In this document: piece by piece, positions 1 through 62,055 of the stretch
How the letters are laid out: each line of letters begins with the position of its first letter
Numbering within the stretch: position 1 is the stretch's first letter
From: Pseudomonadota bacterium
GTDB taxonomy: Bacteria; Desulfobacterota; Desulfobulbia; Desulfobulbales; SURF-16
NCBI GenBank assembly: GCA_018897105.1
Contig: JAHILF010000053.1
Coordinates: forward strand, 1-62,055
Reading direction: 5' to 3'
DNA: 62,055 bases
Program-made: the position numbers and the translations under genes
Notes under the pieces: generated by a model
Told to the model about the DNA's origin: nothing
The model's input: the letters and a program-made list of their open reading frames with translations, nothing else
Database searches by the model: none

Positions 1-21
1 AGAAAAACTGACTACACTCGT

Positions 22-92
22 CGTCACCCCGGCGAAGGCCGGGGTCCAGAATTGTCGTAACTACCTGGATTCCGGCCTTCGCCGGAATGACG
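22..92. repeat. Inverted repeat of the CGTCATTCC/GAAGGCCGG type
   Basis: Two 28-bp arms (22-49 and 65-92) are imperfect reverse complements separated by 15 bp, each starting or ending in CGTCA/TGACG and holding a GGCGAAGGCC core. Related but decayed sequence occurs at 9767-9839 and 13169-13206, always between genes. This is a dispersed intergenic hairpin repeat; no gene is seen in 1-176. Confidence 0.75.
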
Positions 93-176
93 AACCTGGG
101 CTCAGGCAACCGGCGAAAAGGCTTAAGTTAATGACATTGACTTAAAAATGAAAAGTGGCTGATCGAGGCCGCCCCT

Positions 177-362
177 TTTCTCCACCGGGAGAGAGCGCAA
201 CGGGGCTGTCGCTCTGATGAGATTTCTCCCTCCCTGTGCATGGCGGCTGTGGACAACAGCTTCGTCGCCCATTATGGCGGAACTTATTATCAATGAGTGG
301 TCATGACCCGGCCACCAGGAATGCGTCCGAGGCGACATCTAGTCAGGCATAAAGAAATACCG
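177..362 (+). pseudogene. Decayed 3' fragment of a third radical SAM/SPASM peptide maturase
   Basis: This stretch aligns with the SPASM-coding part of the maturase at 8279-9574, roughly bases 9200-9373. Shared blocks include TCCCTGTGCATGG, GGCCACCAGGA and GTCAGGCAT, in the same order and spacing. One frame reads SLCMAAVDNSFVAHYGG, against SLCMVDVDNSFVVNYDG in the intact protein, and then hits a stop where the SPASM cysteine should be. Reading on needs frameshifts. It is therefore a relic of a further upstream copy of the cassette, whose remainder is lost or lies left of the window. It ends just before the binding-protein gene of the next cassette, as expected for head-to-tail duplication. Confidence 0.8.
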
Positions 363-370
363 TTTTCTCA

Positions 371-1279
371 TCATGGCTCTTCTACAGTAATATCAAGCTG
401 CAATTTTCTGACAACAGTGGGATTGACAATGGTCTTCACCCTGGAGATGTCCGTGGGAGGCACGGAGCTCACCGGTGTGCCCCGCAGGATGCGGGCAGCC
501 ATGACAGCCGCCTGCTCTCCCATGGCCTCCAGATCAAAGGTGACGACAATGGCGGCCCCGCTTTTCAGATATTTTTGCGAAAAGGCCAGCACCGGCACCT
601 TGTTTTTGAAGGAAAAAAGAAAATAGCTCTCCAGGATCTGCGGGTTGGTAACAATGAGATCGGGCAGTAGCCAGATGAGGTCCACCTTGTCGTGCAACTC
701 TTCCAGCAGAGACGGCACCTCCCTGGTGCTCTGGGCGTGTAGGGCGACAAATTGCAGATCAGGCCTCCCCCGGCGGGCCTGCTGGATATCCATGGCACTG
801 TGCGCCGTGTTGTAGATGACGCCGATGCGCCGGACCTGGGGCAGCAGCCGGGTTAATTCGCAAAACTGCAGCGTGGCCGGAATGTCCAGATTGACGCCGG
901 TGATATTGTCCCGGTCTTCGATGATAATCTCCGGAGCAACCACCAGCAGAAAGACGATGGGGATCTCGCTGATGTCGCGCACGGCAAGCAGGGCGTTGCG
1001 GCCCAGGGTCAGAATAAGATCCGGCCGCGCCTCAAGTATCTGCTGCTGGACAGCGGATTTAATCGGGTTTTCACTGAGATCGATTTCTTGAAAACGATGG
1101 GGTTCGATGGATTTGACCCCATGGGCGGGCAGGAGATTGACAAATTTTTCCGCGAACGACCGGACTACCTGCTCCATGGGTGTTTCATTGCCGCTTTTCA
1201 CCACCACGATCTCATAGCCTGAGGCCGTACGAGCCCCGGCCAGCAGCACGAGCATGATGATGATAAGTGATTGTTTCAT
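371..1279 (-). CDS. Periplasmic ABC-type substrate-binding protein, cassette 1
   Basis: The 302-residue protein begins with a signal peptide (MKQSLIIIMLVLLAGARTASG) followed by an ABC_sub_bind-type fold (PF04392 family by pattern). Markers are PDLILTLGRNALLAV, EIPIVFLLVVAP, NITGVNLDIPA and VRRIGVIYN. The ATG at 1279 was chosen because the signal peptide starts there; the open frame continues upstream but adds an unlikely leader. No permease or ATPase is nearby, so the protein may bind a ligand delivered through the divergent TonB receptor, or act as a sensor. Its promoter must lie in the 209 bp shared with that receptor gene. A near-identical but frameshifted copy lies at 5032-5990. The ligand cannot be read from sequence; a link to the modified peptide is inference. 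Confidence 0.85.
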   Translation of the reverse strand: MKQSLIIIMLVLLAGARTASGYEIVVVKSGNETPMEQVVRSFAEKFVNLLPAHGVKSIEPHRFQEIDLSENPIKSAVQQQILEARPDLILTLGRNALLAVRDISEIPIVFLLVVAPEIIIEDRDNITGVNLDIPATLQFCELTRLLPQVRRIGVIYNTAHSAMDIQQARRGRPDLQFVALHAQSTREVPSLLEELHDKVDLIWLLPDLIVTNPQILESYFLFSFKNKVPVLAFSQKYLKSGAAIVVTFDLEAMGEQAAVMAARILRGTPVSSVPPTDISRVKTIVNPTVVRKLQLDITVEEP

Positions 1280-1488
1280 ATGATGTGGTATTTTTTTACC
1301 TGACACACTAGCAGAACATTTCCCAGCCTGCAACATCAATACGAAAAAACAACCATTATTTATCTGCCATTGCCTTGTTATTACCTCATTTATCAATGGA
1401 CATACCATGTCGCCGTATGGTAACATCACCTTGTTTTTTCATGACAACGTGATGCTTCTTTTTCAATTTAGCATTTCCACAGAGCAAA
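1280..1488. promoter_or_regulatory. Divergent promoter region with conserved dyad, cassette 1
   Basis: The 209 bp between the divergent binding-protein and receptor genes are conserved with 5991-6208 of cassette 2, far more than non-coding DNA needs to be. Conserved blocks include CAGCCTGCAACATCAAT, TTATCAATGGAC and CAGAGCAAAATG at the receptor start. At 1401-1427 a dyad CCATGTCGCCGTATGG is followed by TAACATC; cassette 2 has CCATATCGCCTTATGG then TAACATC. This is a candidate operator controlling both directions. No clear -35/-10 pair could be assigned. Confidence 0.5.
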
Positions 1489-3420
1489 ATGGCCAAAAAG
1501 CTGAAGACTATCTTTTTTCACACGACTTTTTCCGCCCTGCTGACAGTGACCTTTTCCTCCCAGCCCCTGCTGGCTGCCGACGAACCGCTGTCAGAAAACA
1601 ATGATCCCCTGTCTCTCTACTTTGATGCGGACGCCACCGAGGAAACGACCACCCGCGCCCCCAAACCCCTGTCACAGGTGGCGGAAAACGTCAGCATCAT
1701 CACCGCGGATGAGATCAATGCCATGCATGCCCATACCCTGGCCGAGGTGCTGGACCGGCAGGCCGGCATGTTTATGGAATTCTCCGGCAGGGATTTTTTC
1801 GGTGATAGCAAGACGAGGATTCTGGGTACCCGGAAGCAACATGCTCTGTATCTGCTGGACGGGGTGCGCATCAACCTCAATTCAAGCGGCGCGGCCATCA
1901 CCAACTTCATTCCGATCACTATCATCAAGCGCATCGAGATCATCAAGGGGCCGGCCTCCTCCACCTGGGGCTCTTCTTTAGGCGGGGTGGTCAATATCAT
2001 TACCAAGGATACGGGCAAAACCGCCACCTCAAACGGCAGCGTCAGGGCAAGCTTCGGCGAGAGGGACAGCCGTGATGTATCGGCCGAGGTGACGGGTGGA
2101 GGCGAAAAATTCGGTTATTATCTCTCAGGCTCCAACATCGACTCCAATGGCCTCAAGGTCGACCGCTACGCCGAGCGGGATACGGCCTACGGCAAGATGG
2201 AGGTGCAACTGCCCCATAGCTCCACCCTCACCGCCACCGCCGGCTACAGCGACCCTTTCTATAAATCCCTGAACTGGAGCGATGCCTGGGATATTACCGG
2301 TCTCAATCTCTACGAGGAGGTCGATCACCGCAACTTCTGGGGCACCCTGTTTTTTGACACGGAACTGACCGAGCGGCTGGGCCTGCATCTCGCGGTCCAG
2401 CGCTTTGAAAATGACTTTGCTCAAGACAAATTTTCTCTGGGCACCGGATTGGGTGGGGCCAGGGGAGATCTCCTCTATCATCAGCAATGGGATGACACCT
2501 ATACCGCGTTTGCCAGCCGTCTCACCTGGGCGGAGGAGAGTTTCACCGCCAATGTCGGTTTTGAGTCAAGCCGCAGCAAAATGGACTATGAAAGCAGCCC
2601 GGGCAGCTATTTCGGCGGGCCCGCCGACTACACCGCCGACCCGGAACGGGAGGAGCGGCGCGGTGTCTATGCCAACGCCACCTTTGTCCTGGGCCACTTC
2701 GCCCTGACGCCTGGCCTGCGCTATGACTATAACGGCAACTCGGAGGAGTTCGTCAGCCCCTCCCTGGGCGCTACCTACCAGCTGGCCGAGGACATCCTGT
2801 TGCGCGCTTTGATTGCCAAGGGGTTTTCCGCCCCCTATCTGTCCGCCTCTGCCCTTTCTCCGGACCTCAAGCCTGAAACCATCTGGGCCTACCAGGCCGG
2901 GGTGGAAACGGGCCGTATCCCCTATGTCCAGCTCAAATGCACCCTCTTCCACCTGAAGGTGGACGATGCCTGGCATACCACAACTCCCTGGACCAACGCC
3001 GGCACCATCCGCTGGAACGGGGTGGAGCTTGAGGCCCAGACCGTGGAGTTTCATGGCCTAAGGCTCACCAGCAATTTCACCTTTGTCACCGAGGACAGCA
3101 TGGGGGACGGCGCCACCGACCGCGAAAACGATGAAACCTATACCGCCAATGTCATAGTGGACTACACCAATCACGAACAGGGCTGGCGAGCCCAACTGGC
3201 GGGTCATTATTACTGGATGAATGAAGACGTAATAATCGAGAAGCCGCATTATGACGATTTCCTGTGGGACGCCCTGCTCAGCAAGGATCTCACCCTAGCT
3301 ACCGTGCCTGCCGAGGTCTATGTCAAGACCCATAATATCTTTAACGCCAGCCAGTACTATGACTTTGAATACCCCAACCCGGACAGGTGGGTGGAGGCGG
3401 GCATTGTAGTCAAATTTTAG
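1489..3420 (+). CDS. TonB-dependent outer membrane receptor, cassette 1
   Basis: The 643-residue receptor has a signal peptide (about residues 1-29, cleaved after LLAA). A plug domain follows (QVAENVSIITADEI to about residue 180, with IKGPASSTWGSSLGGVVNI), then a 22-strand-type barrel ending in a terminal phenylalanine (VVKF), as outer membrane proteins do. It resembles the BtuB/siderophore receptor class and would import a ligand with TonB energy. The start is supported by the context CAGAGCAAAATG, identical in the second cassette. The peptide and maturase genes follow on the same strand. Compared with the receptor at 6209-8041 the N-terminus and plug are closely similar but the barrel is much more divergent, suggesting different ligands. 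Confidence 0.93.
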   Translation: MAKKLKTIFFHTTFSALLTVTFSSQPLLAADEPLSENNDPLSLYFDADATEETTTRAPKPLSQVAENVSIITADEINAMHAHTLAEVLDRQAGMFMEFSGRDFFGDSKTRILGTRKQHALYLLDGVRINLNSSGAAITNFIPITIIKRIEIIKGPASSTWGSSLGGVVNIITKDTGKTATSNGSVRASFGERDSRDVSAEVTGGGEKFGYYLSGSNIDSNGLKVDRYAERDTAYGKMEVQLPHSSTLTATAGYSDPFYKSLNWSDAWDITGLNLYEEVDHRNFWGTLFFDTELTERLGLHLAVQRFENDFAQDKFSLGTGLGGARGDLLYHQQWDDTYTAFASRLTWAEESFTANVGFESSRSKMDYESSPGSYFGGPADYTADPEREERRGVYANATFVLGHFALTPGLRYDYNGNSEEFVSPSLGATYQLAEDILLRALIAKGFSAPYLSASALSPDLKPETIWAYQAGVETGRIPYVQLKCTLFHLKVDDAWHTTTPWTNAGTIRWNGVELEAQTVEFHGLRLTSNFTFVTEDSMGDGATDRENDETYTANVIVDYTNHEQGWRAQLAGHYYWMNEDVIIEKPHYDDFLWDALLSKDLTLATVPAEVYVKTHNIFNASQYYDFEYPNPDRWVEAGIVVKF

Positions 3421-3506
3421 TGTGCCGTCCCGTCTTTCCGTGGGTTACTTGAGCAAAGCTGCAAGGCTGTCATTCAATAAACCTTTCACAAATAAAGGAG
3501 GGAAAC

Positions 3507-3605
3507 ATGAAAAAAAGGATCAAAATCCTTAATAAAGGCAAAAAGGCGCAGGAGGTGGCTTACACGATGGGATGCTGCTCAGGAGTGCCTTCAACAGCGA
3601 AATGA
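3507..3605 (+). CDS. Putative radical-SAM-modified (RiPP-like) precursor peptide, cassette 1
   Basis: This 32-residue ORF starts behind a strong Shine-Dalgarno (AGGAGGG, 4 nt spacer). It has a Lys-rich leader (MKKRIKILNKGKK) and then AYTMGCCSGVPSTAK, with adjacent cysteines at 23-24. The matching ORF of cassette 2 keeps the pattern K-I-x(2-3)-L-x-K-x-K-K-x(4)-A-x(2)-M-x-C-C. Position directly before a SPASM maturase, size, a conserved leader and a variable tail after Cys-Cys are the hallmarks of a RiPP precursor. The modification and final product are unknown. A stem-loop terminator directly downstream suggests the peptide is made in excess of the maturase. Reading the TGA stop as selenocysteine was considered and rejected. 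Confidence 0.75.
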   Translation: MKKRIKILNKGKKAQEVAYTMGCCSGVPSTAK

Positions 3606-3629
3606 TACAAGTGTTTGTTCACCTTTTCG

Positions 3630-3655
3630 GGAGAGCTTCGGCTCTCCATTTTTTT
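3630..3655 (+). terminator. UUCG-loop stem-loop with T-run between peptide and maturase
   Basis: A perfect 7-bp stem GGAGAGC/GCTCTCC closes on a TTCG tetraloop and is followed by A and seven T. It has the form of an intrinsic terminator and sits 24 bp after the peptide stop and 15 bp before the maturase start. Partial read-through would give much peptide mRNA and little maturase mRNA. A similar hairpin with a weaker T-run stands at the same place in cassette 2. Confidence 0.8.
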
Positions 3656-3669
3656 GCCTGGAGCAAGCC

Positions 3670-4992
3670 ATGCAGTTAACCCCCTATCAGGTTGTATGCC
3701 GTCACCGCACCATCCCCGGCCAGGTCCTGCTCTTTGCCACCAAGACCGGGGCCTTGATCCTGCTGGCCGAAGAGGATTTTGCCGCCCTGGAGAAGGGCCA
3801 GGCCGTGGACGAGGAGATCGAGCAGCTCAGCGAAATTGGCTTTCTGGTTGCCGATGCCGACACGGAACAACGGCAGGTGATGCACTACATGGATGACATC
3901 AACCGGCTCAACCCCAACCTGACCCTGGCCCTGGTGCTGGGCATGGAGTGCAACTTTGCCTGCCGCTACTGTTTCGAAGGCAGCCAGAAGGGCGGCAAGG
4001 CCATGGATGATGCCACGGCGGACCAGCTGGTCACCTTTATCAAACAACGCTTCGGGCCGGGCAAAAAAAAACTGCTGCTACAGATCTACGGCGGCGAACC
4101 CCTGCTCTACCGCAAACGCCTGATTTCGCTTGCCCGGCAATTGAAACCCATTGTCGAGGCGCGAGGGGGCGAACTCAAGATCGATCTGGTGTCCAACGGC
4201 TCCCTGCTCACCGCGCAGGTGGTGGAGGAACTCAACGCCTGGGGCCTGGACGGGGTCAAGGTGACCCTCGACGGCCTGCCGGACAATCACAACCATTTCC
4301 GGCCCTTCAAATCAGGCCGGGAGAGTTTTGCGGTTATTGTCCGCAACCTAGCGAATGTCTGTGGACTCACCAAAATCCGCCTGGGCGGCAACTATACCAA
4401 TGAAACGTACACACAATTTGGCCCCCTGCTTGACCATTTGTCCGAACAGGGCCTGACCCCGGACAAGGTGGAGCTGGTCAACTTCAACATCGTCCTCAAG
4501 GTAAACGACAAGCTCACCGCCAATGAATACCATGGCGGCTGCGCCACCATCAACGAGCCCTGGCTGCGGGAGGCGTCGCTCCATGTGCGGGAGGAGGTCT
4601 ACCGCCGGGGCTACACCGTGCCGGAACTGGGGCCCCAGCCCTGCGCCGTGGAGGTGGATGACGCCTTTACCGTCCATTACGACGGCAGCCTGTACAAATG
4701 CGTTACCTGGGTGGGCCACCGGCAGTTCCGGATAGGCGATATCTGGCAGGGGGTGGATGAAAAATACCGGCAAACCCATCATCTCTTACACTGGCAGAAA
4801 GAGGGGAAATGCCAGGCCTGTGTGTACCTGCCGCTCTGCTTCGGCGGCTGCCGGTTCATGGCCTATCAGCGCGATGGCCACATGGGCAAGGTGGATTGCC
4901 GCAAGTCCTTCCTGGACGCCACCCTGGAGGCCATGCTGCTGCAGGACCTACGCTACAAATATGGCTATGAATTATTCTACAGAGAACCCTAA
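3670..4992 (+). CDS. Radical SAM/SPASM peptide maturase, cassette 1
   Basis: The 440-residue protein has an N-terminal segment (about 1-65: TKTGALILLAEEDFAAL, EIGFLV) like the recognition region at the front of many peptide maturases. The radical SAM motif C94-x3-C98-x2-C101 binds the SAM-cleaving 4Fe-4S cluster, and FGGEP-like IYGGEP follows. The C-terminus is a complete SPASM domain: CAVEVDD, GSLYKC, then C-x2-C-x5-C-x3-C (CQACVYLPLCFGGC) and a final DC, holding two auxiliary clusters. Overall form matches the SPASM maturases annotated as geopeptide or selenobiotic type (from memory, not searched). The start is supported by TGGAGC 7 nt upstream. The expected substrate is the Cys-Cys peptide at 3507-3605; the chemistry (for example a thioether or other side-chain crosslink) is not readable. 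Confidence 0.9.
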   Translation: MQLTPYQVVCRHRTIPGQVLLFATKTGALILLAEEDFAALEKGQAVDEEIEQLSEIGFLVADADTEQRQVMHYMDDINRLNPNLTLALVLGMECNFACRYCFEGSQKGGKAMDDATADQLVTFIKQRFGPGKKKLLLQIYGGEPLLYRKRLISLARQLKPIVEARGGELKIDLVSNGSLLTAQVVEELNAWGLDGVKVTLDGLPDNHNHFRPFKSGRESFAVIVRNLANVCGLTKIRLGGNYTNETYTQFGPLLDHLSEQGLTPDKVELVNFNIVLKVNDKLTANEYHGGCATINEPWLREASLHVREEVYRRGYTVPELGPQPCAVEVDDAFTVHYDGSLYKCVTWVGHRQFRIGDIWQGVDEKYRQTHHLLHWQKEGKCQACVYLPLCFGGCRFMAYQRDGHMGKVDCRKSFLDATLEAMLLQDLRYKYGYELFYREP

Positions 4993-5031
4993 ATAAGGGG
5001 TTGAGAGCGGGACGCAGAGAAACAGCAGAGA

Positions 5032-5990
5032 TTACTGAGACTTCGTCGGTCGCGGCACACAGTATTCACCAACAACCTTTTCATCAAGACACTTCTCCGC
5101 AAACTCAAGCTGCAATTTTCTGGCGACAGTGGGATTGATAATGGTTTTCACCCTGTCGATATCTGCCGGGAGCACGGCACTCACCGGAGTGCCCAGGAGG
5201 ATGCGGGCAGCCATGACAGCCGCCTGGTCTCCCATGGCCTCCAGGTCAAAAGTGACCACAATGGCCGCCCCGCTTTTTAGATATTTTTCCGAAAAGGCCA
5301 GCACCGGCACCTTGTCCCGGAAGGAAAAAAGAATGTAGCTCTCCAGGACCTGCGGGTTGGTAACGGTGATATCGAGCAGCAGCCAGATGAGGTCCACCTT
5401 GCCGTGCAACTCTTCCAGCAGGGCCGGCACCTCCCTGGTGCTCTGGGCGTTTAGAGCGACAAATTGCAGATCCGGCCTCTCCCGGCGGGCCTGCTGGATA
5501 TCCATGGCGCTGTGCGCCGTGTTGTAGATAACGCCGATGCGCCTGACCTGGGGCAGCAGCCGGGCCAATTCACCAAATTGCAAGCTGGCCGGAATACCCA
5601 GATTAATGCCGGTGATATTGTCCCGGTCTTCGATGATAATCTCCGGGGCAACCACCAGCAGAAAGACGATGGGGATCTCGCGGATGTCGCGCACGGCAAG
5701 CAGGGCGTTGCGGCCCAGGGTCAGAATAAGATCCGACCGCGCCTCAAGTATCTGCTGCTGGACAGCGGATTTAATGGGGTTTTTGCTGAGATCGATTTCA
5801 TGAAAACGATAGGGCTCGACGGTCTTGCCCCCGCAGGCGGGCAGGAGATTGACAAGTTTTCCGCGAAGGCCCGGACCACCTGATCCATGGGCCTTTCATT
5901 GCCACTTTTCACCACCATAATGTCATAGGCCAGGCCCGTACGAGCCCCGGCGAGCAGTATGAGCATGATGAGGATAAGCGATTTTTTCAT
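5032..5990 (-). pseudogene. Substrate-binding protein, cassette 2, single-base frameshift
   Basis: This is the second copy of the binding protein at 371-1279, with signal peptide MKKSLILIMLILLAGARTG starting at 5990. Around 5853-5865 (plus strand) cassette 1 reads GACAAATTTTTCCGCG while this copy reads GACAAGTTTTCCGCG, one base shorter in the T-run. After about residue 48 the frame changes; the rest of the protein is intact in the other frame down to 5032. This may be a young pseudogene, a homopolymer sequencing error, or phase-variable slippage. The rest keeps good codon structure (NITGINLGIPA, VRRIGVIYN), so loss is recent at most. Confidence 0.85.
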
Positions 5991-6208
5991 TATGATGCGG
6001 TATTTTTTTCCCTGACACATTAACAGAACATTTACCAGCCTGCAACATCAATAATACTTAAAATAAATAACTACATTTAATACTCCATTCCCTCATTATC
6101 ACATCACTTATCAATGGACTTGCCATATCGCCTTATGGTAACATCGGTTTGTTTTTTTCATATTGGCGAGACGCATCTTTTTCAATTTAACATTGCCTGC
6201 AGAGCAAA
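5991..6208. promoter_or_regulatory. Divergent promoter region with conserved dyad, cassette 2
   Basis: The 218 bp counterpart of 1280-1488 lies between the frameshifted binding-protein gene and the second receptor. The dyad CCATATCGCCTTATGG with TAACATC (6123-6145), the TTATCAATGGAC block and the CAGAGCAAAATG start context are all retained. Conservation across duplicated cassettes suggests shared regulation of both copies. Confidence 0.5.
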
Positions 6209-8041
6209 ATGACCAAAAAACTGACAAATATCTTTTTTCGCGCAACTTTTTCCGCCCTCCTGCTGGCAGTGACCTTTTCCTCCCCCCTGCTGGCCGCCGA
6301 GGACCCCCTGGCGGAAAACAATGATCCCCTGTCCATGTACTTTGACGCGGACGCCACCGAGCAAACAACCACCCGCGTAGCCAAGCCCCTCTCTCAGGTG
6401 GCGGAAAACGTCAGCATCATCACCGCAGAAGAGATCGAGCGGATGAACGCCCACAGCCTGGACGAGGTGCTAAACCGCATAAACGGCCTCTACGTTGGGT
6501 TCAACGGCAGGGATTTTAACACTTCCATAAGCTCTGTTCACATCCAGGATTCAGACTACGAACAAGTCCTGGTGCTGGTTGACGGCATCCGCTGGAATTG
6601 GGATCTAGACGGGATGGCGGTGACCAATACCATTCCGGTGGAGATCATTGAGCGTATCGAGGTAATCAAGGGCCCGGCCTCTTCCATCTGGGGCTCATCC
6701 CTGGGCGGGGTGGTCAATATCATCACCAAAGCAACCGGTAAAACAAGCCGCCCCCACGGCACCCTGTACGGCTCTTACGGAGAAGCAAACAGCCAGCACT
6801 ATTCCGGCAGCGTGGACGGCAAGCTGGGGACAGCCGGCTATTTCCTCAGCGTGACAAGCCAGAATTCCGACGGCATCATCCTTAACCGCGAATACGATAA
6901 CGAAAGCGTCTACGGCAAAATCGATTTCACCCTGCCCCACAACACCACCCTGACCCTGCTTGCCGGCCAGGCCAACCCGGAGAACGATCTGGGCGACCTA
7001 TGGAACCAATGGGGAAACTACATCATTGAGCACCGCGATGTCTGGGCATCGGCCGCCCTGGACACCTCCCTGACGAATAACATCGACCTCCATATTGACG
7101 GCTATCGCAAGACACAGAAATTCATATATCCAACCTTTTCGCTTGACTATGAACCTGAGACAACGGGACTCTCCTCCCGCTTGACCGCACGGCTCGACAG
7201 CCACACCATTGTCATGGGCGCGGAAATCGACCGGGTGGAAACGGAAAGCTCTGATTCTACTTACGATGACTTAAAAGAAGAAAACTGGGGCGTCTATATC
7301 AACGATACCTTCACCGTCGGTCCTTGTGCAGTTACGCCCGGCATCCGCTATGACCATCTTTCCCTCACTGACAACGTCCTCTCCCCCAGCCTGGGTATGA
7401 CCTGGCAATATTCGGAGAAGACCCTTTTCAGGGCGCTGTTCTCCCAAGGCTTCAGAAAACCTTATCTGGTTGATGCGGAAGATACCAATCTCGATCCGGA
7501 AAAAGTTACCTCCTACCAGGTCGGTTTTGAGACCCATGTTGTGCCCTCCCTGCTGATCAAGGCCTCCCTTTTTGAACATAACCTCAAAGATAAATGGTTA
7601 TTTGATTATATCAACTGGAGATATGATATTCTCGAGAAGGTAAGGCACTACGGCTACGAGTTGGAGGTGGCAACCGATCCTTTTTACCATTTCTCACTGG
7701 ATGCCGGCATTGACTATACCTATACCGACTACTACGGCTATATGGACAACGATGACATCTATGGCGTTAAGCTGACCCTGTTGTATGACAACCCGGAGCT
7801 TTTCACCGCCGAACTTTTCAGCCGCTACCAGTGGCTCAATGAAGTGAAGAGTGAACCCGGCTCGCAAGACGGGACCATGATTTGGGACTTCAATATCATG
7901 AAAAAATTCCAGGTCTACCCGGCTACGCGCATGGATGTGTTCATGAGCGCCCATAATCTTTTTAACGGCGCCGATTACTGGAACCCAGCTTATCCCAACG
8001 CCCGCCGCTGGGTGGAGGCAGGCCTTCGGTTCCATTTTTAA
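6209..8041 (+). CDS. TonB-dependent outer membrane receptor, cassette 2
   Basis: The 610-residue receptor has a signal peptide (cleavage after LLAA), the same N-terminal motif as its cassette-1 paralogue (NNDPLSMYFDADATE, PLSQVAENVSIITAEEI), and a plug with IKGPASSIWGSSLGGVVNI. The barrel ends in FHF. It is an importer in the outer membrane. Similarity to the first receptor is very high through about residue 100 and across the plug, then falls in the barrel, including the probable surface loops. This pattern is expected if the duplicated cassettes have diverged to recognise different ligands. The peptide gene follows after 71 bp. Confidence 0.93.
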   Translation: MTKKLTNIFFRATFSALLLAVTFSSPLLAAEDPLAENNDPLSMYFDADATEQTTTRVAKPLSQVAENVSIITAEEIERMNAHSLDEVLNRINGLYVGFNGRDFNTSISSVHIQDSDYEQVLVLVDGIRWNWDLDGMAVTNTIPVEIIERIEVIKGPASSIWGSSLGGVVNIITKATGKTSRPHGTLYGSYGEANSQHYSGSVDGKLGTAGYFLSVTSQNSDGIILNREYDNESVYGKIDFTLPHNTTLTLLAGQANPENDLGDLWNQWGNYIIEHRDVWASAALDTSLTNNIDLHIDGYRKTQKFIYPTFSLDYEPETTGLSSRLTARLDSHTIVMGAEIDRVETESSDSTYDDLKEENWGVYINDTFTVGPCAVTPGIRYDHLSLTDNVLSPSLGMTWQYSEKTLFRALFSQGFRKPYLVDAEDTNLDPEKVTSYQVGFETHVVPSLLIKASLFEHNLKDKWLFDYINWRYDILEKVRHYGYELEVATDPFYHFSLDAGIDYTYTDYYGYMDNDDIYGVKLTLLYDNPELFTAELFSRYQWLNEVKSEPGSQDGTMIWDFNIMKKFQVYPATRMDVFMSAHNLFNGADYWNPAYPNARRWVEAGLRFHF

Positions 8042-8112
8042 ACCCGTTTGCCCGGTCATGGCGAAAAGAGAGGGGAAGCGGAGACAAGAACAACCTGACA
8101 TGAGGAGATGAG

Positions 8113-8220
8113 ATGAAAACCCAAAAAATTGTCGTGCTGACCAAGGCAAAAAAACCGGAGCAACTGGCAAACTCCATGGCCTGCTGTAAAGTCGGGCCTG
8201 GACCTGCAAGCTCAGCATAA
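8113..8220 (+). CDS. Putative radical-SAM-modified (RiPP-like) precursor peptide, cassette 2
   Basis: This 35-residue ORF has Shine-Dalgarno GAGGAG 5 nt before its ATG. The leader is MKTQKIVVLTKAKK, then ANSMACCKVGPGPASSA with cysteines at 24-25. It shares the leader lysines, Leu, Ala, Met and the Cys-Cys pair with the cassette-1 peptide, while the tail differs (KVGPGPASSA against SGVPSTAK). Both tails are small-residue rich with Pro and Ser. It lies between a receptor and a SPASM maturase and ends in TAA. Function as a modified peptide, possibly a secreted metal- or cofactor-binding compound re-imported by the receptor, is inference from context. Confidence 0.75.
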   Translation: MKTQKIVVLTKAKKPEQLANSMACCKVGPGPASSA

Positions 8221-8230
8221 TAACCAATGT

Positions 8231-8254
8231 GGGGAGCGCCTGCTCCCCTTCTCA
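8231..8254 (+). terminator. Stem-loop between peptide and maturase, cassette 2
   Basis: A 7-bp stem GGGGAGC/GCTCCCC with a 4-nt loop is followed by TTCTCATT. It stands where cassette 1 has its UUCG terminator. The T-run is interrupted, so it may be a weak terminator or an mRNA processing/stability element. Its retention with a changed sequence suggests selection for structure. Confidence 0.55.
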
Positions 8255-8278
8255 TTGCCATTCTTCCTTTATTCCTCC

Positions 8279-9574
8279 ATGCAGCTTTCCCATTACGCCC
8301 GTATCTTTTCCTGGCCAAACAACCCTGCCCTTCGCCTTGTCTACTCCACCCGCACCGGCGCGGTTGCCCTGGTGCCGCCGGAGGATCTGGCGGCCATTGA
8401 AAGCGGCACCATTGATCCCGAATCAGCCGCAGCATTGGTGGAACTCGGGCTGCTGGTCCCGGACCGCAATCAGGAAAAGAAGGACGCGCTTGACCTGGTG
8501 AAAGAGTTGAACCGTCTGCGCACGGCGATGAACGTGTCGGTTGTTGTCAACCTGCACTGCAACTTCCGCTGCCGCTACTGCTTTGAGGGCAGCCAGAAAG
8601 GCAGAAGCTTCATGGGGACCAACACGGCTGATCAGCTCATCGCCTTTATCAAAAAGCGGTTCCAGCCAGGCATGACCAGGCTGACCCTGGACTTTTTCGG
8701 CGGCGAACCGCTGCTCTCCATGGGGCTGATCAAAAAAATCGCAGGCCCACTCAAACCGTTTATCGAATCCAGGGGGGCCCAGTTTGAAATCACCCTGGTC
8801 ACCAACGGCTCACTGCTGACTGCAAAAAACGTAAGTTCACTGCTGCCAATGGGGCTCAAGCGGGCCAAAGTCACCGTTGACGGGCCGCCGGAAGTCCACA
8901 ACTTCTTCCGGCCCTATCGCTCGGGCCGCCCCTCATTTGCCACCATCCTGAAAAATCTGGGGGCGTGCGCGGAACTCATCAAGCTTGCCATCAACGGCAA
9001 CTTCACCAGGGACAATTATCACAGGTTTCCCGTACTTTTTGCTTATCTCACCGACTACGGCCTCACCCCAAAGAGGGTCCACAACCTGAGCTTTGCAACG
9101 GTCATGCAGGTAAACGACGGATTCTCCACGGGCTTTTGCGGCGGCTGCGCCACCTGCAATGAGGAGTGGCTGAGTGATGCCGTCCCATTTCTGCGCGGGG
9201 AGATTCTGCAACGGGGTTATAGCACTGATCAGATTGCCCCATCCCTGTGCATGGTGGATGTGGATAACAGCTTTGTCGTCAATTATGACGGCAGCCTTTA
9301 CAAGTGCGTGGCCCTGATCGGCCACCAGGAGTATGCCTGCGGCGATGTCTGGTCAGGCATGAAGGATTACCGGCAGCAGTATCACCTGGACCATTGGCAG
9401 AAAGAGGGAAAATGCCGGGAGTGTGTTTACCTGCAGCTCTGCTTCGGCGGCTGCCGATACATGGCCTATCAGCGGGACGGCCACATGGCAGAGGTGGACT
9501 GCTGGCAGCCGTTTCTGGACGCCACCCTGGAGGCCACGCTGCTGCAGGATGTGCGCTACGGGCATTCGGCCTGA
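8279..9574 (+). CDS. Radical SAM/SPASM peptide maturase, cassette 2
   Basis: The 431-residue paralogue of 3670-4992 starts at MQLSHYARIF, matching MQLTPYQVV in the first copy; an upstream TTG is possible but adds an unshared leader. Radical SAM cysteines are C94, C98, C101 (CNFRCRYC) and the SPASM cysteines run CMVDVDN, GSLYKC, CRECVYLQLCFGGC, DC. FFGGEPL follows the cluster motif. The presumed substrate is the peptide at 8113-8220. No good Shine-Dalgarno precedes the ATG, so translation may be weak, which fits a catalytic amount of enzyme. A fragment of a third homologue is at 177-362. Confidence 0.9.
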   Translation: MQLSHYARIFSWPNNPALRLVYSTRTGAVALVPPEDLAAIESGTIDPESAAALVELGLLVPDRNQEKKDALDLVKELNRLRTAMNVSVVVNLHCNFRCRYCFEGSQKGRSFMGTNTADQLIAFIKKRFQPGMTRLTLDFFGGEPLLSMGLIKKIAGPLKPFIESRGAQFEITLVTNGSLLTAKNVSSLLPMGLKRAKVTVDGPPEVHNFFRPYRSGRPSFATILKNLGACAELIKLAINGNFTRDNYHRFPVLFAYLTDYGLTPKRVHNLSFATVMQVNDGFSTGFCGGCATCNEEWLSDAVPFLRGEILQRGYSTDQIAPSLCMVDVDNSFVVNYDGSLYKCVALIGHQEYACGDVWSGMKDYRQQYHLDHWQKEGKCRECVYLQLCFGGCRYMAYQRDGHMAEVDCWQPFLDATLEATLLQDVRYGHSA

Positions 9575-9638
9575 GTCGCGGGACCCTTGCGACCTATGGG
9601 ACCCGGAAAACACTCACCATAGAAACGATTCATTCGCC

Positions 9639-9708
9639 GTAGAAGCGGGCCATGCCCGCGACTTTGTGCCCCGGAATCCCTGTGATCGCGGGCATGGCCC
9701 GCTCCTAC
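9639..9708. repeat. REPIN-like element, GTAG-headed inverted pair
   Basis: Two 23-bp arms (9639-9661, 9686-9708) are near-perfect reverse complements: GTAGAAGCGGGCCATGCCCG and its mirror ending CTCCTAC. Each arm is itself a hairpin (CGGGCCATGCCCG). A GTAG tetranucleotide at the base of a hairpin is typical of REP elements moved by RAYT transposases; no RAYT gene is in the window. It could also end maturase transcription. Confidence 0.7.
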
Positions 9709-9766
9709 CTGACAGTCTTAAGGTACTTTGAAATCACAAAAAAAACCTTTAACGTTATCGTCATGC

Positions 9767-9839
9767 CCGAATGATTTTATCGGAGCATCCAGCAAAAATC
9801 ATGGGATTCCCGCTCAACAGCATTGCGGGAATGACGGTG
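9767..9839. repeat. Decayed CGTCAT...ATGACG inverted repeat
   Basis: Outer blocks TCGTCATGCCCGAATG and GCGGGAATGACGG face each other around an AT-richer middle. It belongs to the same family as 22-92. Together with the REPIN-like element it fills the 307 bp between the maturase and the methyltransferase; no gene is seen there. Confidence 0.5.
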
Positions 9840-9881
9840 CTTTGAGCCTCGACAACCGGTATATTTAGAATTGCCGAGTCC

Positions 9882-10472
9882 CTAAGCTGCGATCTTACGC
9901 CACACCGGCAGATTATCACTCAGCTTTTCAAATCGGGAATCGGCAAAAATATCCTCGCTCATCTTGCGGTTGGCGATCAGGAGAGAGCCGGTCCGCATCC
10001 TGTCCTCGATCATCCTTTCAAAGCGCCTTTCGTCGTCGCCATTGGCCAGGGGCCGGAAGTAGTAGATGACGTCAAAGCGGACGTAATCGTCATACTGCCA
10101 CAGATCACCCTGAATGGCCCGGTCGCTGCCCATGAGCTTGCGGGCGATCTGCAGGGGATATTCATCCTTTTCAAAACCAAAAACATCAAATTCCATCTGT
10201 TCGGCAAAAAGCATGACATTGCCGATGCCGCAGCCGATATCAAGCAGGGTGAAAGGCGTTTTCTGCGGCGCATATTCCTTGAGATATTTTGCCGCGAAAC
10301 GGAGCTGGTCAAAAAGCTGCCGGGTGTCCATGGGCACGAAGGGGTATTCGTTGGCCGTATCGTTTTTTGAGTATTTCTGCGAATCCCTGGTATAAAAGCC
10401 GATAAAACGGTTGATGATGCCAAAAAAAATATCGCGGATCTCTTCTTCTTCCGTGAGTTCGGGAAAATCCAT
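9882..10472 (-). CDS. Class I SAM-dependent methyltransferase-like protein
   Basis: The protein of about 196 residues has a Rossmann methyltransferase core: LLDIGCGIGNVMLFAEQ (motif I, SAM binding), FGFEKDE (motif II acidic residue) and RFDVIYYFRP (motif IV). The substrate is unknown; the short C-terminal part lacks a recognisable substrate domain. The ATG at 10472 is preferred since AGGAG lies 6 nt upstream; an ATG at 10499 would add nine Gln-rich residues. It is a single gene read leftward, bounded by repeat elements on both sides, so it is probably its own transcription unit. Confidence 0.75.
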   Translation of the reverse strand: MDFPELTEEEEIRDIFFGIINRFIGFYTRDSQKYSKNDTANEYPFVPMDTRQLFDQLRFAAKYLKEYAPQKTPFTLLDIGCGIGNVMLFAEQMEFDVFGFEKDEYPLQIARKLMGSDRAIQGDLWQYDDYVRFDVIYYFRPLANGDDERRFERMIEDRMRTGSLLIANRKMSEDIFADSRFEKLSDNLPVWRKIAA

Positions 10473-10530
10473 CTGCTGCTCCTGCTGTTGAAATGTCATC
10501 AGTTGAAATAATAGGCGGTTTAGGGTATTT

Positions 10531-10619
10531 AGTCTTATTAGTCGGCTAGTCTTTTTAGTCTGACTAGTCGGACCAATCAGACCAGCCTAACCAGTGAGAC
10601 CAATAAGACTAATAATATT
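10531..10619. repeat. Degenerate nonamer array (AGTC/GACC type)
   Basis: About ten phased units of 8-9 bp run through this stretch: AGTCTTATT, AGTCGGCT, AGTCTTTTT, AGTCTGACT, AGTCGGACC, AATCAGACC, AGCCTAACC, AGTGAGACC, AATAAGACT, AATAATATT. The two halves are roughly complementary and can fold into a long hairpin. It lies between the methyltransferase start and the cyclophilin gene. Similar nonamers occur at 12981-13016 and 13212-13256. Confidence 0.75.
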
Positions 10620-10644
10620 TCAAATAAAACAAAAGGAATAAATC

Positions 10645-11184
10645 ATGGCAGAGCAAAATGACATAATCGCCAAAATGGACACAACCAAAGGCACCATCAA
10701 TCTGACACTTTTTGCCGACAAGGTGCCGCTCACCGTGGCAAGTTTTGTCAACCTGGCCAAACGCGGGTTTTATGACGGCCTCAGCTTTCACCGGGTTATC
10801 AAGGATTTCATGGTCCAGGGCGGCTGCCCGCTGGGCACCGGGACCGGCGAGCCGGGCTACCGCTTTGAAGACGAGTTTGACCGCACTCTGCTGCACGACG
10901 CACCGGGCAAGCTCTCCATGGCCAACGCCGGTCCCAAGACCAACGGCAGCCAGTTCTTCATCACCCATGTGCCCTGCTCCTGGCTTGACGGCAAGCACGC
11001 TGTTTTCGGCGCCGTGGTGAGCCAGGCCGACATGGACGTGGTGAACGCCATTGCCCAGGGAGACAAAATCAACTCCGTCACCATCGAAGGCGATACCACC
11101 GAGCTTTACCAGAAGATGCAGACCCGCATTGAACAGTGGAACAAGGCCCTTGATCTGAACCATCCCCATCTGAAAAAAGCATAA
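10645..11184 (+). CDS. Cyclophilin-type peptidyl-prolyl cis-trans isomerase (cytoplasmic)
   Basis: The 179-residue enzyme carries cyclophilin signatures: [36 protein letters not shown] (catalytic Arg), and [20 protein letters not shown] with the substrate-binding Gln-Phe-Phe. It catalyses proline isomerisation in protein folding. No signal peptide is seen, so it acts in the cytoplasm, unlike the second cyclophilin at 15671-16255. AAGGAA lies upstream of the ATG. It ends 4 bp before the FmdE-like gene, suggesting cotranscription. The C-terminal helical tail (about 155-179) is extra to the minimal domain. Confidence 0.93.
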
Positions 11185-11188
11185 AACC

Positions 11189-11800
11189 ATGTATACAGCA
11201 ATCGCCGAATCTTTTGCCCAGCCGAGCTTTGAGGAGCTGCTGGAGGAATCGACCCGCATCCACGGCCATATCTGCGCAGGCCAGGTGATCGGGGTGAGAA
11301 TGGCCATGATCGGCCTGCGGGAGATCGGCATTACCGACCCCAAGGGCAAACAGCGCAAAAGCCTCTATGTGCTGGTGGAGATCGACCGCTGCGCCACCGA
11401 TGCCATCCAGTCGGTGACCGGCTGCTCCCTGGGGAAACGCTCCCTGAAGTGGCTGGATTACGGCATTATGGCCGCCACCTTTGTCAACCTGAGCACGGGC
11501 AAGGCGGTGCGCATCACCGCCAGGGAGGAATCCCGCGAACTGGCCAAAAAATACTCCCCGGCAATGGATGACAAGTACAAGCAGCAGCTTGAGGCCTATC
11601 GCGTCATGCCCGAGAAAGAACTTTTCACCATCCAGCAGGTGTCCGTCAGCATCCCGCAATGTGATATGCCCGGCCGCCCCCTGAAACGGGTCCAATGCCA
11701 GGTATGCGGCGACTGGGTGCAGGACGGCCGCGAGGTGGAAAAGGACGGCGGGACGCTGTGCAGGAGCTGCGCCTCTGGCCGCTATTATGAACCCTTATAA
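11189..11800 (+). CDS. FmdE-family protein with C-terminal zinc finger
   Basis: The 203-residue protein has the FmdE domain: HGHICAGQVIGVRMAMIGL (His/Cys metal site), EIDRCATDAIQSVTGCSLGKRSLKW and DYGIMAATFVN. The C-terminal ribbon has CQVC and CRSC pairs (about residues 170-195), likely binding zinc. FmdE-like proteins accompany molybdenum/tungsten formyl-methanofuran or formate dehydrogenases and are suspected in cofactor or metal handling. The next gene is MoeA-like, supporting a role in molybdopterin metabolism, and the window also holds a formate dehydrogenase. The exact reaction is unknown. Confidence 0.88.
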   Translation: MYTAIAESFAQPSFEELLEESTRIHGHICAGQVIGVRMAMIGLREIGITDPKGKQRKSLYVLVEIDRCATDAIQSVTGCSLGKRSLKWLDYGIMAATFVNLSTGKAVRITAREESRELAKKYSPAMDDKYKQQLEAYRVMPEKELFTIQQVSVSIPQCDMPGRPLKRVQCQVCGDWVQDGREVEKDGGTLCRSCASGRYYEPL

Positions 11801-11804
11801 GAAA

Positions 11805-11873
11805 AGCCAGGAGACAGGAGTCGGGATAAAACGTAATAAAATCAACCGTTCTGGCTCCTGGCTTCTGTATTTT
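11805..11873. terminator. Inverted heptamer array / possible terminator after the FmdE-like gene
   Basis: Starting 4 bp after the stop codon, three units AGCCAGG, AGACAGG, AGTCGGG are followed, after about 30 bp, by inverted units CTGGCTC, CTGGCTT, CTG and TATTTT. AGCCAGGAG pairs with CTCCTGGCT. It may stop transcription before the MoeA-like gene. Confidence 0.5.
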
Positions 11874-11936
11874 ACATTTCAGGCCTTTTCGGCGAAATAG
11901 ACCAACTCAGAAAATTGAGTTTCAGGATAAGAAAAT

Positions 11937-12980
11937 ATGCCAACGAAGATAATTCCAGTTGATCAGGCAGTGGGCATGGTGCTGCCCCATGATATCACCG
12001 AAATCAGGACGGCAGGTGCTGACAACGGGGCATTTAAAGGAACGGCCTTTAAAAAAGGCCATATCATCAGGCCGGAAGATGTAGAGCACCTGAGAAGACT
12101 CGGCAAGGAACGGATCTACATTCTCACCCTTGATGAGAATGAGATCCATGAAAATGAAGCTGCGCAACTGATGTCCGAGGCCATGGCCGGGGAAGGAGTG
12201 GTCGGCTCCGGGCGACCCACGGAAGGGAAAATCAGCCTGGTGGCCGTCCATGACGGGCTGCTCAAGATAAACACCGAGGCCCTGTATCGTTTCAACCTGC
12301 TTGGCGAGGTGATGTGCGCCACCCTGCACGACAACACCCCGGTCAGCAAAGGCGAACAGGTGGCTGCCACCAGGCTTATTCCGCTGATCTCCGAACGGCA
12401 GATCGTAGAAAAGGCCGTGGCCATTGCCATGGACGCCGGGGGACTTCTGCAGGTCAAGCAGATGAGAGCGGCCAAGGCCGGGCTGGTGATCACCGGCAGC
12501 GAGGTCTTTTATGGCCGGATCAAGGATTCCTTTGAGCCGGTTCTGCGGGAGAAGCTGGAAAAACTGGGTTCCAAGGTGGTCAAGGTCGGCTTTGCCCCGG
12601 ATGATGCGGAGCTGATTGCCGCCGAGATCACCGCCTGCCTGGAGGCTGGAGCGGATCTCATTATCACCAGCGGCGGCATGTCGGTTGACCCGGATGATGT
12701 GACCAGGGCCGGCATCATGAAGGCCGGGGCAACGGACGTCTGCTACGGTACCCCGGTGCTGCCCGGCGCCATGTTTCTCACCGGCGGAATCGGTGAGGTT
12801 CCGGTGCTCGGCCTGCCGGCCTGCGGCATGTTTCACCGGATTACCGTTTTTGATCTGATTCTGCCCAGGGTGCTGTGCGGCGAGACAATCACCAGGGAGG
12901 ACCTGGCCCGGATGGGTCATGGCGGGCTGTGCCGCAACTGCAAGAAATGCCAGTATCCGGTGTGCGGGTTTGGGAAGTAG
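11937..12980 (+). CDS. Molybdopterin-binding protein, MoeA/MogA-like
   Basis: This 347-residue protein has a MoeA-like beginning (VDQAVGMVLPHDIT, with KGHIIRPEDV, LRRLGKERIYIL) and a MoCF_biosynth domain (GLVITGSEVFYGRIKDSFEPVL, then DLIITSGGMSVDPDDVTRAGI). It should bind the pterin moiety and take part in metal insertion or trafficking of molybdenum cofactor. It ends with a Cys-rich tail CRNCKKCQYPVCGFGK that standard MoeA lacks and that could bind metal. AGGATAAG precedes the ATG. A link to the Mo/W formate dehydrogenase at 49847-53962 is plausible but not adjacent. Confidence 0.88.
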   Translation: MPTKIIPVDQAVGMVLPHDITEIRTAGADNGAFKGTAFKKGHIIRPEDVEHLRRLGKERIYILTLDENEIHENEAAQLMSEAMAGEGVVGSGRPTEGKISLVAVHDGLLKINTEALYRFNLLGEVMCATLHDNTPVSKGEQVAATRLIPLISERQIVEKAVAIAMDAGGLLQVKQMRAAKAGLVITGSEVFYGRIKDSFEPVLREKLEKLGSKVVKVGFAPDDAELIAAEITACLEAGADLIITSGGMSVDPDDVTRAGIMKAGATDVCYGTPVLPGAMFLTGGIGEVPVLGLPACGMFHRITVFDLILPRVLCGETITREDLARMGHGGLCRNCKKCQYPVCGFGK

Positions 12981-13016
12981 ATTGGTCGGACTGGTCTGAT
13001 TTAAACGATTCGTTGA
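12981..13016. repeat. Nonamer array directly after a stop codon
   Basis: Units ATTGGTCGG, ACTGGTCTG, ATTTAAACG, ATTCGTTGA begin on the first base after the MoeA-like stop. They are the reverse-complement form of the AGTC/GACC nonamer seen at 10531-10619. Confidence 0.65.
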
Positions 13017-13037
13017 ACCAGTCATGGAGAGAAGTTT

Positions 13038-13123
13038 GTAGGGGTACCCCTTGTGGGTACCCTTTTATTTTATGCGGCGTTAAATTCTCGCTGACAGGGG
13101 GCAACCACAAGGGTTGCCCCTAC
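13038..13123. repeat. REPIN-like element GTAGGGG...CCCCTAC
   Basis: Two 25-bp arms (13038-13062 and 13099-13123) are imperfect reverse complements, each a hairpin (GGGTACCCCTTGTGGGTACCC and its CAACC counterpart), with GTAG at the outer ends. A half-element of similar build is at 31687-31710. It sits in the 269-bp gap before the convergent deacetylase gene. Confidence 0.7.
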
Positions 13124-13211
13124 GACAGGGCAGGGTCATTTATTCCTTTTAGACTGACTTGGGCAACCAAATCGTCATTCCGGACAAGGGAAGCGCGATC
13201 CGGGATTCATT

Positions 13212-13256
13212 GACCAACCCGACCAGTAAGACTAATCGGACCAGTCCAACTAATCC
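13212..13256. repeat. Nonamer array overlapping the deacetylase stop
   Basis: Units GACCAACCC, GACCAGTAA, GACTAATCG, GACCAGTCC, AACTAATCC run into the stop codon of the minus-strand deacetylase (13250-13252). It mirrors the array at 12981-13016, so convergent transcripts from both sides meet inverted copies. Just upstream (13169-13206) is a decayed CGTCATTCCGG repeat. Confidence 0.65.
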
Positions 13257-14332
13257 GGCCGAACAATCATCCAGGTGCGCAGGGCGAGACGGCCGGTCTT
13301 CTTGTCCTTGCCGCTCACCGTTACCCGGTTCACATGGCGTTGCAGGGGCCGGTTGTTGTCAATATACACAAAGCCCTTGTCAACACTGGCCCGGTGCCAG
13401 CCCAGCTCTGAAACATAAATACCAAACGAGGTGGTCTCATACCTGTCAGGATAAAGCAGGGTCGCGCCGAATTTCTTCATCAGTGCGCTTTTCAGCGGGG
13501 CAGGCGACGGCTCCATCACCGTCACCGGCATATCGATGCGGTTTAACACCTCTTCAAAATGTTTCATGGTACTCCACTCATTGCCGAGAATCGGCTCCCG
13601 GGGGATGGAGTTCAAATCCGTCTCCAGGCTGATTGAACCAGGATCCTGGCTCATGATGGCCTCATAGCCAAGCTTTTTGGCCTCCTGCTGGACAATGGTG
13701 TTGTACTCCCCATAGGGAATGGCCAGAAACTGAGCCTTATGCCCCAGATTCTTCTCCAGTATCTGCGCTCCTTTCTGCAGATCATCCCGGATCCAGGCCC
13801 GGTAACCGGCATCATCCAATCCTTTGGGCCGTTCGATCAGACGGTAGTGGGAATAGGAGTGGTCCTGGAAATCGCCGCCCTGCTTCTGCACCTCGCGCAC
13901 CTGATCCCAGGTCATATAGGCCTTAGAGCCGCTGTCCACCCCCTTGACATAGAGAAAAACGGTGAAGGGATAACCGAATGACTGGAGGATGGGCCAGGCC
14001 ACATCATAGACACTGCGGTAGCCGTCGTCGATGGTGATCACCACCGCCTTGTCCGGTAGCGGCGTCTTGTGTTCAATGGCGCTGACCAGATCAGCCAGGG
14101 AGATGACCTGGTAGTGGTTCATCATCAGGTAGGCGAGCTGTTCACGGAACCGCTCCGCGCTGACGTTGGTAGTGGGATATCGGCTTTCGTCGAAGCGGTG
14201 ATAGATCAGCACGGTGACCCCAGGGCCGGCAGCCTCATCGGCGCTGGTGAACGGGGGGGTGAAAAACGAGAGAAAAAGGATGATGGTTAATGCACAACTA
14301 AATGAAATAACGTTTTTTTTAAATATTTGCAT
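13250..14332 (-). CDS. Polysaccharide deacetylase family protein (NodB domain), exported
   Basis: The protein of about 360 residues has an N-terminal membrane/signal segment (VISFSCALTIILFLSFFTPP). A NodB deacetylase domain follows: VLIYHRFDE, VVITIDDGYRSVY (metal Asp-Asp) and FQDHSYSHYRL (His metal ligands), then AIPYGEYN. It should remove acyl groups from a cell-surface polysaccharide in the periplasm. The C-terminal part (about 250-360) is a separate domain ending in ALRTWMIVRPD. The ATG at 14332 is chosen; a TTG upstream is possible. It overlaps the upstream glucosaminidase gene by 14 bp, so both are likely co-translated and may act together on cell-wall or matrix glycan. Confidence 0.87.
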   Translation of the reverse strand: MQIFKKNVISFSCALTIILFLSFFTPPFTSADEAAGPGVTVLIYHRFDESRYPTTNVSAERFREQLAYLMMNHYQVISLADLVSAIEHKTPLPDKAVVITIDDGYRSVYDVAWPILQSFGYPFTVFLYVKGVDSGSKAYMTWDQVREVQKQGGDFQDHSYSHYRLIERPKGLDDAGYRAWIRDDLQKGAQILEKNLGHKAQFLAIPYGEYNTIVQQEAKKLGYEAIMSQDPGSISLETDLNSIPREPILGNEWSTMKHFEEVLNRIDMPVTVMEPSPAPLKSALMKKFGATLLYPDRYETTSFGIYVSELGWHRASVDKGFVYIDNNRPLQRHVNRVTVSGKDKKTGRLALRTWMIVRPD

Positions 14333-15431
14333 TCCTCGACCTATCAAGAGAGACAAGGTTCACGGGCTTTTCCCGAGGCGGCTGCCACTGTAAATTTTCC
14401 GCAAGTTCCATTGAATCAAATCGTTGCAGCTCATTGGTGACGATAATCTGCTTCACATCCTGGATATAGGAGTCACGTCTTTCCGAATAAAAGCGCAGGC
14501 CAGCGGCAATGTCCATGGAACTTGCGGTACGGCTGCGCAGTTCACGCAGGGAAGTGTACGCCGGCAGGCGGTTTATCATCAGCAGGTAGGCGCGCACGGA
14601 ATCAAGCAGGGTATCGTAGGAAGCCACCTTATGCATGGCGCCCTCCTCGCGGTTCGCCGGGATCATACCTTTCGTACCCCAGGTCCAGATGCCGAAGAGA
14701 TTGTTGCCTTCCGCGGCAAAACGGGAACTGCCCCAGGAGGATTCAAGGGCGCCCTGGGCGAGAATAAGACTGACCGGCAGCACATCAACCCTGAGCAGCA
14801 GCTTCTCTTTGGAATTGGTGCGGTATTTTTGGGCAAGATGTTGGAGAAGATCGATTTCTTCATCGCTGACGCTCTGGGGCCAGATGGCTTCATCGTCAAA
14901 AAAGAGGATATCATCTGCGCTGCCCAGCTTGTCAAGAATAGCCTGCAGGGATTTTTTCTCCTGAGCGACCTCATGGATGGCGATGAGACTGATGGGCAGC
15001 AGGGTGTTGATAAAGGCCTTTTTCTTGGTCACCACTTCCAGATCGTTCATATCCTGGGGCAGATTGGCGAATAACACAGGAGGAACAACACTCTTGTCAG
15101 CGATGTCCCACAGGTTTCTGCTGCGCAGATTTTCCAGCAGATCGCTGGTGGAGTCTACCCGGATGGCGCTGACCTTATCGGCTTGGGCTCGGGGGGCGGT
15201 TTGTTTATCTGAAACATCCGGTAAAGAGAGTCGCCTGCCCACAAGAACCGCGATCAGGCAAAGGCATAGCAGGGCCGTCACCGCACTGACGGCTATGATC
15301 CTCTTTTCGGGGGAAAGGCCGGGTGAAGTTGGCGCTGATATGACAGGTTTGCCAAAAGGGGGAGATCGCCTGGCCAGATCAGCTTTTAGATACCCGTTAC
15401 CGGAAAAATTCATTTTCTGATCCATTTTCAT
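14319..15431 (-). CDS. Bax-like glucosaminidase-domain membrane protein
   Basis: The protein of about 370 residues has one transmembrane helix (IIAVSAVTALLCLCLIAVLVG) and a C-terminal glucosaminidase domain of the Bax/FlgJ type. Domain markers are LPVSLILAQGALESSWGSSRFAAEGNNLFGIW (split here: LPVSLILAQGALESSWG, then SSRFAAEGNNLFGIW), with the catalytic Glu in ALESSWG, and YDTLLDSVRAYLLMINR. It would cut glycan in the periplasm. Start codon choice is uncertain: ATG at 15431, 15425 or 15413 are all possible and none has a clear Shine-Dalgarno. Its 3' end overlaps the deacetylase gene, indicating a two-gene unit. Confidence 0.82.
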   Translation of the reverse strand: MKMDQKMNFSGNGYLKADLARRSPPFGKPVISAPTSPGLSPEKRIIAVSAVTALLCLCLIAVLVGRRLSLPDVSDKQTAPRAQADKVSAIRVDSTSDLLENLRSRNLWDIADKSVVPPVLFANLPQDMNDLEVVTKKKAFINTLLPISLIAIHEVAQEKKSLQAILDKLGSADDILFFDDEAIWPQSVSDEEIDLLQHLAQKYRTNSKEKLLLRVDVLPVSLILAQGALESSWGSSRFAAEGNNLFGIWTWGTKGMIPANREEGAMHKVASYDTLLDSVRAYLLMINRLPAYTSLRELRSRTASSMDIAAGLRFYSERRDSYIQDVKQIIVTNELQRFDSMELAENLQWQPPREKPVNLVSLDRSRNANI

Positions 15432-15670
15432 AGAATATGGTAATAGAACTATTTCCTGCAAATTGAAACAGTTACCCGAACATACCACATCCGCCGGGCC
15501 TCTTGATTTGGGCTACTATATATGGTGGGGTAGCAAAAATCAAACTTATTCTTACCGCAAAAGGCGGCAAACTTCTGCAACGAAAAGTTGTCAAAAAAAA
15601 ATGAACGGGGTAAAGATGGGAAATAAAAGTGGAAAATTCTTCTACCAATTTAATCTTTCGGAGGAAAAAT

Positions 15671-16255
15671 ATGATTTGCCGCCTGCTTGTTTTTTTTCTG
15701 CTGCTCTGCCAGCCGTTGCCGGCCCTGGCTGCCGACAGCGCGCCCCAACCCCATAAAGGGGACATTGTCATGGAAACGACCATGGGTACGATCAAGATCA
15801 AACTGCTCGACGACCAGGCCCCCATTACCTGCAGCAACTTCCGCCGCTACGTGAACGAAGGATTCTTCAACGGCCTGATCTTCCACCGGGTCATTCCCGG
15901 CTTTGTCGTGCAGGGTGGCGGTTTTGAGCCGGGCCTGAAAAAAAGAAACACCCATGAACCGATTGTCAACGAGGCGGACAATGGTTTAAAAAACAGCCGG
16001 GGCACCCTTTCCATGGCCCGCACCCAGGACATATACAGCGCCACCAGCCAGTTTTTCATCAATGTGGCTGACAACCAGAGCCTTGATCACCGGGGCAAAT
16101 CACCGTCCGCCTTCGGCTATGCGGTCTTCGCCAAGGTCATTGACGGCATGGATGTGGTGGATGAGATTGTGGCCACCCCCACCGGCAAGGTAGGATTCTA
16201 CAGTGACGTGCCCAAAACAGATGTGGTCATGCTCAAGGTATATGAAGAGAAGTAG
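15671..16255 (+). CDS. Cyclophilin-type peptidyl-prolyl isomerase, exported
   Basis: The 194-residue protein begins with a signal peptide (MICRLLVFFLLLCQPLPALA) behind GGAGG spaced 6 nt, which fixes the start. The cyclophilin domain shows DDQAPITCSNFRRYVNEGFF, LIFHRVIPGFVVQGGGF and SRGTLSMAR, SATSQFFINV. It should assist proline isomerisation in the periplasm. It is closest in form to PpiA. It is convergent with parC, the two separated by an octamer array. Confidence 0.93.
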   Translation: MICRLLVFFLLLCQPLPALAADSAPQPHKGDIVMETTMGTIKIKLLDDQAPITCSNFRRYVNEGFFNGLIFHRVIPGFVVQGGGFEPGLKKRNTHEPIVNEADNGLKNSRGTLSMARTQDIYSATSQFFINVADNQSLDHRGKSPSAFGYAVFAKVIDGMDVVDEIVATPTGKVGFYSDVPKTDVVMLKVYEEK

Positions 16256-16269
16256 CGTTCAAGCGTGAA

Positions 16270-16341
16270 AACGTTCCAACGATCAAACGTTCCAACGCTT
16301 GAACGCTTGATCGCTTAAACGTTTGCTCGTTGGAACGTTTC
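16270..16341. repeat. Octamer array, AACG type, at the parC stop
   Basis: Nine consecutive 8-bp units share the head AACG with variable tails: AACGTTCC, AACGATCA, AACGTTCC, AACGCTTG, AACGCTTG, ATCGCTTA, AACGTTTG, CTCGTTGG, AACGTTTC. The last unit runs into the stop codon of minus-strand parC (16340-16342). A sister array is at 45847-45918. TTCCAACG and TTGGAACG units are complementary, so a hairpin can form. Confidence 0.85.
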
Positions 16342-18322
16342 ATTTCTTCTCATCAAACAGGGACAGGATCTTGGGGTCCTGTCCCTCATCATCACCCTTC
16401 TTCTTCAGTTCAGCGATCCGCCGTACCGGCCGGATCGACACCCTTTTTCCTTTGGCGATGGAACCCTTGAGGAGAAAATCATCAAAACTGATATCCTCAT
16501 AATTCCTCTTGGCTCTTTTGGAGGGCTTGAGGTGGATGCGTATCCTGCTCCCCTCACCCAGGGACAGGAATTGAATGTGAGACTTCCTGTGCGGGGGGAA
16601 AAGATGGTATTCCTTTTCCAGAATGAACTTGGGGCAATGGAAGCGCTTGACATAACTCAGATCCTCTTCGCCATCCAGATAGACCACATTGAAGATCAGT
16701 TTTTCATCAACCGTGCCCACCCAGCACAGATCGGAACCGACAAACACCTTGTCGGCGACATGAATGACCTTGTAGGTGCCGTTGTTGAAAAACAGCAGCA
16801 GCTTGTCATATTCCGAGCAGGCAAAGGAATTGTCGCAGTCGGATTTGACCTGATGGCCGAGGAAACCGCTCTCCCGATGGTAACCCACGGTGAGATTAGA
16901 GAGAGCCACATCCCTGGCCTCCACCTCGGAAAAGGCGGTAATCTCCGTGCGCCGTGGGTAAAGAGGACCGTAAGTTTTCAGCAGCCGGTCCAGGTAGCGC
17001 AGGGTGAAGCCCACCATGTCCTGCAGGTCTTTTTCCACCTCACGTGACCGATCCTGGATCTCTTTGATGTCCTTGCGCTTCTTATCAATGTCGTAGCGGG
17101 AGATGCGGCGGATGCGGATCTCCAGCAACCGCTCAATGTCTGCCTTGGTCACGTCACGCATCAACCGCTCCCGGAAAGGAGCAAGGGACTCCTTCACCGT
17201 ACTCACCACCAACCGGAAACTGGTGCACTCCTCGATCTGCTTATACAACCGCTCCTCAATAAAGATCTGCTCCAACAGATGGGCATGCAGTTTTTCCCGC
17301 AGGAGGTCCAGTTCAATGAGGAGCTCTTTCTCCAGATCCGCCTTGAGTTTGGCCGTGTTGTCCCGCAGCAGCTCGGGAACCGGGATGTTGACCGGCCGGT
17401 TGTCGCGGATACAGGTCAGATTGGGGCTGATGGGGACTTCACAGTCGGAAAAGGCGTAGAGTGCCCTGATGGTATCCTCGGCGTAAATGCCACGGGCCAG
17501 CTTGATCTCGATCTCCACATCTTCGGCGGTATAGTCGTTGATGGAAACAATCTTGATCTTGCCTGATTTGGCGGCCTTCTCAATGCTTTCCATCAGTGAC
17601 AGCGTGGTCGTGGTGTAGGGGATCTCCTTGATGAGAATGGTTTTCTCATTTTTTTCGACAATGCGCGCCCGGCATCTGATCCTGCCGTTGCCGTCATTGT
17701 AACCGGAGACATCCATGAGCCCGCCCTGGGGAAAATCAGGGTAAATCTCAAAGGGCTCGTCTTTCAGGATCTTTTTCTGGGCCTCCAGCAGCTCGCAGAA
17801 ATTATGGGGCATGATCTTGGTGGCCATGCCCACGGCAATGCCGTCCGCCCCCTGCAGCAGCAACAGGGGGAGCTTGGCCGGCAGTACCACCGGCTCCTGC
17901 ATGCGGCCATCATAGGAATCGGCAAATTCCGTCAAATCCTTGTTGAACAGGATTTCCCGGGCCAGCGGGGTGAGACGGCACTCGATATAGCGGGCCGCAG
18001 ACGGGCCGTCCCCGGTGAAGATATTGCCGAAGTTACCCTGGCGATCGATGAGGTAGCCCTTGTTGGCCAGGTTGACCAGTGCCCCGAAGATGGACTGGTC
18101 GCCGTGGGGATGGAGCTTCATGGTCTCGCCCACCACATTGGCTACCTTGTTGAAGCGGCCGTCATCCATGTTGAACAGGGTCTGCATGATGCGCCGCTGC
18201 ACCGGCTTCAGGCCGTCGGTCACATCCGGTATGGCCCGCTCCTTGATAACATAGGAGGTGTAGTCCATGAAGTTGGTATCAAAAAGCAGGTGCAGGGACC
18301 CGTATTCCGTCGGATTTTCCAT
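16340..18322 (-). CDS. parC: DNA topoisomerase IV subunit A (ParC-type)
   Basis: The 660-residue type IIA topoisomerase subunit carries the breakage-reunion domain: RAIPDVTDGLKPVQRRIM, the HPHGDQSI region, and AARYIECRLTPLA with the catalytic Tyr that links to DNA. The C-terminal part (about 470-660) has weak beta-pinwheel-like repeats and is shorter than in GyrA, ending in a Lys-rich tail. It forms an A2B2 enzyme with ParE, encoded 3 bp upstream, and decatenates chromosomes. Its 3' end carries the octamer array. Confidence 0.92.
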   Translation of the reverse strand: MENPTEYGSLHLLFDTNFMDYTSYVIKERAIPDVTDGLKPVQRRIMQTLFNMDDGRFNKVANVVGETMKLHPHGDQSIFGALVNLANKGYLIDRQGNFGNIFTGDGPSAARYIECRLTPLAREILFNKDLTEFADSYDGRMQEPVVLPAKLPLLLLQGADGIAVGMATKIMPHNFCELLEAQKKILKDEPFEIYPDFPQGGLMDVSGYNDGNGRIRCRARIVEKNEKTILIKEIPYTTTTLSLMESIEKAAKSGKIKIVSINDYTAEDVEIEIKLARGIYAEDTIRALYAFSDCEVPISPNLTCIRDNRPVNIPVPELLRDNTAKLKADLEKELLIELDLLREKLHAHLLEQIFIEERLYKQIEECTSFRLVVSTVKESLAPFRERLMRDVTKADIERLLEIRIRRISRYDIDKKRKDIKEIQDRSREVEKDLQDMVGFTLRYLDRLLKTYGPLYPRRTEITAFSEVEARDVALSNLTVGYHRESGFLGHQVKSDCDNSFACSEYDKLLLFFNNGTYKVIHVADKVFVGSDLCWVGTVDEKLIFNVVYLDGEEDLSYVKRFHCPKFILEKEYHLFPPHRKSHIQFLSLGEGSRIRIHLKPSKRAKRNYEDISFDDFLLKGSIAKGKRVSIRPVRRIAELKKKGDDEGQDPKILSLFDEKK

Positions 18323-18325
18323 GTG

Positions 18326-20155
18326 TTAAACCAGATGAGTCATGATGTACTCTTTGCGCACCGGGGTGTTTTTCCCCATGTAAAAAGAGAGCAGCTTCGG
18401 TACATCGCTCAGACGGTCGATGCTCACCTGCTGCAGGCGCATAACCTGGCCGATGAACTGTTTGAACTCACGGGGCGAGATCTCTCCCAGCCCCTTGAAC
18501 CGGGTGATCTCCACCCGTTTGTCGGCCTTGCCTTTGCCTTTAAGCTCCTTTTCCGCCACAATCTTCTCCTTTTCCGAATAGCAGTACCGGGTTTCTTCCT
18601 TGTTGCGCACCCGGAAAATCGGAGTCTCGAGAATGTAGACATGTCCCCTTTTCACCAGATTTTCAAAATAGGTGAGAAAGAAGGTGAGCAGCAGATTCCT
18701 GATGTGCAGACCGTCCACATCGGCGTCGGTGGCCAGGATTACCTTGTCGTAACGCAGGCCGCCCACCGAATCTTCGATATTCAAGGCCCGCATCATGTTG
18801 TACATCTCCTCGTTCTTATAAAGGAGGGTCAGGGACTGGCCGAAGACATTCATCGGCTTGCCCTTCATGGAAAAGACTGCCTGGGTCATGGGATCCCTGG
18901 CGCTGACAATGGAGCCTGAGGCGGACTGGCCCTCGGTGATGAAGACCATATTTTCCCGGCCGGGCTGGGAGGGGTTTTCCTTGCTGGGATGGTACTTGCA
19001 GTCCTTGAGCTGGGGCACCCGGATGGCCACCTTCTTGGCCTTGGCCTTGGCCTCCTTGCGCACATGCTGCAGTTCCTTGCGCACCTTCTCGTTCTGCTGG
19101 ATCTTGTCGATCAAGACTTCGGCGACTTCCTTTTCCTTGTAGAGGTAGTCGCAGACAAAATCCTTTACCCGGTTGACAATGATTCCTCTGATCTCCGTGT
19201 TGCCCAGCTTGTTCTTGGTCTGGGACTCGAATATCGGATCCTTAATCTTCACGGCCACCGTGCCGACAAGGCCTTCCCGCACATCATCGCCCAGGTATTT
19301 TTTGCCGGTGAATTCATTGACCCCTTTCAGGATGCCTTCGCGGAAGGCAGAGAGATGGGTGCCGCCTTCATTGGTATAGGTGCCGTTGACAAAGGAGAAA
19401 TAATTCTCGCCATAGCCCTCCGTATGACAGAAGGCGAGTTCCAGGGTCTCGTCCTTGTAATAAAGAGGTTCATACAGCCGGCCCTCCTCGATCTCATTAG
19501 CCAGCAGATCAAGCAGTCCATTGGCGGAAAAGAAGCATTCCTTCTCCATGCACAGTTTCAGACCGGCGTTGAGATAGGCATAGCGCCACAATCTCTTGCG
19601 GACAAACTCCAGGTTAAAGGCATACTCCTCAAAATGCGCGTGGTTGGGCAGAAATTCGACCAGGGTGCCGTTTTTTTCCGTGGTTTCGCCCTCGTCCTGC
19701 TCCTGCAGGATGCCTTCGGCAAACACGGCACGGGCATAGCGTCCTTCCCGGAAGGAGGTAACAGTGAACTGTTCGGACAGGGCATTGACCGCCTTGGTGC
19801 CCACCCCGTTCAAGCCAACGGAAAACTGAAAGACATCGGTATTGTATTTGGCTCCGGTATTGATCACCGAAACACATTCCACCAGCTTGCCCAGAGGAAT
19901 GCCGCGGCCGAAATCGCGTACCTTGACCCTGCCCTCTTCGCCGTCGTTGATGACGACGACGACCTTTTTGCCCGCCCCCATGATAAATTCATCAACCGCA
20001 TTATCAATCACCTCTTTAAGCAGGATATAGATGCCGTCGTCAGGATGGGAGCCGTTGCCGAGCCGGCCGATATACATGCCGGGACGCAGGCGGATATGCT
20101 CCAGCGAGCTCAGAGTCTTTATTTTTGATTCATCGTAGGCTACTGTTGCAGACAT
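18326..20155 (-). CDS. parE: DNA topoisomerase IV subunit B (ParE-type)
   Basis: The 609-residue ATPase subunit has a GHKL fold (EVIDNAVDEF, DFGRGIPLG, VGLNGVGTKAVNALS), a transducer domain and TOPRIM motifs FITEGQSASG and ATDADVDGLHIR, then PREFKQFIGQVMRLQ near the end. It supplies ATP-driven strand passage together with ParC. The parE-parC order with a 3-bp gap implies one transcript starting in the 478-bp gap to the right. Confidence 0.93.
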   Translation of the reverse strand: MSATVAYDESKIKTLSSLEHIRLRPGMYIGRLGNGSHPDDGIYILLKEVIDNAVDEFIMGAGKKVVVVINDGEEGRVKVRDFGRGIPLGKLVECVSVINTGAKYNTDVFQFSVGLNGVGTKAVNALSEQFTVTSFREGRYARAVFAEGILQEQDEGETTEKNGTLVEFLPNHAHFEEYAFNLEFVRKRLWRYAYLNAGLKLCMEKECFFSANGLLDLLANEIEEGRLYEPLYYKDETLELAFCHTEGYGENYFSFVNGTYTNEGGTHLSAFREGILKGVNEFTGKKYLGDDVREGLVGTVAVKIKDPIFESQTKNKLGNTEIRGIIVNRVKDFVCDYLYKEKEVAEVLIDKIQQNEKVRKELQHVRKEAKAKAKKVAIRVPQLKDCKYHPSKENPSQPGRENMVFITEGQSASGSIVSARDPMTQAVFSMKGKPMNVFGQSLTLLYKNEEMYNMMRALNIEDSVGGLRYDKVILATDADVDGLHIRNLLLTFFLTYFENLVKRGHVYILETPIFRVRNKEETRYCYSEKEKIVAEKELKGKGKADKRVEITRFKGLGEISPREFKQFIGQVMRLQQVSIDRLSDVPKLLSFYMGKNTPVRKEYIMTHLV

Positions 20156-20199
20156 GTCGGATGTTACGAAAAAGAAAAGTTGATGACCGCTTATCTATG

Positions 20200-20250
20200 C
20201 CCTTGAGGGTATTTATACCCCTTGTGGGTACTTATACCCCTTGCGGGTAA
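20200..20250. repeat. 19-bp tandem repeat, about 2.6 copies
   Basis: The unit CCCTTGAGGGTATTTATAC is repeated at 20219 (CCCTTGTGGGTACTTATAC) and partly at 20238. Each unit forms a small TACCC/GGGTA hairpin similar to the left arm of the REPIN-like element at 13038. It stands in the parE-pepF gap (20156-20633), where apart from this repeat and the hairpin at 20256 I see no gene or RNA I can name. Confidence 0.7.
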
Positions 20251-20255
20251 AAAAT

Positions 20256-20297
20256 CTTGGCAGCAAATTTCCGTAATGGCTGCCGAGAGTTTTTTTT
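20256..20297 (+). terminator. Stem-loop with T8 in the parE-pepF gap
   Basis: CTTGGCAGC pairs with GCTGCCGAG (one G-T pair) around a 14-nt loop, followed by eight T. On the plus strand this is a good intrinsic terminator, but no plus-strand gene ends just upstream. It could be a leader attenuator for pepF, 337 bp downstream, or end antisense transcription. Confidence 0.55.
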
Positions 20298-20633
20298 ATA
20301 CGAGACAGTCAAAAGTTTAAGGGTTGAGGAATATTCCGAGTTACATTCTATATCTCTCTTTCCTGCCGGATGCAACCTCATTTAAAAATCATTTTTTTGC
20401 TGATTTGAAAAATTCTTTGCCTCTCTGCCTAGTTACGTTAATGTATTTTTTTTAAAAAATGATATGATGGTCACGAAGCACGGCCTGCAGGGACTGCGAC
20501 AATGGTTACAGTCGTTTTTTTCTGCAGGTAATGAATTATTTCAACAACAATTACAGCATGTTCAGTCAAAGTGGCAAGATAAGTGATCATCAGATTTTAA
20601 CAGGTACTTTCACATAAGATAAGGATATTTTTC

Positions 20634-22406
20634 ATGTCAGCCGAATTAAATGAAAAGCTTGGCAGCACAACAGTTCTCTGGAACCTGGGCGACCTTTACA
20701 GCTCTCCGCAGGATCCCGCCATCAAAGATGATATCGCCTTCTGTGAGGAGGAAGCGGCCCTGCTTAAGGAATCTTTCGCCGGCAAGCTCGACACCCTCAC
20801 CCCTGACCAGCTTGCCCGTCTGGTCCGGCGTTTTGAAAGAATTGAATCCTTTGTCGGCAGGGTGGCCACCTATGCCTTTCTCAATTTCACCACCCAGATA
20901 AAAAACCAGGAGGCCGGGGCCTTTCTCCAGGAGGTCAGGGAGACATCAAGCCGCATTGCCAGGGAAACGGTGTTCTTTGACCTGGAATGGAGCAAAATGG
21001 ACGAAAAAATCGCAGATCCCCTGCTTGATGCCGCGGAAACCAGCCATTACCGCCATTATCTGCAAAATATCCGCCGCTATGCCAGCCATATGCTCTCCCA
21101 CGCAGAAGAGACCTTACTCATCGAGACAGCGCCGGTGGGCAGAAGCAGCTGGACCAATCTCTTTGAAAAGGTTCTCGGCCATCTCCAGTTCGGCGCGGCA
21201 AAACGTACCGAGGAGGAGGTATTGTCCGATCTCTACTGCCGGGACCGAGAGGTGCGCCGCAAGGCGGCGGATGAGCTGACCGAAGGGCTGCAAAGCCAGT
21301 TGCACATTCTCACCCACATCTTCAACACCCTGCTGGCCGACAAGATGATCAGCGATCGTCTGCGCAGCTATCCCTCCTGGATCAACTCCATGAATCTCGC
21401 CAATGAGCTGGATGACGCCACGGTGGAGGTGCTGATTGAGGCGGCCACCTCCCGCTATGACCTCGTCAGGCGGTACTATACGGTGAAAAAACAGCTGCTG
21501 GGGCTTGACGAACTGAAAGATTACGACCGTTACGCTCCCCTGCCCCATCTGCCCTCCGCCACTATCGGCTGGGATGAATGCAAAGAGATGGTGATCAACG
21601 GTTTCCGCAATTTTTCGCCGAAAATGGCGGAAATAGCCTCCTTCTTCTTTGATCGCCGCTGGATACATGCCCCGGTGCTTGATGGCAAACGGGGCGGCGC
21701 CTTTGCCCACCCCTGCGTGCCGGAAGTCCATCCCTATGTGATGGTCAATTTTACGGGCAATATCCGCGACGTCTCCACTGTGGCCCATGAACTGGGACAC
21801 GGCGTTCATCAATACCTGGCGGCCAAACAGGGATACTTTAACAGCAGCACCCCCCTGGTGCTGGCCGAGACCGCCTCGGTCTTTGCCGAACTGCTCATCT
21901 TTCATGATCAACTGGCATTGCTCACCGATGCCGGGGAACGCAGGGCCTTCACCTGCCAGAAGCTGGAATCCATTTTTGCCACCGTCTTCCGCCAGGTGTC
22001 GATGAACCGCTTCGAGAACCTGATGCATAACGCCAGGAGGGAAAAGGGCGAGCTGTCCGACAGCAAACTGAGCGAACTATGGTTGATCACCCAGCAAGAG
22101 ATGTTCGGCGACTCGGTCACCCTGACCGACAATTACGGCATCTGGTGGTCCTATATCCCCCACTTCCTCCATTCGCCGGGCTACGTCTATTCCTATGCCT
22201 TCGGCGAACTGCTGGTGCTGGCTCTCTACAATCTCTACCAGACGGAAGGCGAGAAATTCATCCCCAAATATCTTCATCTTCTCAGCCAGGGCGGCAACCT
22301 GTCACCCTATGAACTCCTGCAGCCCTTTGGCGTTGACTTAAATGACAGGAACTTCTGGCAGGGGGGGCTGACGATCATTGATCAGATGCTGCAAAGTATA
22401 GAGTAA
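20634..22406 (+). CDS. pepF: M3 family oligoendopeptidase F
   Basis: The 590-residue metallopeptidase has the HExxH zinc motif in VAHELGHGVHQYLAAKQG, with the third ligand Glu in LVLAETASVFAEL downstream, and the helical N-terminal half typical of PepF (WNLGDLYSSPQDP at the start). It degrades short peptides in the cytoplasm. The motif NFTGNIRDVSTVAHELGH matches the bacterial PepF branch. The next gene starts 9 bp later. Upstream is a long leader with a terminator-like hairpin. Confidence 0.95.
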   Translation: MSAELNEKLGSTTVLWNLGDLYSSPQDPAIKDDIAFCEEEAALLKESFAGKLDTLTPDQLARLVRRFERIESFVGRVATYAFLNFTTQIKNQEAGAFLQEVRETSSRIARETVFFDLEWSKMDEKIADPLLDAAETSHYRHYLQNIRRYASHMLSHAEETLLIETAPVGRSSWTNLFEKVLGHLQFGAAKRTEEEVLSDLYCRDREVRRKAADELTEGLQSQLHILTHIFNTLLADKMISDRLRSYPSWINSMNLANELDDATVEVLIEAATSRYDLVRRYYTVKKQLLGLDELKDYDRYAPLPHLPSATIGWDECKEMVINGFRNFSPKMAEIASFFFDRRWIHAPVLDGKRGGAFAHPCVPEVHPYVMVNFTGNIRDVSTVAHELGHGVHQYLAAKQGYFNSSTPLVLAETASVFAELLIFHDQLALLTDAGERRAFTCQKLESIFATVFRQVSMNRFENLMHNARREKGELSDSKLSELWLITQQEMFGDSVTLTDNYGIWWSYIPHFLHSPGYVYSYAFGELLVLALYNLYQTEGEKFIPKYLHLLSQGGNLSPYELLQPFGVDLNDRNFWQGGLTIIDQMLQSIE

Positions 22407-22415
22407 ACGTTCTGG

Positions 22416-25400
22416 ATGAGCCAGAAATACAAAATCACCTTTCTCGTCCTGCTGCTGCTCGGGCTGCTGGTCTATCTGGCGCCCAGACTCCTGGATGTCA
22501 AGGAGGTGCAGGAGGAACTGATCCGGCAGGCAAGCTCAGCCCTCAATGCCGAGGTCTCCATCGGCCAGATACGTTGGCGCTGGGCTCCCCTTCCCCACCT
22601 GACCCTGTTTGACACCACCGTCACCCACCGGGATTTCACCCTGCAGCTGCCTAAAACCAGAATCTACCCGGACTGGCAGGCCCTGCTGGCCAGCAGGGTG
22701 GCCATCGGCCGGCTCTATCTGCGCTCCCCCCATGTCACGGTGAACTCTTCTTTTTTTACCAAGTCGGCAAGCGGTGAGGGAGAGGAAGAGGGACCCGTGC
22801 TGCCCAGTGCCAATGTCACCGTCGATGACGGAACATTGGATATCGCGGCCTTTGCCAATGACCGGTTTCGCAGCAAAAAACTCACTTTTAGCGACATCAG
22901 CCTCAAAATACGCAAAAATGCCGACCAGCTGGCTGTCAGCCTGCAGAGCAGATCGTCCTTTGCAGGGAAGCTTTTGGTGCAGGGCAATTACTTTACCGAT
23001 TCCGTCTCCTATGCCGGTACGGTGAAAGCGGAAAAATTTGACCTTGCCCAGCTTGGCGAACTGACCACAATCGTCATGAAACCGCTGGCTTCCCAGGTGG
23101 ATTTCAGCTGTGACATTATCGGCCAGGGACGGCAGTCCATGCAGGTCCTGTTCAGCGGCGATATTCCGGCCTTTTCCCTGCAGCGGCTGGAGCAGCCTGT
23201 GCCATTCCACTTCAAGGGCGCCAAACTGCTGCTGGAGAAAAACGGCGAGGATCTCGCGGCAAAAATTTATGAGCTGAGCCTTGCCGACCCGCAGGTATCT
23301 TTTAGCGGCATTGTCCGCCGCTCCTTCGCCACTGATTCCCCTGAGCCTCTCTACCGGCTCGATCTTGCCGCCAAGGATATCGATCTGAGCGGGGTGCGCA
23401 CCGGGCTGCTCGCCCTGCTCGGCGATGAGCATATCACCACTACCGTCTGTGACGTGGTACGCGGCGGTCGGGCCAGATCCGCCACCTATTCCTTTAACGC
23501 GCCCCTTGCCTGCTTCTCCCATCTGCAGTCGATGATCATCAACGTTGATGTGGACAAAGCCGACATTCATGTGCCGGGAGTAGAACTTGATCTCGACCGC
23601 TCATCCGGGCCCATTATCATCAAGGACGGCAATATCCACGGCTACAATCTGACCACCTGGCTCGGTCCACATTTCGGCTCAAACGGTTCTTTTTCCCTGG
23701 GACTTTCCGAAAACAACCACCTTTTCAAGCTTGATCTTGATATCGACGCAGATTTGGCCGCCCTGCCCCAGACCCTGCATCATCTCATCCATAATGAGCA
23801 TTTCAGAAGCGAGGTGCTGAAATTCTCTTCCCAGGGCCGGAAAATGGGCCACCTCAACGTTGGGGAAGATCTGCGTGATTTTACCGTAGATGTCAGCATC
23901 CCAGACATGCAGGGTGCACTGGTCAACTATGAGCGGCTCAGCTGGCCCATAGGCTTGCGGGGAGGCATGCTGCATATCCATGGCGATGTGGTTGAGTGGC
24001 AGCGGGTTGCCGCGGACATCGGTCCCCATAAGCTGCTTGAATGCTCCGGTAATCTTTCCTGGGGCGACAGCGAGATACCCTTTGCCGTGAAGAGTATTGC
24101 CGCAACCCTTGATACCACCTCTTTGTTTGATGAACTCAACCGCTACCCCGTTATTGCCGCAACCCTTATTCCCAACATTTCCTCCATTGCCGGCGTTATT
24201 TCGGTGAACCAGGGGACCGCCGGCGGGCCATTCCTCCACCCGTCCCTCTGGCAATACCAGCTTGCCGCGGGGCTAGCCCAGATCACCTTCACCACCCCGC
24301 ATCTGCCGGAGACGATCAGTATCGATTCCGGCACCCTGGAAATGGCGGAAAACAAGGTTGCCCTGATGGATGGCAACATCAAATTTCTTGACTCACCCCT
24401 GAAACTTTCCGCCGGGCTTTCCCACCATCTCTTTTCCTACTGGAATGGCTGGCTGGAGCTTGACGGCCCGGTCACCACGGAACAGGGCAAGTGGGTGGCC
24501 GGGAAAAAGTGGATTCCGGACCTCTTTTTTCCCAAGATTCCGTGTACCATCAAAAAGCTGAGAATTAATTTTGCTGACAGCAATGTGGCTGTCTTCGGCA
24601 CGGTGCAAAACAGCTCTTTTGCCGGTTCGCCGGTGGAAGCGGTGGTGGATGTGAAAGTAAAAGGCGGACGGCATGAACAGACCGGCCTGCACTTTTTCAG
24701 GGACCAGAAAGATGGTCTTGTCACCATCACCGGCGACACCAGCAGCGCAGCCCCGCAAATCTCCTTCCAGGGCAGCATTGACTGGCAGACCGTGGCCGCG
24801 ATTTTCACTACCCGTATGGTATTAAACGGTGAATTGGAAGGCTTTTTTACGCTTACGCCCCCTGCGGGGGAGCGGCAACTGAGCTTCAATGGCCAGACCG
24901 AGGCGCGCGATCTGCAATGGCTATGGGGTGACTATTTACGGCAGATCGCCATTTCCCGGCTGTCACTATTCGGCAGTGATCAAAACCTCTCAATAAAGGA
25001 CCTTGACTTTACCTTTGAAAATGAACAGGTCACCGGTTCCGGCGAACTGCAATTTTCCCCGCGCGATGTGACCACGGATCTGTCACTGCATGCCCGGACC
25101 TTGTCCCAGAACACCCTCATCCATTTCATTGATGATCTGTCCGTATTCCTGGGCAAGATCAGCGGCACCGACAAAAAAAATCTCGCCTCCTCCCTGTCCG
25201 GCAATATTTCCGGCGCCATCAAGGTCAGGGCCGACGAATACCTGTTTGCCGAGACCATCAAGGAAGGCAAAACGCGCAATTACAAACTCACCCCCCTGCG
25301 GGGTACCATTGATTTCAGTAACAAGGAGTCAACCACCCTGATTCTTGAAGATTCGAGTTTCTGCGGCCTGGGTATCGACGGCACCCTTGCATGGCAAGAC

Positions 25401-26120
25401 GCGCAGAGCCGCAAGGAATTCACCCTGAAAAATCCTGCAGGCCCCCCACCGCTTTTTGAGGAATTTCTGACCTGCGCCGGGGTGAAAAACACCCTCATCT
25501 CCGGACCTTTTTCCGTGAACGCCACCCTGATGGATGAAAACGACAATCTCTCCTCCGGCAAGTTCCTGCTGCAAGGGGAAAACGGCGTGCTGGAAAAGAT
25601 GGATATTCTCTCAAAGATATTCAAGCTGATCAACTTCACCGACCTGTATCAGGGGCTGTTTTCCAGCGGTTTCCGCTACAAGCTGCTGGAAGTTCACGGC
25701 CATGTGGCAAAAAATCTGCTCATCCTCGACAAGGCGGTCATAGATGGCGAGGGGATGGATATTATGGCCCAGGGCAACATCAATCTGCAGACCCTTGACA
25801 CGGACTTGACCTTTTTTATCGTACCGTTTAAAACGATTGACAAAATCATCAATATGGTGCCGCTGGTGGGTCGGATCATCGGCGGCAAAAAACGGCATAT
25901 TGTCACCTATCCGGTGAAGGTGACCGGTAATCTGCGGGACCCTGAACTCAGTGTCCTTTCCCCGACCGCCATCGGCCAGGCCGCCGTGGATTTTATTTTT
26001 GATACGCTGACCCTACCCCTGGATCTGCTGCCCATGCCGGACGCAGCACAGCCTGAAGAACAGACCAGCGGGGAGGAAATAAAAGAAGAAATGTCTGAAA
26101 AGGACGTGACTGCGAAATGA
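22416..26120 (+). CDS. Large AsmA-like / DUF3971-type membrane-anchored protein
   Basis: The 1234-residue protein has one N-terminal membrane helix (ITFLVLLLLGLLVYLAP) and a very long, beta-rich periplasmic region of repeated short strands. The C-terminal section (about 1080-1200: DLYQGLFSSGFRYKLLEVHGHV, MVPLVGRIIGGKKRHI) resembles AsmA_2/TamB-like tails. Proteins of this class (AsmA, YhdP, TamB) are thought to bridge inner and outer membranes and carry phospholipids. A role in outer-membrane lipid supply is inferred from family and topology. It follows pepF by 9 bp and overlaps the next small gene by 4 bp (ATGA), so three genes form one unit. Confidence 0.8.
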   Translation: MSQKYKITFLVLLLLGLLVYLAPRLLDVKEVQEELIRQASSALNAEVSIGQIRWRWAPLPHLTLFDTTVTHRDFTLQLPKTRIYPDWQALLASRVAIGRLYLRSPHVTVNSSFFTKSASGEGEEEGPVLPSANVTVDDGTLDIAAFANDRFRSKKLTFSDISLKIRKNADQLAVSLQSRSSFAGKLLVQGNYFTDSVSYAGTVKAEKFDLAQLGELTTIVMKPLASQVDFSCDIIGQGRQSMQVLFSGDIPAFSLQRLEQPVPFHFKGAKLLLEKNGEDLAAKIYELSLADPQVSFSGIVRRSFATDSPEPLYRLDLAAKDIDLSGVRTGLLALLGDEHITTTVCDVVRGGRARSATYSFNAPLACFSHLQSMIINVDVDKADIHVPGVELDLDRSSGPIIIKDGNIHGYNLTTWLGPHFGSNGSFSLGLSENNHLFKLDLDIDADLAALPQTLHHLIHNEHFRSEVLKFSSQGRKMGHLNVGEDLRDFTVDVSIPDMQGALVNYERLSWPIGLRGGMLHIHGDVVEWQRVAADIGPHKLLECSGNLSWGDSEIPFAVKSIAATLDTTSLFDELNRYPVIAATLIPNISSIAGVISVNQGTAGGPFLHPSLWQYQLAAGLAQITFTTPHLPETISIDSGTLEMAENKVALMDGNIKFLDSPLKLSAGLSHHLFSYWNGWLELDGPVTTEQGKWVAGKKWIPDLFFPKIPCTIKKLRINFADSNVAVFGTVQNSSFAGSPVEAVVDVKVKGGRHEQTGLHFFRDQKDGLVTITGDTSSAAPQISFQGSIDWQTVAAIFTTRMVLNGELEGFFTLTPPAGERQLSFNGQTEARDLQWLWGDYLRQIAISRLSLFGSDQNLSIKDLDFTFENEQVTGSGELQFSPRDVTTDLSLHARTLSQNTLIHFIDDLSVFLGKISGTDKKNLASSLSGNISGAIKVRADEYLFAETIKEGKTRNYKLTPLRGTIDFSNKESTTLILEDSSFCGLGIDGTLAWQDAQSRKEFTLKNPAGPPPLFEEFLTCAGVKNTLISGPFSVNATLMDENDNLSSGKFLLQGENGVLEKMDILSKIFKLINFTDLYQGLFSSGFRYKLLEVHGHVAKNLLILDKAVIDGEGMDIMAQGNINLQTLDTDLTFFIVPFKTIDKIINMVPLVGRIIGGKKRHIVTYPVKVTGNLRDPELSVLSPTAIGQAAVDFIFDTLTLPLDLLPMPDAAQPEEQTSGEEIKEEMSEKDVTAK

Positions 26121-26317
26121 TTGTCAAGATAGTGGGAATATTTTTTGTCGTGGTGGGTACGGTCATCTCGTTGATCTTCTGTGTGCCGGGGCTCATCAAC
26201 AAGGATCATCTGCGGCAGATCATGGGGCAGCGCTACCCCATGATCTATTTCATCTACTTCACCAACGGCCCGCTACTGCTGATTATCGGCGCGGCTATTC
26301 TGACCTTTATGCGCTGA
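26117..26317 (+). CDS. Small two-helix membrane protein
   Basis: This 66-residue protein has two hydrophobic helices (VKIVGIFFVVVGTVISLIF and FTNGPLLLIIGAAILTFM) joined by a short polar loop with KDHLRQIMGQRYP. Its start overlaps the AsmA-like gene by 4 bp, so it is translationally coupled and may be a partner of that protein. I do not recognise the family. A decayed copy of its last 60 bp and the bases after it occurs at 27604-27697. Confidence 0.75.
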   Translation: MIVKIVGIFFVVVGTVISLIFCVPGLINKDHLRQIMGQRYPMIYFIYFTNGPLLLIIGAAILTFMR

Positions 26318-26344
26318 CCGCGTTCCTCAGCACCCTGCTCCAGA
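26255..26344. repeat. Left copy of a ~90-bp imperfect direct duplication
   Basis: This segment, the end of the small membrane-protein gene plus about 25 bp, aligns with 27604-27697 (ACCAACGGnCCGCT, TTATCGGCG, GACCTnnnTGCGCTGAC, CACCCTGC, CCAGATCT). Between the copies lies the PEP-CTERM-type gene. The duplication and the enclosed DNA look like the footprint of an old insertion. Confidence 0.7.
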
Positions 26345-26369
26345 TCTGCCGCGTCGTGATGAAAATAGA

Positions 26370-26406
26370 AATGCTCACATATGCCCAATATGCGAGCATT
26401 TTTTAT
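26370..26406 (+). terminator. Intrinsic terminator after the pepF unit
   Basis: AATGCTC and CATAT pair with ATATG and GAGCATT around a 5-nt loop, with one A/C mismatch, followed by TTTTTATTTT. It ends the pepF/AsmA-like/small-protein transcript on the plus strand. Confidence 0.8.
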
Positions 26407-26464
26407 TTTGCTGCGACACAGAAACCGGGCGAAAAGACATGTATTCAAGATGCCCTTATGTTGA

Positions 26465-27151
26465 TCAAACGCGGCTCTCTCTTCTTCGCCGGCTTAAGGC
26501 TGCCAAGCCTGTCAGCCCTGAGCCAAGCAACCAGATGGCTCCGGGTACGGGAACAGCGGAAACTTGTCCACTGCGAACAGCTAACCCGTAACGCTCCTTG
26601 TCCTGATTGTCGTAATCCTGGTTGCCGTAGAGCATGTGGAAGAGCCAGGCGTAGTTGTCCGTTTTGATAACATGCTCCGTACCGGACCAGTACCAGGATG
26701 CAATTAAATTGTCAAAATTGGAGGCGTTTAATTCTGCGGTTGTTACCAGTTGATAATCTCTGTCTGGATAACTTTGCAATCCTAATTCTTCATAAAACAA
26801 ATGCCCCATCTCGGAGGTGATTTGATTGTAATCGGCAGATGAGTTTGCTCCGGCACTTGGCAGCCGCCAGGAACTGTCGCCCCAGTCAACCCTATAAGCA
26901 GCATCAATACGGCAGGTTAAAGACGAATCAAGACCTGCGGCCCAGGTATTCTGTTCCTCCCAATTTGTTTTGTCATGAGTATAATCCAACCAGATGACCG
27001 AATTGCCGTTATTGTCATTGTCCCAGATTAAATTGTAATCCGAGCCGCCGTAAGTGGCGATGCCAATGGTGGTTAAGGTAGCTTGCGCCGTGCCGGCCAC
27101 GCTGAACATCAACAACCCAGTTGCCAATCCTGCCAATAACTTCCTTTTCAT
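26465..27151 (-). CDS. Secreted DUF1566-like protein with VPXPG/PEP-CTERM-type sorting tail
   Basis: The 228-residue protein starts with a signal peptide (MKRKLLAGLATGLLMFSVAG, then TAQA) behind AAGGGG. The body (SVIWLDYTHDKTNWEEQ, WRLPSA, WYWSGTE) has the DUF1566/Lcl-like pattern seen in secreted lectin-like proteins. The tail VPVPGAIWLLGSGLTGLAAL followed by RRRRE is a sorting signal of the PEP-CTERM/VPXXXP-CTERM kind: motif, transmembrane helix, Arg cluster. It would be cleaved by an exosortase, which is not in this window. The gene stands alone between duplicated flanks (26255-26344, 27604-27697) and looks acquired. Confidence 0.85.
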   Translation of the reverse strand: MKRKLLAGLATGLLMFSVAGTAQATLTTIGIATYGGSDYNLIWDNDNNGNSVIWLDYTHDKTNWEEQNTWAAGLDSSLTCRIDAAYRVDWGDSSWRLPSAGANSSADYNQITSEMGHLFYEELGLQSYPDRDYQLVTTAELNASNFDNLIASWYWSGTEHVIKTDNYAWLFHMLYGNQDYDNQDKERYGLAVRSGQVSAVPVPGAIWLLGSGLTGLAALSRRRRESRV

Positions 27152-27416
27152 TTTGTTTTCCCCTTCGTTTTGATAATAACTTCCACAAATCTTCAACCCT
27201 GCGGTTTCCCGCCCCTCATGCGAAAATTTGCCATTATTTTGCCATGTTATAGAAGAGAGATCTTTCGGCTTTATCTGCATTTGCAAATCAAACCAGATAA
27301 ATTACTTGTGTATTAACATATTGAAAACAATTCTACTAGGTATTTCTACTAGGTTGTTTTCCTGAAAGGACTTGCTGACCAAGACAAAACGCTGAGGAAA
27401 TAACACTGGTGATGGA

Positions 27417-27596
27417 ATGAGCTCATTGGCCAATAACTCACCAGAAGATTTGACGATATCGAGGTCGTTAGAAGAGAAGTACGGAGATGGCAAGAATTCA
27501 GAAACAACAGAGGCGCCAGGAGGAAATTGGAAGTTTACTGCCAAGGAGGATGCACGGAGAGAGCTCTCACGTCTTTATACGCCACTTTGTTGTTGA
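27417..27596 (+). other. Short open frame of unknown status in the acquired segment
   Basis: A 59-codon frame reads through this part of the 495-bp gap 27152-27646, with the phrase GNWKFTAKEDARRELSRLY near its end. It vaguely recalls transposase-like text, but I cannot place it and there is no strong ribosome site. It may be a gene relic. Nothing else convincing is seen in the gap apart from the duplicated right flank. Confidence 0.2.
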
Positions 27597-27603
27597 CGAG
27601 ACA

Positions 27604-27697
27604 CTCCTTTACCAACGGACCGCTGCTGCATTATTATCGGCGGCGCTTATTTTGACCTGACTGCGCTGACCACCCTGCCCCAGATCTCCCGGGCCGT
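27604..27697. repeat. Right copy of the ~90-bp imperfect direct duplication
   Basis: A degraded copy of 26255-26344 (see there), lacking about 10 bp in the middle. It overlaps the 3' end of the minus-strand coaBC gene, whose stop codon (27647-27649) lies inside it. This suggests that the small membrane gene and coaBC were once close convergent neighbours. Confidence 0.7.
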
Positions 27698-28864
27698 CTC
27701 TTCCTTGGAAAGCAGGGGAAATTCCATCTGTCCCCCTTGGCGGTCAAGCAGGATCACCCTGTTGGTGTCAACTGCGAAACCGCTGTCAGCTGCCGTAATA
27801 TCGTTAATGGCAATAAAGTCGAGATTCTTTTTCTGCAGTTTTTCCCGTCCGTACTCCACCAGGTTGTCGCTTTCAGCGGCAAAACCGATGAGCAGCGGCG
27901 GTTTCGGTCGCTGATCTTTTATCTCACCGAGTTTTTGCAGGATGTCCCGGTTCTGCGTCAGGGGCAAAGAGATGTTTTCCCCGGTTTTCTTTATCTTACC
28001 GGCAGACAGCTCAGTCGGTCTGAAATCGGATACCGCCGCCGCCTTGACGATGATGTCAGCCACATCAAAACGGCTCAACACCTCCCGGTACATTTCTGCA
28101 GCGGTGCGGACGTTGATCAGATCCACCCCGGCCGGGGGGACCAGTCCGGTGGGACCACTGACCAAGATAACCCTGGCGCCGAGCTGCCTGGCCGCTGCTG
28201 CCATGGCGTAACCCATCTTGCCCGATGAGCGGTTGCCCAGGAAGCGGACCGGGTCCAATGGTTCCTCTGTGGGGCCGGCGGTGACCAGCACCGTTTTGCC
28301 GGCCAGATCCTGGGGAGTCAGGGCAGTAATTACCGCATCCCGCACCTGATGCCATTCCGGCAGACGGCCCGGCCCTTCCTCGCCGCAGGCCATCATGCCG
28401 CTTTCCGGCTCAAGCACCAGATAGCCGTACTCCTTCAATTTCCGGATATTTTCCTGGGTTGCCGCATGTAGGAACATCTTGCTGTTCATGGCCGGACAGA
28501 CGATAATTTTCGCCTCACTGGCCAGAACGATGGCGGCCAGCAGATCATCGGCCATGCCATGGGCAAGCCTGGCTATGGTCTGGGCGGTTGCCGGGGCGAC
28601 CAGAATGAGATCGCTGGAACGGGCCAGGCTGATGTGAGGAATCTGCTCTTCATCCCGAACAGCAAACATTGCCCCATGGACGGCGTTGCCGGTCAGGGCG
28701 GCAAAGGTCAGGGGCGTAACGAACTTACGGGCGGATTTTGTCATGACAACCTTGACATCCGCCCCTTCCCGCTGCAGGGAGCGGACCCAGTCACAGACCT
28801 TGTATGCGGCAATGGAGCCGGTAATGCCGCACAGTATGTTTTTATTTTCCAGGACAGGCGCCAT
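27647..28864 (-). CDS. coaBC: Bifunctional phosphopantothenoylcysteine decarboxylase / phosphopantothenate-cysteine ligase
   Basis: The 405-residue enzyme makes 4'-phosphopantetheine for coenzyme A. The N-terminal CoaC flavoprotein half shows GITGSIAAYKVCDWVR, the active-site His region SLARSSDLILVAPATA and PAMNSKMF with the Asn and Met of the decarboxylase. The C-terminal CoaB half shows VLVTAGPTEEPLDPVRFLGNRSSGKMG (split: VLVTAGPTEEPLDPV, RFLGNRSSGKMG) and KAAAVSDFRP. The ATG at 28864 fits the usual start; the frame is open further up but overlaps the lipoprotein gene. It lies 10 bp downstream of that gene. Confidence 0.94.
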   Translation of the reverse strand: MAPVLENKNILCGITGSIAAYKVCDWVRSLQREGADVKVVMTKSARKFVTPLTFAALTGNAVHGAMFAVRDEEQIPHISLARSSDLILVAPATAQTIARLAHGMADDLLAAIVLASEAKIIVCPAMNSKMFLHAATQENIRKLKEYGYLVLEPESGMMACGEEGPGRLPEWHQVRDAVITALTPQDLAGKTVLVTAGPTEEPLDPVRFLGNRSSGKMGYAMAAAARQLGARVILVSGPTGLVPPAGVDLINVRTAAEMYREVLSRFDVADIIVKAAAVSDFRPTELSAGKIKKTGENISLPLTQNRDILQKLGEIKDQRPKPPLLIGFAAESDNLVEYGREKLQKKNLDFIAINDITAADSGFAVDTNRVILLDRQGGQMEFPLLSKEETAREIWGRVVSAVRSK

Positions 28865-28874
28865 GGGTTTCAGT

Positions 28875-29408
28875 TTATTGCAGCGGTGAAACGGAAAAGT
28901 TGTCCCCACCACCAACACTACCGGTTCCAGCACCACCACCAGCCGATTCAGCATCCTCGGCGATATACATATTGACCACGGTCTTAAAATTCAATTTGTT
29001 TTCAGAGATGGTGATCATGCAGGTTTTGTCGGGCTTGGTGAAAATCAGCAGATAGTTTTTCGCCTTGACCACCCCGGAGAGTTTCCAGCCGTTCTTGGGC
29101 ATGGAGCCCTCGAAAAAATCGGAAAGGGAAATCACGTCGATGCGGCCATCGAAAGTCAACACGCCGCCGTTAAAGGAGTTAGTCTTGATGAACATGGAAT
29201 CTTCCCGGTTCATATCCAGTCCGTCAGGGATGAGAACCTCCCGAAAATCAGGCGGATAATAGGGCTGACTTGCCGAGGAATATCCCTCCTGGGTATCACC
29301 ACCACCACCACCCATGCTGCCGAAATTTGTGCAGCCGGTCATCAACAATAAAAGCAAAACAATGGAAAAAGAACTCAAGGAATAAATCTGGTTACTTTTG
29401 GAAAACAT
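28875..29408 (-). CDS. Putative lipoprotein
   Basis: This 177-residue protein has a lipoprotein signal: hydrophobic SIVLLLLLMTG followed by Cys, then a Gly-rich spacer (SMGGGGGD). The body (YYPPDFREVLIPDGLDMNREDSMF split at 20) carries YYPPDFREVLIPDGLD, FNGGVLTFDGRIDVISLSDF and a DUF-type core seen upstream of coaBC in Desulfobacterota. A Gly/Ser-rich tail follows. Outer-membrane lipoprotein of unknown function. It overlaps the nitroreductase gene by 17 bp and precedes coaBC by 10 bp, so the three are one unit. Confidence 0.75.
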   Translation of the reverse strand: MFSKSNQIYSLSSFSIVLLLLLMTGCTNFGSMGGGGGDTQEGYSSASQPYYPPDFREVLIPDGLDMNREDSMFIKTNSFNGGVLTFDGRIDVISLSDFFEGSMPKNGWKLSGVVKAKNYLLIFTKPDKTCMITISENKLNFKTVVNMYIAEDAESAGGGAGTGSVGGGDNFSVSPLQ

Positions 29409-29931
29409 CGGTGTCCTCCTGCTGGAATGTTTTTAAAATAAAGACGTCAAGCCCCTTGCGGGACGATTTCTGCTTGCGATGCAATGGATGCCCGATGGCC
29501 AGCACAGCCATCAGATCATACTGCGAGGAAAGATCAAGTATCTTATTCACTTTATCTTTATTTTTCAAGATCTGTCCGAGCCAGACCGCGCCAAGCCCCA
29601 GGGCCTCTGTGGCCAGCAGCATATTTTCAATGCAGGCCCCGGCAGCCTGATGATCCTTTACCTTATCATACATGGCTTCCGTATCAAGGTAGACGGCGAT
29701 GAGCGCACGGGCGGCAAGAACGATGTGGCTGTAATGGGTGGTTTCGCTCAGTTTTTTTCTTGTTTCTTCATCCGTGACCAGAACAAATCGCCACGGCTGA
29801 TTGTTGAGACCGGAAGGAGCCCAGATACCGGCCAGGACAATCTCGTGCAGGTCGCTTAAGGCAACCTCCTGATCGGTAAACTCCCGGATGCTGCGTCGGG
29901 CATAAATGGCTTCCAGAACTGATTGCGGCAT
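29392..29931 (-). CDS. Nitroreductase family FMN protein
   Basis: The 179-residue protein shows the nitroreductase pattern: YARRSIREFTDQEV (FMN phosphate Arg-Arg-Ser), GIWAPSGLNNQPWRFVLV, and EALGLGAVWLGQI near the C-terminus, with IGHP. It should bind FMN and reduce nitro compounds, quinones or flavin with NAD(P)H. Physiological substrate unknown. The ATG at 29931 gives the canonical start just before the FMN motif; a further ATG at 29976 would add a Cys-containing leader. First gene of the unit with the lipoprotein and coaBC. Confidence 0.88.
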   Translation of the reverse strand: MPQSVLEAIYARRSIREFTDQEVALSDLHEIVLAGIWAPSGLNNQPWRFVLVTDEETRKKLSETTHYSHIVLAARALIAVYLDTEAMYDKVKDHQAAGACIENMLLATEALGLGAVWLGQILKNKDKVNKILDLSSQYDLMAVLAIGHPLHRKQKSSRKGLDVFILKTFQQEDTDVFQK

Positions 29932-30079
29932 AAAAAAACACCCCACTCTGTTGACGATGGCGGATTTTACCCACATAATTACCCCTTTGTTGCAGGAATT
30001 TCAATAATTTGTTAGATGAGGTGAGCAAAAGGCGCATGGCCGCTTCACTTAAAAACAGAACATGAGAAGATAACTTACC

Positions 30080-30907
30080 GTGTCAAAAAAGAAAAAATCT
30101 ATCCCAATCCCACTGCCCGTACTTGACAGAGGAGCCGTCCTGGTGGATACCCATTGTCATCTTGACATGATCGATGACGGACTCTATGCTGACCAAGTCA
30201 TGGACCGCGCTCTTGCCGCCGGGGTCAGAGCCGTGATCACCATCGGCATCGATATGGAGAGCTCAAGAAAGGCAGTGGCTTTTGCGCACAACCATGCCGC
30301 GGTTTACGCTGCGGTGGGCATTCATCCCCACCACGCCGGAGATTTGACCCAAGACACCCTTGCTGAGCTGGAACAACTTGCCGGCAATGAGCGGGTGGTG
30401 GCCTTTGGAGAAATTGGCATTGATACGGTAAAGGATTACGCCCCCCTTGCCGTACAGCACAGCGCCTTCACCAGGCAGCTCCACCTGGCCAAAAGGCTTG
30501 ATCTGCCGGTCATCGTCCACAACCGGGAGGCACATGAACAGATTTATGAACTGCTGCAGGCCCACGGGCCTTTTCCGGCCGCTGGGGTGATCCATTGTTT
30601 TTCCGGTGACGGTGCCACGGCGAAAAAATTTATTGATCTGGGCTTTTATATCTCCATTCCCGGGGTGGTAACCTTCAACAATGCGCAGATGCTGCACGAT
30701 GCGGTGCGCGCTATTCCCTTAAGCCGCCTGCTGATTGAAACGGACGCCCCCTTTCTGGCGCCGGTTCCCTTCCGGGGCAAAACAAATGAGCCGCTCTACA
30801 CGCTGTATACGGCCCAGAAGATTGCGGAATTAAAAGATGTGACGCTCAATGAGGTGGCCGGACAGACAACGGCCAACGTACAAAAACTCTTCGGGATCTC
30901 TGTGTAG
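30080..30907 (+). CDS. TatD family metal-dependent hydrolase
   Basis: The 275-residue protein has TIM-barrel metal ligands in order: VDTHCHLDM, VGIHPHHAGD, FGEIGID, VIVHNREAHEQ, VIHCFSG and LIETDAPFLAPVPFRGKTNEP (LIETDAPFLAPVP, then FRGKTNEP). This is the TatD DNase/hydrolase family, probably acting on DNA or nucleotide damage. It starts at GTG (30080) with a weak GAGAAG upstream. The Pro- and Lys-rich first 15 residues are extra. The YggS-like gene follows after 25 bp. Confidence 0.92.
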   Translation: MSKKKKSIPIPLPVLDRGAVLVDTHCHLDMIDDGLYADQVMDRALAAGVRAVITIGIDMESSRKAVAFAHNHAAVYAAVGIHPHHAGDLTQDTLAELEQLAGNERVVAFGEIGIDTVKDYAPLAVQHSAFTRQLHLAKRLDLPVIVHNREAHEQIYELLQAHGPFPAAGVIHCFSGDGATAKKFIDLGFYISIPGVVTFNNAQMLHDAVRAIPLSRLLIETDAPFLAPVPFRGKTNEPLYTLYTAQKIAELKDVTLNEVAGQTTANVQKLFGISV

Positions 30908-30932
30908 TCCCCAGGGATTCTTTTCATGACCT

Positions 30933-31625
30933 ATGTCAGCCATTAAAGAAAATTTAGAGAAAATAAGAGAGAGGATTAAGAACGCGGCATTGCGGGCAGG
31001 CCGTGATCCGCAATCGGTCAGTCTTGTGGCGGTGAGCAAAAAAATCGACAGCATGCTCATCGAGGAGGCCATTGCCTGCGGTCAGACCCTTTTCGGCGAG
31101 AACTACATGCAGGAGGCTAAGGAGAAAATCAGCTTTTTGCAAGCTGCGGCCCAGTGGCATTTCATCGGCCATATCCAGTCCAAAAAGGCCAAGGACGCGG
31201 CAACGCTCTTTGATCTCGTGCACACGGTTGATCGCCTGAAACTTGCCCAGGCATTGGACAAACATGCCGGCCTGGCAGGCAGGATATTATCCGTTCTTGT
31301 CCAGATCAATGTGAGTGGGGAAGCGCAAAAGGAAGGGGTAGCGCCGGAAAATGCGGAAGAGCTGCTTGCCGTCATGGGCGAACTTCCCAACCTCAAGATT
31401 AGAGGCCTGATGACCATGCCGCCTTTCATGGACAACCCGGAGGATGTGCGCCCCTTCTTCCGTACCTTGCGGCAGCTTGCCGAACATTTCGCGGCAAAAG
31501 GCTACTTTGACCGCCGCGACGGTTTTGAACTGTCAATGGGTATGTCCGGCGACTTTGAGGTCGCCATAGAAGAAGGGGCAACCCTGGTGCGGGTGGGCAC
31601 CGCGATTTTCGGCTCCCGGTTGTGA
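30933..31625 (+). CDS. YggS family pyridoxal-phosphate homeostasis protein
   Basis: The 230-residue PLP-binding protein has the conserved VSLVAVSKKID with the PLP-lysine, FGENYMQEAKEKI, WHFIGHIQSKKAKDA, RGLMTMPPF and the C-terminal ELSMGMSGDFEVAIEEGATLVRVGTAIFGSR (split: ELSMGMSGDFEVAI, GATLVRVGTAIFG). It buffers PLP and affects amino acid metabolism. It is cotranscribed with the TatD gene. A degenerate repeat array begins right after its stop. Confidence 0.95.
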   Translation: MSAIKENLEKIRERIKNAALRAGRDPQSVSLVAVSKKIDSMLIEEAIACGQTLFGENYMQEAKEKISFLQAAAQWHFIGHIQSKKAKDAATLFDLVHTVDRLKLAQALDKHAGLAGRILSVLVQINVSGEAQKEGVAPENAEELLAVMGELPNLKIRGLMTMPPFMDNPEDVRPFFRTLRQLAEHFAAKGYFDRRDGFELSMGMSGDFEVAIEEGATLVRVGTAIFGSRL

Positions 31626-31627
31626 AC

Positions 31628-31672
31628 CGGGGATTTGGAGATCGGCGATTTGGGATTGCGGAATGCGGATTG
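31628..31672. repeat. Short-period array after the YggS stop
   Basis: Units of 7-8 bp with a GATTTG/GATTGCG theme (GGGGATTTG, GAGATCG, GCGATTTG, GGATTGCG, GAATGCG, GATTGAC) begin 2-3 bp after the stop codon at 31623-31625. It is another of the 3'-end arrays, with its own unit sequence. Confidence 0.55.
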
Positions 31673-31686
31673 ACCCGAACCAGACA

Positions 31687-31710
31687 GGGCGGTTCTCGAA
31701 CCGCCCCTAC
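31687..31710. repeat. Single REP-like hairpin ending CCCCTAC
   Basis: GGGCGGTTC pairs with GAACCGCCC around TC, followed by CTAC (GTAG on the other strand). It is a half-element of the class seen at 13038-13123, placed between the YggS and SelW-like genes. Confidence 0.6.
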
Positions 31711-31736
31711 AGCCAGTCCGCCTCACTCCTTACCTC

Positions 31737-31970
31737 TCACTTCTCACTGACAATCTCCTCGATCAGCTTTACGATCTCGCCCTCTTCAGGAAAACGGCCG
31801 GCTGCAGTCTTGGAAAAAATCTTTCTGCCGTCAGCCACCACTTCGAATACCCCGCCTGACCCGGCAATCAGTTCCACCTGGGCAGCGAATCTTTTCACTA
31901 ATTCCTCTTCCAACCTGGAAGCACGTGGCCTATAGTTTCATTTGTTGCAATAGGTAATGGAAATTTTCAT
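31737..31970 (-). CDS. SelW/Rdx family selenoprotein with CxxU motif (UGA = Sec)
   Basis: The 77-residue protein is visible only if the in-frame TGA at 31938-31940 is read as selenocysteine. It gives MKISITYCNK-Sec-NYRPRASRLEEEL, then VELIAGSGGVFEVVADGRKI and GRFPEEGEIVKLI. This is the full SelW/SelT/Rdx pattern with the redox motif Cys8-x-x-Sec11 in the usual place. AGGAG lies 5 nt before the ATG at 31970. A stem-loop starts 17 nt after the UGA (see 31907-31921). The thioredoxin-like fold suggests a redox role; substrate unknown. Codon structure is intact on both sides of the UGA, so this is not a pseudogene. It would be missed by standard gene callers. Confidence 0.9.
31907..31921 (-). promoter_or_regulatory. 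Putative bacterial SECIS of the SelW-like gene
   Basis: Read on the minus strand, CUUCC pairs with GGAAG around the loop AGGUU, starting at the 17th nucleotide after UGA. The loop contains the GGU recognised by SelB in known bacterial elements. The same loop and spacing recur in mvhD. Confidence 0.7.
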
Positions 31971-32248
31971 CATTTCTCCTTTTTCTGCTTTTCTGCTTTT
32001 TATGATTGACTGTCGAGAGAGTTTTCAAGGGGCATAAAATACGAAGAGATTATGATTCTCTGTTTGCCGGTACCTGGAAACTGTGATATTATTTTTTTAA
32101 TTGTGCCTTTCTGTTTGAAATTACTGTTTTTTTTAAAAGAAATCCACTTTATTTAAAAACATGGCAAAATAAAAAATCAAATAATATAAATAAGTTATAC
32201 TGAGAAAACCGCAACTCTATCTTTCTCGTCTTTTCTCTGAGGAAGTTT

Positions 32249-32323
32249 ATGGACATACTGTCACACCTGTGCATTATAATGAAACCGTTGCAGGTCTCCG
32301 GACGGGCCGGGGCAATACAGTAG
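32249..32323 (+). other. Possible 24-codon leader ORF in the gap before the PilZ gene
   Basis: In the 459-bp gap 31971-32429 a short frame starts at ATG 32249 behind GAGGAAG and ends at TAG, coding for residues such as MDILSHLCIIMKPLQ. It could be a leader peptide, or chance. The rest of the gap is AT-rich (promoter-like TTATACT near 32194) with a CCCC/GGGG hairpin near 32335; no tRNA or known riboswitch was recognised. Confidence 0.2.
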
Positions 32324-32429
32324 GTCAAAAGTTATCCCCGCCACAGGGGAAGGTTCCACCTGAACCCGATGAAATCAATCCTCTTTACGATTTTATCAAT
32401 TATTTTAGCAAATTTCAGGGTGATCATCA

Positions 32430-32810
32430 ATGAAGGCAAAAACCAAAGAGCAACCGGAACAAACAAAAAATAAAATTATCCGTCATGTCTACCGTCTGCC
32501 CATCGAAGAAGAGGGCAAGGTTGCCATTGAAATTAATGGAACCAACTACGAGGTGATCAACATGGGGGCAAACGGCATAGGCATCCTGCTTGACGACGAA
32601 AGTGCCTTTACCGCAGGCCAGCAGCTTGACGGTATCAAACTCCAGCTTGATCGCGATCATCTCCAGTTGCAAGGCAGGATTGTCCATGTTTCTCCCAGAA
32701 ATTTTCAACTCATCTGCGGCATTGAATTTATAAAAATGGGCAAGGATAACGAAGGGAAATTGCTCAATTTCCTTCGCAGGCAAAGAGATAATTTTTTTGG
32801 CGGCAAATAA
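32430..32810 (+). CDS. PilZ-domain protein (c-di-GMP effector-like)
   Basis: The 126-residue protein fits the PilZ barrel: an N-terminal basic stretch (KNKIIRHVYRLPIEE, with R-x3-R), VINMGANGIGILLDD in the D/N-x-S-x-x-G position (Ser replaced by Ala), and ICGIEFIKM near the end. It may bind cyclic di-GMP, though the changed motif weakens this. It leads a run with an RHH-like protein and a ParA-like ATPase on the same strand, 45 bp upstream of the next gene, suggesting a shared task such as polar positioning. Confidence 0.75.
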   Translation: MKAKTKEQPEQTKNKIIRHVYRLPIEEEGKVAIEINGTNYEVINMGANGIGILLDDESAFTAGQQLDGIKLQLDRDHLQLQGRIVHVSPRNFQLICGIEFIKMGKDNEGKLLNFLRRQRDNFFGGK

Positions 32811-32855
32811 ACTCTATCTCCCTGATTATAAAGGAATTACCTGTTGGAGATAAGG

Positions 32856-33275
32856 ATGGAACATAAAAACAAGACAAAAAGAGATGTATTGGGAAATCTT
32901 TTACAGGATTCTCATCCCACTGGGGCGATACCAGGTCTGGATGAGTTGACCATGCTGATTGAACTCTATTCCCAGCCCCTCCTCAAGCAGGAGAAAGTAC
33001 CGCCTTCGCCCCGTAAACCTGTCGTACCGAGCAAGAAAAAGAAAAAACAACCTTCGGTGAAAACAAAAGCCACCCATTATCTGACCAGAGAAGTTTTCAA
33101 GGATCTCGGGGCGGCGAACCATTTTTTAAGGGGATTGCTTCCTACCGGTTCAAAGCTGTTAGCAACGAAATCAAACATTGTCAATTACGCGGTGAAAATG
33201 CTGCTGGACGATTTTGAATCCAAGGGAGAAGAGAGCGAACTGGTAAAAAAACTTCTTAAAGATAATTCAAAATAA
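32856..33275 (+). CDS. Hypothetical protein with a basic linker and RHH-like C-terminal domain
   Basis: This protein of 139 residues begins at ATG 32856 behind GGAGATAAGG. A Lys/Pro-rich middle (SPRKPVVPSKKKKKQPS) separates an N-terminal helix region from the C-terminal THYLTREVFKDLGAA and SKLLATKSNIVNYAVKMLLDDFE. The latter resembles a ribbon-helix-helix DNA-binding domain of the ParG/CopG type. Being directly before a ParA-like gene, it may be the partner that regulates the ATPase or tethers cargo. Family not recognised with certainty. Confidence 0.65.
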   Translation: MEHKNKTKRDVLGNLLQDSHPTGAIPGLDELTMLIELYSQPLLKQEKVPPSPRKPVVPSKKKKKQPSVKTKATHYLTREVFKDLGAANHFLRGLLPTGSKLLATKSNIVNYAVKMLLDDFESKGEESELVKKLLKDNSK

Positions 33276-33356
33276 TATCGATAACATGATTAACTTTTGG
33301 TTATTTCTTTAAAATTCAGAGAAGTTTATTTTTGTTTTTACATTTTGGAGACTCAT

Positions 33357-34286
33357 ATGGTTATCATCTGCCCTCACTGTCAAAAAGAACACTCCATTGA
33401 CGAAAGCCGCTTACCGCCCAACGTCACGAAGGTTCGCTGCAAATTCTGCAAGGAGCAATTTGACATTGTCAGCCCCAAACCGTCTCCTGCTGCTGCACCA
33501 TCTGGGGCAGCAACGGGAAAAAGTACTGAACCGAGAAAAATAGCGGTTACACTCTCCAAAGGTGGGGTGGGCAAAACCACGACGGCGGTCAATCTTGCAG
33601 CTGGCCTAGCCCTGGCAGGCTTCAAAGTTCTGCTGGTTGATACGGACACCCAGGGCCAGTCAAGCTTCATGCTCGGCGTCAAGCCCAAGGCCGGACTGAC
33701 CGAATTTGTCAATAACGAGCTTGCTCTGGATGAAATCATGATCCAGGCCCGAGATCGCCTGTGGCTGCTTGCCGGCGGCAGATCACTGGCAGGGTTGAAA
33801 AGGGTGATCGACCGCAAGGATTTCGGCGGCGAAATGACACTCAAGGAAAAATTAAGCACTATTGAAAACAAGTTTGATTATATCGTGGTTGACACCTCAC
33901 CCGGCTGGGACCCACTGATTGTCAACGTGCTTTTTTACGTCAAGGAGGTACTCACTCCGGTATCCTTGGAAGTAATGACCCTGCAGGGACTGGTGGAATT
34001 TCTCAAAAGCATGTCATCCATTCAGAAGTACAATAAAGACGTGGCTCTCAAATATATTCTCCCAACTTTCCATGATCAGCGGGTAAAGAAATCAAACAGT
34101 ATCTTAAGCAAGCTTGAAGATCTGTACGGCAACCATGTCTGCACCCCGATCCGTTACAATGTGCGGCTCTCCGAAGCGCCGGCCTATGGTCAGACGATAT
34201 ACGAGTTTGCGCCCGGCTCCCCAGGCGCCCAGGACTACCGTGAACTGATCAGAAAAATCACCAATAACCCGAAACTGTTCACCTGA
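33357..34286 (+). CDS. ParA-like ATPase with N-terminal MJ0042-type zinc ribbon
   Basis: The protein of 309 residues starts at ATG 33357 (GGAG 7 nt upstream). Residues 1-40 form a zinc ribbon (C5-x2-C8 and C28-x2-C31). An Ala/Pro/Ser linker leads to a ParA/MinD-type ATPase: SKGGVGKTTTAVNLAAGLA (deviant Walker A), VDTDTQGQSSFM and YIVVDTSPGW. C-terminal TPIRYNVRLSEAPAYGQTIYE is typical of ParA/Soj. Likely role is positioning of DNA or a protein complex rather than plasmid partition, since no ParB follows. The zinc-ribbon fusion is unusual and may bind nucleic acid or a partner. Confidence 0.88.
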   Translation: MVIICPHCQKEHSIDESRLPPNVTKVRCKFCKEQFDIVSPKPSPAAAPSGAATGKSTEPRKIAVTLSKGGVGKTTTAVNLAAGLALAGFKVLLVDTDTQGQSSFMLGVKPKAGLTEFVNNELALDEIMIQARDRLWLLAGGRSLAGLKRVIDRKDFGGEMTLKEKLSTIENKFDYIVVDTSPGWDPLIVNVLFYVKEVLTPVSLEVMTLQGLVEFLKSMSSIQKYNKDVALKYILPTFHDQRVKKSNSILSKLEDLYGNHVCTPIRYNVRLSEAPAYGQTIYEFAPGSPGAQDYRELIRKITNNPKLFT

Positions 34287-34293
34287 TCCGCCC

Positions 34294-35220
34294 ATGTCCG
34301 CCACAAATGACGATAAAATAATTATTTCCAATGAGGCGTCCGAGGCTTTGGGCCGCCGGATCGCCCAATATATGGATATTCCTTTCACCCGGGTTCTGAA
34401 GAAATTCTTCACCGATGGAGAAATCTACCACGCCTTTCCGGAGGATTTTTCCGGCCGGGATGTGATCATCGTCGGTGCCACCCCTAATGACGAATCCCAT
34501 CTGGAGCTCATCGATTTAATCGACGGCTGTCATTATTACCGGGCCAGGACGGTCAATGTGGTCATTCCTTACCTCGGCTACTCCACCATGGAGCAGGCAA
34601 AGCCCGATGCCAATGAAATCCCCAAAGGCATCACCCGGACCAGACAGATCTTCCGGGCCAGACCGGATTTTGTCGCCTTTATCGATCTCCATTCCGAGGC
34701 GGTGCTGCATGCCCACCATGGCGATGTGCAGACCCTGCATATCAATACCCACAATCTGATCGTCCAGAAGATACGGGAACTCAAGCTCAGCAACTTTGTG
34801 CTTGTCTCCCCCGATTATGGACGAAGCAAATGGGTGGCCCGTCTTGCCGGGCAACTCAATGCACCACATACAGCGGCGGACAAAGACCGCTATGCCATGG
34901 ATAAAACCATGGTGCATCAGGTGGCAAGCGTGGTGAAGGATAAGCTCGTCATCATATGCGATGACATGATCCGCACCGGCGGCTCTATTATTCAGACTGC
35001 CCTGCGCTGCCGGGAAGCCGGCGCTAGGGATGTCATATTGTTTGCCACCCATCTTGTCCTGGCCGGACAGTCCAGGCAGAAGTTCAAAGAGAACGGCATA
35101 GTTAAAATAATCGGCGCCGACACATATCCCGGGGTTGAAAGCGATGAACTGCTGGATGTTTTTTCCGTGGCGCCGCTTGTGGCCAGCACCTTGAAACGCC
35201 ATCTGGGCGCCGTTTATTGA
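34294..35220 (+). CDS. Ribose-phosphate pyrophosphokinase family protein
   Basis: The 308-residue protein has FTDGEIYHAF (like the FSDGE motif), PYLGYSTMEQAK, FIDLHSEA and the PRPP-binding loop VIICDDMIRTGGSIIQTA. It should convert ribose 5-phosphate and ATP to PRPP. It differs from standard bacterial PrsA (for example YYRARTVNVVIPYLGYS in place of the usual ARQDRK-type loop), so it is a divergent branch and may be a paralogue. It follows the ParA-like gene by 7 bp. Confidence 0.85.
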   Translation: MSATNDDKIIISNEASEALGRRIAQYMDIPFTRVLKKFFTDGEIYHAFPEDFSGRDVIIVGATPNDESHLELIDLIDGCHYYRARTVNVVIPYLGYSTMEQAKPDANEIPKGITRTRQIFRARPDFVAFIDLHSEAVLHAHHGDVQTLHINTHNLIVQKIRELKLSNFVLVSPDYGRSKWVARLAGQLNAPHTAADKDRYAMDKTMVHQVASVVKDKLVIICDDMIRTGGSIIQTALRCREAGARDVILFATHLVLAGQSRQKFKENGIVKIIGADTYPGVESDELLDVFSVAPLVASTLKRHLGAVY

Positions 35221-35370
35221 TAGCGTTGCCTGGATAATCGAGCGCATCTTATCCGTCATGCAAAGCTGATGGCATTGCCTAGGCATTCGATCCGGGTCCG
35301 CGCCCCGCTGGGGGGGAATGCACGGACAAATGCGCAGTAATGAGAAAGGGCTGTAATACAGCGAGAAGCT

Positions 35371-35408
35371 CTGAAGCTGTTGCTTCAGCTCAATCCCCCT
35401 TCCGGGGG
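35371..35408 (+). other. Two adjacent GC hairpins in the leader of the second PilZ gene
   Basis: CTGAAGC/GCTTCAG with a TGTT loop (35371-35388) is followed by CCCCC/GGGGG with a TTCC loop (35395-35408). They lie in the 221-bp gap before 35442. No riboswitch consensus was matched and there is no T-run. Possibly a structured leader. Confidence 0.35.
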
Positions 35409-35441
35409 TAAATATCGATTGGCTGCGGACCGGAATTGACT

Positions 35442-35834
35442 ATGGGAATGGAACGACGCATATTTCAACGATTTTCGCTGGCGCTGAACGGCTCACTTTT
35501 TCTCTGTCAGGCGCAAGGAGGGGAAAGACTGAGCAGGCCGGTCAACTGCCAGGTTGTTGACTTATCCAAAAGAGGAGCCGGTCTCATCATCTGGCAGATC
35601 ATCGTCGATAACCTTCACCTTTTTTTTGGCCCCCTGGAATCAAATCAGCTCATTCTTCATCTGACCATAGATCAGCAAGGGACGGAGGCTCCACCCCTCA
35701 ACCTTACCGTTCGTCCTTTATGGTTTAATCGGATACTGTTTGAGGAACAACAGCCCTTTAAAATGGGGATCGAGTTTTTCGAAAAAATCGGGGAAGACGA
35801 TTTCCGCCGCTTGAAAAAGCTGGCCGGCCGCTGA
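35442..35834 (+). CDS. PilZ-like domain protein
   Basis: The 130-residue protein starts MGMERRIFQRFSLALNG, with an arginine motif as in PilZ proteins, followed by VVDLSKRGAGLII (D-x-S-x-x-G pattern, here DLSKRG) and KMGIEFFEKIGEDDFRRLKK at the end. The motif is complete, so cyclic di-GMP binding is likely, more so than for 32430-32810. The ATG at 35442 is preferred over a TTG six bases earlier. It converges with the EF-hand protein gene (20 bp gap). Confidence 0.78.
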   Translation: MGMERRIFQRFSLALNGSLFLCQAQGGERLSRPVNCQVVDLSKRGAGLIIWQIIVDNLHLFFGPLESNQLILHLTIDQQGTEAPPLNLTVRPLWFNRILFEEQQPFKMGIEFFEKIGEDDFRRLKKLAGR

Positions 35835-35854
35835 TTGCCGGGAATTGCCACATC

Positions 35855-36910
35855 CTACACAACAAGATCAATTTCCTGGACTGCGACAGCAGTACCGTTT
35901 TCCAGCAAGGCCAGGGATGTCTGCCGGATCTGTCCCAGTTGGTTATTGGCACTGTCTGTCAGCTTGAACTGCGTGTCAACCGGGGATAACAGCAGGGCTC
36001 CGATGCCCATGTCGGCAACGGAAACAAGCTGCTGCTTGCCGGCCTGATCCGCCATCCATACCTTGAGTTTGGCAAAAATCGGATCATTTTCATCCAGCCA
36101 GCCGTTTGCATCGGTATCAAATTCGGCAAGCTCAAGAAAACCGTGACCGCTGGCCGGACCAAAAAGCTCGGTGCCGTTGTTCACCTGCCCGTCACCATTG
36201 CGATCAAGGGCCAGAAACCCGCTGCCGGGCGCGACAAAGGTAATCTCCTCCTCCTGCGCGTCTCCGTCCAGATCAAAGCTCACTGTCATGTCACCGAGGC
36301 TTACTCCCTGGCCGTCGAAATTAATGACCAGCGGATCTACCAGACGGGCGTCACCTGCCTGCAGATGCACCCTGGTTTCCATCTGAAACTGCCGCTGCAT
36401 CTGCAGCTCATAGGCCAGATCAAGCTGTCTGCCATCCGCGGTGAGGACCTGGCCCTGGGCGGAAAAACTGACACTCTCCTGCTCGCTGTACGAAGAGACA
36501 GAATCATATTCCATGCCCCAGCCCAAACGCTCGACAGGTGGTTCGGCTGTTGCGCCTGGCTGGCTGTGTGCCTGGGACAGATCACTTGGCACTTCTGCTG
36601 TGGCCCCGGGCTGAAAGGTGGCAACATCGATCTTGCGACCGGTGAGCAACTCCAGAGTGAGCCTAAGTGCGCGAAGCTCAGGGTCCTCCGCCAGCCCGTC
36701 ACCATCCAGGGATGTACCTGCCGCACCCGTTCCGGCCCAGGAAGGACATGGCGGAGTGAGTTGGCGCGATTGTGTGCTGAGGGTCACTCTGTCAGCAGAG
36801 GGTTGCGACAGATTTTCGTCCTTCCAGAAGGTCAGGGAGCTTTCCGTTACCTCTTCCTGAGAATAGACATGACCAGCGGTCAGGTTAACGCTGGAAGCGG
36901 CAATCTTCAT
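35855..36910 (-). CDS. EF-hand-type calcium-binding protein of unknown function
   Basis: The 351-residue protein lacks a signal peptide. The N-terminal half is low complexity and Gln/Ser/Pro-rich. The C-terminal half holds calcium-loop motifs FLALDRNGDGQVNNGTELFG and FDTDANGWLDENDPIFAKL, preceded by FDLDGDAQEEEITFV. The block from VSFDLDGDG to the closing VQEIDLVV is a recurring module in proteobacterial proteins of unknown role. GGAGG lies before the ATG, and a perfect 20-bp palindrome lies just upstream (36924-36943). Possible calcium-responsive surface or cytoplasmic factor; secretion by a non-Sec route cannot be excluded. Confidence 0.75.
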   Translation of the reverse strand: MKIAASSVNLTAGHVYSQEEVTESSLTFWKDENLSQPSADRVTLSTQSRQLTPPCPSWAGTGAAGTSLDGDGLAEDPELRALRLTLELLTGRKIDVATFQPGATAEVPSDLSQAHSQPGATAEPPVERLGWGMEYDSVSSYSEQESVSFSAQGQVLTADGRQLDLAYELQMQRQFQMETRVHLQAGDARLVDPLVINFDGQGVSLGDMTVSFDLDGDAQEEEITFVAPGSGFLALDRNGDGQVNNGTELFGPASGHGFLELAEFDTDANGWLDENDPIFAKLKVWMADQAGKQQLVSVADMGIGALLLSPVDTQFKLTDSANNQLGQIRQTSLALLENGTAVAVQEIDLVV

Positions 36911-36923
36911 CTTTCCCTCCGGT

Positions 36924-36943
36924 TTTACCCATGCATGGGTAAA
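36924..36943. promoter_or_regulatory. Perfect 20-bp palindrome upstream of the EF-hand protein gene
   Basis: TTTACCCATGCATGGGTAAA is a perfect palindrome with centre at 36933/36934, 14 bp before the start codon and next to the Shine-Dalgarno. It could be a repressor operator or an RNA hairpin hiding the ribosome site. The remaining 36944-37141 shows no gene. Confidence 0.5.
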
Positions 36944-37141
36944 GAGATCAGCAATCAGGGACTGGAGTTGCGGAGCAGCGCTGTCGTTTTCCCGAACTCA
37001 CGGAGCAATCGGCATCCATGCCAATCAGCAGCTCACAACCCTCAGCAACATTATCACTGCGTATGCTGAACGTATCGGAGCAGGCAAAAAAAGAGATGAA
37101 TATTTTTCCGCCGGATTTTGGCGGCGCAAGGGATGGCTCCC

Positions 37142-39661
37142 TTACGCCTTGAAGAACCGCAGGCGCAGAGCGTTGCTGACCACGGAAACAGAACTGAGTG
37201 CCATGGCGCCGCCGGCAATCATCGGGTTTAAAGTGGGGCCGCCGAAGATATAGAGAAGGCCGGCAGCCACCGGAATGCCGATGACATTATAGGCAAAGGC
37301 CCAGAAGAGGTTCTGCTTGATATTGCGCATGGTCGCCCGGCTCAGTTTCAGCGCCGTCAGCACATGCCGGAGGTTGCCCTGCATCAGCACGATGTCCCCG
37401 CTTTCAATGGCAACATCAATGCCGGTGCCCATGGCGATACCCAGGTCCGCCGTGGCCAGGGCCGGGGCGTCGTTGATGCCGTCACCCACCATGGCCACCA
37501 CCCTGCCCTGCTTTCTGATTCGCTCGATCTCGTCCGCCTTATGCTCGGGCATGACCTGGGCAATGACCTCGGTAATACCGGCTTGACGGGCAATGGCCCG
37601 GGCCGTTTTTTCGTGATCACCGGTGAGCATCACCACCTCAATGCCCAGCTCCTGCAGCTGGCGGACGGTTTCCGCCGACTCTTCCTTTATCCGGTCGGCA
37701 ATGGCCAGCAGGGCGGAAAATCGGCCGTCCAGGGCGACAAAAAGAGCAGTCTTGCCGGCTTCGGCAAGCTCATCCGCCGCCTGCAGTGCATCATTGCCTA
37801 CTGCCACACCTTTTTCAGTCAGAAGTTCGCTGTTGCCGATCAGCACCTGCATCTCATGCTGCCCGTTGCCGTTCTCTTGATGAACAGCTGCAACGATGCC
37901 CCGGCCTGGCAAGGCGGTAAAGGAAAGAGGTTCAGCGGGCTGCAGACCTTTTTCAGTGGCGGCCTGGACCATGGCCTCAGCCAGGGGATGCTCGGAGCCT
38001 CTTTCAGCGCTGGCAATGAGGACGAGCAGCTCATCGTCGCTCAATCCGGAAAAATTCCTGAGATCGGTGAGCTCAGGCTTGCCGTAGGTCAGGGTACCGG
38101 TTTTGTCAAACACCACGGTCTGGACCTTCTGCGCCATTTCCAACGCTTCACCGTTTTTCACCAGCACACCGAGCTGGGCGCCCCGGCCGGTGCCGACCAT
38201 GATTGAGGTCGGGGTGGCAAGTCCCATGGCGCAGGGACAGGCAATAACCATCACCGCGATAAAAATGCGCAGGGCAAAGGTAAATTCGGCATGGCCGATG
38301 AAATACCAGGACGATCCCGCCAAAACGGCAATAGCCATGACCGCTGGAACAAAGTAGAGACTGATGCGGTCGGCAAGATTGGCGATGGGTGCCTTGGAGC
38401 CCTGGGCATCCTGCACCATTTTAATGATACGGCTCAACGTGGTGTCCTGACCAACCTTTCTGGCCCGCACATGCAGGATACCGTTTTTATTCAGGGTACC
38501 CCCCACCACCTCATCACCTGGTCCCTTCTGCACCGGCAGACTCTCGCCGGTGAGCATGGACTGGTCAACACTGGAGGTGCCTTTCTCGATCACGCCGTCA
38601 ATGGGCAGCCTTTCCCCCGGCCTGATGAACAACAGGTCGTCCACCAGTATTTCGTCAACCAGGATCTCCTGCTGCTGCTCCCCTCTGATCAGGGTGGCCT
38701 TATCCGGGGCCAGCTGCATGAGTTGACTGATGGCGTCTGAGGTGCGGGCCTTAGATCGGGTTTCCAGATATTTACCCAGGGATACCAGGGCGATCAGCAT
38801 GGCTGCCCCTTCAAAATAAAGATCATGGGCTCTGGCCACCGCATCGATACCCAGCCAGATCTCCACCAGATTCCAGGTGGAATAGACAAACGCGGCACCG
38901 GTACCCACGGCAATGAGCGAATCCATGTTGGGGGCGCCGCGCAGCAGACTGGGAAAGCCGATCTGATAGAAATTACGGCCGAACCAGAGCACCGGCAAGA
39001 CCAGCAGAAATTGCAGCAGGGCAAAGTTCAGGGGATGGCTGGTCGGATGCAGAAAGTCGGGCAGAGCGATACCTACCATATGGCCCATGGAAACAACCAT
39101 GACCAGAAAGGCCAGAATAAATGAGGGGATCAGGCGGCCCTTCAGCTCCCGCAACCTGTCACTGATTTCCTGCTGCTGGCCGGCAAGCAGATTGGCTGAG
39201 GAAGAAACAGCCTCGGCCTTGAAACCAAGACCTTCGATGGTCTCCCGCAACTGTCTCTGGCTGACCCGACCCGGATCGATAACGATCTTCGCCAGCCCGG
39301 TTGCCAGATTCACCTCACATTTCTGCACCCCTGCCATGGCTCCCACCACCTTTTCAATGCGGCTGGAGCAGGAGGCACAGTGCATGCCTTTAATCGACAG
39401 CGTGAGATCTGATTCCGATCTGGGAGGTACAAGTTCAAACCCCAGACCTGCTATCCTTTCCGCAATGGTTTCCAGGGTAAGCCTGCTCGCGTCCCAGCCC
39501 AGATCCATTTTAGCAGTGGCAAGGTTGACCGAAACCCGGTCAACCCCCTCCATTGCCCCCACCACCTTTTCAATGCGGCTAGAGCAGGAGGCGCAGTGCA
39601 TGCCTTTGATATCTACCTGAAGATGCTCAAGTTGCCTGTTACTGTTTATAACAGCATTCAT
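37142..39661 (-). CDS. copA: Copper-exporting P-type ATPase with two HMA domains
   Basis: The 839-residue pump has two N-terminal metal domains (GMHCASC at about residues 20-26 and 92-98), eight membrane helices, the transport motif [11 protein letters not shown], phosphorylation site [15 protein letters not shown] motif SEHPLAEAM, and the hinge [21 protein letters not shown]. The CPC motif and NALRLR-type ending (SNALRLRFF) fit Cu(I) export from the cytoplasm. A CopZ-like chaperone is divergently encoded 145 bp to the right, implying a shared copper-responsive control region. Confidence 0.95.
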
Positions 39662-39806
39662 ATTTCGACCTATTTTAAAGATAAAATTTGTCAGATCTTC
39701 ACTTTTTCAACAAAAAGAGTTATTAATATCTATTAAGATAATAATTAATCACTTAAATACCTGCAGGCAACTGTTTGACAGATCAAATACTTCAGGAGGT
39801 AAAGAT

Positions 39807-40007
39807 ATGGCAACTGTAAAAATTAACGGAATGCGATGCGCCCATTGCTCAGGCTCTGTGACCAAGGCGCTGGAAGGTATTGACGGAATCAGCAATGTCA
39901 AGGTGGACCTGGAGAAGGGAGAGGCGACCTATGCTGAAAACCGTGCCGTGCCGCTGACGTCCATCAAAGAGGCTATCAGCAAAATCGGCTTTGAGGTTGC
40001 TGATTAA
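39807..40007 (+). CDS. copZ: Heavy-metal-associated (CopZ-like) copper chaperone
   Basis: The 66-residue protein is a single HMA domain with GMRCAHCSGSVTKAL (MxCxxC metal site) and the usual beta-alpha-beta-beta-alpha-beta order, ending KIGFEVAD. It should carry Cu(I) to the ATPase encoded divergently. AGGAGG lies 8 nt before the ATG. A stem-loop terminator follows. Confidence 0.92.
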   Translation: MATVKINGMRCAHCSGSVTKALEGIDGISNVKVDLEKGEATYAENRAVPLTSIKEAISKIGFEVAD

Positions 40008-40042
40008 CCCAGGCCAGCAACCCCTAAGAAAAAAACTGCCAC

Positions 40043-40088
40043 CAACCCGCTCCAGGACTCTTGCCAGGAAGCGGGTTGCAAATTTTTT
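40043..40088 (+). terminator. Intrinsic terminator of copZ
   Basis: CAACCCGCT pairs with AGCGGGTTG around an 18-nt loop, followed by CAAATTTTTT. It ends copZ transcription 36 bp after its stop. Confidence 0.8.
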
Positions 40089-40158
40089 GTACATGATATT
40101 TCTACCGCGATAAACGGCAGCATTGGTACGCCCCCTGCTTCTTAGTTTCCCATGGCGT

Positions 40159-40851
40159 TCAGTTGCTGCTGCGGATATAGGCGACCAGCACTTTGTAGAA
40201 CTCCTGCACTTCCGCAGGCAGCTTGCTGAACTCCGTTCTGTTTAAAATATCATAGGCGGACATGGAATAAAAGGCCCAGGTTGCATCATGATCAATCTGC
40301 AGGGCGCCCCCTTCCAGCGCGACACCGGCAAAAAGGCCACGGCTGCGCGAGTAGGAGTAAATCTCTGATTCGAGCTTGATATCCGTATCCGCCTCAGCAT
40401 GCCGACCGACAGGACCGGCGGCAACAGAGGCGTCTGCTCCCAGGGTGAACTTCCCCTTCTGTATGGCCTCAACACTCTTCAAGCTTTTAAACACCAGAAT
40501 AATATCGGTTGACTGCGCCCCAATCTGAAAACCCACACTACCGCCGGTCAGAGAAACCATCACCGGATAGTGCCAGTCCCCCCGTATGTCACGGACCATC
40601 ATCAGACCGGTTCCATAGCGGCCGCCGATAATAAAACCGGCCTTGACCAGTTTGGGCAGCACCACGACGGCATGGGCATTGGCCAGAAGTGTCGGCGGGA
40701 TGGCGGTCTCAGGAATGGAGAAAATTTCCCGCATCACCTCAGTGGCCTCTTTTACCTTCCTCACCTCGGCAGAGGTATGCTGCGCGTAACTTTCTGGAAT
40801 AAAAGCAAAAAACAACACCAGAACGGTTACGGCAATTCGGTTAAATGACAT
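40159..40851 (-). CDS. SYLF/YSC84 lipid-binding domain protein, exported
   Basis: The 230-residue protein has a signal peptide (AVTVLVLFFAFIPESYA) and a SYLF (DUF500) domain: HAVVVLPKLVKAGFIIGGRYGTG (HAVVVLPKLVKAGFI, then IGGRYGTG), SLTGGSVGFQIGAQSTDII, FTLGADASVAAGPVGRHAEA and SRSRGLFAGVALEGGAL. These domains bind phosphoinositides or lipids in eukaryotes; the bacterial role is unclear. GGGAG lies 6 nt before the ATG at 40851. The gene is 17 bp downstream of the sensor kinase gene. Confidence 0.9.
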   Translation of the reverse strand: MSFNRIAVTVLVLFFAFIPESYAQHTSAEVRKVKEATEVMREIFSIPETAIPPTLLANAHAVVVLPKLVKAGFIIGGRYGTGLMMVRDIRGDWHYPVMVSLTGGSVGFQIGAQSTDIILVFKSLKSVEAIQKGKFTLGADASVAAGPVGRHAEADTDIKLESEIYSYSRSRGLFAGVALEGGALQIDHDATWAFYSMSAYDILNRTEFSKLPAEVQEFYKVLVAYIRSSN

Positions 40852-40868
40852 GATTACTCCCAAAGCTT

Positions 40869-42023
40869 TTATTTTCTCTTTATTTGCCTTACAGGAAGGA
40901 CAATAATAAACTCGGCGCCTTTACCGGATGCTGAACGGGCTGAAATGGTGCCCCCATGGCGATCAACAATCTTTTTGCAGATAGCAAGCCCGATACCAGT
41001 GCCATTATACTCATCCCTGCCGTGTAAACGCTGGAACAGGCCGAAAATCTGTTCCTGGAAACAGGCATCAAAACCGATGCCGTTGTCCTTGACCACCACC
41101 TGACAGAGGGTTCCCCTGCCGATATTTTGCGGAAAAGTGAGGGGGAAAACCTCGATAAAGGGTGGATCGCCGGGGGCAGAATATTTCAGGGCGTTTGACA
41201 CCAGATTCTGGAACAACTGTCGCATCTGCAGCGGGTCCGCCTCAACCGTACCAAGGCCTTCAGATATACATACCCTGGCCTTCTTGATGTCGATTCTCAC
41301 CTCAAGATCAGAAATGACCTCACTTATCACATCATTTAAATCAACCTGAACGAATTCCTGGGCCTGGGTGGTTAGCCGGGAATACTGCAGCAGGCCGTCA
41401 ATGAGACCCTGCATACGGCCAGCCGCTTTTTCGATACGCTGCAGATAGATGGCACCCTGCTCGTCCAACACGGAGCGGGACCTCTTGGTGATCCTCTCGG
41501 CAAAGGCGCGGATCAGGTGGAGGGGCTCCTGCAGGTCATGGGAAACCACATAGGTGAAATCCTTCAGTTCCCGATTAATCTGTTCCAGACGGCTGGTAAA
41601 ATCACTTAATTCGATTTCAGCCTTTCTTTTCTGGATGAGAAAATTGATCCGGTAATGCAACAGTTTCCAATGAATCGGCTCTCTGATATAGTCATCGGAT
41701 CCTGCGGCAAAGGCCAAGTCAATCAGTTCATCATCATCAGGCCCGAAAAGCATGAGTGCAGCCGGCCGTTTATGAAAAAAACTTTTCTGCAGTTCTGCAC
41801 AGACATCAATGCCGTCACAATCGTGATGCACCGAGAGCAGGATCAGGTCCGGGACATGGCAGCCTGCCAGCTTCATCACCTCGGCACAGGACTCAGTGTA
41901 AATGATGTGATAATCCTGTTGCAGAAAGGATTGCATCTGCCGGCAGAGGGCAGATTCTCCACAGGCAAGCAGAATAACGGCCTTGCCTTGACCTGCGGGC
42001 AGTTGAGACTGGTGATTCTGCAT
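40869..42023 (-). CDS. Sensor histidine kinase with degenerate receiver domain
   Basis: The 384-residue protein has an N-terminal receiver-like domain (about 14-130), then a coiled coil, a HisKA dimer (DFTYVVSHDLQEPLHLIRAF, phospho-acceptor His) and HATPase_c (NLVSNALKYSAPG, VVKDNGIGFDACFQEQIF, GTGIGLAICKKIV). In the receiver the phosphorylation Asp is replaced by Ser64 (DLILLSVHHDCDG) and the acidic pair is missing (LLACGES), so it cannot take phosphate in the usual way. No membrane helix is seen, so it senses in the cytoplasm. Its kinase half resembles phytochrome-type kinases. A partner regulator is not adjacent. Confidence 0.88.
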   Translation of the reverse strand: MQNHQSQLPAGQGKAVILLACGESALCRQMQSFLQQDYHIIYTESCAEVMKLAGCHVPDLILLSVHHDCDGIDVCAELQKSFFHKRPAALMLFGPDDDELIDLAFAAGSDDYIREPIHWKLLHYRINFLIQKRKAEIELSDFTSRLEQINRELKDFTYVVSHDLQEPLHLIRAFAERITKRSRSVLDEQGAIYLQRIEKAAGRMQGLIDGLLQYSRLTTQAQEFVQVDLNDVISEVISDLEVRIDIKKARVCISEGLGTVEADPLQMRQLFQNLVSNALKYSAPGDPPFIEVFPLTFPQNIGRGTLCQVVVKDNGIGFDACFQEQIFGLFQRLHGRDEYNGTGIGLAICKKIVDRHGGTISARSASGKGAEFIIVLPVRQIKRK

Positions 42024-42025
42024 GG

Positions 42026-43039
42026 TTAGTCCTGAAAGAGTTTCCCCAGACCGCCGATTACCGAACCTTCACCGCGGGATTGCGTTCCCGTTTGCGGGGC
42101 TGCCTGATGAATTTTGCCGGCAAGGCGTGAAAATGGCAGGGATTGCAGCCACACATGGCCCGGTCCGGTGAGATGGGCAAAGAAAAAACCCTCGCCCCCG
42201 AAAATTCCTGATTTGATGCCGCTTACTGTCTGGATATCATAGTTGACCGATTTCGTCAAAGCAACCAGGCAACCGGTATCAACCCGTAGCGATTCACCCG
42301 GACCCAGCTCTTTTTCGATTATAGTGCCACCGGCATGGACAAAGGCCAGGCCGTCACCTTCGAGCTTCTGCATGATAAAGCCTTCACCGCCGAAAAGGGC
42401 GACCCCGATTCTCTTCTGGAAATGGACCCCGATGCTTACCCCCTTGGCCGCACAGAGAAAGGCGTCTTTCTGGCAGATGATGGTGCCGTTATAGTCTTTC
42501 AGGTCAAGAGGAATGATCTTGCCGGGGTATGGCGCGGCAAAGGCCACCCTTCTCTTGCCGGGAACAATACTGGTGAAAACGGTGCAGAAAAGGCTTTCAC
42601 CGGTGATCAACCGTTTGCCGGCCCCGAGGAATTTGTCCATCAGGCTGCCGCCTGCGCTCTCACTGCCGTCGCCGAAGACCGTCTGCATCTCAATGCCGTC
42701 TTCCATGTACATCATGGCGCCTGCTTCAGCCACCGCGCTTTCATGCTGATCAAGTTCAACCTCGATAAACTGCATTTCATGGCCGAAAATCTCAAAGTCG
42801 ATTTCATGGGCCTTCTGCAGAGATCCCCCGGCAGACGGGGGTGGAGGCGCCATGGGCTGAACGCTGCTGCCACCCTGCCGGAATTCCGGCACCTCGGCCA
42901 GCGGTTGCCATGCCTCGTATCCTTTTTTCCAGATCAAGGTCTGAGGCGTATAGAGTCCTGCGTCGAGACCCTCCGTTATCTGTTCTTGAGTGAAAGGGCC
43001 GCGGGACTTTCCGTCAACAGCAACAAACCAGGTACTCAT
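42026..43039 (-). CDS. AIM24/TIGR00266-type protein with N-terminal GYF_2 domain
   Basis: The 337-residue protein starts with a GYF_2-like domain ([21 protein letters not shown] split: [36 protein letters not shown]). A Pro-rich linker leads to an AIM24 beta-helix ([76 protein letters not shown]). Function is unknown; homologues are soluble trimers and in mitochondria the fold aids membrane organisation. AAGGAGG spaced 7 nt favours the ATG at 43039. It precedes the sensor kinase gene by 2 bp, a likely operon. Confidence 0.87.
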
Positions 43040-43140
43040 ATACATGCCTCCTTATTTTACAATTTCAAAAGAGTTATTTCATTTACTGAGCCTGCCGGTG
43101 GCGGTTCTGCGCTCAGCCAACCCGACAGGTATATCATTCT

Positions 43141-43725
43141 CTACTTATAGAGTCTGTGACACTCTTTGGTCAAATGGTTTACTTCGGAAATATTTTGCCG
43201 GGCCGCAGCAAAATCCCCCTTCTCCGCCGCCGAGATACAGGCCTTCACCACGTTTGCACACTCACACCAGGCCTCAAACCACTGGCTGTGGGCGCAGAGA
43301 TGATAATCATCGCATTTTTTGCGCAGCTCTGCTGCCAGTTCCCTGGGCAGGGCATTCTCCGCACCCACCTGTTTCACCACCTCTTTCCACAGGCGACTGA
43401 TGTCCTTTTTGAGGTTTTTCCCTCCTGAGGCCGGGCATTTCCGCACTTTTTCCTTGCCATCCGCCGCAAGCACAGGCGGTGACCCTTCTTTTGCCGCCAA
43501 CCTGGTCTGCAAAAAAAACTCACAGGAAACCATGCCCCTTTTCAGCTGTTTTTTCATGACAAAGGAAAAAGAATCACCAACCGGCAGCTTCTCACCATTG
43601 ATGATCAGGCCGCCATCGGCAATTTCAGCGGCCAGGCGTGACAGTTCTTCGGCGATTTCCGAGCCGGACCGCTGCTCATGCTTTCTTTTGCTGGTTTCTT
43701 CCGGAAATATCTTCTTTTGGTCCAT
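43141..43725 (-). CDS. Amphi-Trp/XXXCH domain-like protein
   Basis: The 194-residue protein starts at ATG 43725 (GGAG 6 nt upstream). The N-terminal part SEIAEELSRLAAEIADGGLI with VNG-like INGEKLPVG resembles the amphi-Trp domain. The C-terminal part is helical and ends NHLTKECHRLYK, the C-H signature of XXXCH proteins that occur with GAK-type ATP-grasp systems in Desulfobacterota (recalled, not searched). Other GAK genes are not in the window. Function unknown; conserved Cys/His residues (CDDYHLCAH) suggest metal or heme-like binding. Confidence 0.7.
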   Translation of the reverse strand: MDQKKIFPEETSKRKHEQRSGSEIAEELSRLAAEIADGGLIINGEKLPVGDSFSFVMKKQLKRGMVSCEFFLQTRLAAKEGSPPVLAADGKEKVRKCPASGGKNLKKDISRLWKEVVKQVGAENALPRELAAELRKKCDDYHLCAHSQWFEAWCECANVVKACISAAEKGDFAAARQNISEVNHLTKECHRLYK

Positions 43726-43846
43726 GTTTTCTCCAGGCAGAGGGGAAAAGAGATCCATGCTGCTTGAATTGTCGGCAAAAAATAACAGAGCCGGCAAAAC
43801 AGCAAAGGGCGCAGGCCGAGATGATCATTAATTTTACAACAATAAG

Positions 43847-45835
43847 TCAATCTGGCCGAATAAGCAAATTCAGCAAATGATCGATAGTGAGATGGAAATG
43901 GGCAGGTAACAGGATGGTGGTGTAATCATCAACAATTAATGCCGGACCGTTCAGGCGATGGCCGCTCATCAGCTGCCGGCGGCTGTAAACCCGAACCAGC
44001 TCAGGGCCTTGGGCAAACACAACCTCTTTGTGGCCATCAGATTCCGGCTGGGTTGCAGATTGTTCAACCGCCTGGGGCAGGGATTGTTTGGACCGTACCA
44101 GAGACACGGTGCAGCGGATGGAAACCACTTCCAGGGGAGCATTCGACAGAGAGTAACCGAATTGCTGCTCATGCAGCGCCTGGAAACTTTCGGTAAAATG
44201 ATCATCATAAGGGACACTCAGCTCAAAAGACTGTCCCTGGTAACGAAGGTCCACAAATCTTTCCGTTTTGACCCTGCCTGATCGGCACAGACGCAGCAGC
44301 TCTTTTTTCTTGTCTGCGATAAGTCGGGCAAAGGACTTATCAAGAATCACCCGGTCAATTTTTTTACCCTGCAGAAACAGCGACTGGCTGGCATCAAGAG
44401 CAGGATCGGCCATGACCATGCCCTGGGCAGACAGGATGCCCGCCCTGGCCGGCACGACAATTTCCGTAATGCCGAGTTCCCTTGCCAGTTCACAGCAGTG
44501 CAGGCCGGAAGCGCCTCCGAAAGAGAACAGAGAGAACTCCTTGGGATCATGGCCCCGCTCCAGGGAAACGGCACGAATGGCCTTGGCCATGCCGATATTG
44601 ACCAGACGGATGATGCCAAGAGCCGTTTCCCGGGCGGACAGACCAAGCCGGCTGGCGAGTTCATTCATTTTGCCGGTCACCCGCTCAGACTGGAGGGGCA
44701 TCGCGCCGCCGAGAAAGCGATCGGCCAGCAATCTTCCGAGAAAAAGATTGGCATCGGTTACGGTCAGTTCCTCACCAATACCGTAACAGACCGGGCCGGG
44801 ATCAGCTCCGGCGCTCTGCGGGCCGACATGCAGCAGGCCGCCCGCATCAATGCAGGCGATAGATCCACCGCCTGCGCCCACCGTGTGGATATCCATGACC
44901 TGGATGCGCAACGGATAGGAATCGATGCGGTAATCACGGGTAAGGGTTGGCTCCCCGTCACAGAGAGAGACATCGGTTGAGGTGCCGCCCATATCAAAGG
45001 TGATTATTTTTTCCCGTCCCGTTTCCATGGCCAGCTGAAAAGCTCCGTGTACCCCGCCGGCCGGCCCGGACAGGACGGTATGCACTGCCCGCGCCCCGAT
45101 TGTCTCGGCCGGCAGAATCCCCCCGTTGGACTGCTGAATATACAGGGGGATTGTTCCGAGTTTTTCCGTCAACCTGTCGATATAGGAGGAAATAACCGGG
45201 GCAAGATAGGCATTGATCAGGGTGGTGGTCAGCCGCTCAAACTCCCTGAATTCCGGCAGCACCTCGGAGGAAAGACTTACAGGAATGGCCAGGCTGCGAA
45301 GCTCGTCTGCCAGGATTTTTTCATGGACGCTGTTGGCATAGGAATGGAGAAGACAGACGGCAACAGCCTCCATACCATTTTCCCGGCAGATCCGGCGGAT
45401 CCTTTTGCCTGCGCTCCTGGCCAGCGGGGTCTGCACCGAACCGTCCCACAGTATTCTCTCATTAACCCCGACGCAGTTATCGCGGCCGATGATTTCCGCA
45501 GGGCGTTCTATCTGCAGATCATAAAGGGTGGCCCGGTTCTGCCTGCCGATAATGAGCACATCTTCAAATCCCCGGGTGGTGATCAGTAAGGTGCGCGCCC
45601 CTTTTCTCTGCAGGAAGGCATTGGTGCCCACCGTTGTGCCATGAATAATTTCCAGATCGTCCGGCAGGTTAAAGGAGTGAGGGTGGTCTGGCGCGGGGAA
45701 AAAATGGCTGAGGCCGGCCAGGATTGCCCGGCCGGGGTCGTCAGGGGTGGATGAAACCTTATAGGTGGCAATCACCTGGTCGGTTATCAGAATGAAATCT
45801 GTAAAGGTGCCGCCGGTATCAATACCGAGTTTCAT
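43847..45835 (-). CDS. Hydantoinase/oxoprolinase family protein, HyuA type
   Basis: The protein of 662 residues carries the hydantoinase A actin-like fold: KLGIDTGGTFTDFILI (phosphate loop), GTTVGTNAFLQRKGA, ITFDMGGTSTDVSLCDGEP, VGAGGGSIACIDAGG and FSFGGASGLHCCELA. It would use ATP to open a five-membered cyclic imide or lactam such as hydantoin or 5-oxoproline; the actual substrate is unknown. No HyuB gene is adjacent, which is unusual. The ATG at 45835 lacks a clear Shine-Dalgarno and lies next to an octamer array separating it from mvhD. Confidence 0.87.
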   Translation of the reverse strand: MKLGIDTGGTFTDFILITDQVIATYKVSSTPDDPGRAILAGLSHFFPAPDHPHSFNLPDDLEIIHGTTVGTNAFLQRKGARTLLITTRGFEDVLIIGRQNRATLYDLQIERPAEIIGRDNCVGVNERILWDGSVQTPLARSAGKRIRRICRENGMEAVAVCLLHSYANSVHEKILADELRSLAIPVSLSSEVLPEFREFERLTTTLINAYLAPVISSYIDRLTEKLGTIPLYIQQSNGGILPAETIGARAVHTVLSGPAGGVHGAFQLAMETGREKIITFDMGGTSTDVSLCDGEPTLTRDYRIDSYPLRIQVMDIHTVGAGGGSIACIDAGGLLHVGPQSAGADPGPVCYGIGEELTVTDANLFLGRLLADRFLGGAMPLQSERVTGKMNELASRLGLSARETALGIIRLVNIGMAKAIRAVSLERGHDPKEFSLFSFGGASGLHCCELARELGITEIVVPARAGILSAQGMVMADPALDASQSLFLQGKKIDRVILDKSFARLIADKKKELLRLCRSGRVKTERFVDLRYQGQSFELSVPYDDHFTESFQALHEQQFGYSLSNAPLEVVSIRCTVSLVRSKQSLPQAVEQSATQPESDGHKEVVFAQGPELVRVYSRRQLMSGHRLNGPALIVDDYTTILLPAHFHLTIDHLLNLLIRPD

Positions 45836-45846
45836 GGGGGCGTTCA

Positions 45847-45918
45847 AACGATCAAGCGTTAAAGCGTTCCAACGTTTACGCGTTTAAACGTTGGAACGCT
45901 ACCACGTTTGAACGCTGC
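45847..45918. repeat. Octamer array, AACG type, ending at the mvhD stop
   Basis: Nine 8-bp units AACGATCA, AGCGTTAA, AGCGTTCC, AACGTTTA, CGCGTTTA, AACGTTGG, AACGCTAC, CACGTTTG, AACGCTGC stop exactly one base before the mvhD stop codon (45919-45921). Same unit type as 16270-16341, 29 kb away. Confidence 0.85.
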
Positions 45919-46518
45919 CTACAGCCCGGCCGCAATGGCTTTGCCTAATTTGGCATCAATGACCTCTGCCAGATGGGCATCACTGTAATCCTTGTCCTTG
46001 CGCAGGGCCTTGGTGGTGGTGCCAAAGCTCATGCGCAGTTTCTGGCTGTTGACCAGCGTAACCGCCTTATCGATCCTGGCCTTCAGCTCTTCCGGCTTAA
46101 TGCCTTCGGCATGGCCAAGTGGCCCAAGATCACTGATCTTTTTGGTAAATTCAGTAATGAGCTTGACGAAACGGGGAGCCTCGGCAGCAGAGGCCCACTG
46201 CAGATTATAACGCTCCGGGCTTATGCCGATTCCCTCCAGAACTCTTTTGACCAGAACATTGACACCTAATGCATCGTAATTACCAACCTGGTAATGGCAT
46301 TCACCAAGTTGTCAGCCGCCGGTGAAAATACCGGCCGCGCCTTCGGCAAAACCCTGCAGGATAAAGGTTGGGTCGATGCGTCCGGTGCACATGACCCGGA
46401 TGGTGCGCAGGTTGGGCGGATACTGGTAACGTGAAACCCCTGCCGCATCCGCAGCAGCGTAACAACACCAGTTACAGAGAAACCCCAGAATCTTGGGATT
46501 GAATTCTTCAATGGTCAT
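45919..46518 (-). CDS. mvhD: MvhD/FrhD-type [2Fe-2S] electron-transfer subunit, selenoprotein
   Basis: The 199-residue protein is split by an in-frame TGA at 46312-46314. Before it: FLCNWCCYAAADAAGVSRYQ, RVMCTGRID, FAEGAAGIFTGG; then Sec69; then QLGECHYQVGNYDALGVNVL. MvhD proteins have a conserved Cys at this site (GGCxxGDCHY), and a Sec version (VhuD) is known from methanococci. Codon structure continues to TAG at 45919. A near-ideal stem-loop (46279-46295) follows the UGA. The subunit passes electrons from a formate dehydrogenase or hydrogenase to HdrA, whose gene lies just upstream. The standard view of 46312-46518 as a complete ORF would miss two thirds of the protein. Confidence 0.93.
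46279..46295 (-). promoter_or_regulatory. Putative bacterial SECIS of mvhD
   Basis: On the minus strand AUUACC pairs perfectly with GGUAAU around the loop AGGUU, starting at the 17th nucleotide after UGA. Loop sequence and spacing equal those of the SelW-like gene. Confidence 0.8.
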
Positions 46519-46541
46519 TCGATATACCTCTTTAAGAGAAG

Positions 46542-46640
46542 CTCTTTAGCTGTTTAGTCTGTAGCTGTCTAGGTGGATAGTCTGAAGGTGTTTAGCTAAA
46601 AGACTACAGACTAAATACCTAATCACCTAATCGACTATTA
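46542..46640. repeat. Inverted octamer array (TAG then CTA units) between hdrA and mvhD
   Basis: Seven units ending in TAG/AAG (CTCTTTAG, CTGTTTAG, TCTGTAG, CTGTCTAG, GTGGATAG, TCTGAAG, GTGTTTAG) are followed by units starting with CTA (CTAAAAGA, CTACAGA, CTAAATAC, CTAATCAC, CTAATCGA, CTATTATC). The array stops at the hdrA stop codon (46641-46643). The two halves can fold into a long hairpin within the hdrA-mvhD transcript. Confidence 0.8.
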
Positions 46641-49600
46641 TCATATCTCGCCGAACGCCTTTATCTGGGCGCCGATCTGTTCACGAGTGAAACCGCCCAT
46701 GGAGATAGCAAAGGTCGGACAACGGGAAGAGCAGATACCGCAGCCCTTACAGGAGGCGGCAATGGTTTCCGCCTTCTTTTTCTTATCCACCGTCACCATC
46801 TGGATCGCCTGATAGGGGCAGAGGCTGGCGCAGATTCCGCAACCGATACATATCTCCTTGTCCACCGAAGAGACAATCGGCTCAACGGAAACAAAACCCT
46901 TGATCAGTGGAATGGAGGCCTTGGCAGCAGCAGCCTGGGCCTGCACAATCACCTCATCAAGGGGTTTGGGAGAATGGGCAAGTCCGCAGACATAGACCCC
47001 ATCCACGGAGAGTTCCACGGGCCGTAATTTCACATGGGCTTCCAGGTAAAACTTGTTTTCATTGACCGGAATCTTCAACAGCTTGCTGAGGTTTTCCGTA
47101 TCCTCGGGCACAATGCCGACGCTCAGGACAATCAGGTCAGGGCTCATGGAGATATCTTCCTGCAGGATGGGGTCAAAGAAGTTGACGTTCACCTTGTTGC
47201 CCTGCTTTTCCACCTCAGGCTTCTGCTCCACCTCATAGGGAATGAAGACAACGCCTTTCTCCCTGGCCAGCTGGTAGGCGTCCTCCGCATAACCATAGGT
47301 GCGCATATCACGGTACAGGACAATTACCTGGGAGGCGGGATTGATCTCTTTGATCTTCAAGGCATTCTTCACTGCGGTATTACAACATACCTTGCTGCAG
47401 TACTTGAGGTCATCCCCGCGGGAACCGGCACACTGGATCATGACCACCGAATCCGGGGCGCGGTCCTTGGCCTTGCCGCCAAGGCGTGTTTCAAGTTCCT
47501 GCTGGGTGATGACCTTTTTCACCTGGCCGAGCAGATATTTATCAGGACGATGCTCCCGGCCGCCGGTGGCGATGATGATGACCCCGTGATCAATGGTCAG
47601 TTCGGTCTCTTTTTTCCCTTTGGTTGTTTTGACCACCGAGGAAAAATTACCGACAAAACCGTTAACCGTCGCCAGCTCAGCGCTGGTCAACACCTCAATT
47701 TTCTTATGTTTCTGCACCCGGCCAATCAGATCCTGCATCATCTTGGCTGTATTTTCGCCCTGCAGGGTGTCTTGGGCGTTGGCTGCATGGCCGCCCAATT
47801 TGTCATTTTTTTCAATGAGATAACACTGGAAGCCCTGATTGGCCAGGTTCTCGGCCGCAGTCAGTCCGGCAACTCCTCCCCCGATAATCAGCGCCTGGGG
47901 GGTGACGGGAACGGTCTGTTCGGGCAGGGGCTGGATATGCCGGGCCTTGGCAATACCCATGCGGACCAGGTCCCTGGACTTAGTCGTTGCCGCCTCCGGC
48001 TCATTGGCATGTACCCAGGAACATTGATCGCGGATATTCACCATCTCAAACAGCGAACGATTGAGGCCGGCGTCCTTCAGGGTTTCCTGGAAAAGGGGCT
48101 CATGAGTACGTGGTGAGCAGGCCGCCATGACGATGCGGTTTAATTTATGTTTTTTAATCTGTGCCTTGATGACTTCCTGGGCATCCTGGGAGCAGCTGTA
48201 AAGACTGTCGCTGAAATAGACGACATTTTCCATGCTCCCGGCATAATCAACCACATTCGGCACGTCAACCGTACTGGCAATGTTGATACCGCAGCGGCAG
48301 ACAAAAACACCGATACGAACCTCGTCCTCCGCCTTGACCTGCTGCTCATCAGGATAGTCCTTATGCACAATACCGGTTCCCCGCTGCTGCTTGATAAGGG
48401 CTGAGGCGATACCTGCAGCGGCGCTGGACTGGGTGACGCTTTCCGGGATGTCTTTCGGTCCCTGGAAGGCACCGGCAACAAAAATACCTTCCCTGCTGGT
48501 GTTGAGCGGGGCAAAGGAACCGGTCTTGCAGAAATCATATTTATTGAGTTCAAAATCTGCGATTTTGGCAAGCTCTTTGGCGCCCTTGGGCGAGTCAAGT
48601 CCGACGGAGAGGACGACCATGTCAAAGGCATCAAAATGGTGACTTGCCGCCAGGGTGGAGTAGGTCAGTTTCAGCTTTTTGCCCCATGGCATGACATCGG
48701 CCACCTTGGCCCGCACAAATTTGATGCCGAACTGCTCTTCAGCCCGAATGCGGGCGGCATCAAAATCCTTGCCCTGGGTGCGCATGTCCATGTAGAAGAT
48801 GGTGATCTCGCAGTCAGGGTCATGCTCTTTGGCGACCATGGCCTCTTTGATGGAGTACATACAGCAGACGGATGAACAGTAACCGTTGTCGCAGCCGATG
48901 TCCCGGGAGCCGACGCACTGAATAAAGGCGATCTTGTGGGGGTGGCGATGGTCTGAGATGCAGCGAACCTCTCCCTGAAAGGGACCGGAAGGATTGAGCA
49001 GCCTTTCGAACTCGATGCTGGTGACCACGTCGGGATGCTTGCCGTAACTGTACTTCTCCAGGGCCGAATCAGGCACCTTGCCGAAGCCGGGAGCCATGAT
49101 GACCGCTCCGACATGGAGAGTGCGTTCCTCGGGCTGCTGGCTGAAATCAATGGCATGGCTGCGGCATACCGGCACACAGATTTTACATGTGCCATGCTTG
49201 AGATGCAGACAGGCACTGGGATCAATAAAATAGGTGGCCGGCACGGCCTGGGGATAATCGATATGAATGGGGCGGGTTATTGCCAGGCCCTCATTATAGG
49301 TGTCCACCATATGACGCGGGCAGTATTTTGTACACAGGCCGCAGGCCGTGCATTTGTCCGCATCAATGTAGCGGGGATTCATGCGGACTTTGGCCTGAAA
49401 ATCACCGGGCTTTCCATCCAGTGCAAGGAAATCAGTATTACTCAGTATTTCGATATTAGGAGACCGACCGGCCTCCACCAGCTTCGGCGCGAGAATTCAG
49501 AGTGAGCAGTCATTGGTTGGAAAGGTTTTGTCAAGCTGAGCCATGGCGCCACCCACGGACGCTGATTTTTCAACCAGATAAACATAATAGCCGAGCTCGG

Positions 49601-49685
49601 TCAAGTCGAGGGCTGCCTGGACACCGGCGACACCGCCGCCGACGACCATCACTGCTCCCGATTTATTATCTTCTGCGTGACCCAT
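46641..49685 (-). CDS. hdrA: HdrA-like flavin/iron-sulfur protein, selenoprotein
   Basis: The 1014-residue protein is interrupted by TGA at 49497-49499, read as Sec63: FPTNDCSL[20 protein letters not shown], where HdrA proteins have Cys (DCSMC) and some archaea Sec. Order: FAD fold [17 protein letters not shown] (13-47), Sec motif, two-cluster ferredoxin ([20 protein letters not shown]), HdrA core ([28 protein letters not shown]), a second FAD fold ([17 protein letters not shown]) and a C-terminal ferredoxin ([24 protein letters not shown]). It is the large fused HdrA type found in sulfate reducers and is expected to handle or bifurcate electrons. HdrB/C are absent here; neighbours FdhA and MvhD suggest a formate/NAD(P)-linked complex. 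Confidence 0.93.
49459..49476 (-). promoter_or_regulatory. Putative bacterial SECIS of hdrA
   Basis: On the minus strand GGAGGCC pairs with GGUCUCC (one G-U) around the loop GGUC, starting 21 nt after UGA. GGUC is the classic SelB-contact loop. Confidence 0.8.
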
Positions 49686-49846
49686 GATACACTCCGTTTA
49701 TGGATTTCTGACCGCCGCGTATTCAGACAGTTTAATGTCTAAAAAGACAATCAAGTTATTTATGTAAACTGTTATGATCCGTTTTTTAAGTCTGGTCGAG
49801 CAACAAGGGGGAAAAAGCCTCAACGCCCCTTGCGCCCGGCTGGCAT

Positions 49847-52800
49847 TTATGCATCAACAACTTCCACCTTGATAGCGCACAGTTTGTACTCCGGCGACCT
49901 GGACAGACGATCAAGGGCGTCCAGGGTGAGCAGATTGACCAACGCCTCAACATGGTTGTATGTGGCAAATACGGTTCCCTGCTGGGTGCGGTCCGTCACC
50001 TTGGCCCGCAGCACCACGGAACCGCGGCGCGAGGTCAGCCGCACCGAATCCTTTTCCTCGATGCCGTATTGTTTCGCGTCTTCAGGATGGAACTCGGCAA
50101 AACACTCCGGACTGATAATATCAAGTTCCCGGGTCTTGCCGGTCATACTGCTGAAGTTGTAACGGGCCAGATCACGCCCCGTGGTAAACTGCAGGGGATA
50201 ATTCTGATCGGCAACCTCCACCGGCGGAATATAATCTTCCGGAATAAACAGACCCTTGCCGCGGGTAAATTTTTCGGTGTGCAGGACCGGGGTGCCGGGA
50301 TGATCCGCAGTGGGAACCGGCCACTGCAGGCCCACCTTCTCAAGCCGCTCATAACTTATCCCGGCATACTGGGTCAGAATGGTGCTGATTTCCTCAAAAA
50401 CCTCCTTGGGCGACCGGTAATTCATATCGTAGCCCATTTTTTTGGACAGATCGCAGATGATCTTCCAGTCAGGTCTGGCCTCTCCAGGGGGCTCGACAGC
50501 CTTGCGCACCCGCTGCACCCTGCGCTCGGTACTGGTGAATGTGCCGTCTTTCTCCGCGTAACAGGCGGCGGGCAGGACCACATCAGCCATCTGTGCCGTT
50601 TTGGTCATGAAGATATCCTGCACCACAACAAAATCACACTTCTCGAGCGCCGCCTGCACATTGGAAATATTGGGATCCGCCACAGCCGGATCCTCACCAA
50701 AGATATACAGGGAGCGGATATCTCCCTTCATGATGTTCTCCCACACCTCGGTGGCCGGTTTTCCGGGGCGTCTGGGCAGCTTGACCTTCCACATCTTTTC
50801 ATATTTTCCAAACAGATCTTCATTGCTCAGGCTGGTATAGCCCGGCAGAGTATTGAAAAGGGCGCCCATGTCACAGGCTCCCTGCACGTTATTCTGGCCG
50901 CGCAGGGGGTTGCAGCCGCCGCCTTCCACTCCGACCTTGCCGCACAGCATGGCCAGGTTGGCAATGCTCTTTACCCTATCCGTTCCCGTGATGTAATGGG
51001 TGATACCCATGCCATGGAAAATAGCGTGACGGCCCTGGGCAGCATACATGCGGGCAGCCTGGCGGATCTGCTCCGCCGGAATACCGGTTATTTTTTCAAC
51101 CATAACCGCCCGGTACTTTTTCACCAGCCGCACCAGTTCATCATAATCCTCAGTCCTCTCCTCCACGAATTTCTTGTCCAGCAGATCTTCTTCGATGATC
51201 ACATTCATCATGGAATTGAGCAGAGCGACATCCGTTCCCGGTTTGATCCGCAGCCACAGATCTGCCCGTTCGGCAAGTCCGGTCCGGCGCGGATCAACGA
51301 CAATCATTTTCGCGCCATTATCCAGGGCTTGATGAATGCGCAATCCGATAGTGGGATGACTGGTGTCGGGATTGCTGCCGATCATGAGAAACAGATCGGT
51401 TTTCTTGGTATCGGCAATGGAGTTGGTCATTGCGCCGCTGCCAAACGTGAGGGCCAGACTGGCCACCGTGGGAGCGTGTCAAAGTCGGGCACAATGTTCG
51501 ATGTTGTTGGTACCGATCACCGTGCGCATGAATTTCTGCATCAGATAATTTTCTTCATTGGTGGCCCTGGCGCAGGAAAATCCGGCAATTGAGTCAGGCC
51601 CGTACATGGCCTTCATATCAAAAAAGTTTCGGGCAACAATCTCCAGGGCATCATCCCAGGTTGTCTCCACCAGGTGACCATGGCGCCGGACCAGTGGTTT
51701 GGTCAGACGGTCCTTATGCCGGACAAAATCAAAGGCAAAACGTCCCTTGACACACAGGTCGCCGTAATTGGGCGCCAGATCGGGTTCGGCAGAAACTTCC
51801 ATGATGGTATTGCCCTTGACCCGCAGGGTAATCTGACAACCGGCACCGCAGTAAGGGCAGGTGGTGCGCACATCCCGCACCGCCTCATTAATGACGGGCA
51901 CGTTGGCAACCTTTTTGGTCAGGGCTCCGGTGGCGCAGTTTTCCGCACACTTGCCGCAATTCACGCACCTGTCATTAAATTTAAGCTGCAGGCGCGAGGC
52001 AACATTGTTTTCGTCAATCTGGCCGGCAGTGACTTCCAGGGCGGCATACTCGCAGGCATTCATGCAGCGCTGGCAGAATATGCATTTATTGAGGTCAACC
52101 CTGAGAACCGGATGGGATTCGTCTTTTTTATAGACCGGTCTCTCGCCCATGCCTGTTTTATTGATATTGACATTGAGAGCGATATTCAGACGCTTCAGAT
52201 CGCAATGCTCAAAGGCGTTACAGCCGCAGGAGAGACACCTCTCCGCCTCCTTGCGTGCCATCTGCTCATTAAATCCGAGCTTGATCACGTCAAAATCCTG
52301 CACAGCCGTCTGGGGAGGTCTGGTGGGCATTTTTTCCCGCAGCTTGATATTGATGCCGTCAAAGTTACTGAGATGCACCTGATCAAAGGTTTTGCCGCGG
52401 GTGAAATTAAACCGGTTCTCCCCCGGATCCTTGGGCACATCCATCATGTAGGAATGGATGTTTTCCGCCGCCCGGCGGGCGCCGACAACTGCCTGAATGA
52501 CCGTCCGCGGGCCGTTCACCGCATCGCCGGCCGCATAGACGCCCTGTACGGAGGTGGTAAAATCCCTCGGGGAGGCATTGATGGTATTGTTTGGCGCGAT
52601 TTCTATCTGCTCCTCAAGCTCTCCCCCTTTGAAGCCGTCCACACAGGCCATCTGGCCCAGGGAAGTGACCAGGGTGTCCACGCTGATGGTATTGGTGCTG
52701 CCGGCAATAGCCTCCGGATGGCGCATACCCCGGGCATCGGGTTCACCCAGTTTCATTCTCACCAGTTCAACACTTAAACCGCCGCTTTCGGACTCGAAGA

Positions 52801-53962
52801 TCTGTACGGGTGAGGCCATAAGCAGAAACTGCACCCCTTCCCTTTCCGCCTCACGGATGACACGCTGATTGGCCACCATCTCTTCCTGGGACCTGGGATA
52901 GATCACCGTGATCTGGTCCACCCCCTGCCGCAGCAGGGTACGGGCCACTTCCATGGCAATATTGTTGCCGCCGATGACCGCTGCACGCAGCCCGTAATTG
53001 ATTTTTTTTCCTTCCGCCGCATCGCGCAGCACCTTCGTGGCGGTCAGCACCTGGGGCAGTCTGCCGCCGGGAATCTCCAGCGGCCTGTCCAATCCGGTAC
53101 CGGTTGCCAGCAGAATCGCCTGATAGCCCTGATCTTTCAGGTCCTGCAGGGTGAAATCCACCCCCCATTTCTGGCTCAACTTCACCGATATGCCCATGCG
53201 CAGGATCATATTGGTCTCATAATCCAGCACGTTGCGGTCAATCTTATAGGTGGGGATGCCGTAGCGCAACATGCCGCCAAGCTTGGGATTGGCCTCAAAA
53301 AGGGTAACATCGTGCCCTTTGCGGGCAAGATAATAGGCGCCGGTAAGCCCGGCAGGTCCACCACCGACTACGGCTACCCGTTTGCCTGTTGCTTTTTCCC
53401 GGGGAATTTTCAAATCAATATGATTTGTCATGCACCAGTCTGCCACAAAACGTTTCAGATGGTTGATGGAAACCGGGTCATCAACAAGAATTCTGCGGCA
53501 GCGGGTTTCACAGAAACGGGGACATACACGACCGACGGAAAAAGGAAAAGGGTTGCGCTCCATGATGAGGCGCATGGCCTCTTCATATTCACCTTTACTG
53601 ATATGAGCGATATAGCCTTGCACATTGATCTGGCCGGGGCAGGTCAGATTACAGGGGGCCTTGCAGTCGCCGAAATGGGTTGCGGAAATTTTTGCCAGTC
53701 TCTCCTGGCGAATTTTCACCAGAGCGGCAGAATCGGTTCTGACCTTCATTCCCTCTTCGGCCTGGGCGGCACAGGCACGGACAGGTTCGTCCATTCCCTC
53801 TATTTCGACGACACACAACCCGCACGGCACCTGACTGTTCTTGCCGCTCACGGAGCAGAGAGAAGGTATGTCGATCTCCGCCCGCCTGGCAACTTCAAGA
53901 ATTGTCAGGCCTGACTCGGCAACAACCTCCATGCCGTTTATTTCAAGATTTATTGTCGACAT
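49847..53962 (-). CDS. fdhA: Formate-dehydrogenase-type molybdoenzyme fused to NuoG- and GltD-like modules, selenoprotein
   Basis: The 1371-residue protein is interrupted by TGA at 51479-51481 (Sec828): NIEHCARL-Sec-HAPTVASLALTFGSGAMTN, the exact site of the active Sec/Cys in formate dehydrogenases. Order: [2Fe-2S] domain (C36, C47, C50, C64), GltD-like cluster region (CKAPCNLTCPG, CPRFCETRC), FAD/NAD(P) fold VAVVGGGPAGLTGAYYLARK, LSCGCNAFEHC, two [4Fe-4S] (CIFCQRCMNAC, CVNCGKCAENC), FdhA cluster CPYCGAGC, then Mo/W-bisPGD domains to the end. It should couple formate/CO2 with NAD(P)H or HdrA. It sits between acsC and hdrA. Split gene calls at 51479 would be an artefact. Confidence 0.92.
51452..51464 (-). 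promoter_or_regulatory. Candidate bacterial SECIS of fdhA
   Basis: On the minus strand GGCC pairs with GGCC around the loop AGUCU, 15 nt after UGA. The stem is short and the loop less typical than in hdrA and mvhD, so this is a weaker structural call; the protein motif is the main evidence for Sec. Confidence 0.45.
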
Positions 53963-54095
53963 AATTATCCAGATCGATACATCACACCTTTAAAAAGCTC
54001 ATCCTGCAGTGCAGCATTTGCCACACATGCAGGCAAAGCATTTCTAAAACCGCGCCGGAGTGGATTCTTCATGCACTCCGAGAATTTTTCAGATA

Positions 54096-55451
54096 TCAGG
54101 CAGCCGGCTTCCATTCTTTCAGGAAAGCAGGGAGATGACCCGCTTCACGGGGACCGATGGTAATAGTCCACTCCGGCAGCTCCTCTTCAAGCTCGCCTTT
54201 GATGCTGGCCAGATAGCCGGGGATGATCAGTTCGCGATGTTTCACTTTATCCATAATGCCGGATTTCTTGATAAACTGGGCGATCATATCAGCACCGAAT
54301 TTCCCTGCCGCCCAGGCGGTAAGTACGGAAAGTCCTTCCGTGTCCTTGATGAGAAGCCAGGAAGGAACCTTGCTCCCCTCGATCTCGCCGGAAACGATAA
54401 AATAGGTCAGAGAGAAGTTGCAGGTAATGAGCACCGGAGAATTCTCCGCCGGCCCATTGACGCTGTATATGTCTTCCTGGACCACCATGGGGCGCTGGGG
54501 ATCGGTGAAGATGTTCAGCTGCTCCAGGAGCAAAGGAAAGAGGATATCGCCCTGCAGATCGGAAAGCACGACAATGCCTGCATATTTAGCGATGAGAACA
54601 GAGGCGATCATCGCCTCCATCAGAGGATCATCGGTCATTTCACAGGGAAAGGAAATCGACGGGAATCCGACCGGCTTGAACTTGGCTTTGATGGCCGAGC
54701 GGCGTGTCACGACATTGTTTTCCAGCGCTGCCTTCATGGTGCGAGCGCCGGTGTCGAGGACCAGATCCTTCAACCCTGCGGCCAGGAGTTTCTCGGAAAT
54801 CTCAATGGTATCATCAAGGTTTGCTCCGCGGATTCCCAAGGGGCAACCGGCTTCCTTGGCCATGGCGGCCATGGCGGCGGCTGTGTCAGTTGTCGCGCCA
54901 TAGAGCAGCGGCTTGCGTTCGCCGCATACCTTTGCTCCCTCGGCCAGATTTTCCGCCTTGCCGCTCATGAGAATCAGGCCCGCATCATCCGCGCCGGCAA
55001 GAACCTTCTTGACCAGGGCGAGAAATTTCCCCTGATCCCCGTCGCTATCTTTGACGGCAATCAGTCTGGCCTTCATCAGCACGCCGACGCGCTCATAGCG
55101 CAGTTCCTTAAAGCGCCTGATACGGCCGTCAATGTCTGCATCAGACATATCCGTACCGACCAGCACGGCAATGCCGGTGGCATTCTCAAACCTCTTCTCA
55201 TGGCGAAACATGCAGGTCTCGCCGCCGGTGGTGAAGATGGAATCGCCTGCACCGATCTTGATGGTCCTGATCGGTGGAGCGGAAGCCTCGCCAATGGTCG
55301 CCTTGGCCTCATCAGAAACATAAGGGCATTTTTCAATTTCAATCTGTCCGGCGGCAACTTTCATGGCAAAGGCAAGACAGGTGGGAATCCCGCACTCCCC
55401 GCAATTCTTTTTGGGAAGCATTTTAAGGATTTGGATACCAGTAAGAGCCAT
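54096..55451 (-). CDS. acsC: CODH/ACS corrinoid iron-sulfur protein, gamma (large) subunit
   Basis: The 451-residue protein starts with the [4Fe-4S] domain (ILKMLPKKNCGECGIPTCLAFAMK split: KKNCGECGIPTCLAFAMK; later EIEKCPY), then a TIM-barrel methyltransfer region and the C-terminal corrinoid-binding domain (VNGPAENSPVLITCNFSLTY, WAAGKFGADMI). It carries the methyl group on cobalt between methyl-tetrahydrofolate and acetyl-CoA synthase. AGGAGATAAACA precedes the ATG. It is 49 bp downstream of acsB. The small (delta) partner is supplied by the fusion at 57744-60383. Confidence 0.95.
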   Translation of the reverse strand: MALTGIQILKMLPKKNCGECGIPTCLAFAMKVAAGQIEIEKCPYVSDEAKATIGEASAPPIRTIKIGAGDSIFTTGGETCMFRHEKRFENATGIAVLVGTDMSDADIDGRIRRFKELRYERVGVLMKARLIAVKDSDGDQGKFLALVKKVLAGADDAGLILMSGKAENLAEGAKVCGERKPLLYGATTDTAAAMAAMAKEAGCPLGIRGANLDDTIEISEKLLAAGLKDLVLDTGARTMKAALENNVVTRRSAIKAKFKPVGFPSISFPCEMTDDPLMEAMIASVLIAKYAGIVVLSDLQGDILFPLLLEQLNIFTDPQRPMVVQEDIYSVNGPAENSPVLITCNFSLTYFIVSGEIEGSKVPSWLLIKDTEGLSVLTAWAAGKFGADMIAQFIKKSGIMDKVKHRELIIPGYLASIKGELEEELPEWTITIGPREAGHLPAFLKEWKPAA

Positions 55452-55500
55452 TGTTTATCTCCTCATTAGCATATAAAAAAAATGTAAATAGCCAGATTGG

Positions 55501-57705
55501 CTACATAACTGTTTCCATTTTCAGAGCAGGATGACCTTTTTCCTTGAGAAAAGCCAGTACCGCCTCTTCCGTGGTACCCACTTCCTCATCAGCGATCATG
55601 TCAAAAAGCTCCGGCATGCCGATGGCCTCACAGCGGGCCATCAATTTTTCCTTGAGCTCTTCTTTCAGCATCTTGGGCAGCCAGACCACTCTTTTCAGAC
55701 CACCTTCGGCCATGAAAAGTTTCGGGCTGGTCAGGTAATGCTTGCTGACGCCCATGAAACCTGGGGTTTGCGCGCCACCGCCTGCCATACCGGCAAGCGA
55801 GGTGAACTTCATGCCGCTGGGGGTCATGCCCATATAATCGCGGTTAACCACCATGATGCCGTTACATTGGGGCAGCATGGCGGCAATGGCCTCAAAACAG
55901 CCGCAGGCGGTCATGGGATTAGTCATCAGCGAATAACAGCTGACCGCCGGCACCGCACCGCGGGAGGCCTGATTGACGAACTCGTTGATGCCGACAAAAT
56001 CGCCCAGTACCGGATCGCTACACTCGCCCTTCTGGATCGGCTGGTTCGGGCCGGTCGGGTTGATCTGAAAGGAGGCCTTGCCGTCGAGCCAGTTGTAGGC
56101 GCCGCACATGCCCACCCTTTCCGGGGTGATGACACAGACATGGCTGGGGGCAAAGGACTGGCACAGGGTACAGGAGTAAAAAATCTCCTCGGTTTCATCG
56201 GTCATGTTGCCCAGCCGCAGGTCGCGCTCGGCATAGACCTTTTTGGCAATCTCCTGCACCTCTTCAACCTTGGACTGTATGGTATAGATTTTCACCTGAA
56301 CCTTATCAAGAATGGCGCCGAACTCCTGATGCAGTTTGCCATGGAGCACCTTGCCGATGTGTTTGAAGGAAAAACCCTTTTCCACCGCGGCCTTGCCGAT
56401 ACGAACCCACATGATGTTCCGTTGGCCGATATGCATGATGCCCTGAATATAGTTGATCAGATGATGGAACTGACGCTCAAGAATCGGCTCAAAATCCGAC
56501 TGCATCTCGCGGCCGGCAACCTCAACCAGGATGGCAATCGGCAGGTTCTCACCCTGGGTGATATCGCAGATGTCCTTTCCTTCCAGGATAACCTCGCCGT
56601 CAATAACATCGTGCATATCCTTGGAAATAAGCACCTCGACGCCGCTGGTTCTGCCGCCGCCGCATTCCATATAAAGATCATCCTTCCTGATCCTTTCACC
56701 TTCAAAGGCCGGGCCAAAGGCCATGGGGATATCAATCTTGGCAATGTTGACCTTCAGGCCGCGCACCTCGATGGCCTTCTGCACGATTTCATCATGGGGA
56801 ACATTGCTTACCACATGCTCATAGGTGCAGATACCGGTGGGCAAAACCTCGGGAATATCATAGTCGGAGATGGTCGGAAAACCCCAGTTGATGGCGCCGG
56901 CGGCATTGGCATACCACTCGTCGCTGACCGGGCCGAAGGCCATGACAAAGGCAAAGGTGCGGTCCTTGTTATAGATCAGGTTGCCCCGGTAATCTCCAGG
57001 TTTGATACCGCCGAAGGCCATGGCCACGCGGCAGGCAAAGCCAATGGCGAAAACAGCGGTGGTATAACTGTCGCCAAAGGGCACAAGCCGGGTATTCCAG
57101 CCCACCTGGACATTGTTTTTCACCAGCTGCTCAGGCATTCTGATGCCGTTTGAGTGGTCATGCATGAAAATATAGAGATTTTTTTCCTGCAGTTCCAGGG
57201 CAATTTTGCTGGCCACCTCTTTGTCTGCCGGAGAACCCATGATGGCGGCAAAGCCGGGGGCAGTCCCATCAACAAATTCAACCCCGCGTTTACGAAAGAT
57301 AACGTCGTCCGCCGCGCCCAGCCACAAATTGGCACCGGAAGGTTCTTCGGTCTTGGTATAATATTCGGGTTGTTCAAGATAGCGTATTGCCTCATACATC
57401 TCTTCGGCGAAAAAAGTGGCCATACCGGCATCAAGGGCCGGGGCAAGGTAGGGCAGCCAGTTATGTTCACTCACCATGGGCGGTAACAGGGTGCGGCACT
57501 CCTGGAAAATGTCCTTCATATCGCCGAGTTTTTCCACCTTGGCTCCCAGCATGCTGTAGATAACAGGCAGATAATAGGCAGTGTTGGGAAATGAGACCTC
57601 CTGTTCAGGACCATATTTTTTTAAAGCTGCCTCGAATTTTTCCTCGGCCATATCAGTGATTTTATGCGCGCCTCGGACAGCAGCTGAACAGATTATTTTT
57701 GACAT
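55501..57705 (-). CDS. acsB: CO dehydrogenase/acetyl-CoA synthase, beta subunit
   Basis: The 734-residue enzyme joins methyl, CO and CoA to acetyl-CoA at its Ni-Fe-S A-cluster, whose cysteines lie in YSCTLCQSFAPSHVC (from about residue 508) and MCGAYNWLDGK. Other family marks are GRTSGVEVLISKDMHDV and SLAGMAGGGAQTPGFMGVSK. Length equals the bacterial ACS catalytic subunit. GAGAGGAGC precedes the ATG. It follows the metF-acsD fusion by 38 bp in the operon. The reaction can run in either direction, autotrophic or acetate-oxidising. Confidence 0.96.
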   Translation of the reverse strand: MSKIICSAAVRGAHKITDMAEEKFEAALKKYGPEQEVSFPNTAYYLPVIYSMLGAKVEKLGDMKDIFQECRTLLPPMVSEHNWLPYLAPALDAGMATFFAEEMYEAIRYLEQPEYYTKTEEPSGANLWLGAADDVIFRKRGVEFVDGTAPGFAAIMGSPADKEVASKIALELQEKNLYIFMHDHSNGIRMPEQLVKNNVQVGWNTRLVPFGDSYTTAVFAIGFACRVAMAFGGIKPGDYRGNLIYNKDRTFAFVMAFGPVSDEWYANAAGAINWGFPTISDYDIPEVLPTGICTYEHVVSNVPHDEIVQKAIEVRGLKVNIAKIDIPMAFGPAFEGERIRKDDLYMECGGGRTSGVEVLISKDMHDVIDGEVILEGKDICDITQGENLPIAILVEVAGREMQSDFEPILERQFHHLINYIQGIMHIGQRNIMWVRIGKAAVEKGFSFKHIGKVLHGKLHQEFGAILDKVQVKIYTIQSKVEEVQEIAKKVYAERDLRLGNMTDETEEIFYSCTLCQSFAPSHVCVITPERVGMCGAYNWLDGKASFQINPTGPNQPIQKGECSDPVLGDFVGINEFVNQASRGAVPAVSCYSLMTNPMTACGCFEAIAAMLPQCNGIMVVNRDYMGMTPSGMKFTSLAGMAGGGAQTPGFMGVSKHYLTSPKLFMAEGGLKRVVWLPKMLKEELKEKLMARCEAIGMPELFDMIADEEVGTTEEAVLAFLKEKGHPALKMETVM

Positions 57706-57743
57706 TGAATCGCTCCTCTCAGATTATCTGAATAATTTCATCA

Positions 57744-60383
57744 TTAGCTTATCAGGCTATTGATCAGAGACTTGGTGAGATTGATGGCTTTGGGATGTCT
57801 CATAATCAGAACCTCACCGCCTGAAAGCAGCATACAGGTGGCGGTGATGGCCTCCATCATGATACCTCTTCTTTCCTGGTCACCGAGCACTGCATCAGAG
57901 GGAAGCCGGCACTCTTTCGCCTTCCAGACCTCCCGGCCGAGATTACAGATGATCGGCACCTGCAGCTTTTCATCCTGCTGAGTAAGAGCGGCCAGGCGAA
58001 TACGCTCCATAACGGAATAGGTATACTCGATACCGTATCCTAAAGCGCCGATTGACGGATCCATCAGGATGGAGTTCAGCGAAACTCCCAGGTTCTCGAG
58101 AAGAATATTCAGCTGTTTGGCGAGATTGACATCAATGGGCGAAGCAGCGACCATGGGATACCGGAATGCCATGGCGGTGGCGCCAAGGGAACGGTAATTG
58201 CTGTCGGAAAGAGGCGCCAGGCATACTTTTTTGTCGCCGGTAAGAGAGGTAATTTCCCTCAGCGTCTCGGTATCCTTGTCCGCGTTGCCGCAGCCCCAGA
58301 CAATGATCGGCACATCGATTTTATTGATTACTTCGGCAGCGACCTTGGCTGCTTCAGAGGCCTTCCTGTTCATGCCGTTGGGATCGGTACTTACCATGGA
58401 AATACAGATCGCCTCCGCCTGGTATTCATCAACACATTTTCTGGCCCAGGCCAGAGGATTGTCAAGAACCCCGGCAAAATGGCGGGTCAGAGTGTCCGGC
58501 CATTCATCTGGTTTCACATCAAGCACGTCCATGGCGATAAGCGGCTTATTGGGCATGGCGCCTTCAAAAAGATGGAAGGGCATTGACGATTCCCCGCCGA
58601 CTTTTATCGTCTTGTCGCCGCTGCCAAGCAGCGTCTCTTTAATTTGCCCCGTATATTTGATTTGATAGGAAGCAGCAGGAATCTTTTTGGCGCGATCGGC
58701 AAAAGGTGTCTTTTCAACTGCCAGCTCCGCTACCGCCAGATCTCCGGCAGGAGCAGCGGCTTTAGGCGCTTCATCTACCTTTGCCGCAGCAGCCTTCTGG
58801 GCCTCTTCGGCGGCTTTTGTTTCAGCGGCTTTCTTGGCTTCAGCCACCTTTTGGGCCTCTTCAGTGGCCTTGGCCTCAGTGGCCTTCTTGGCCTCATCCG
58901 CAGCTTTTCCCTCAGCAGCTTTCTTGCCCTCTTCGGCAGCTTTTACCTCTGCGGCCTTTTTTGCCTCTTCCGCGGCCCTGGCTTCAGCCGCCTTGTTGGC
59001 CTCTTCTGCAGCCTTATCCGGGGCGGGTTTGACTGCCTCAGCGGCAGCTGGCGCAGTTACAGCCCCAGCGGTTGCAGTTTCAGGTGGTTGGCGTTTCAGA
59101 ACTGCTTCGGCACTGGCAAAACTTGACAATGCCTCAAATTGCTCATCACTCAGGTTAAAGGCCTTTTTCAGGGCGTTGAGACCCATCTGCACAGACTGTA
59201 ACGCCATCTGACGCTCTTTTTCATTCATCTCATGCTCTCCTGCATCTTCATATTCTGGGGCTGAGCCGACTGTTGTTTGCGGAACAGCTTGGGCTCGCAT
59301 TTTTTCAACTTCAGCACGGGCGCCGGCAATAATTTTTTCTGCCTCTGCTCTGGCCTCAGCCAGGAGCTTATCCGTGTCAACAGACGGTTGCGGGGGTTGT
59401 GCCGCAGGCGCGGTAACTTCTATGGCCTCTGCCGCCTTCACCGCCGGTTGCCGCACATCCTCATCAAATACCGGGCGCGGTCCGAGTTTGGCGCGCTTGA
59501 CAATCTCAGGTACCGCCTCCTCCCACTCGATGGCCATGATATGGACACCGGAAACCCCTTTGATTTCCTTGACCCGGTTAATGATATCCACACAGATATT
59601 GATGCCCTCTTCCTGCTTGTCGGCGGCATCCTTCATACGGCTGATTACTTCGTCCGTAACATCCATGCCGGGAACGGAACTTTTCATATAGCGGGCCATA
59701 CCAAGAGACTTCGGTGGGGTAACCCCGGCGAGAATATAAACCTTTTCGTCGAGTCCCAGGTCACAAACCATTTCCATGAACCTGGCGAATTTTTCGACAT
59801 TATAGATAATCTGGGTCTGCACAAAGTCAGCGCCACTGGCCACCTTTTTGGCAAGCCGCGGGGCGCGGAATTCAAAAGGATTGGCAAAAGGGTTGGCGGC
59901 ACAGCCGAGAAAAAGTCGCGGCTCTGCGGACTTTATCGCCTCGCCGCATTGAAATTTCTTCTCGTCCCGCATGCCCCGGACCATGCCGAGGAGCTGGATG
60001 GAATCCATATCAAAGACACCCTTGGATCCTGGGTGGTTACCAAATTTCTGATGATCACCGGTAAGACAGAGAAGATTTTTCAAGCCAAGGGCTGCGGCAC
60101 CGAGAATATCACTCTGCATGCCTATCCTGTTCCGGTCGCGGCAGGTCATCTGGATGACCGGCTCCACTCCCTCCTGCAGGGTAATGAGTCCGGCGGCAAT
60201 ACTTGACATCCGGACAATGGCGGTCTGGCAATCCGTGATATTGACCGCGTCCACATGTCCTTTCAGTATCCCAGCCTTCTTCCTGACGACTTCCGGATCT
60301 CCGCTTTTGGGCGGCCCCAGCTCGCCGGTAACGGCAAAGCCTCCAGAGGTCAGAATTTTTTCTAAACGACTTCCCGATTTCAT
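57744..60383 (-). CDS. Fusion of methylenetetrahydrofolate reductase and CODH/ACS delta subunit
   Basis: One 879-codon frame holds two enzymes. Residues 1-300 are MetF: VTGELGPPKSGDPEVVRKKA, VNITDCQ, QMTCRDRNRIGMQSDILGA, GADFVQTQIIYN. Residues 301-385 are an Ala/Glu-rich linker, 386-430 a small helical part, and about 455-545 a long Ala/Lys/Glu repeat (KAAEEA, KKAAE), probably a rigid helix. Residues about 565-879 are AcsD/CdhD: IKVGGESSMPFHLFEGAMPN, IVWGCGNADKD, APLSDSNYRSLGATAMAF, MDPSIGALGYGIEY. It would tether methyl-THF production to the corrinoid protein. AAGGATA precedes the first ATG; an internal AGGAG-ATG at 59228 could also give free AcsD. No MetV is seen. Confidence 0.9.
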   Translation of the reverse strand: MKSGSRLEKILTSGGFAVTGELGPPKSGDPEVVRKKAGILKGHVDAVNITDCQTAIVRMSSIAAGLITLQEGVEPVIQMTCRDRNRIGMQSDILGAAALGLKNLLCLTGDHQKFGNHPGSKGVFDMDSIQLLGMVRGMRDEKKFQCGEAIKSAEPRLFLGCAANPFANPFEFRAPRLAKKVASGADFVQTQIIYNVEKFARFMEMVCDLGLDEKVYILAGVTPPKSLGMARYMKSSVPGMDVTDEVISRMKDAADKQEEGINICVDIINRVKEIKGVSGVHIMAIEWEEAVPEIVKRAKLGPRPVFDEDVRQPAVKAAEAIEVTAPAAQPPQPSVDTDKLLAEARAEAEKIIAGARAEVEKMRAQAVPQTTVGSAPEYEDAGEHEMNEKERQMALQSVQMGLNALKKAFNLSDEQFEALSSFASAEAVLKRQPPETATAGAVTAPAAAEAVKPAPDKAAEEANKAAEARAAEEAKKAAEVKAAEEGKKAAEGKAADEAKKATEAKATEEAQKVAEAKKAAETKAAEEAQKAAAAKVDEAPKAAAPAGDLAVAELAVEKTPFADRAKKIPAASYQIKYTGQIKETLLGSGDKTIKVGGESSMPFHLFEGAMPNKPLIAMDVLDVKPDEWPDTLTRHFAGVLDNPLAWARKCVDEYQAEAICISMVSTDPNGMNRKASEAAKVAAEVINKIDVPIIVWGCGNADKDTETLREITSLTGDKKVCLAPLSDSNYRSLGATAMAFRYPMVAASPIDVNLAKQLNILLENLGVSLNSILMDPSIGALGYGIEYTYSVMERIRLAALTQQDEKLQVPIICNLGREVWKAKECRLPSDAVLGDQERRGIMMEAITATCMLLSGGEVLIMRHPKAINLTKSLINSLIS

Positions 60384-60454
60384 TCGGTTGTATCCTTATG
60401 TTAAGAATTTAAAGTAGTTAGTAGAATGAACAGATCAGCTGTTCCAGGCCCTCA

Positions 60455-62055
60455 TCAGGCCGGAGTCGGACCGTGGCAGCCGATATCCTTCAAGGGAGCG
60501 CCGGTTCCCAGATCACGCCGCATCTCCATATCAAAGAGAACCCTTTCGCGTTTCTTGTCTATGCCGAGTTCCTTGCGTTTCAGATCAATCCGGGCAATCA
60601 TTTTCTGGGCGAGTTTCAGCGGATCCTCTTCAATATCCCAGCGACCGCCATACATTTCATCCATTCCCCCGGTCATGAATTTATGAAAATTTTTGGAACC
60701 GGTGAGCGGCAGATTCTGAAAAATAACATAGGCGCCGCTGGAAACAAAGTACTGACCGATTGCAACGGCCTTCTCGCTCATCCACAGAGGCGCTGTGCCG
60801 GCCATGGGCAGATCGGATATATCATCACCCAAACCACCCTCCCGTACCATCTCGGTTGCCGCAATGAGCAGACGGCTGTTATCGACGCATGATCCACAGT
60901 GCAGGATGGGAGGCATACCGACCGTCTCGCACACCTCTCGCAGGCCGGGGCCGGCAAACTCGGCAGCCTCGGGCCGGACCAGACCGACGCGGCCAAGCGC
61001 TGTTGCCGCACAGCCTGTGGCCAGCACCAGCACGTCGTTCTTAATCAGTTCCCGGGCGATGATTTCATGATTATTATCAGCGTATTTGTAGTTATCACAG
61101 CCCACAATGGCAGCCACGCCACGGATCCTGCCGTTAATGATGTTGTCGTTTAACGGCCGGTAACTTGCACGGAAACGGCCGCCAAGCATGTAATTGATCG
61201 TTTCATGGCTGAAACCGACCACGACGTCGAGTTTGCTCTCCTGCGGAATATAGAAGTCGCCACGTTTCTTAAAGTTACCGATAGCCTTCCGCAGAATCTC
61301 CTTGGCGCTGCCCATGGGATCCTCTTCATTAAACTGGATATGAACGGCACCAGGCATCTTGGCCCGGTAGTTGGTGGTAATGACATCGGTATGGAAGGAT
61401 TTGGCCACCTCGGCCACGGACTGCATGATACATTGCACATCAACCACCATGGCCTCGATGGCGCCGGTCGCCAGGGCCATTTCCTGCTGAACAAAGCCTG
61501 CCGCCACCGGAATACCGCGACGCATGAGAATTTCGTTGCCTGTACAGCAGACACCGGCCAGATTGATACCCTTGGCGCCGACCTTGCGGGCCAAGGCGAG
61601 CATCTCCTCATCCTGGGCGGCAAGACACAAAGCCTCTGCCAGCAGTGGCTCATGGCCGTGCACCGTTACGTTCACCTCATCGGGTTTGAGAACGCCGAGA
61701 TCGACGATGGCACGGCGGGGAACAGGGGTGCCAAACATAATATCGGTCAGCTCGGTTGACAGCATGGAGGAGCCCCAGCCGTCGCCCAGGGCACAGCGGG
61801 CTCCCTGCAGCATGATGTTATGGTACTCCTGATCAACACCCATATGGGTGCGGTGCATAATCTCCACAACTTCCCGGTCGATACCGCGTGGCTCGACGCC
61901 GAGCCGTTTCCACAATTCCTGGCGTTTTTTCGGGGCCCTCTTTAACATGGTGACGGGCTTATCATCCTGTTTACCGAAATCTGCCAGAGCAAGCTGACCG
62001 ATTTCCAGGGCAATATCATTTTTGTCCCTGCCCTCTGTTGCCACACCAAAGACTT
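60455..62055 (-). CDS. cooS: Anaerobic carbon monoxide dehydrogenase catalytic subunit (5' part outside window)
   Basis: The visible 533 residues are the C-terminal part of the Ni-Fe-S CO dehydrogenase, frame open to the right edge. C-cluster motifs are VNVTVHGHEPLLAEAL, GVCCTGNEILMRRGIPVAAG, VVDVQCIMQSV, VGCDNYKY, VLATGCAATALG and PILHCGSCVDNSR. The missing start should hold the B and D cluster cysteines. It supplies CO for acetyl-CoA synthase through an internal channel when paired with AcsB. It is the first visible gene of the operon, 71 bp upstream of the metF-acsD fusion. Confidence 0.95.
   Translation of the reverse strand, partial: VFGVATEGRDKNDIALEIGQLALADFGKQDDKPVTMLKRAPKKRQELWKRLGVEPRGIDREVVEIMHRTHMGVDQEYHNIMLQGARCALGDGWGSSMLSTELTDIMFGTPVPRRAIVDLGVLKPDEVNVTVHGHEPLLAEALCLAAQDEEMLALARKVGAKGINLAGVCCTGNEILMRRGIPVAAGFVQQEMALATGAIEAMVVDVQCIMQSVAEVAKSFHTDVITTNYRAKMPGAVHIQFNEEDPMGSAKEILRKAIGNFKKRGDFYIPQESKLDVVVGFSHETINYMLGGRFRASYRPLNDNIINGRIRGVAAIVGCDNYKYADNNHEIIARELIKNDVLVLATGCAATALGRVGLVRPEAAEFAGPGLREVCETVGMPPILHCGSCVDNSRLLIAATEMVREGGLGDDISDLPMAGTAPLWMSEKAVAIGQYFVSSGAYVIFQNLPLTGSKNFHKFMTGGMDEMYGGRWDIEEDPLKLAQKMIARIDLKRKELGIDKKRERVLFDMEMRRDLGTGAPLKDIGCHGPTPA

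Follow-up and report, generated by a model that had tools for sequence, protein, structure and literature searches.

Organization of the locus

The window, i.e. the complete stretch of 62,055 nucleotides that was analysed, contains two head-to-tail units, each consisting of a gene for a periplasmic binding protein (SBP) on the minus strand and of genes for a TonB-dependent receptor, a precursor peptide and a radical SAM/SPASM maturase on the plus strand. A preliminary description of this DNA had named both units and their protein families, and comparisons with Pfam and NCBIfam confirmed the assignments (PF04392 in case of the binding protein). The duplication that it reported holds for gene order and strands; the copies are, however, mosaic, SBP 2 is frameshifted, and a third, decayed unit (unit 0) exists besides. 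The features are as follows:

120–363, plus strand: decayed maturase piece (unit 0), best match maturase 2, in-frame stops inside
371–1279, minus strand: SBP 1, PF04392 periplasmic binding protein with signal-peptide-like N-terminus, putative start
1280–1488, no strand: divergent SBP/TonB control region, copy 1, inverted repeat CCATGTCGCCGTATGG at 1405–1420
1489–3420, plus strand: TonB-dependent receptor 1, Plug and TonB barrel (Pfam)
3507–3605, plus strand: precursor peptide 1, 32 aa, ending in MGCCSGVPSTAK, ribosome-binding site present
3630–3656, plus strand: terminator-like hairpin and T run between peptide 1 and maturase 1
3670–4992, plus strand: geopeptide-type radical SAM/SPASM maturase 1, TIGR04280 482 bits
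5032–5990, minus strand: SBP 2, frameshifted, frames split near 5694–5724
5991–6208, no strand: divergent control region, copy 2, inverted repeat CCATATCGCCTTATGG at 6123–6138
6209–8041, plus strand: TonB-dependent receptor 2, Plug and TonB barrel (Pfam)
8113–8220, plus strand: precursor peptide 2, 35 aa, ending in MACCKVGPGPASSA, ribosome-binding site present
8231–8248, plus strand: terminator-like hairpin between peptide 2 and maturase 2
8279–9574, plus strand: geopeptide-type radical SAM/SPASM maturase 2, TIGR04280 502 bits (scanned from 8255)

SBP 1 probably starts with the ATG at 1279 rather than with the GTG at 1429, and position 8279 is the probable start of maturase 2. The score against PF04392 (ABC_sub_bind) was 112 bits for SBP 1 and 96 bits for the larger part of SBP 2. 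The full precursors read MKKRIKILNKGKKAQEVAYTMGCCSGVPSTAK (peptide 1, 3507–3605) and MKTQKIVVLTKAKKPEQLANSMACCKVGPGPASSA (peptide 2, 8113–8220). The inverted repeat common to both control regions has one further match, which is unrelated; because the copies are too few, naming it an operator was judged premature. A sigma-54 promoter pattern gave 36 matches at up to two mismatches versus 40 expected, i.e. no signal.

Elsewhere in the same genome, contig C154 carries a third SBP copy (79% identical). The 3' end of this copy and the 5' end of a histidine kinase gene overlap, and next come genes for a regulator-kinase and for an NtrC-type sigma-54 regulator. This is the sole kinase found adjoining a close SBP copy in this genome. 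At the opposite end of the C154 stretch, a receptor piece matching receptor 2 is followed by the 121-bp repeat that opens the window; the two contigs overlap exactly over these 121 bp, but the overlap is repeat sequence. We infer that they join, because a receptor piece lies on one side and a maturase piece on the other; since the repeat has many copies, the join is likely, short of proof. The decayed third unit (120–363) probably continues on C154. The repeat itself (window 1–121) has inverted-repeat character and occurs at 100% identity over 119–121 bases in at least 40 places of the genome, many of them at contig ends; it resembles a small mobile element, or one of the REP type, and would account for breaks in the assembly.

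The maturase family

Both maturases score above the cut-off of the NCBIfam model TIGR04280, "geopeptide radical SAM maturase" (482 and 502 versus 400 bits). They also match Radical_SAM (Pfam) and the SPASM model TIGR04085 (54 and 53 bits, cut-off 27). An alignment of 15 sequences contains the radical SAM motif CxxxCxxC with invariant cysteines 94, 98 and 101 and eight later cysteine columns. The Pfam scan of the six cassette proteins matched no other maturase type. The nearest solved structure by sequence profile is PDB 5wgg (E 1.9e-33), which we take to be CteB, the thioether-forming maturase of the ranthipeptide SCIFF.

The phylum of the window was sampled with 395 genomes, of which 31 carry a maturase above the cut-off, with 37 matches in total; in eight of the 31, two matches reach E 1e-60 or lower. 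A second genome with tandem maturase-receptor units, SBP and kinase lying between them, is G098 (L042, 8995–18868). A search of named genome contigs with a single sequence gave no match; a search with an alignment contributed the eleven loci L080–L090, and Nitrospirota are among the named relatives.

Precursor peptides

Precursor genes were searched with a motif of two hydrophobic residues, G or A, CC and a short tail, preceded by a ribosome-binding site. A match was found in 38 of 46 geopeptide loci (0.73 Mb), whereas 41 control loci (0.51 Mb) gave two unrelated matches. In the remaining eight geopeptide loci, a looser scan located a peptide in L053, L083 and L088, and inspection by eye one in L082 and L084; motif scan and looser reading found none in L064, L066 and L090, all of which have a contig end upstream. 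The 45 listed peptides, for which CC was part of the search, are 27–45 aa long, carry a leader motif like (E)IxVLDEG and continue for 7–15 residues after the CC; each has two or three cysteines. The peptide gene precedes the maturase gene, and in L057, L062 and L080 a transporter gene separates the two; in L058 the peptide gene adjoins the receptor. A precursor in L084 (9709–9948) has a long Lys/Ala/Thr-rich extension ahead of the usual Cys-Cys end. NCBIfam models matched neither window peptide. A short gene with a leader and a conserved core beside the maturase is what is expected of a RiPP precursor, and the peptide genes correspond to it.

The spacer between peptide and maturase contains a terminator-like hairpin with a T run in 30 of 38 cases, compared with 32 of 1520 single-base shuffles. 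Such a hairpin would fit the production of more peptide than enzyme.

Linkage with receptor, binding protein and kinase

For the analysis of gene neighbourhoods, 48 maturases at 46 loci were considered: the window, 34 loci of the sampled genomes (L038–L071) and L080–L090, with L042 and the window counted twice. All 37 matches above the cut-off are included; partial matches on G200:C89 and G244:C31 were left out, although the latter stretch holds maturase, receptor, kinase, SBP and peptide. The second L042 maturase was scored with the SBP and kinase of the neighbouring unit, as its own SBP lies outside the stretch. Our own profiles were applied with thresholds of 430 (maturase), 250 (receptor), 70 (SBP) and 100 bits (kinase), which were set after the scores had been seen.

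A TonB receptor lies within 4 kb of 43 of the 48 maturases, and an SBP within 9 kb of 43 of the 48. L057, L064, L066 and L090 miss both, L082 misses the receptor and L050 the SBP; each of these loci has a contig end at most 2.4 kb upstream. In L089, from the isolate Geotalea toluenoxydans, the reading frame of the receptor is split. Gene order and strand differ between lineages, and the linkage is kept. The association of a RiPP-type precursor and a radical SAM/SPASM maturase with receptor and binding protein is thus recurrent in Desulfobacterota, the group in which the preliminary description had proposed to look for it. A maturase that regularly occurs without these partners, named there as the pattern that would speak against the cassette, was not observed within the TIGR04280 family.

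A kinase gene directly follows the nearest SBP for 33 of the 43 maturases with an SBP, which makes a kinase the commonest partner of the binding protein; HATPase_c was found in all six SBP-adjacent kinases scanned. Some of the ten other cases are contig ends. In L045, an aconitase gene stands behind the SBP, in L044 the kinase follows the second SBP, and in the window's genome the third SBP copy. For comparison, 41 SBPs lying away from a maturase, all chosen by design from genomes with a maturase, were inspected: a kinase follows in 15 of 41, so that kinase adjacency is not specific to maturase loci; a receptor scoring at least 250 bits is present within 4 kb in three, and one of at least 60 bits in 17.

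The coupling is not universal beyond the TIGR04280 family, as follows from eight weaker maturase relatives (278–351 bits; L072–L077, L091, L092): none has an SBP, and one has a receptor under the 250-bit rule. G163, G081 and G048, also below the cut-off, were left out of this set. On a laxer reading of scores, L074, L076, L077 and L092 have a receptor match within 2 kb, three of them low-scoring. The weaker maturases in L073 (2964–4268), L091 (10001–11317) and L092 (5260–6558) are accompanied by Cys-Cys peptides, and their stretches contain no match to our SBP profile; Omnitrophota and Auribacterota are among the weaker relatives with such peptides.

Neighbouring transporters and the metallophore alternative

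The preliminary description had stated that no exporter belongs to the cassette. This is correct for the window; among relatives, however, a gene of the major facilitator superfamily (MFS) adjoins the peptide or the maturase at seven loci. It shares the strand of the maturase in L058 and L070; in L057, L062, L064, L066 and L080 the two are encoded on different strands. Three MFS genes were scanned and matched MFS_1 and MFS_3. The homologue in the window's genome is only 25% identical and stands unlinked on contig C44. Most loci showed no exporter in their surroundings. The gene families found in at least four of 47 sources, identified from their representatives (families found in three sources only were left out), comprise receptor, maturase, SBP, kinase/regulator, MFS and two sets judged to be antisense frames; neither a protease nor an ABC permease was seen among them.

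These findings bear on the function of the peptide, for which two options had been proposed at the outset: re-import with a bound metal or cofactor, or a signal. The signal is now favoured. In the first option, which we consider rather improbable and which is the main rival, an exported Cys-Cys peptide would bind a metal or cofactor, receptor and SBP would recover the complex, and the kinase would regulate the operon according to load; some siderophore systems do sense their own uptake. The linkage of the peptide with TonB receptor and binding protein, the Cys-Cys core of the 45 listed peptides (CC being part of the search) and the MFS_3 similarity of a transporter adjoining seven loci all suit such a metallophore with its own sensor. 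It is weakened by the lack of an ABC permease among the common families and by the kinases, which take the place behind the nearest SBP in most cases, and Rfam at gathering scores matched no family anywhere in the window.

A self-made, peptide-derived cofactor like PQQ, scavenged by a dedicated receptor and sensor, would show the same combination of enzyme and receptor, PQQ and PqqU being a known pairing of a radical SAM/SPASM enzyme with a TonB receptor. As the common feature of the peptides is Cys-Cys (part of the search) and not Glu/Tyr, and as the families present in at least four sources include no dependent enzyme, we regard this explanation as highly improbable.

Divergence of the units

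A comparison of units 1 and 2 at the DNA level gave 81–94% identity for SBP, control region and receptor start; for receptor barrel, peptide and most of the maturase, identity is about 43–69% (mostly 43–60%), with peaks of 71% in the plug and of 66% and 69% in the maturase, the end of which reaches 83%. Receptors 1 and 2 are 45% identical, and maturases 1 and 2 are 49% identical. Receptor 1 and maturase 1 have their nearest counterparts in G301 (59% and 71%) and G088 (55% and 65%), receptor 2 and maturase 2 in G145 (67% and 61%). The peptides sort likewise: CCSGVPSTAK of unit 1 goes with CCSGKPSTAR (G301) and CCAGGPTASK (G088), and CCKVGPGP of unit 2 with CCKTGPAPLN (G145). The SBPs of units 0–2 are 79–86% identical among themselves and follow the species. 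This pattern suggests that receptor barrel, peptide and maturase diverge together, as specificity types would.

Distance correlations were calculated for 29 loci in which receptor, maturase, SBP and kinase are all present (L042, L067 and L089 were dropped); in such data, co-adaptation and linkage are inseparable. The values were highest for receptor-maturase (0.61) and SBP-kinase (0.60), followed by maturase-kinase (0.52), receptor-kinase (0.50), maturase-SBP (0.47) and receptor-SBP (0.40), the last dropping to 0.17 once the maturase is removed. We infer from these values two co-inherited parts, a variable one made up of peptide, maturase and receptor, and a steadier one made up of SBP and kinase; the co-divergence of receptor and maturase may stem in part from linkage. 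As the SBPs do not diverge with the peptide type, their binding must be generic or not directed at the peptide itself.

The binding protein

With the SBP profile, matches of at least 300 bits in the 395 genomes were restricted to genomes with a maturase above the cut-off and to G350, G160 and G124; in these three, the contig ends at most 0.5 kb from the SBP, the kinase lies on the other side, and in G160 the start of a receptor is visible. Below 300 bits, there are receptor-SBP sets with no maturase nearby (e.g. G031, G068, G085, G049) and SBPs with no receptor in G011. Sets of receptor, SBP and in part kinase that lack a maturase mean that the module can sense other things. Locus L079 (1851–8127) of the window's genome comprises a receptor, an NtrC-type regulator, a kinase and an SBP, and has no maturase or matching peptide; it may be a module of this type that serves a different ligand.

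Module types of this kind raise the possibility that receptor, SBP and kinase sense an unrelated compound, a nutrient or the product of a competitor, and that the peptide is merely an output, e.g. a redox factor or an antimicrobial; antimicrobial activity is common among radical SAM RiPPs. Against this, the receptor barrel co-diverges with peptide and maturase, and the SBP follows the species, for which reason we consider such a division of roles unlikely.

In a tree of 42 geopeptide and 39 control SBP rows, from which short pieces had been dropped, 39 of the 42 geopeptide rows and three control rows form one group, whose support of 90/92 is below the method's mark of 95/80. The other three geopeptide rows, one from L058 and two from L044, fall together with the controls L163, L179 and L183. 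The structure model of the SBP (pLDDT 88) matches the fold of CD0873 (6hnj; Z 27.5, RMSD 3.3 for 274 aligned residues), and gave Z 23.1 and RMSD 7.0 with 3lkv, and Z 21.9 and RMSD 6.8 with L-Trp-bound 3lft. The match to LuxP of LuxP-LuxQ (Z 14.4, RMSD 5.4, 257 aligned) ranks level with those to many unrelated binding proteins of type I. The kinase model has a mean pLDDT of 74, and the fold search with it covered only the kinase core.

A proposed peptide-sensing system

The explanation that we favour, and to which we assign about an even chance, is a peptide-sensing system: a modified Cys-Cys peptide would be re-imported via the TonB receptor and reported by binding protein and kinase. Sensing is preferred because of the linkage, the adjacency of SBP and kinase, and the co-divergence of receptor, peptide and maturase. 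A short precursor (usually 27–45 aa) with a Cys-Cys core would be modified by the adjacent radical SAM/SPASM enzyme, presumably by a thioether-type crosslink; trimming and export would be left to unlinked functions or, in some lineages, to the MFS transporter. The mature peptide, or a complex carried by it, could then re-enter the periplasm via its cognate receptor and be bound by the PF04392 protein, and the kinase, encoded behind the SBP, would signal to its response regulators. Ligand, export and chemistry of the peptide are conjectural parts of the scheme. In the window's genome, two receptor/peptide/maturase types occur with near-identical binding proteins. More tentatively, and with less than even confidence, we propose a Gram-negative family of peptide pheromones, in which each radical-SAM-modified Cys-Cys peptide is re-imported by its own TonB receptor and read by the SBP/kinase pair, exchangeable receptor-peptide-maturase types feeding one shared sensor in an agr-like manner.

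Several observations count against sensing. No protease and mostly no exporter was seen in the neighbourhood, and at five of the seven MFS loci transporter and maturase are encoded on different strands; Cys-Cys peptides also occur beside weaker maturase relatives that have no SBP; control SBPs, too, can adjoin a kinase, and receptor-SBP sets occur without a maturase. In addition, the predicted similarity to the LuxP fold does not set LuxP apart from other binding proteins.

Comparison with known systems

TIGR04280 (hypoth_equivalog) covers both maturases, and the window peptides have the same CC plan as those beside higher-scoring members; the entry names no receptor, binding protein or kinase. 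A literature search, which most subscription journals lay outside, found no paper with the word geopeptide or TIGR04280 and no description of a receptor-peptide-maturase-SBP-kinase system; the available parts of PMC4289311, PMC12997753 and PMC10352776 contain no matching system. Kinase, third unit and specificity pattern are new beyond the first reading of this DNA.

The maturation enzymes of methanobactin are MbnB/MbnC; among the six cassette proteins (Pfam), the maturase of each window unit is a radical SAM enzyme instead. SCIFF with CteB (5wgg) is the nearest solved relative by sequence profile, and a table in the available part of PMC8326336 lists SCIFF with quorum sensing. SCIFF is defined by six cysteines in 45 residues, whereas all 45 listed peptides have two or three, those of the window two vicinal ones, and their hosts possess a TonB receptor and an SBP-kinase pair.

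The itf RiPP cluster of Bacteroides likewise combines a radical SAM enzyme with a TonB-dependent transporter, ItfF; it differs by YcaO amidine chemistry and an ABC/C39 exporter, and the part of the report at hand (PMC11002830) describes no SBP-kinase pair. In LuxP-LuxQ, too, the gene of a periplasmic binding protein is paired with that of a membrane kinase, as seen here for 33 of the 43 maturases with an SBP (15 of 41 among control SBPs), and the predicted fold of the binding protein is similar to LuxP; our binding protein, however, belongs to PF04392 and not to the LuxP family, a dedicated TonB receptor and a RiPP are added, and the SBP-kinase complex is putative.

In the specificity groups of staphylococcal agr, peptide, processing enzyme and receptor vary together. 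Peptide, maturase and receptor of the window likewise vary together between better conserved flanks, with the difference that the varying receptor is an outer-membrane importer. The proposal provides this uncharacterised RiPP family with a direct functional test, as each component, from the peptide and its receptor to the binding protein and the kinase, has been named. If it is true, the import of a self-made signal through the outer membrane, with paired specificity types in one genome, would constitute a Gram-negative RiPP language comparable to the peptide pheromones of Gram-positive bacteria.
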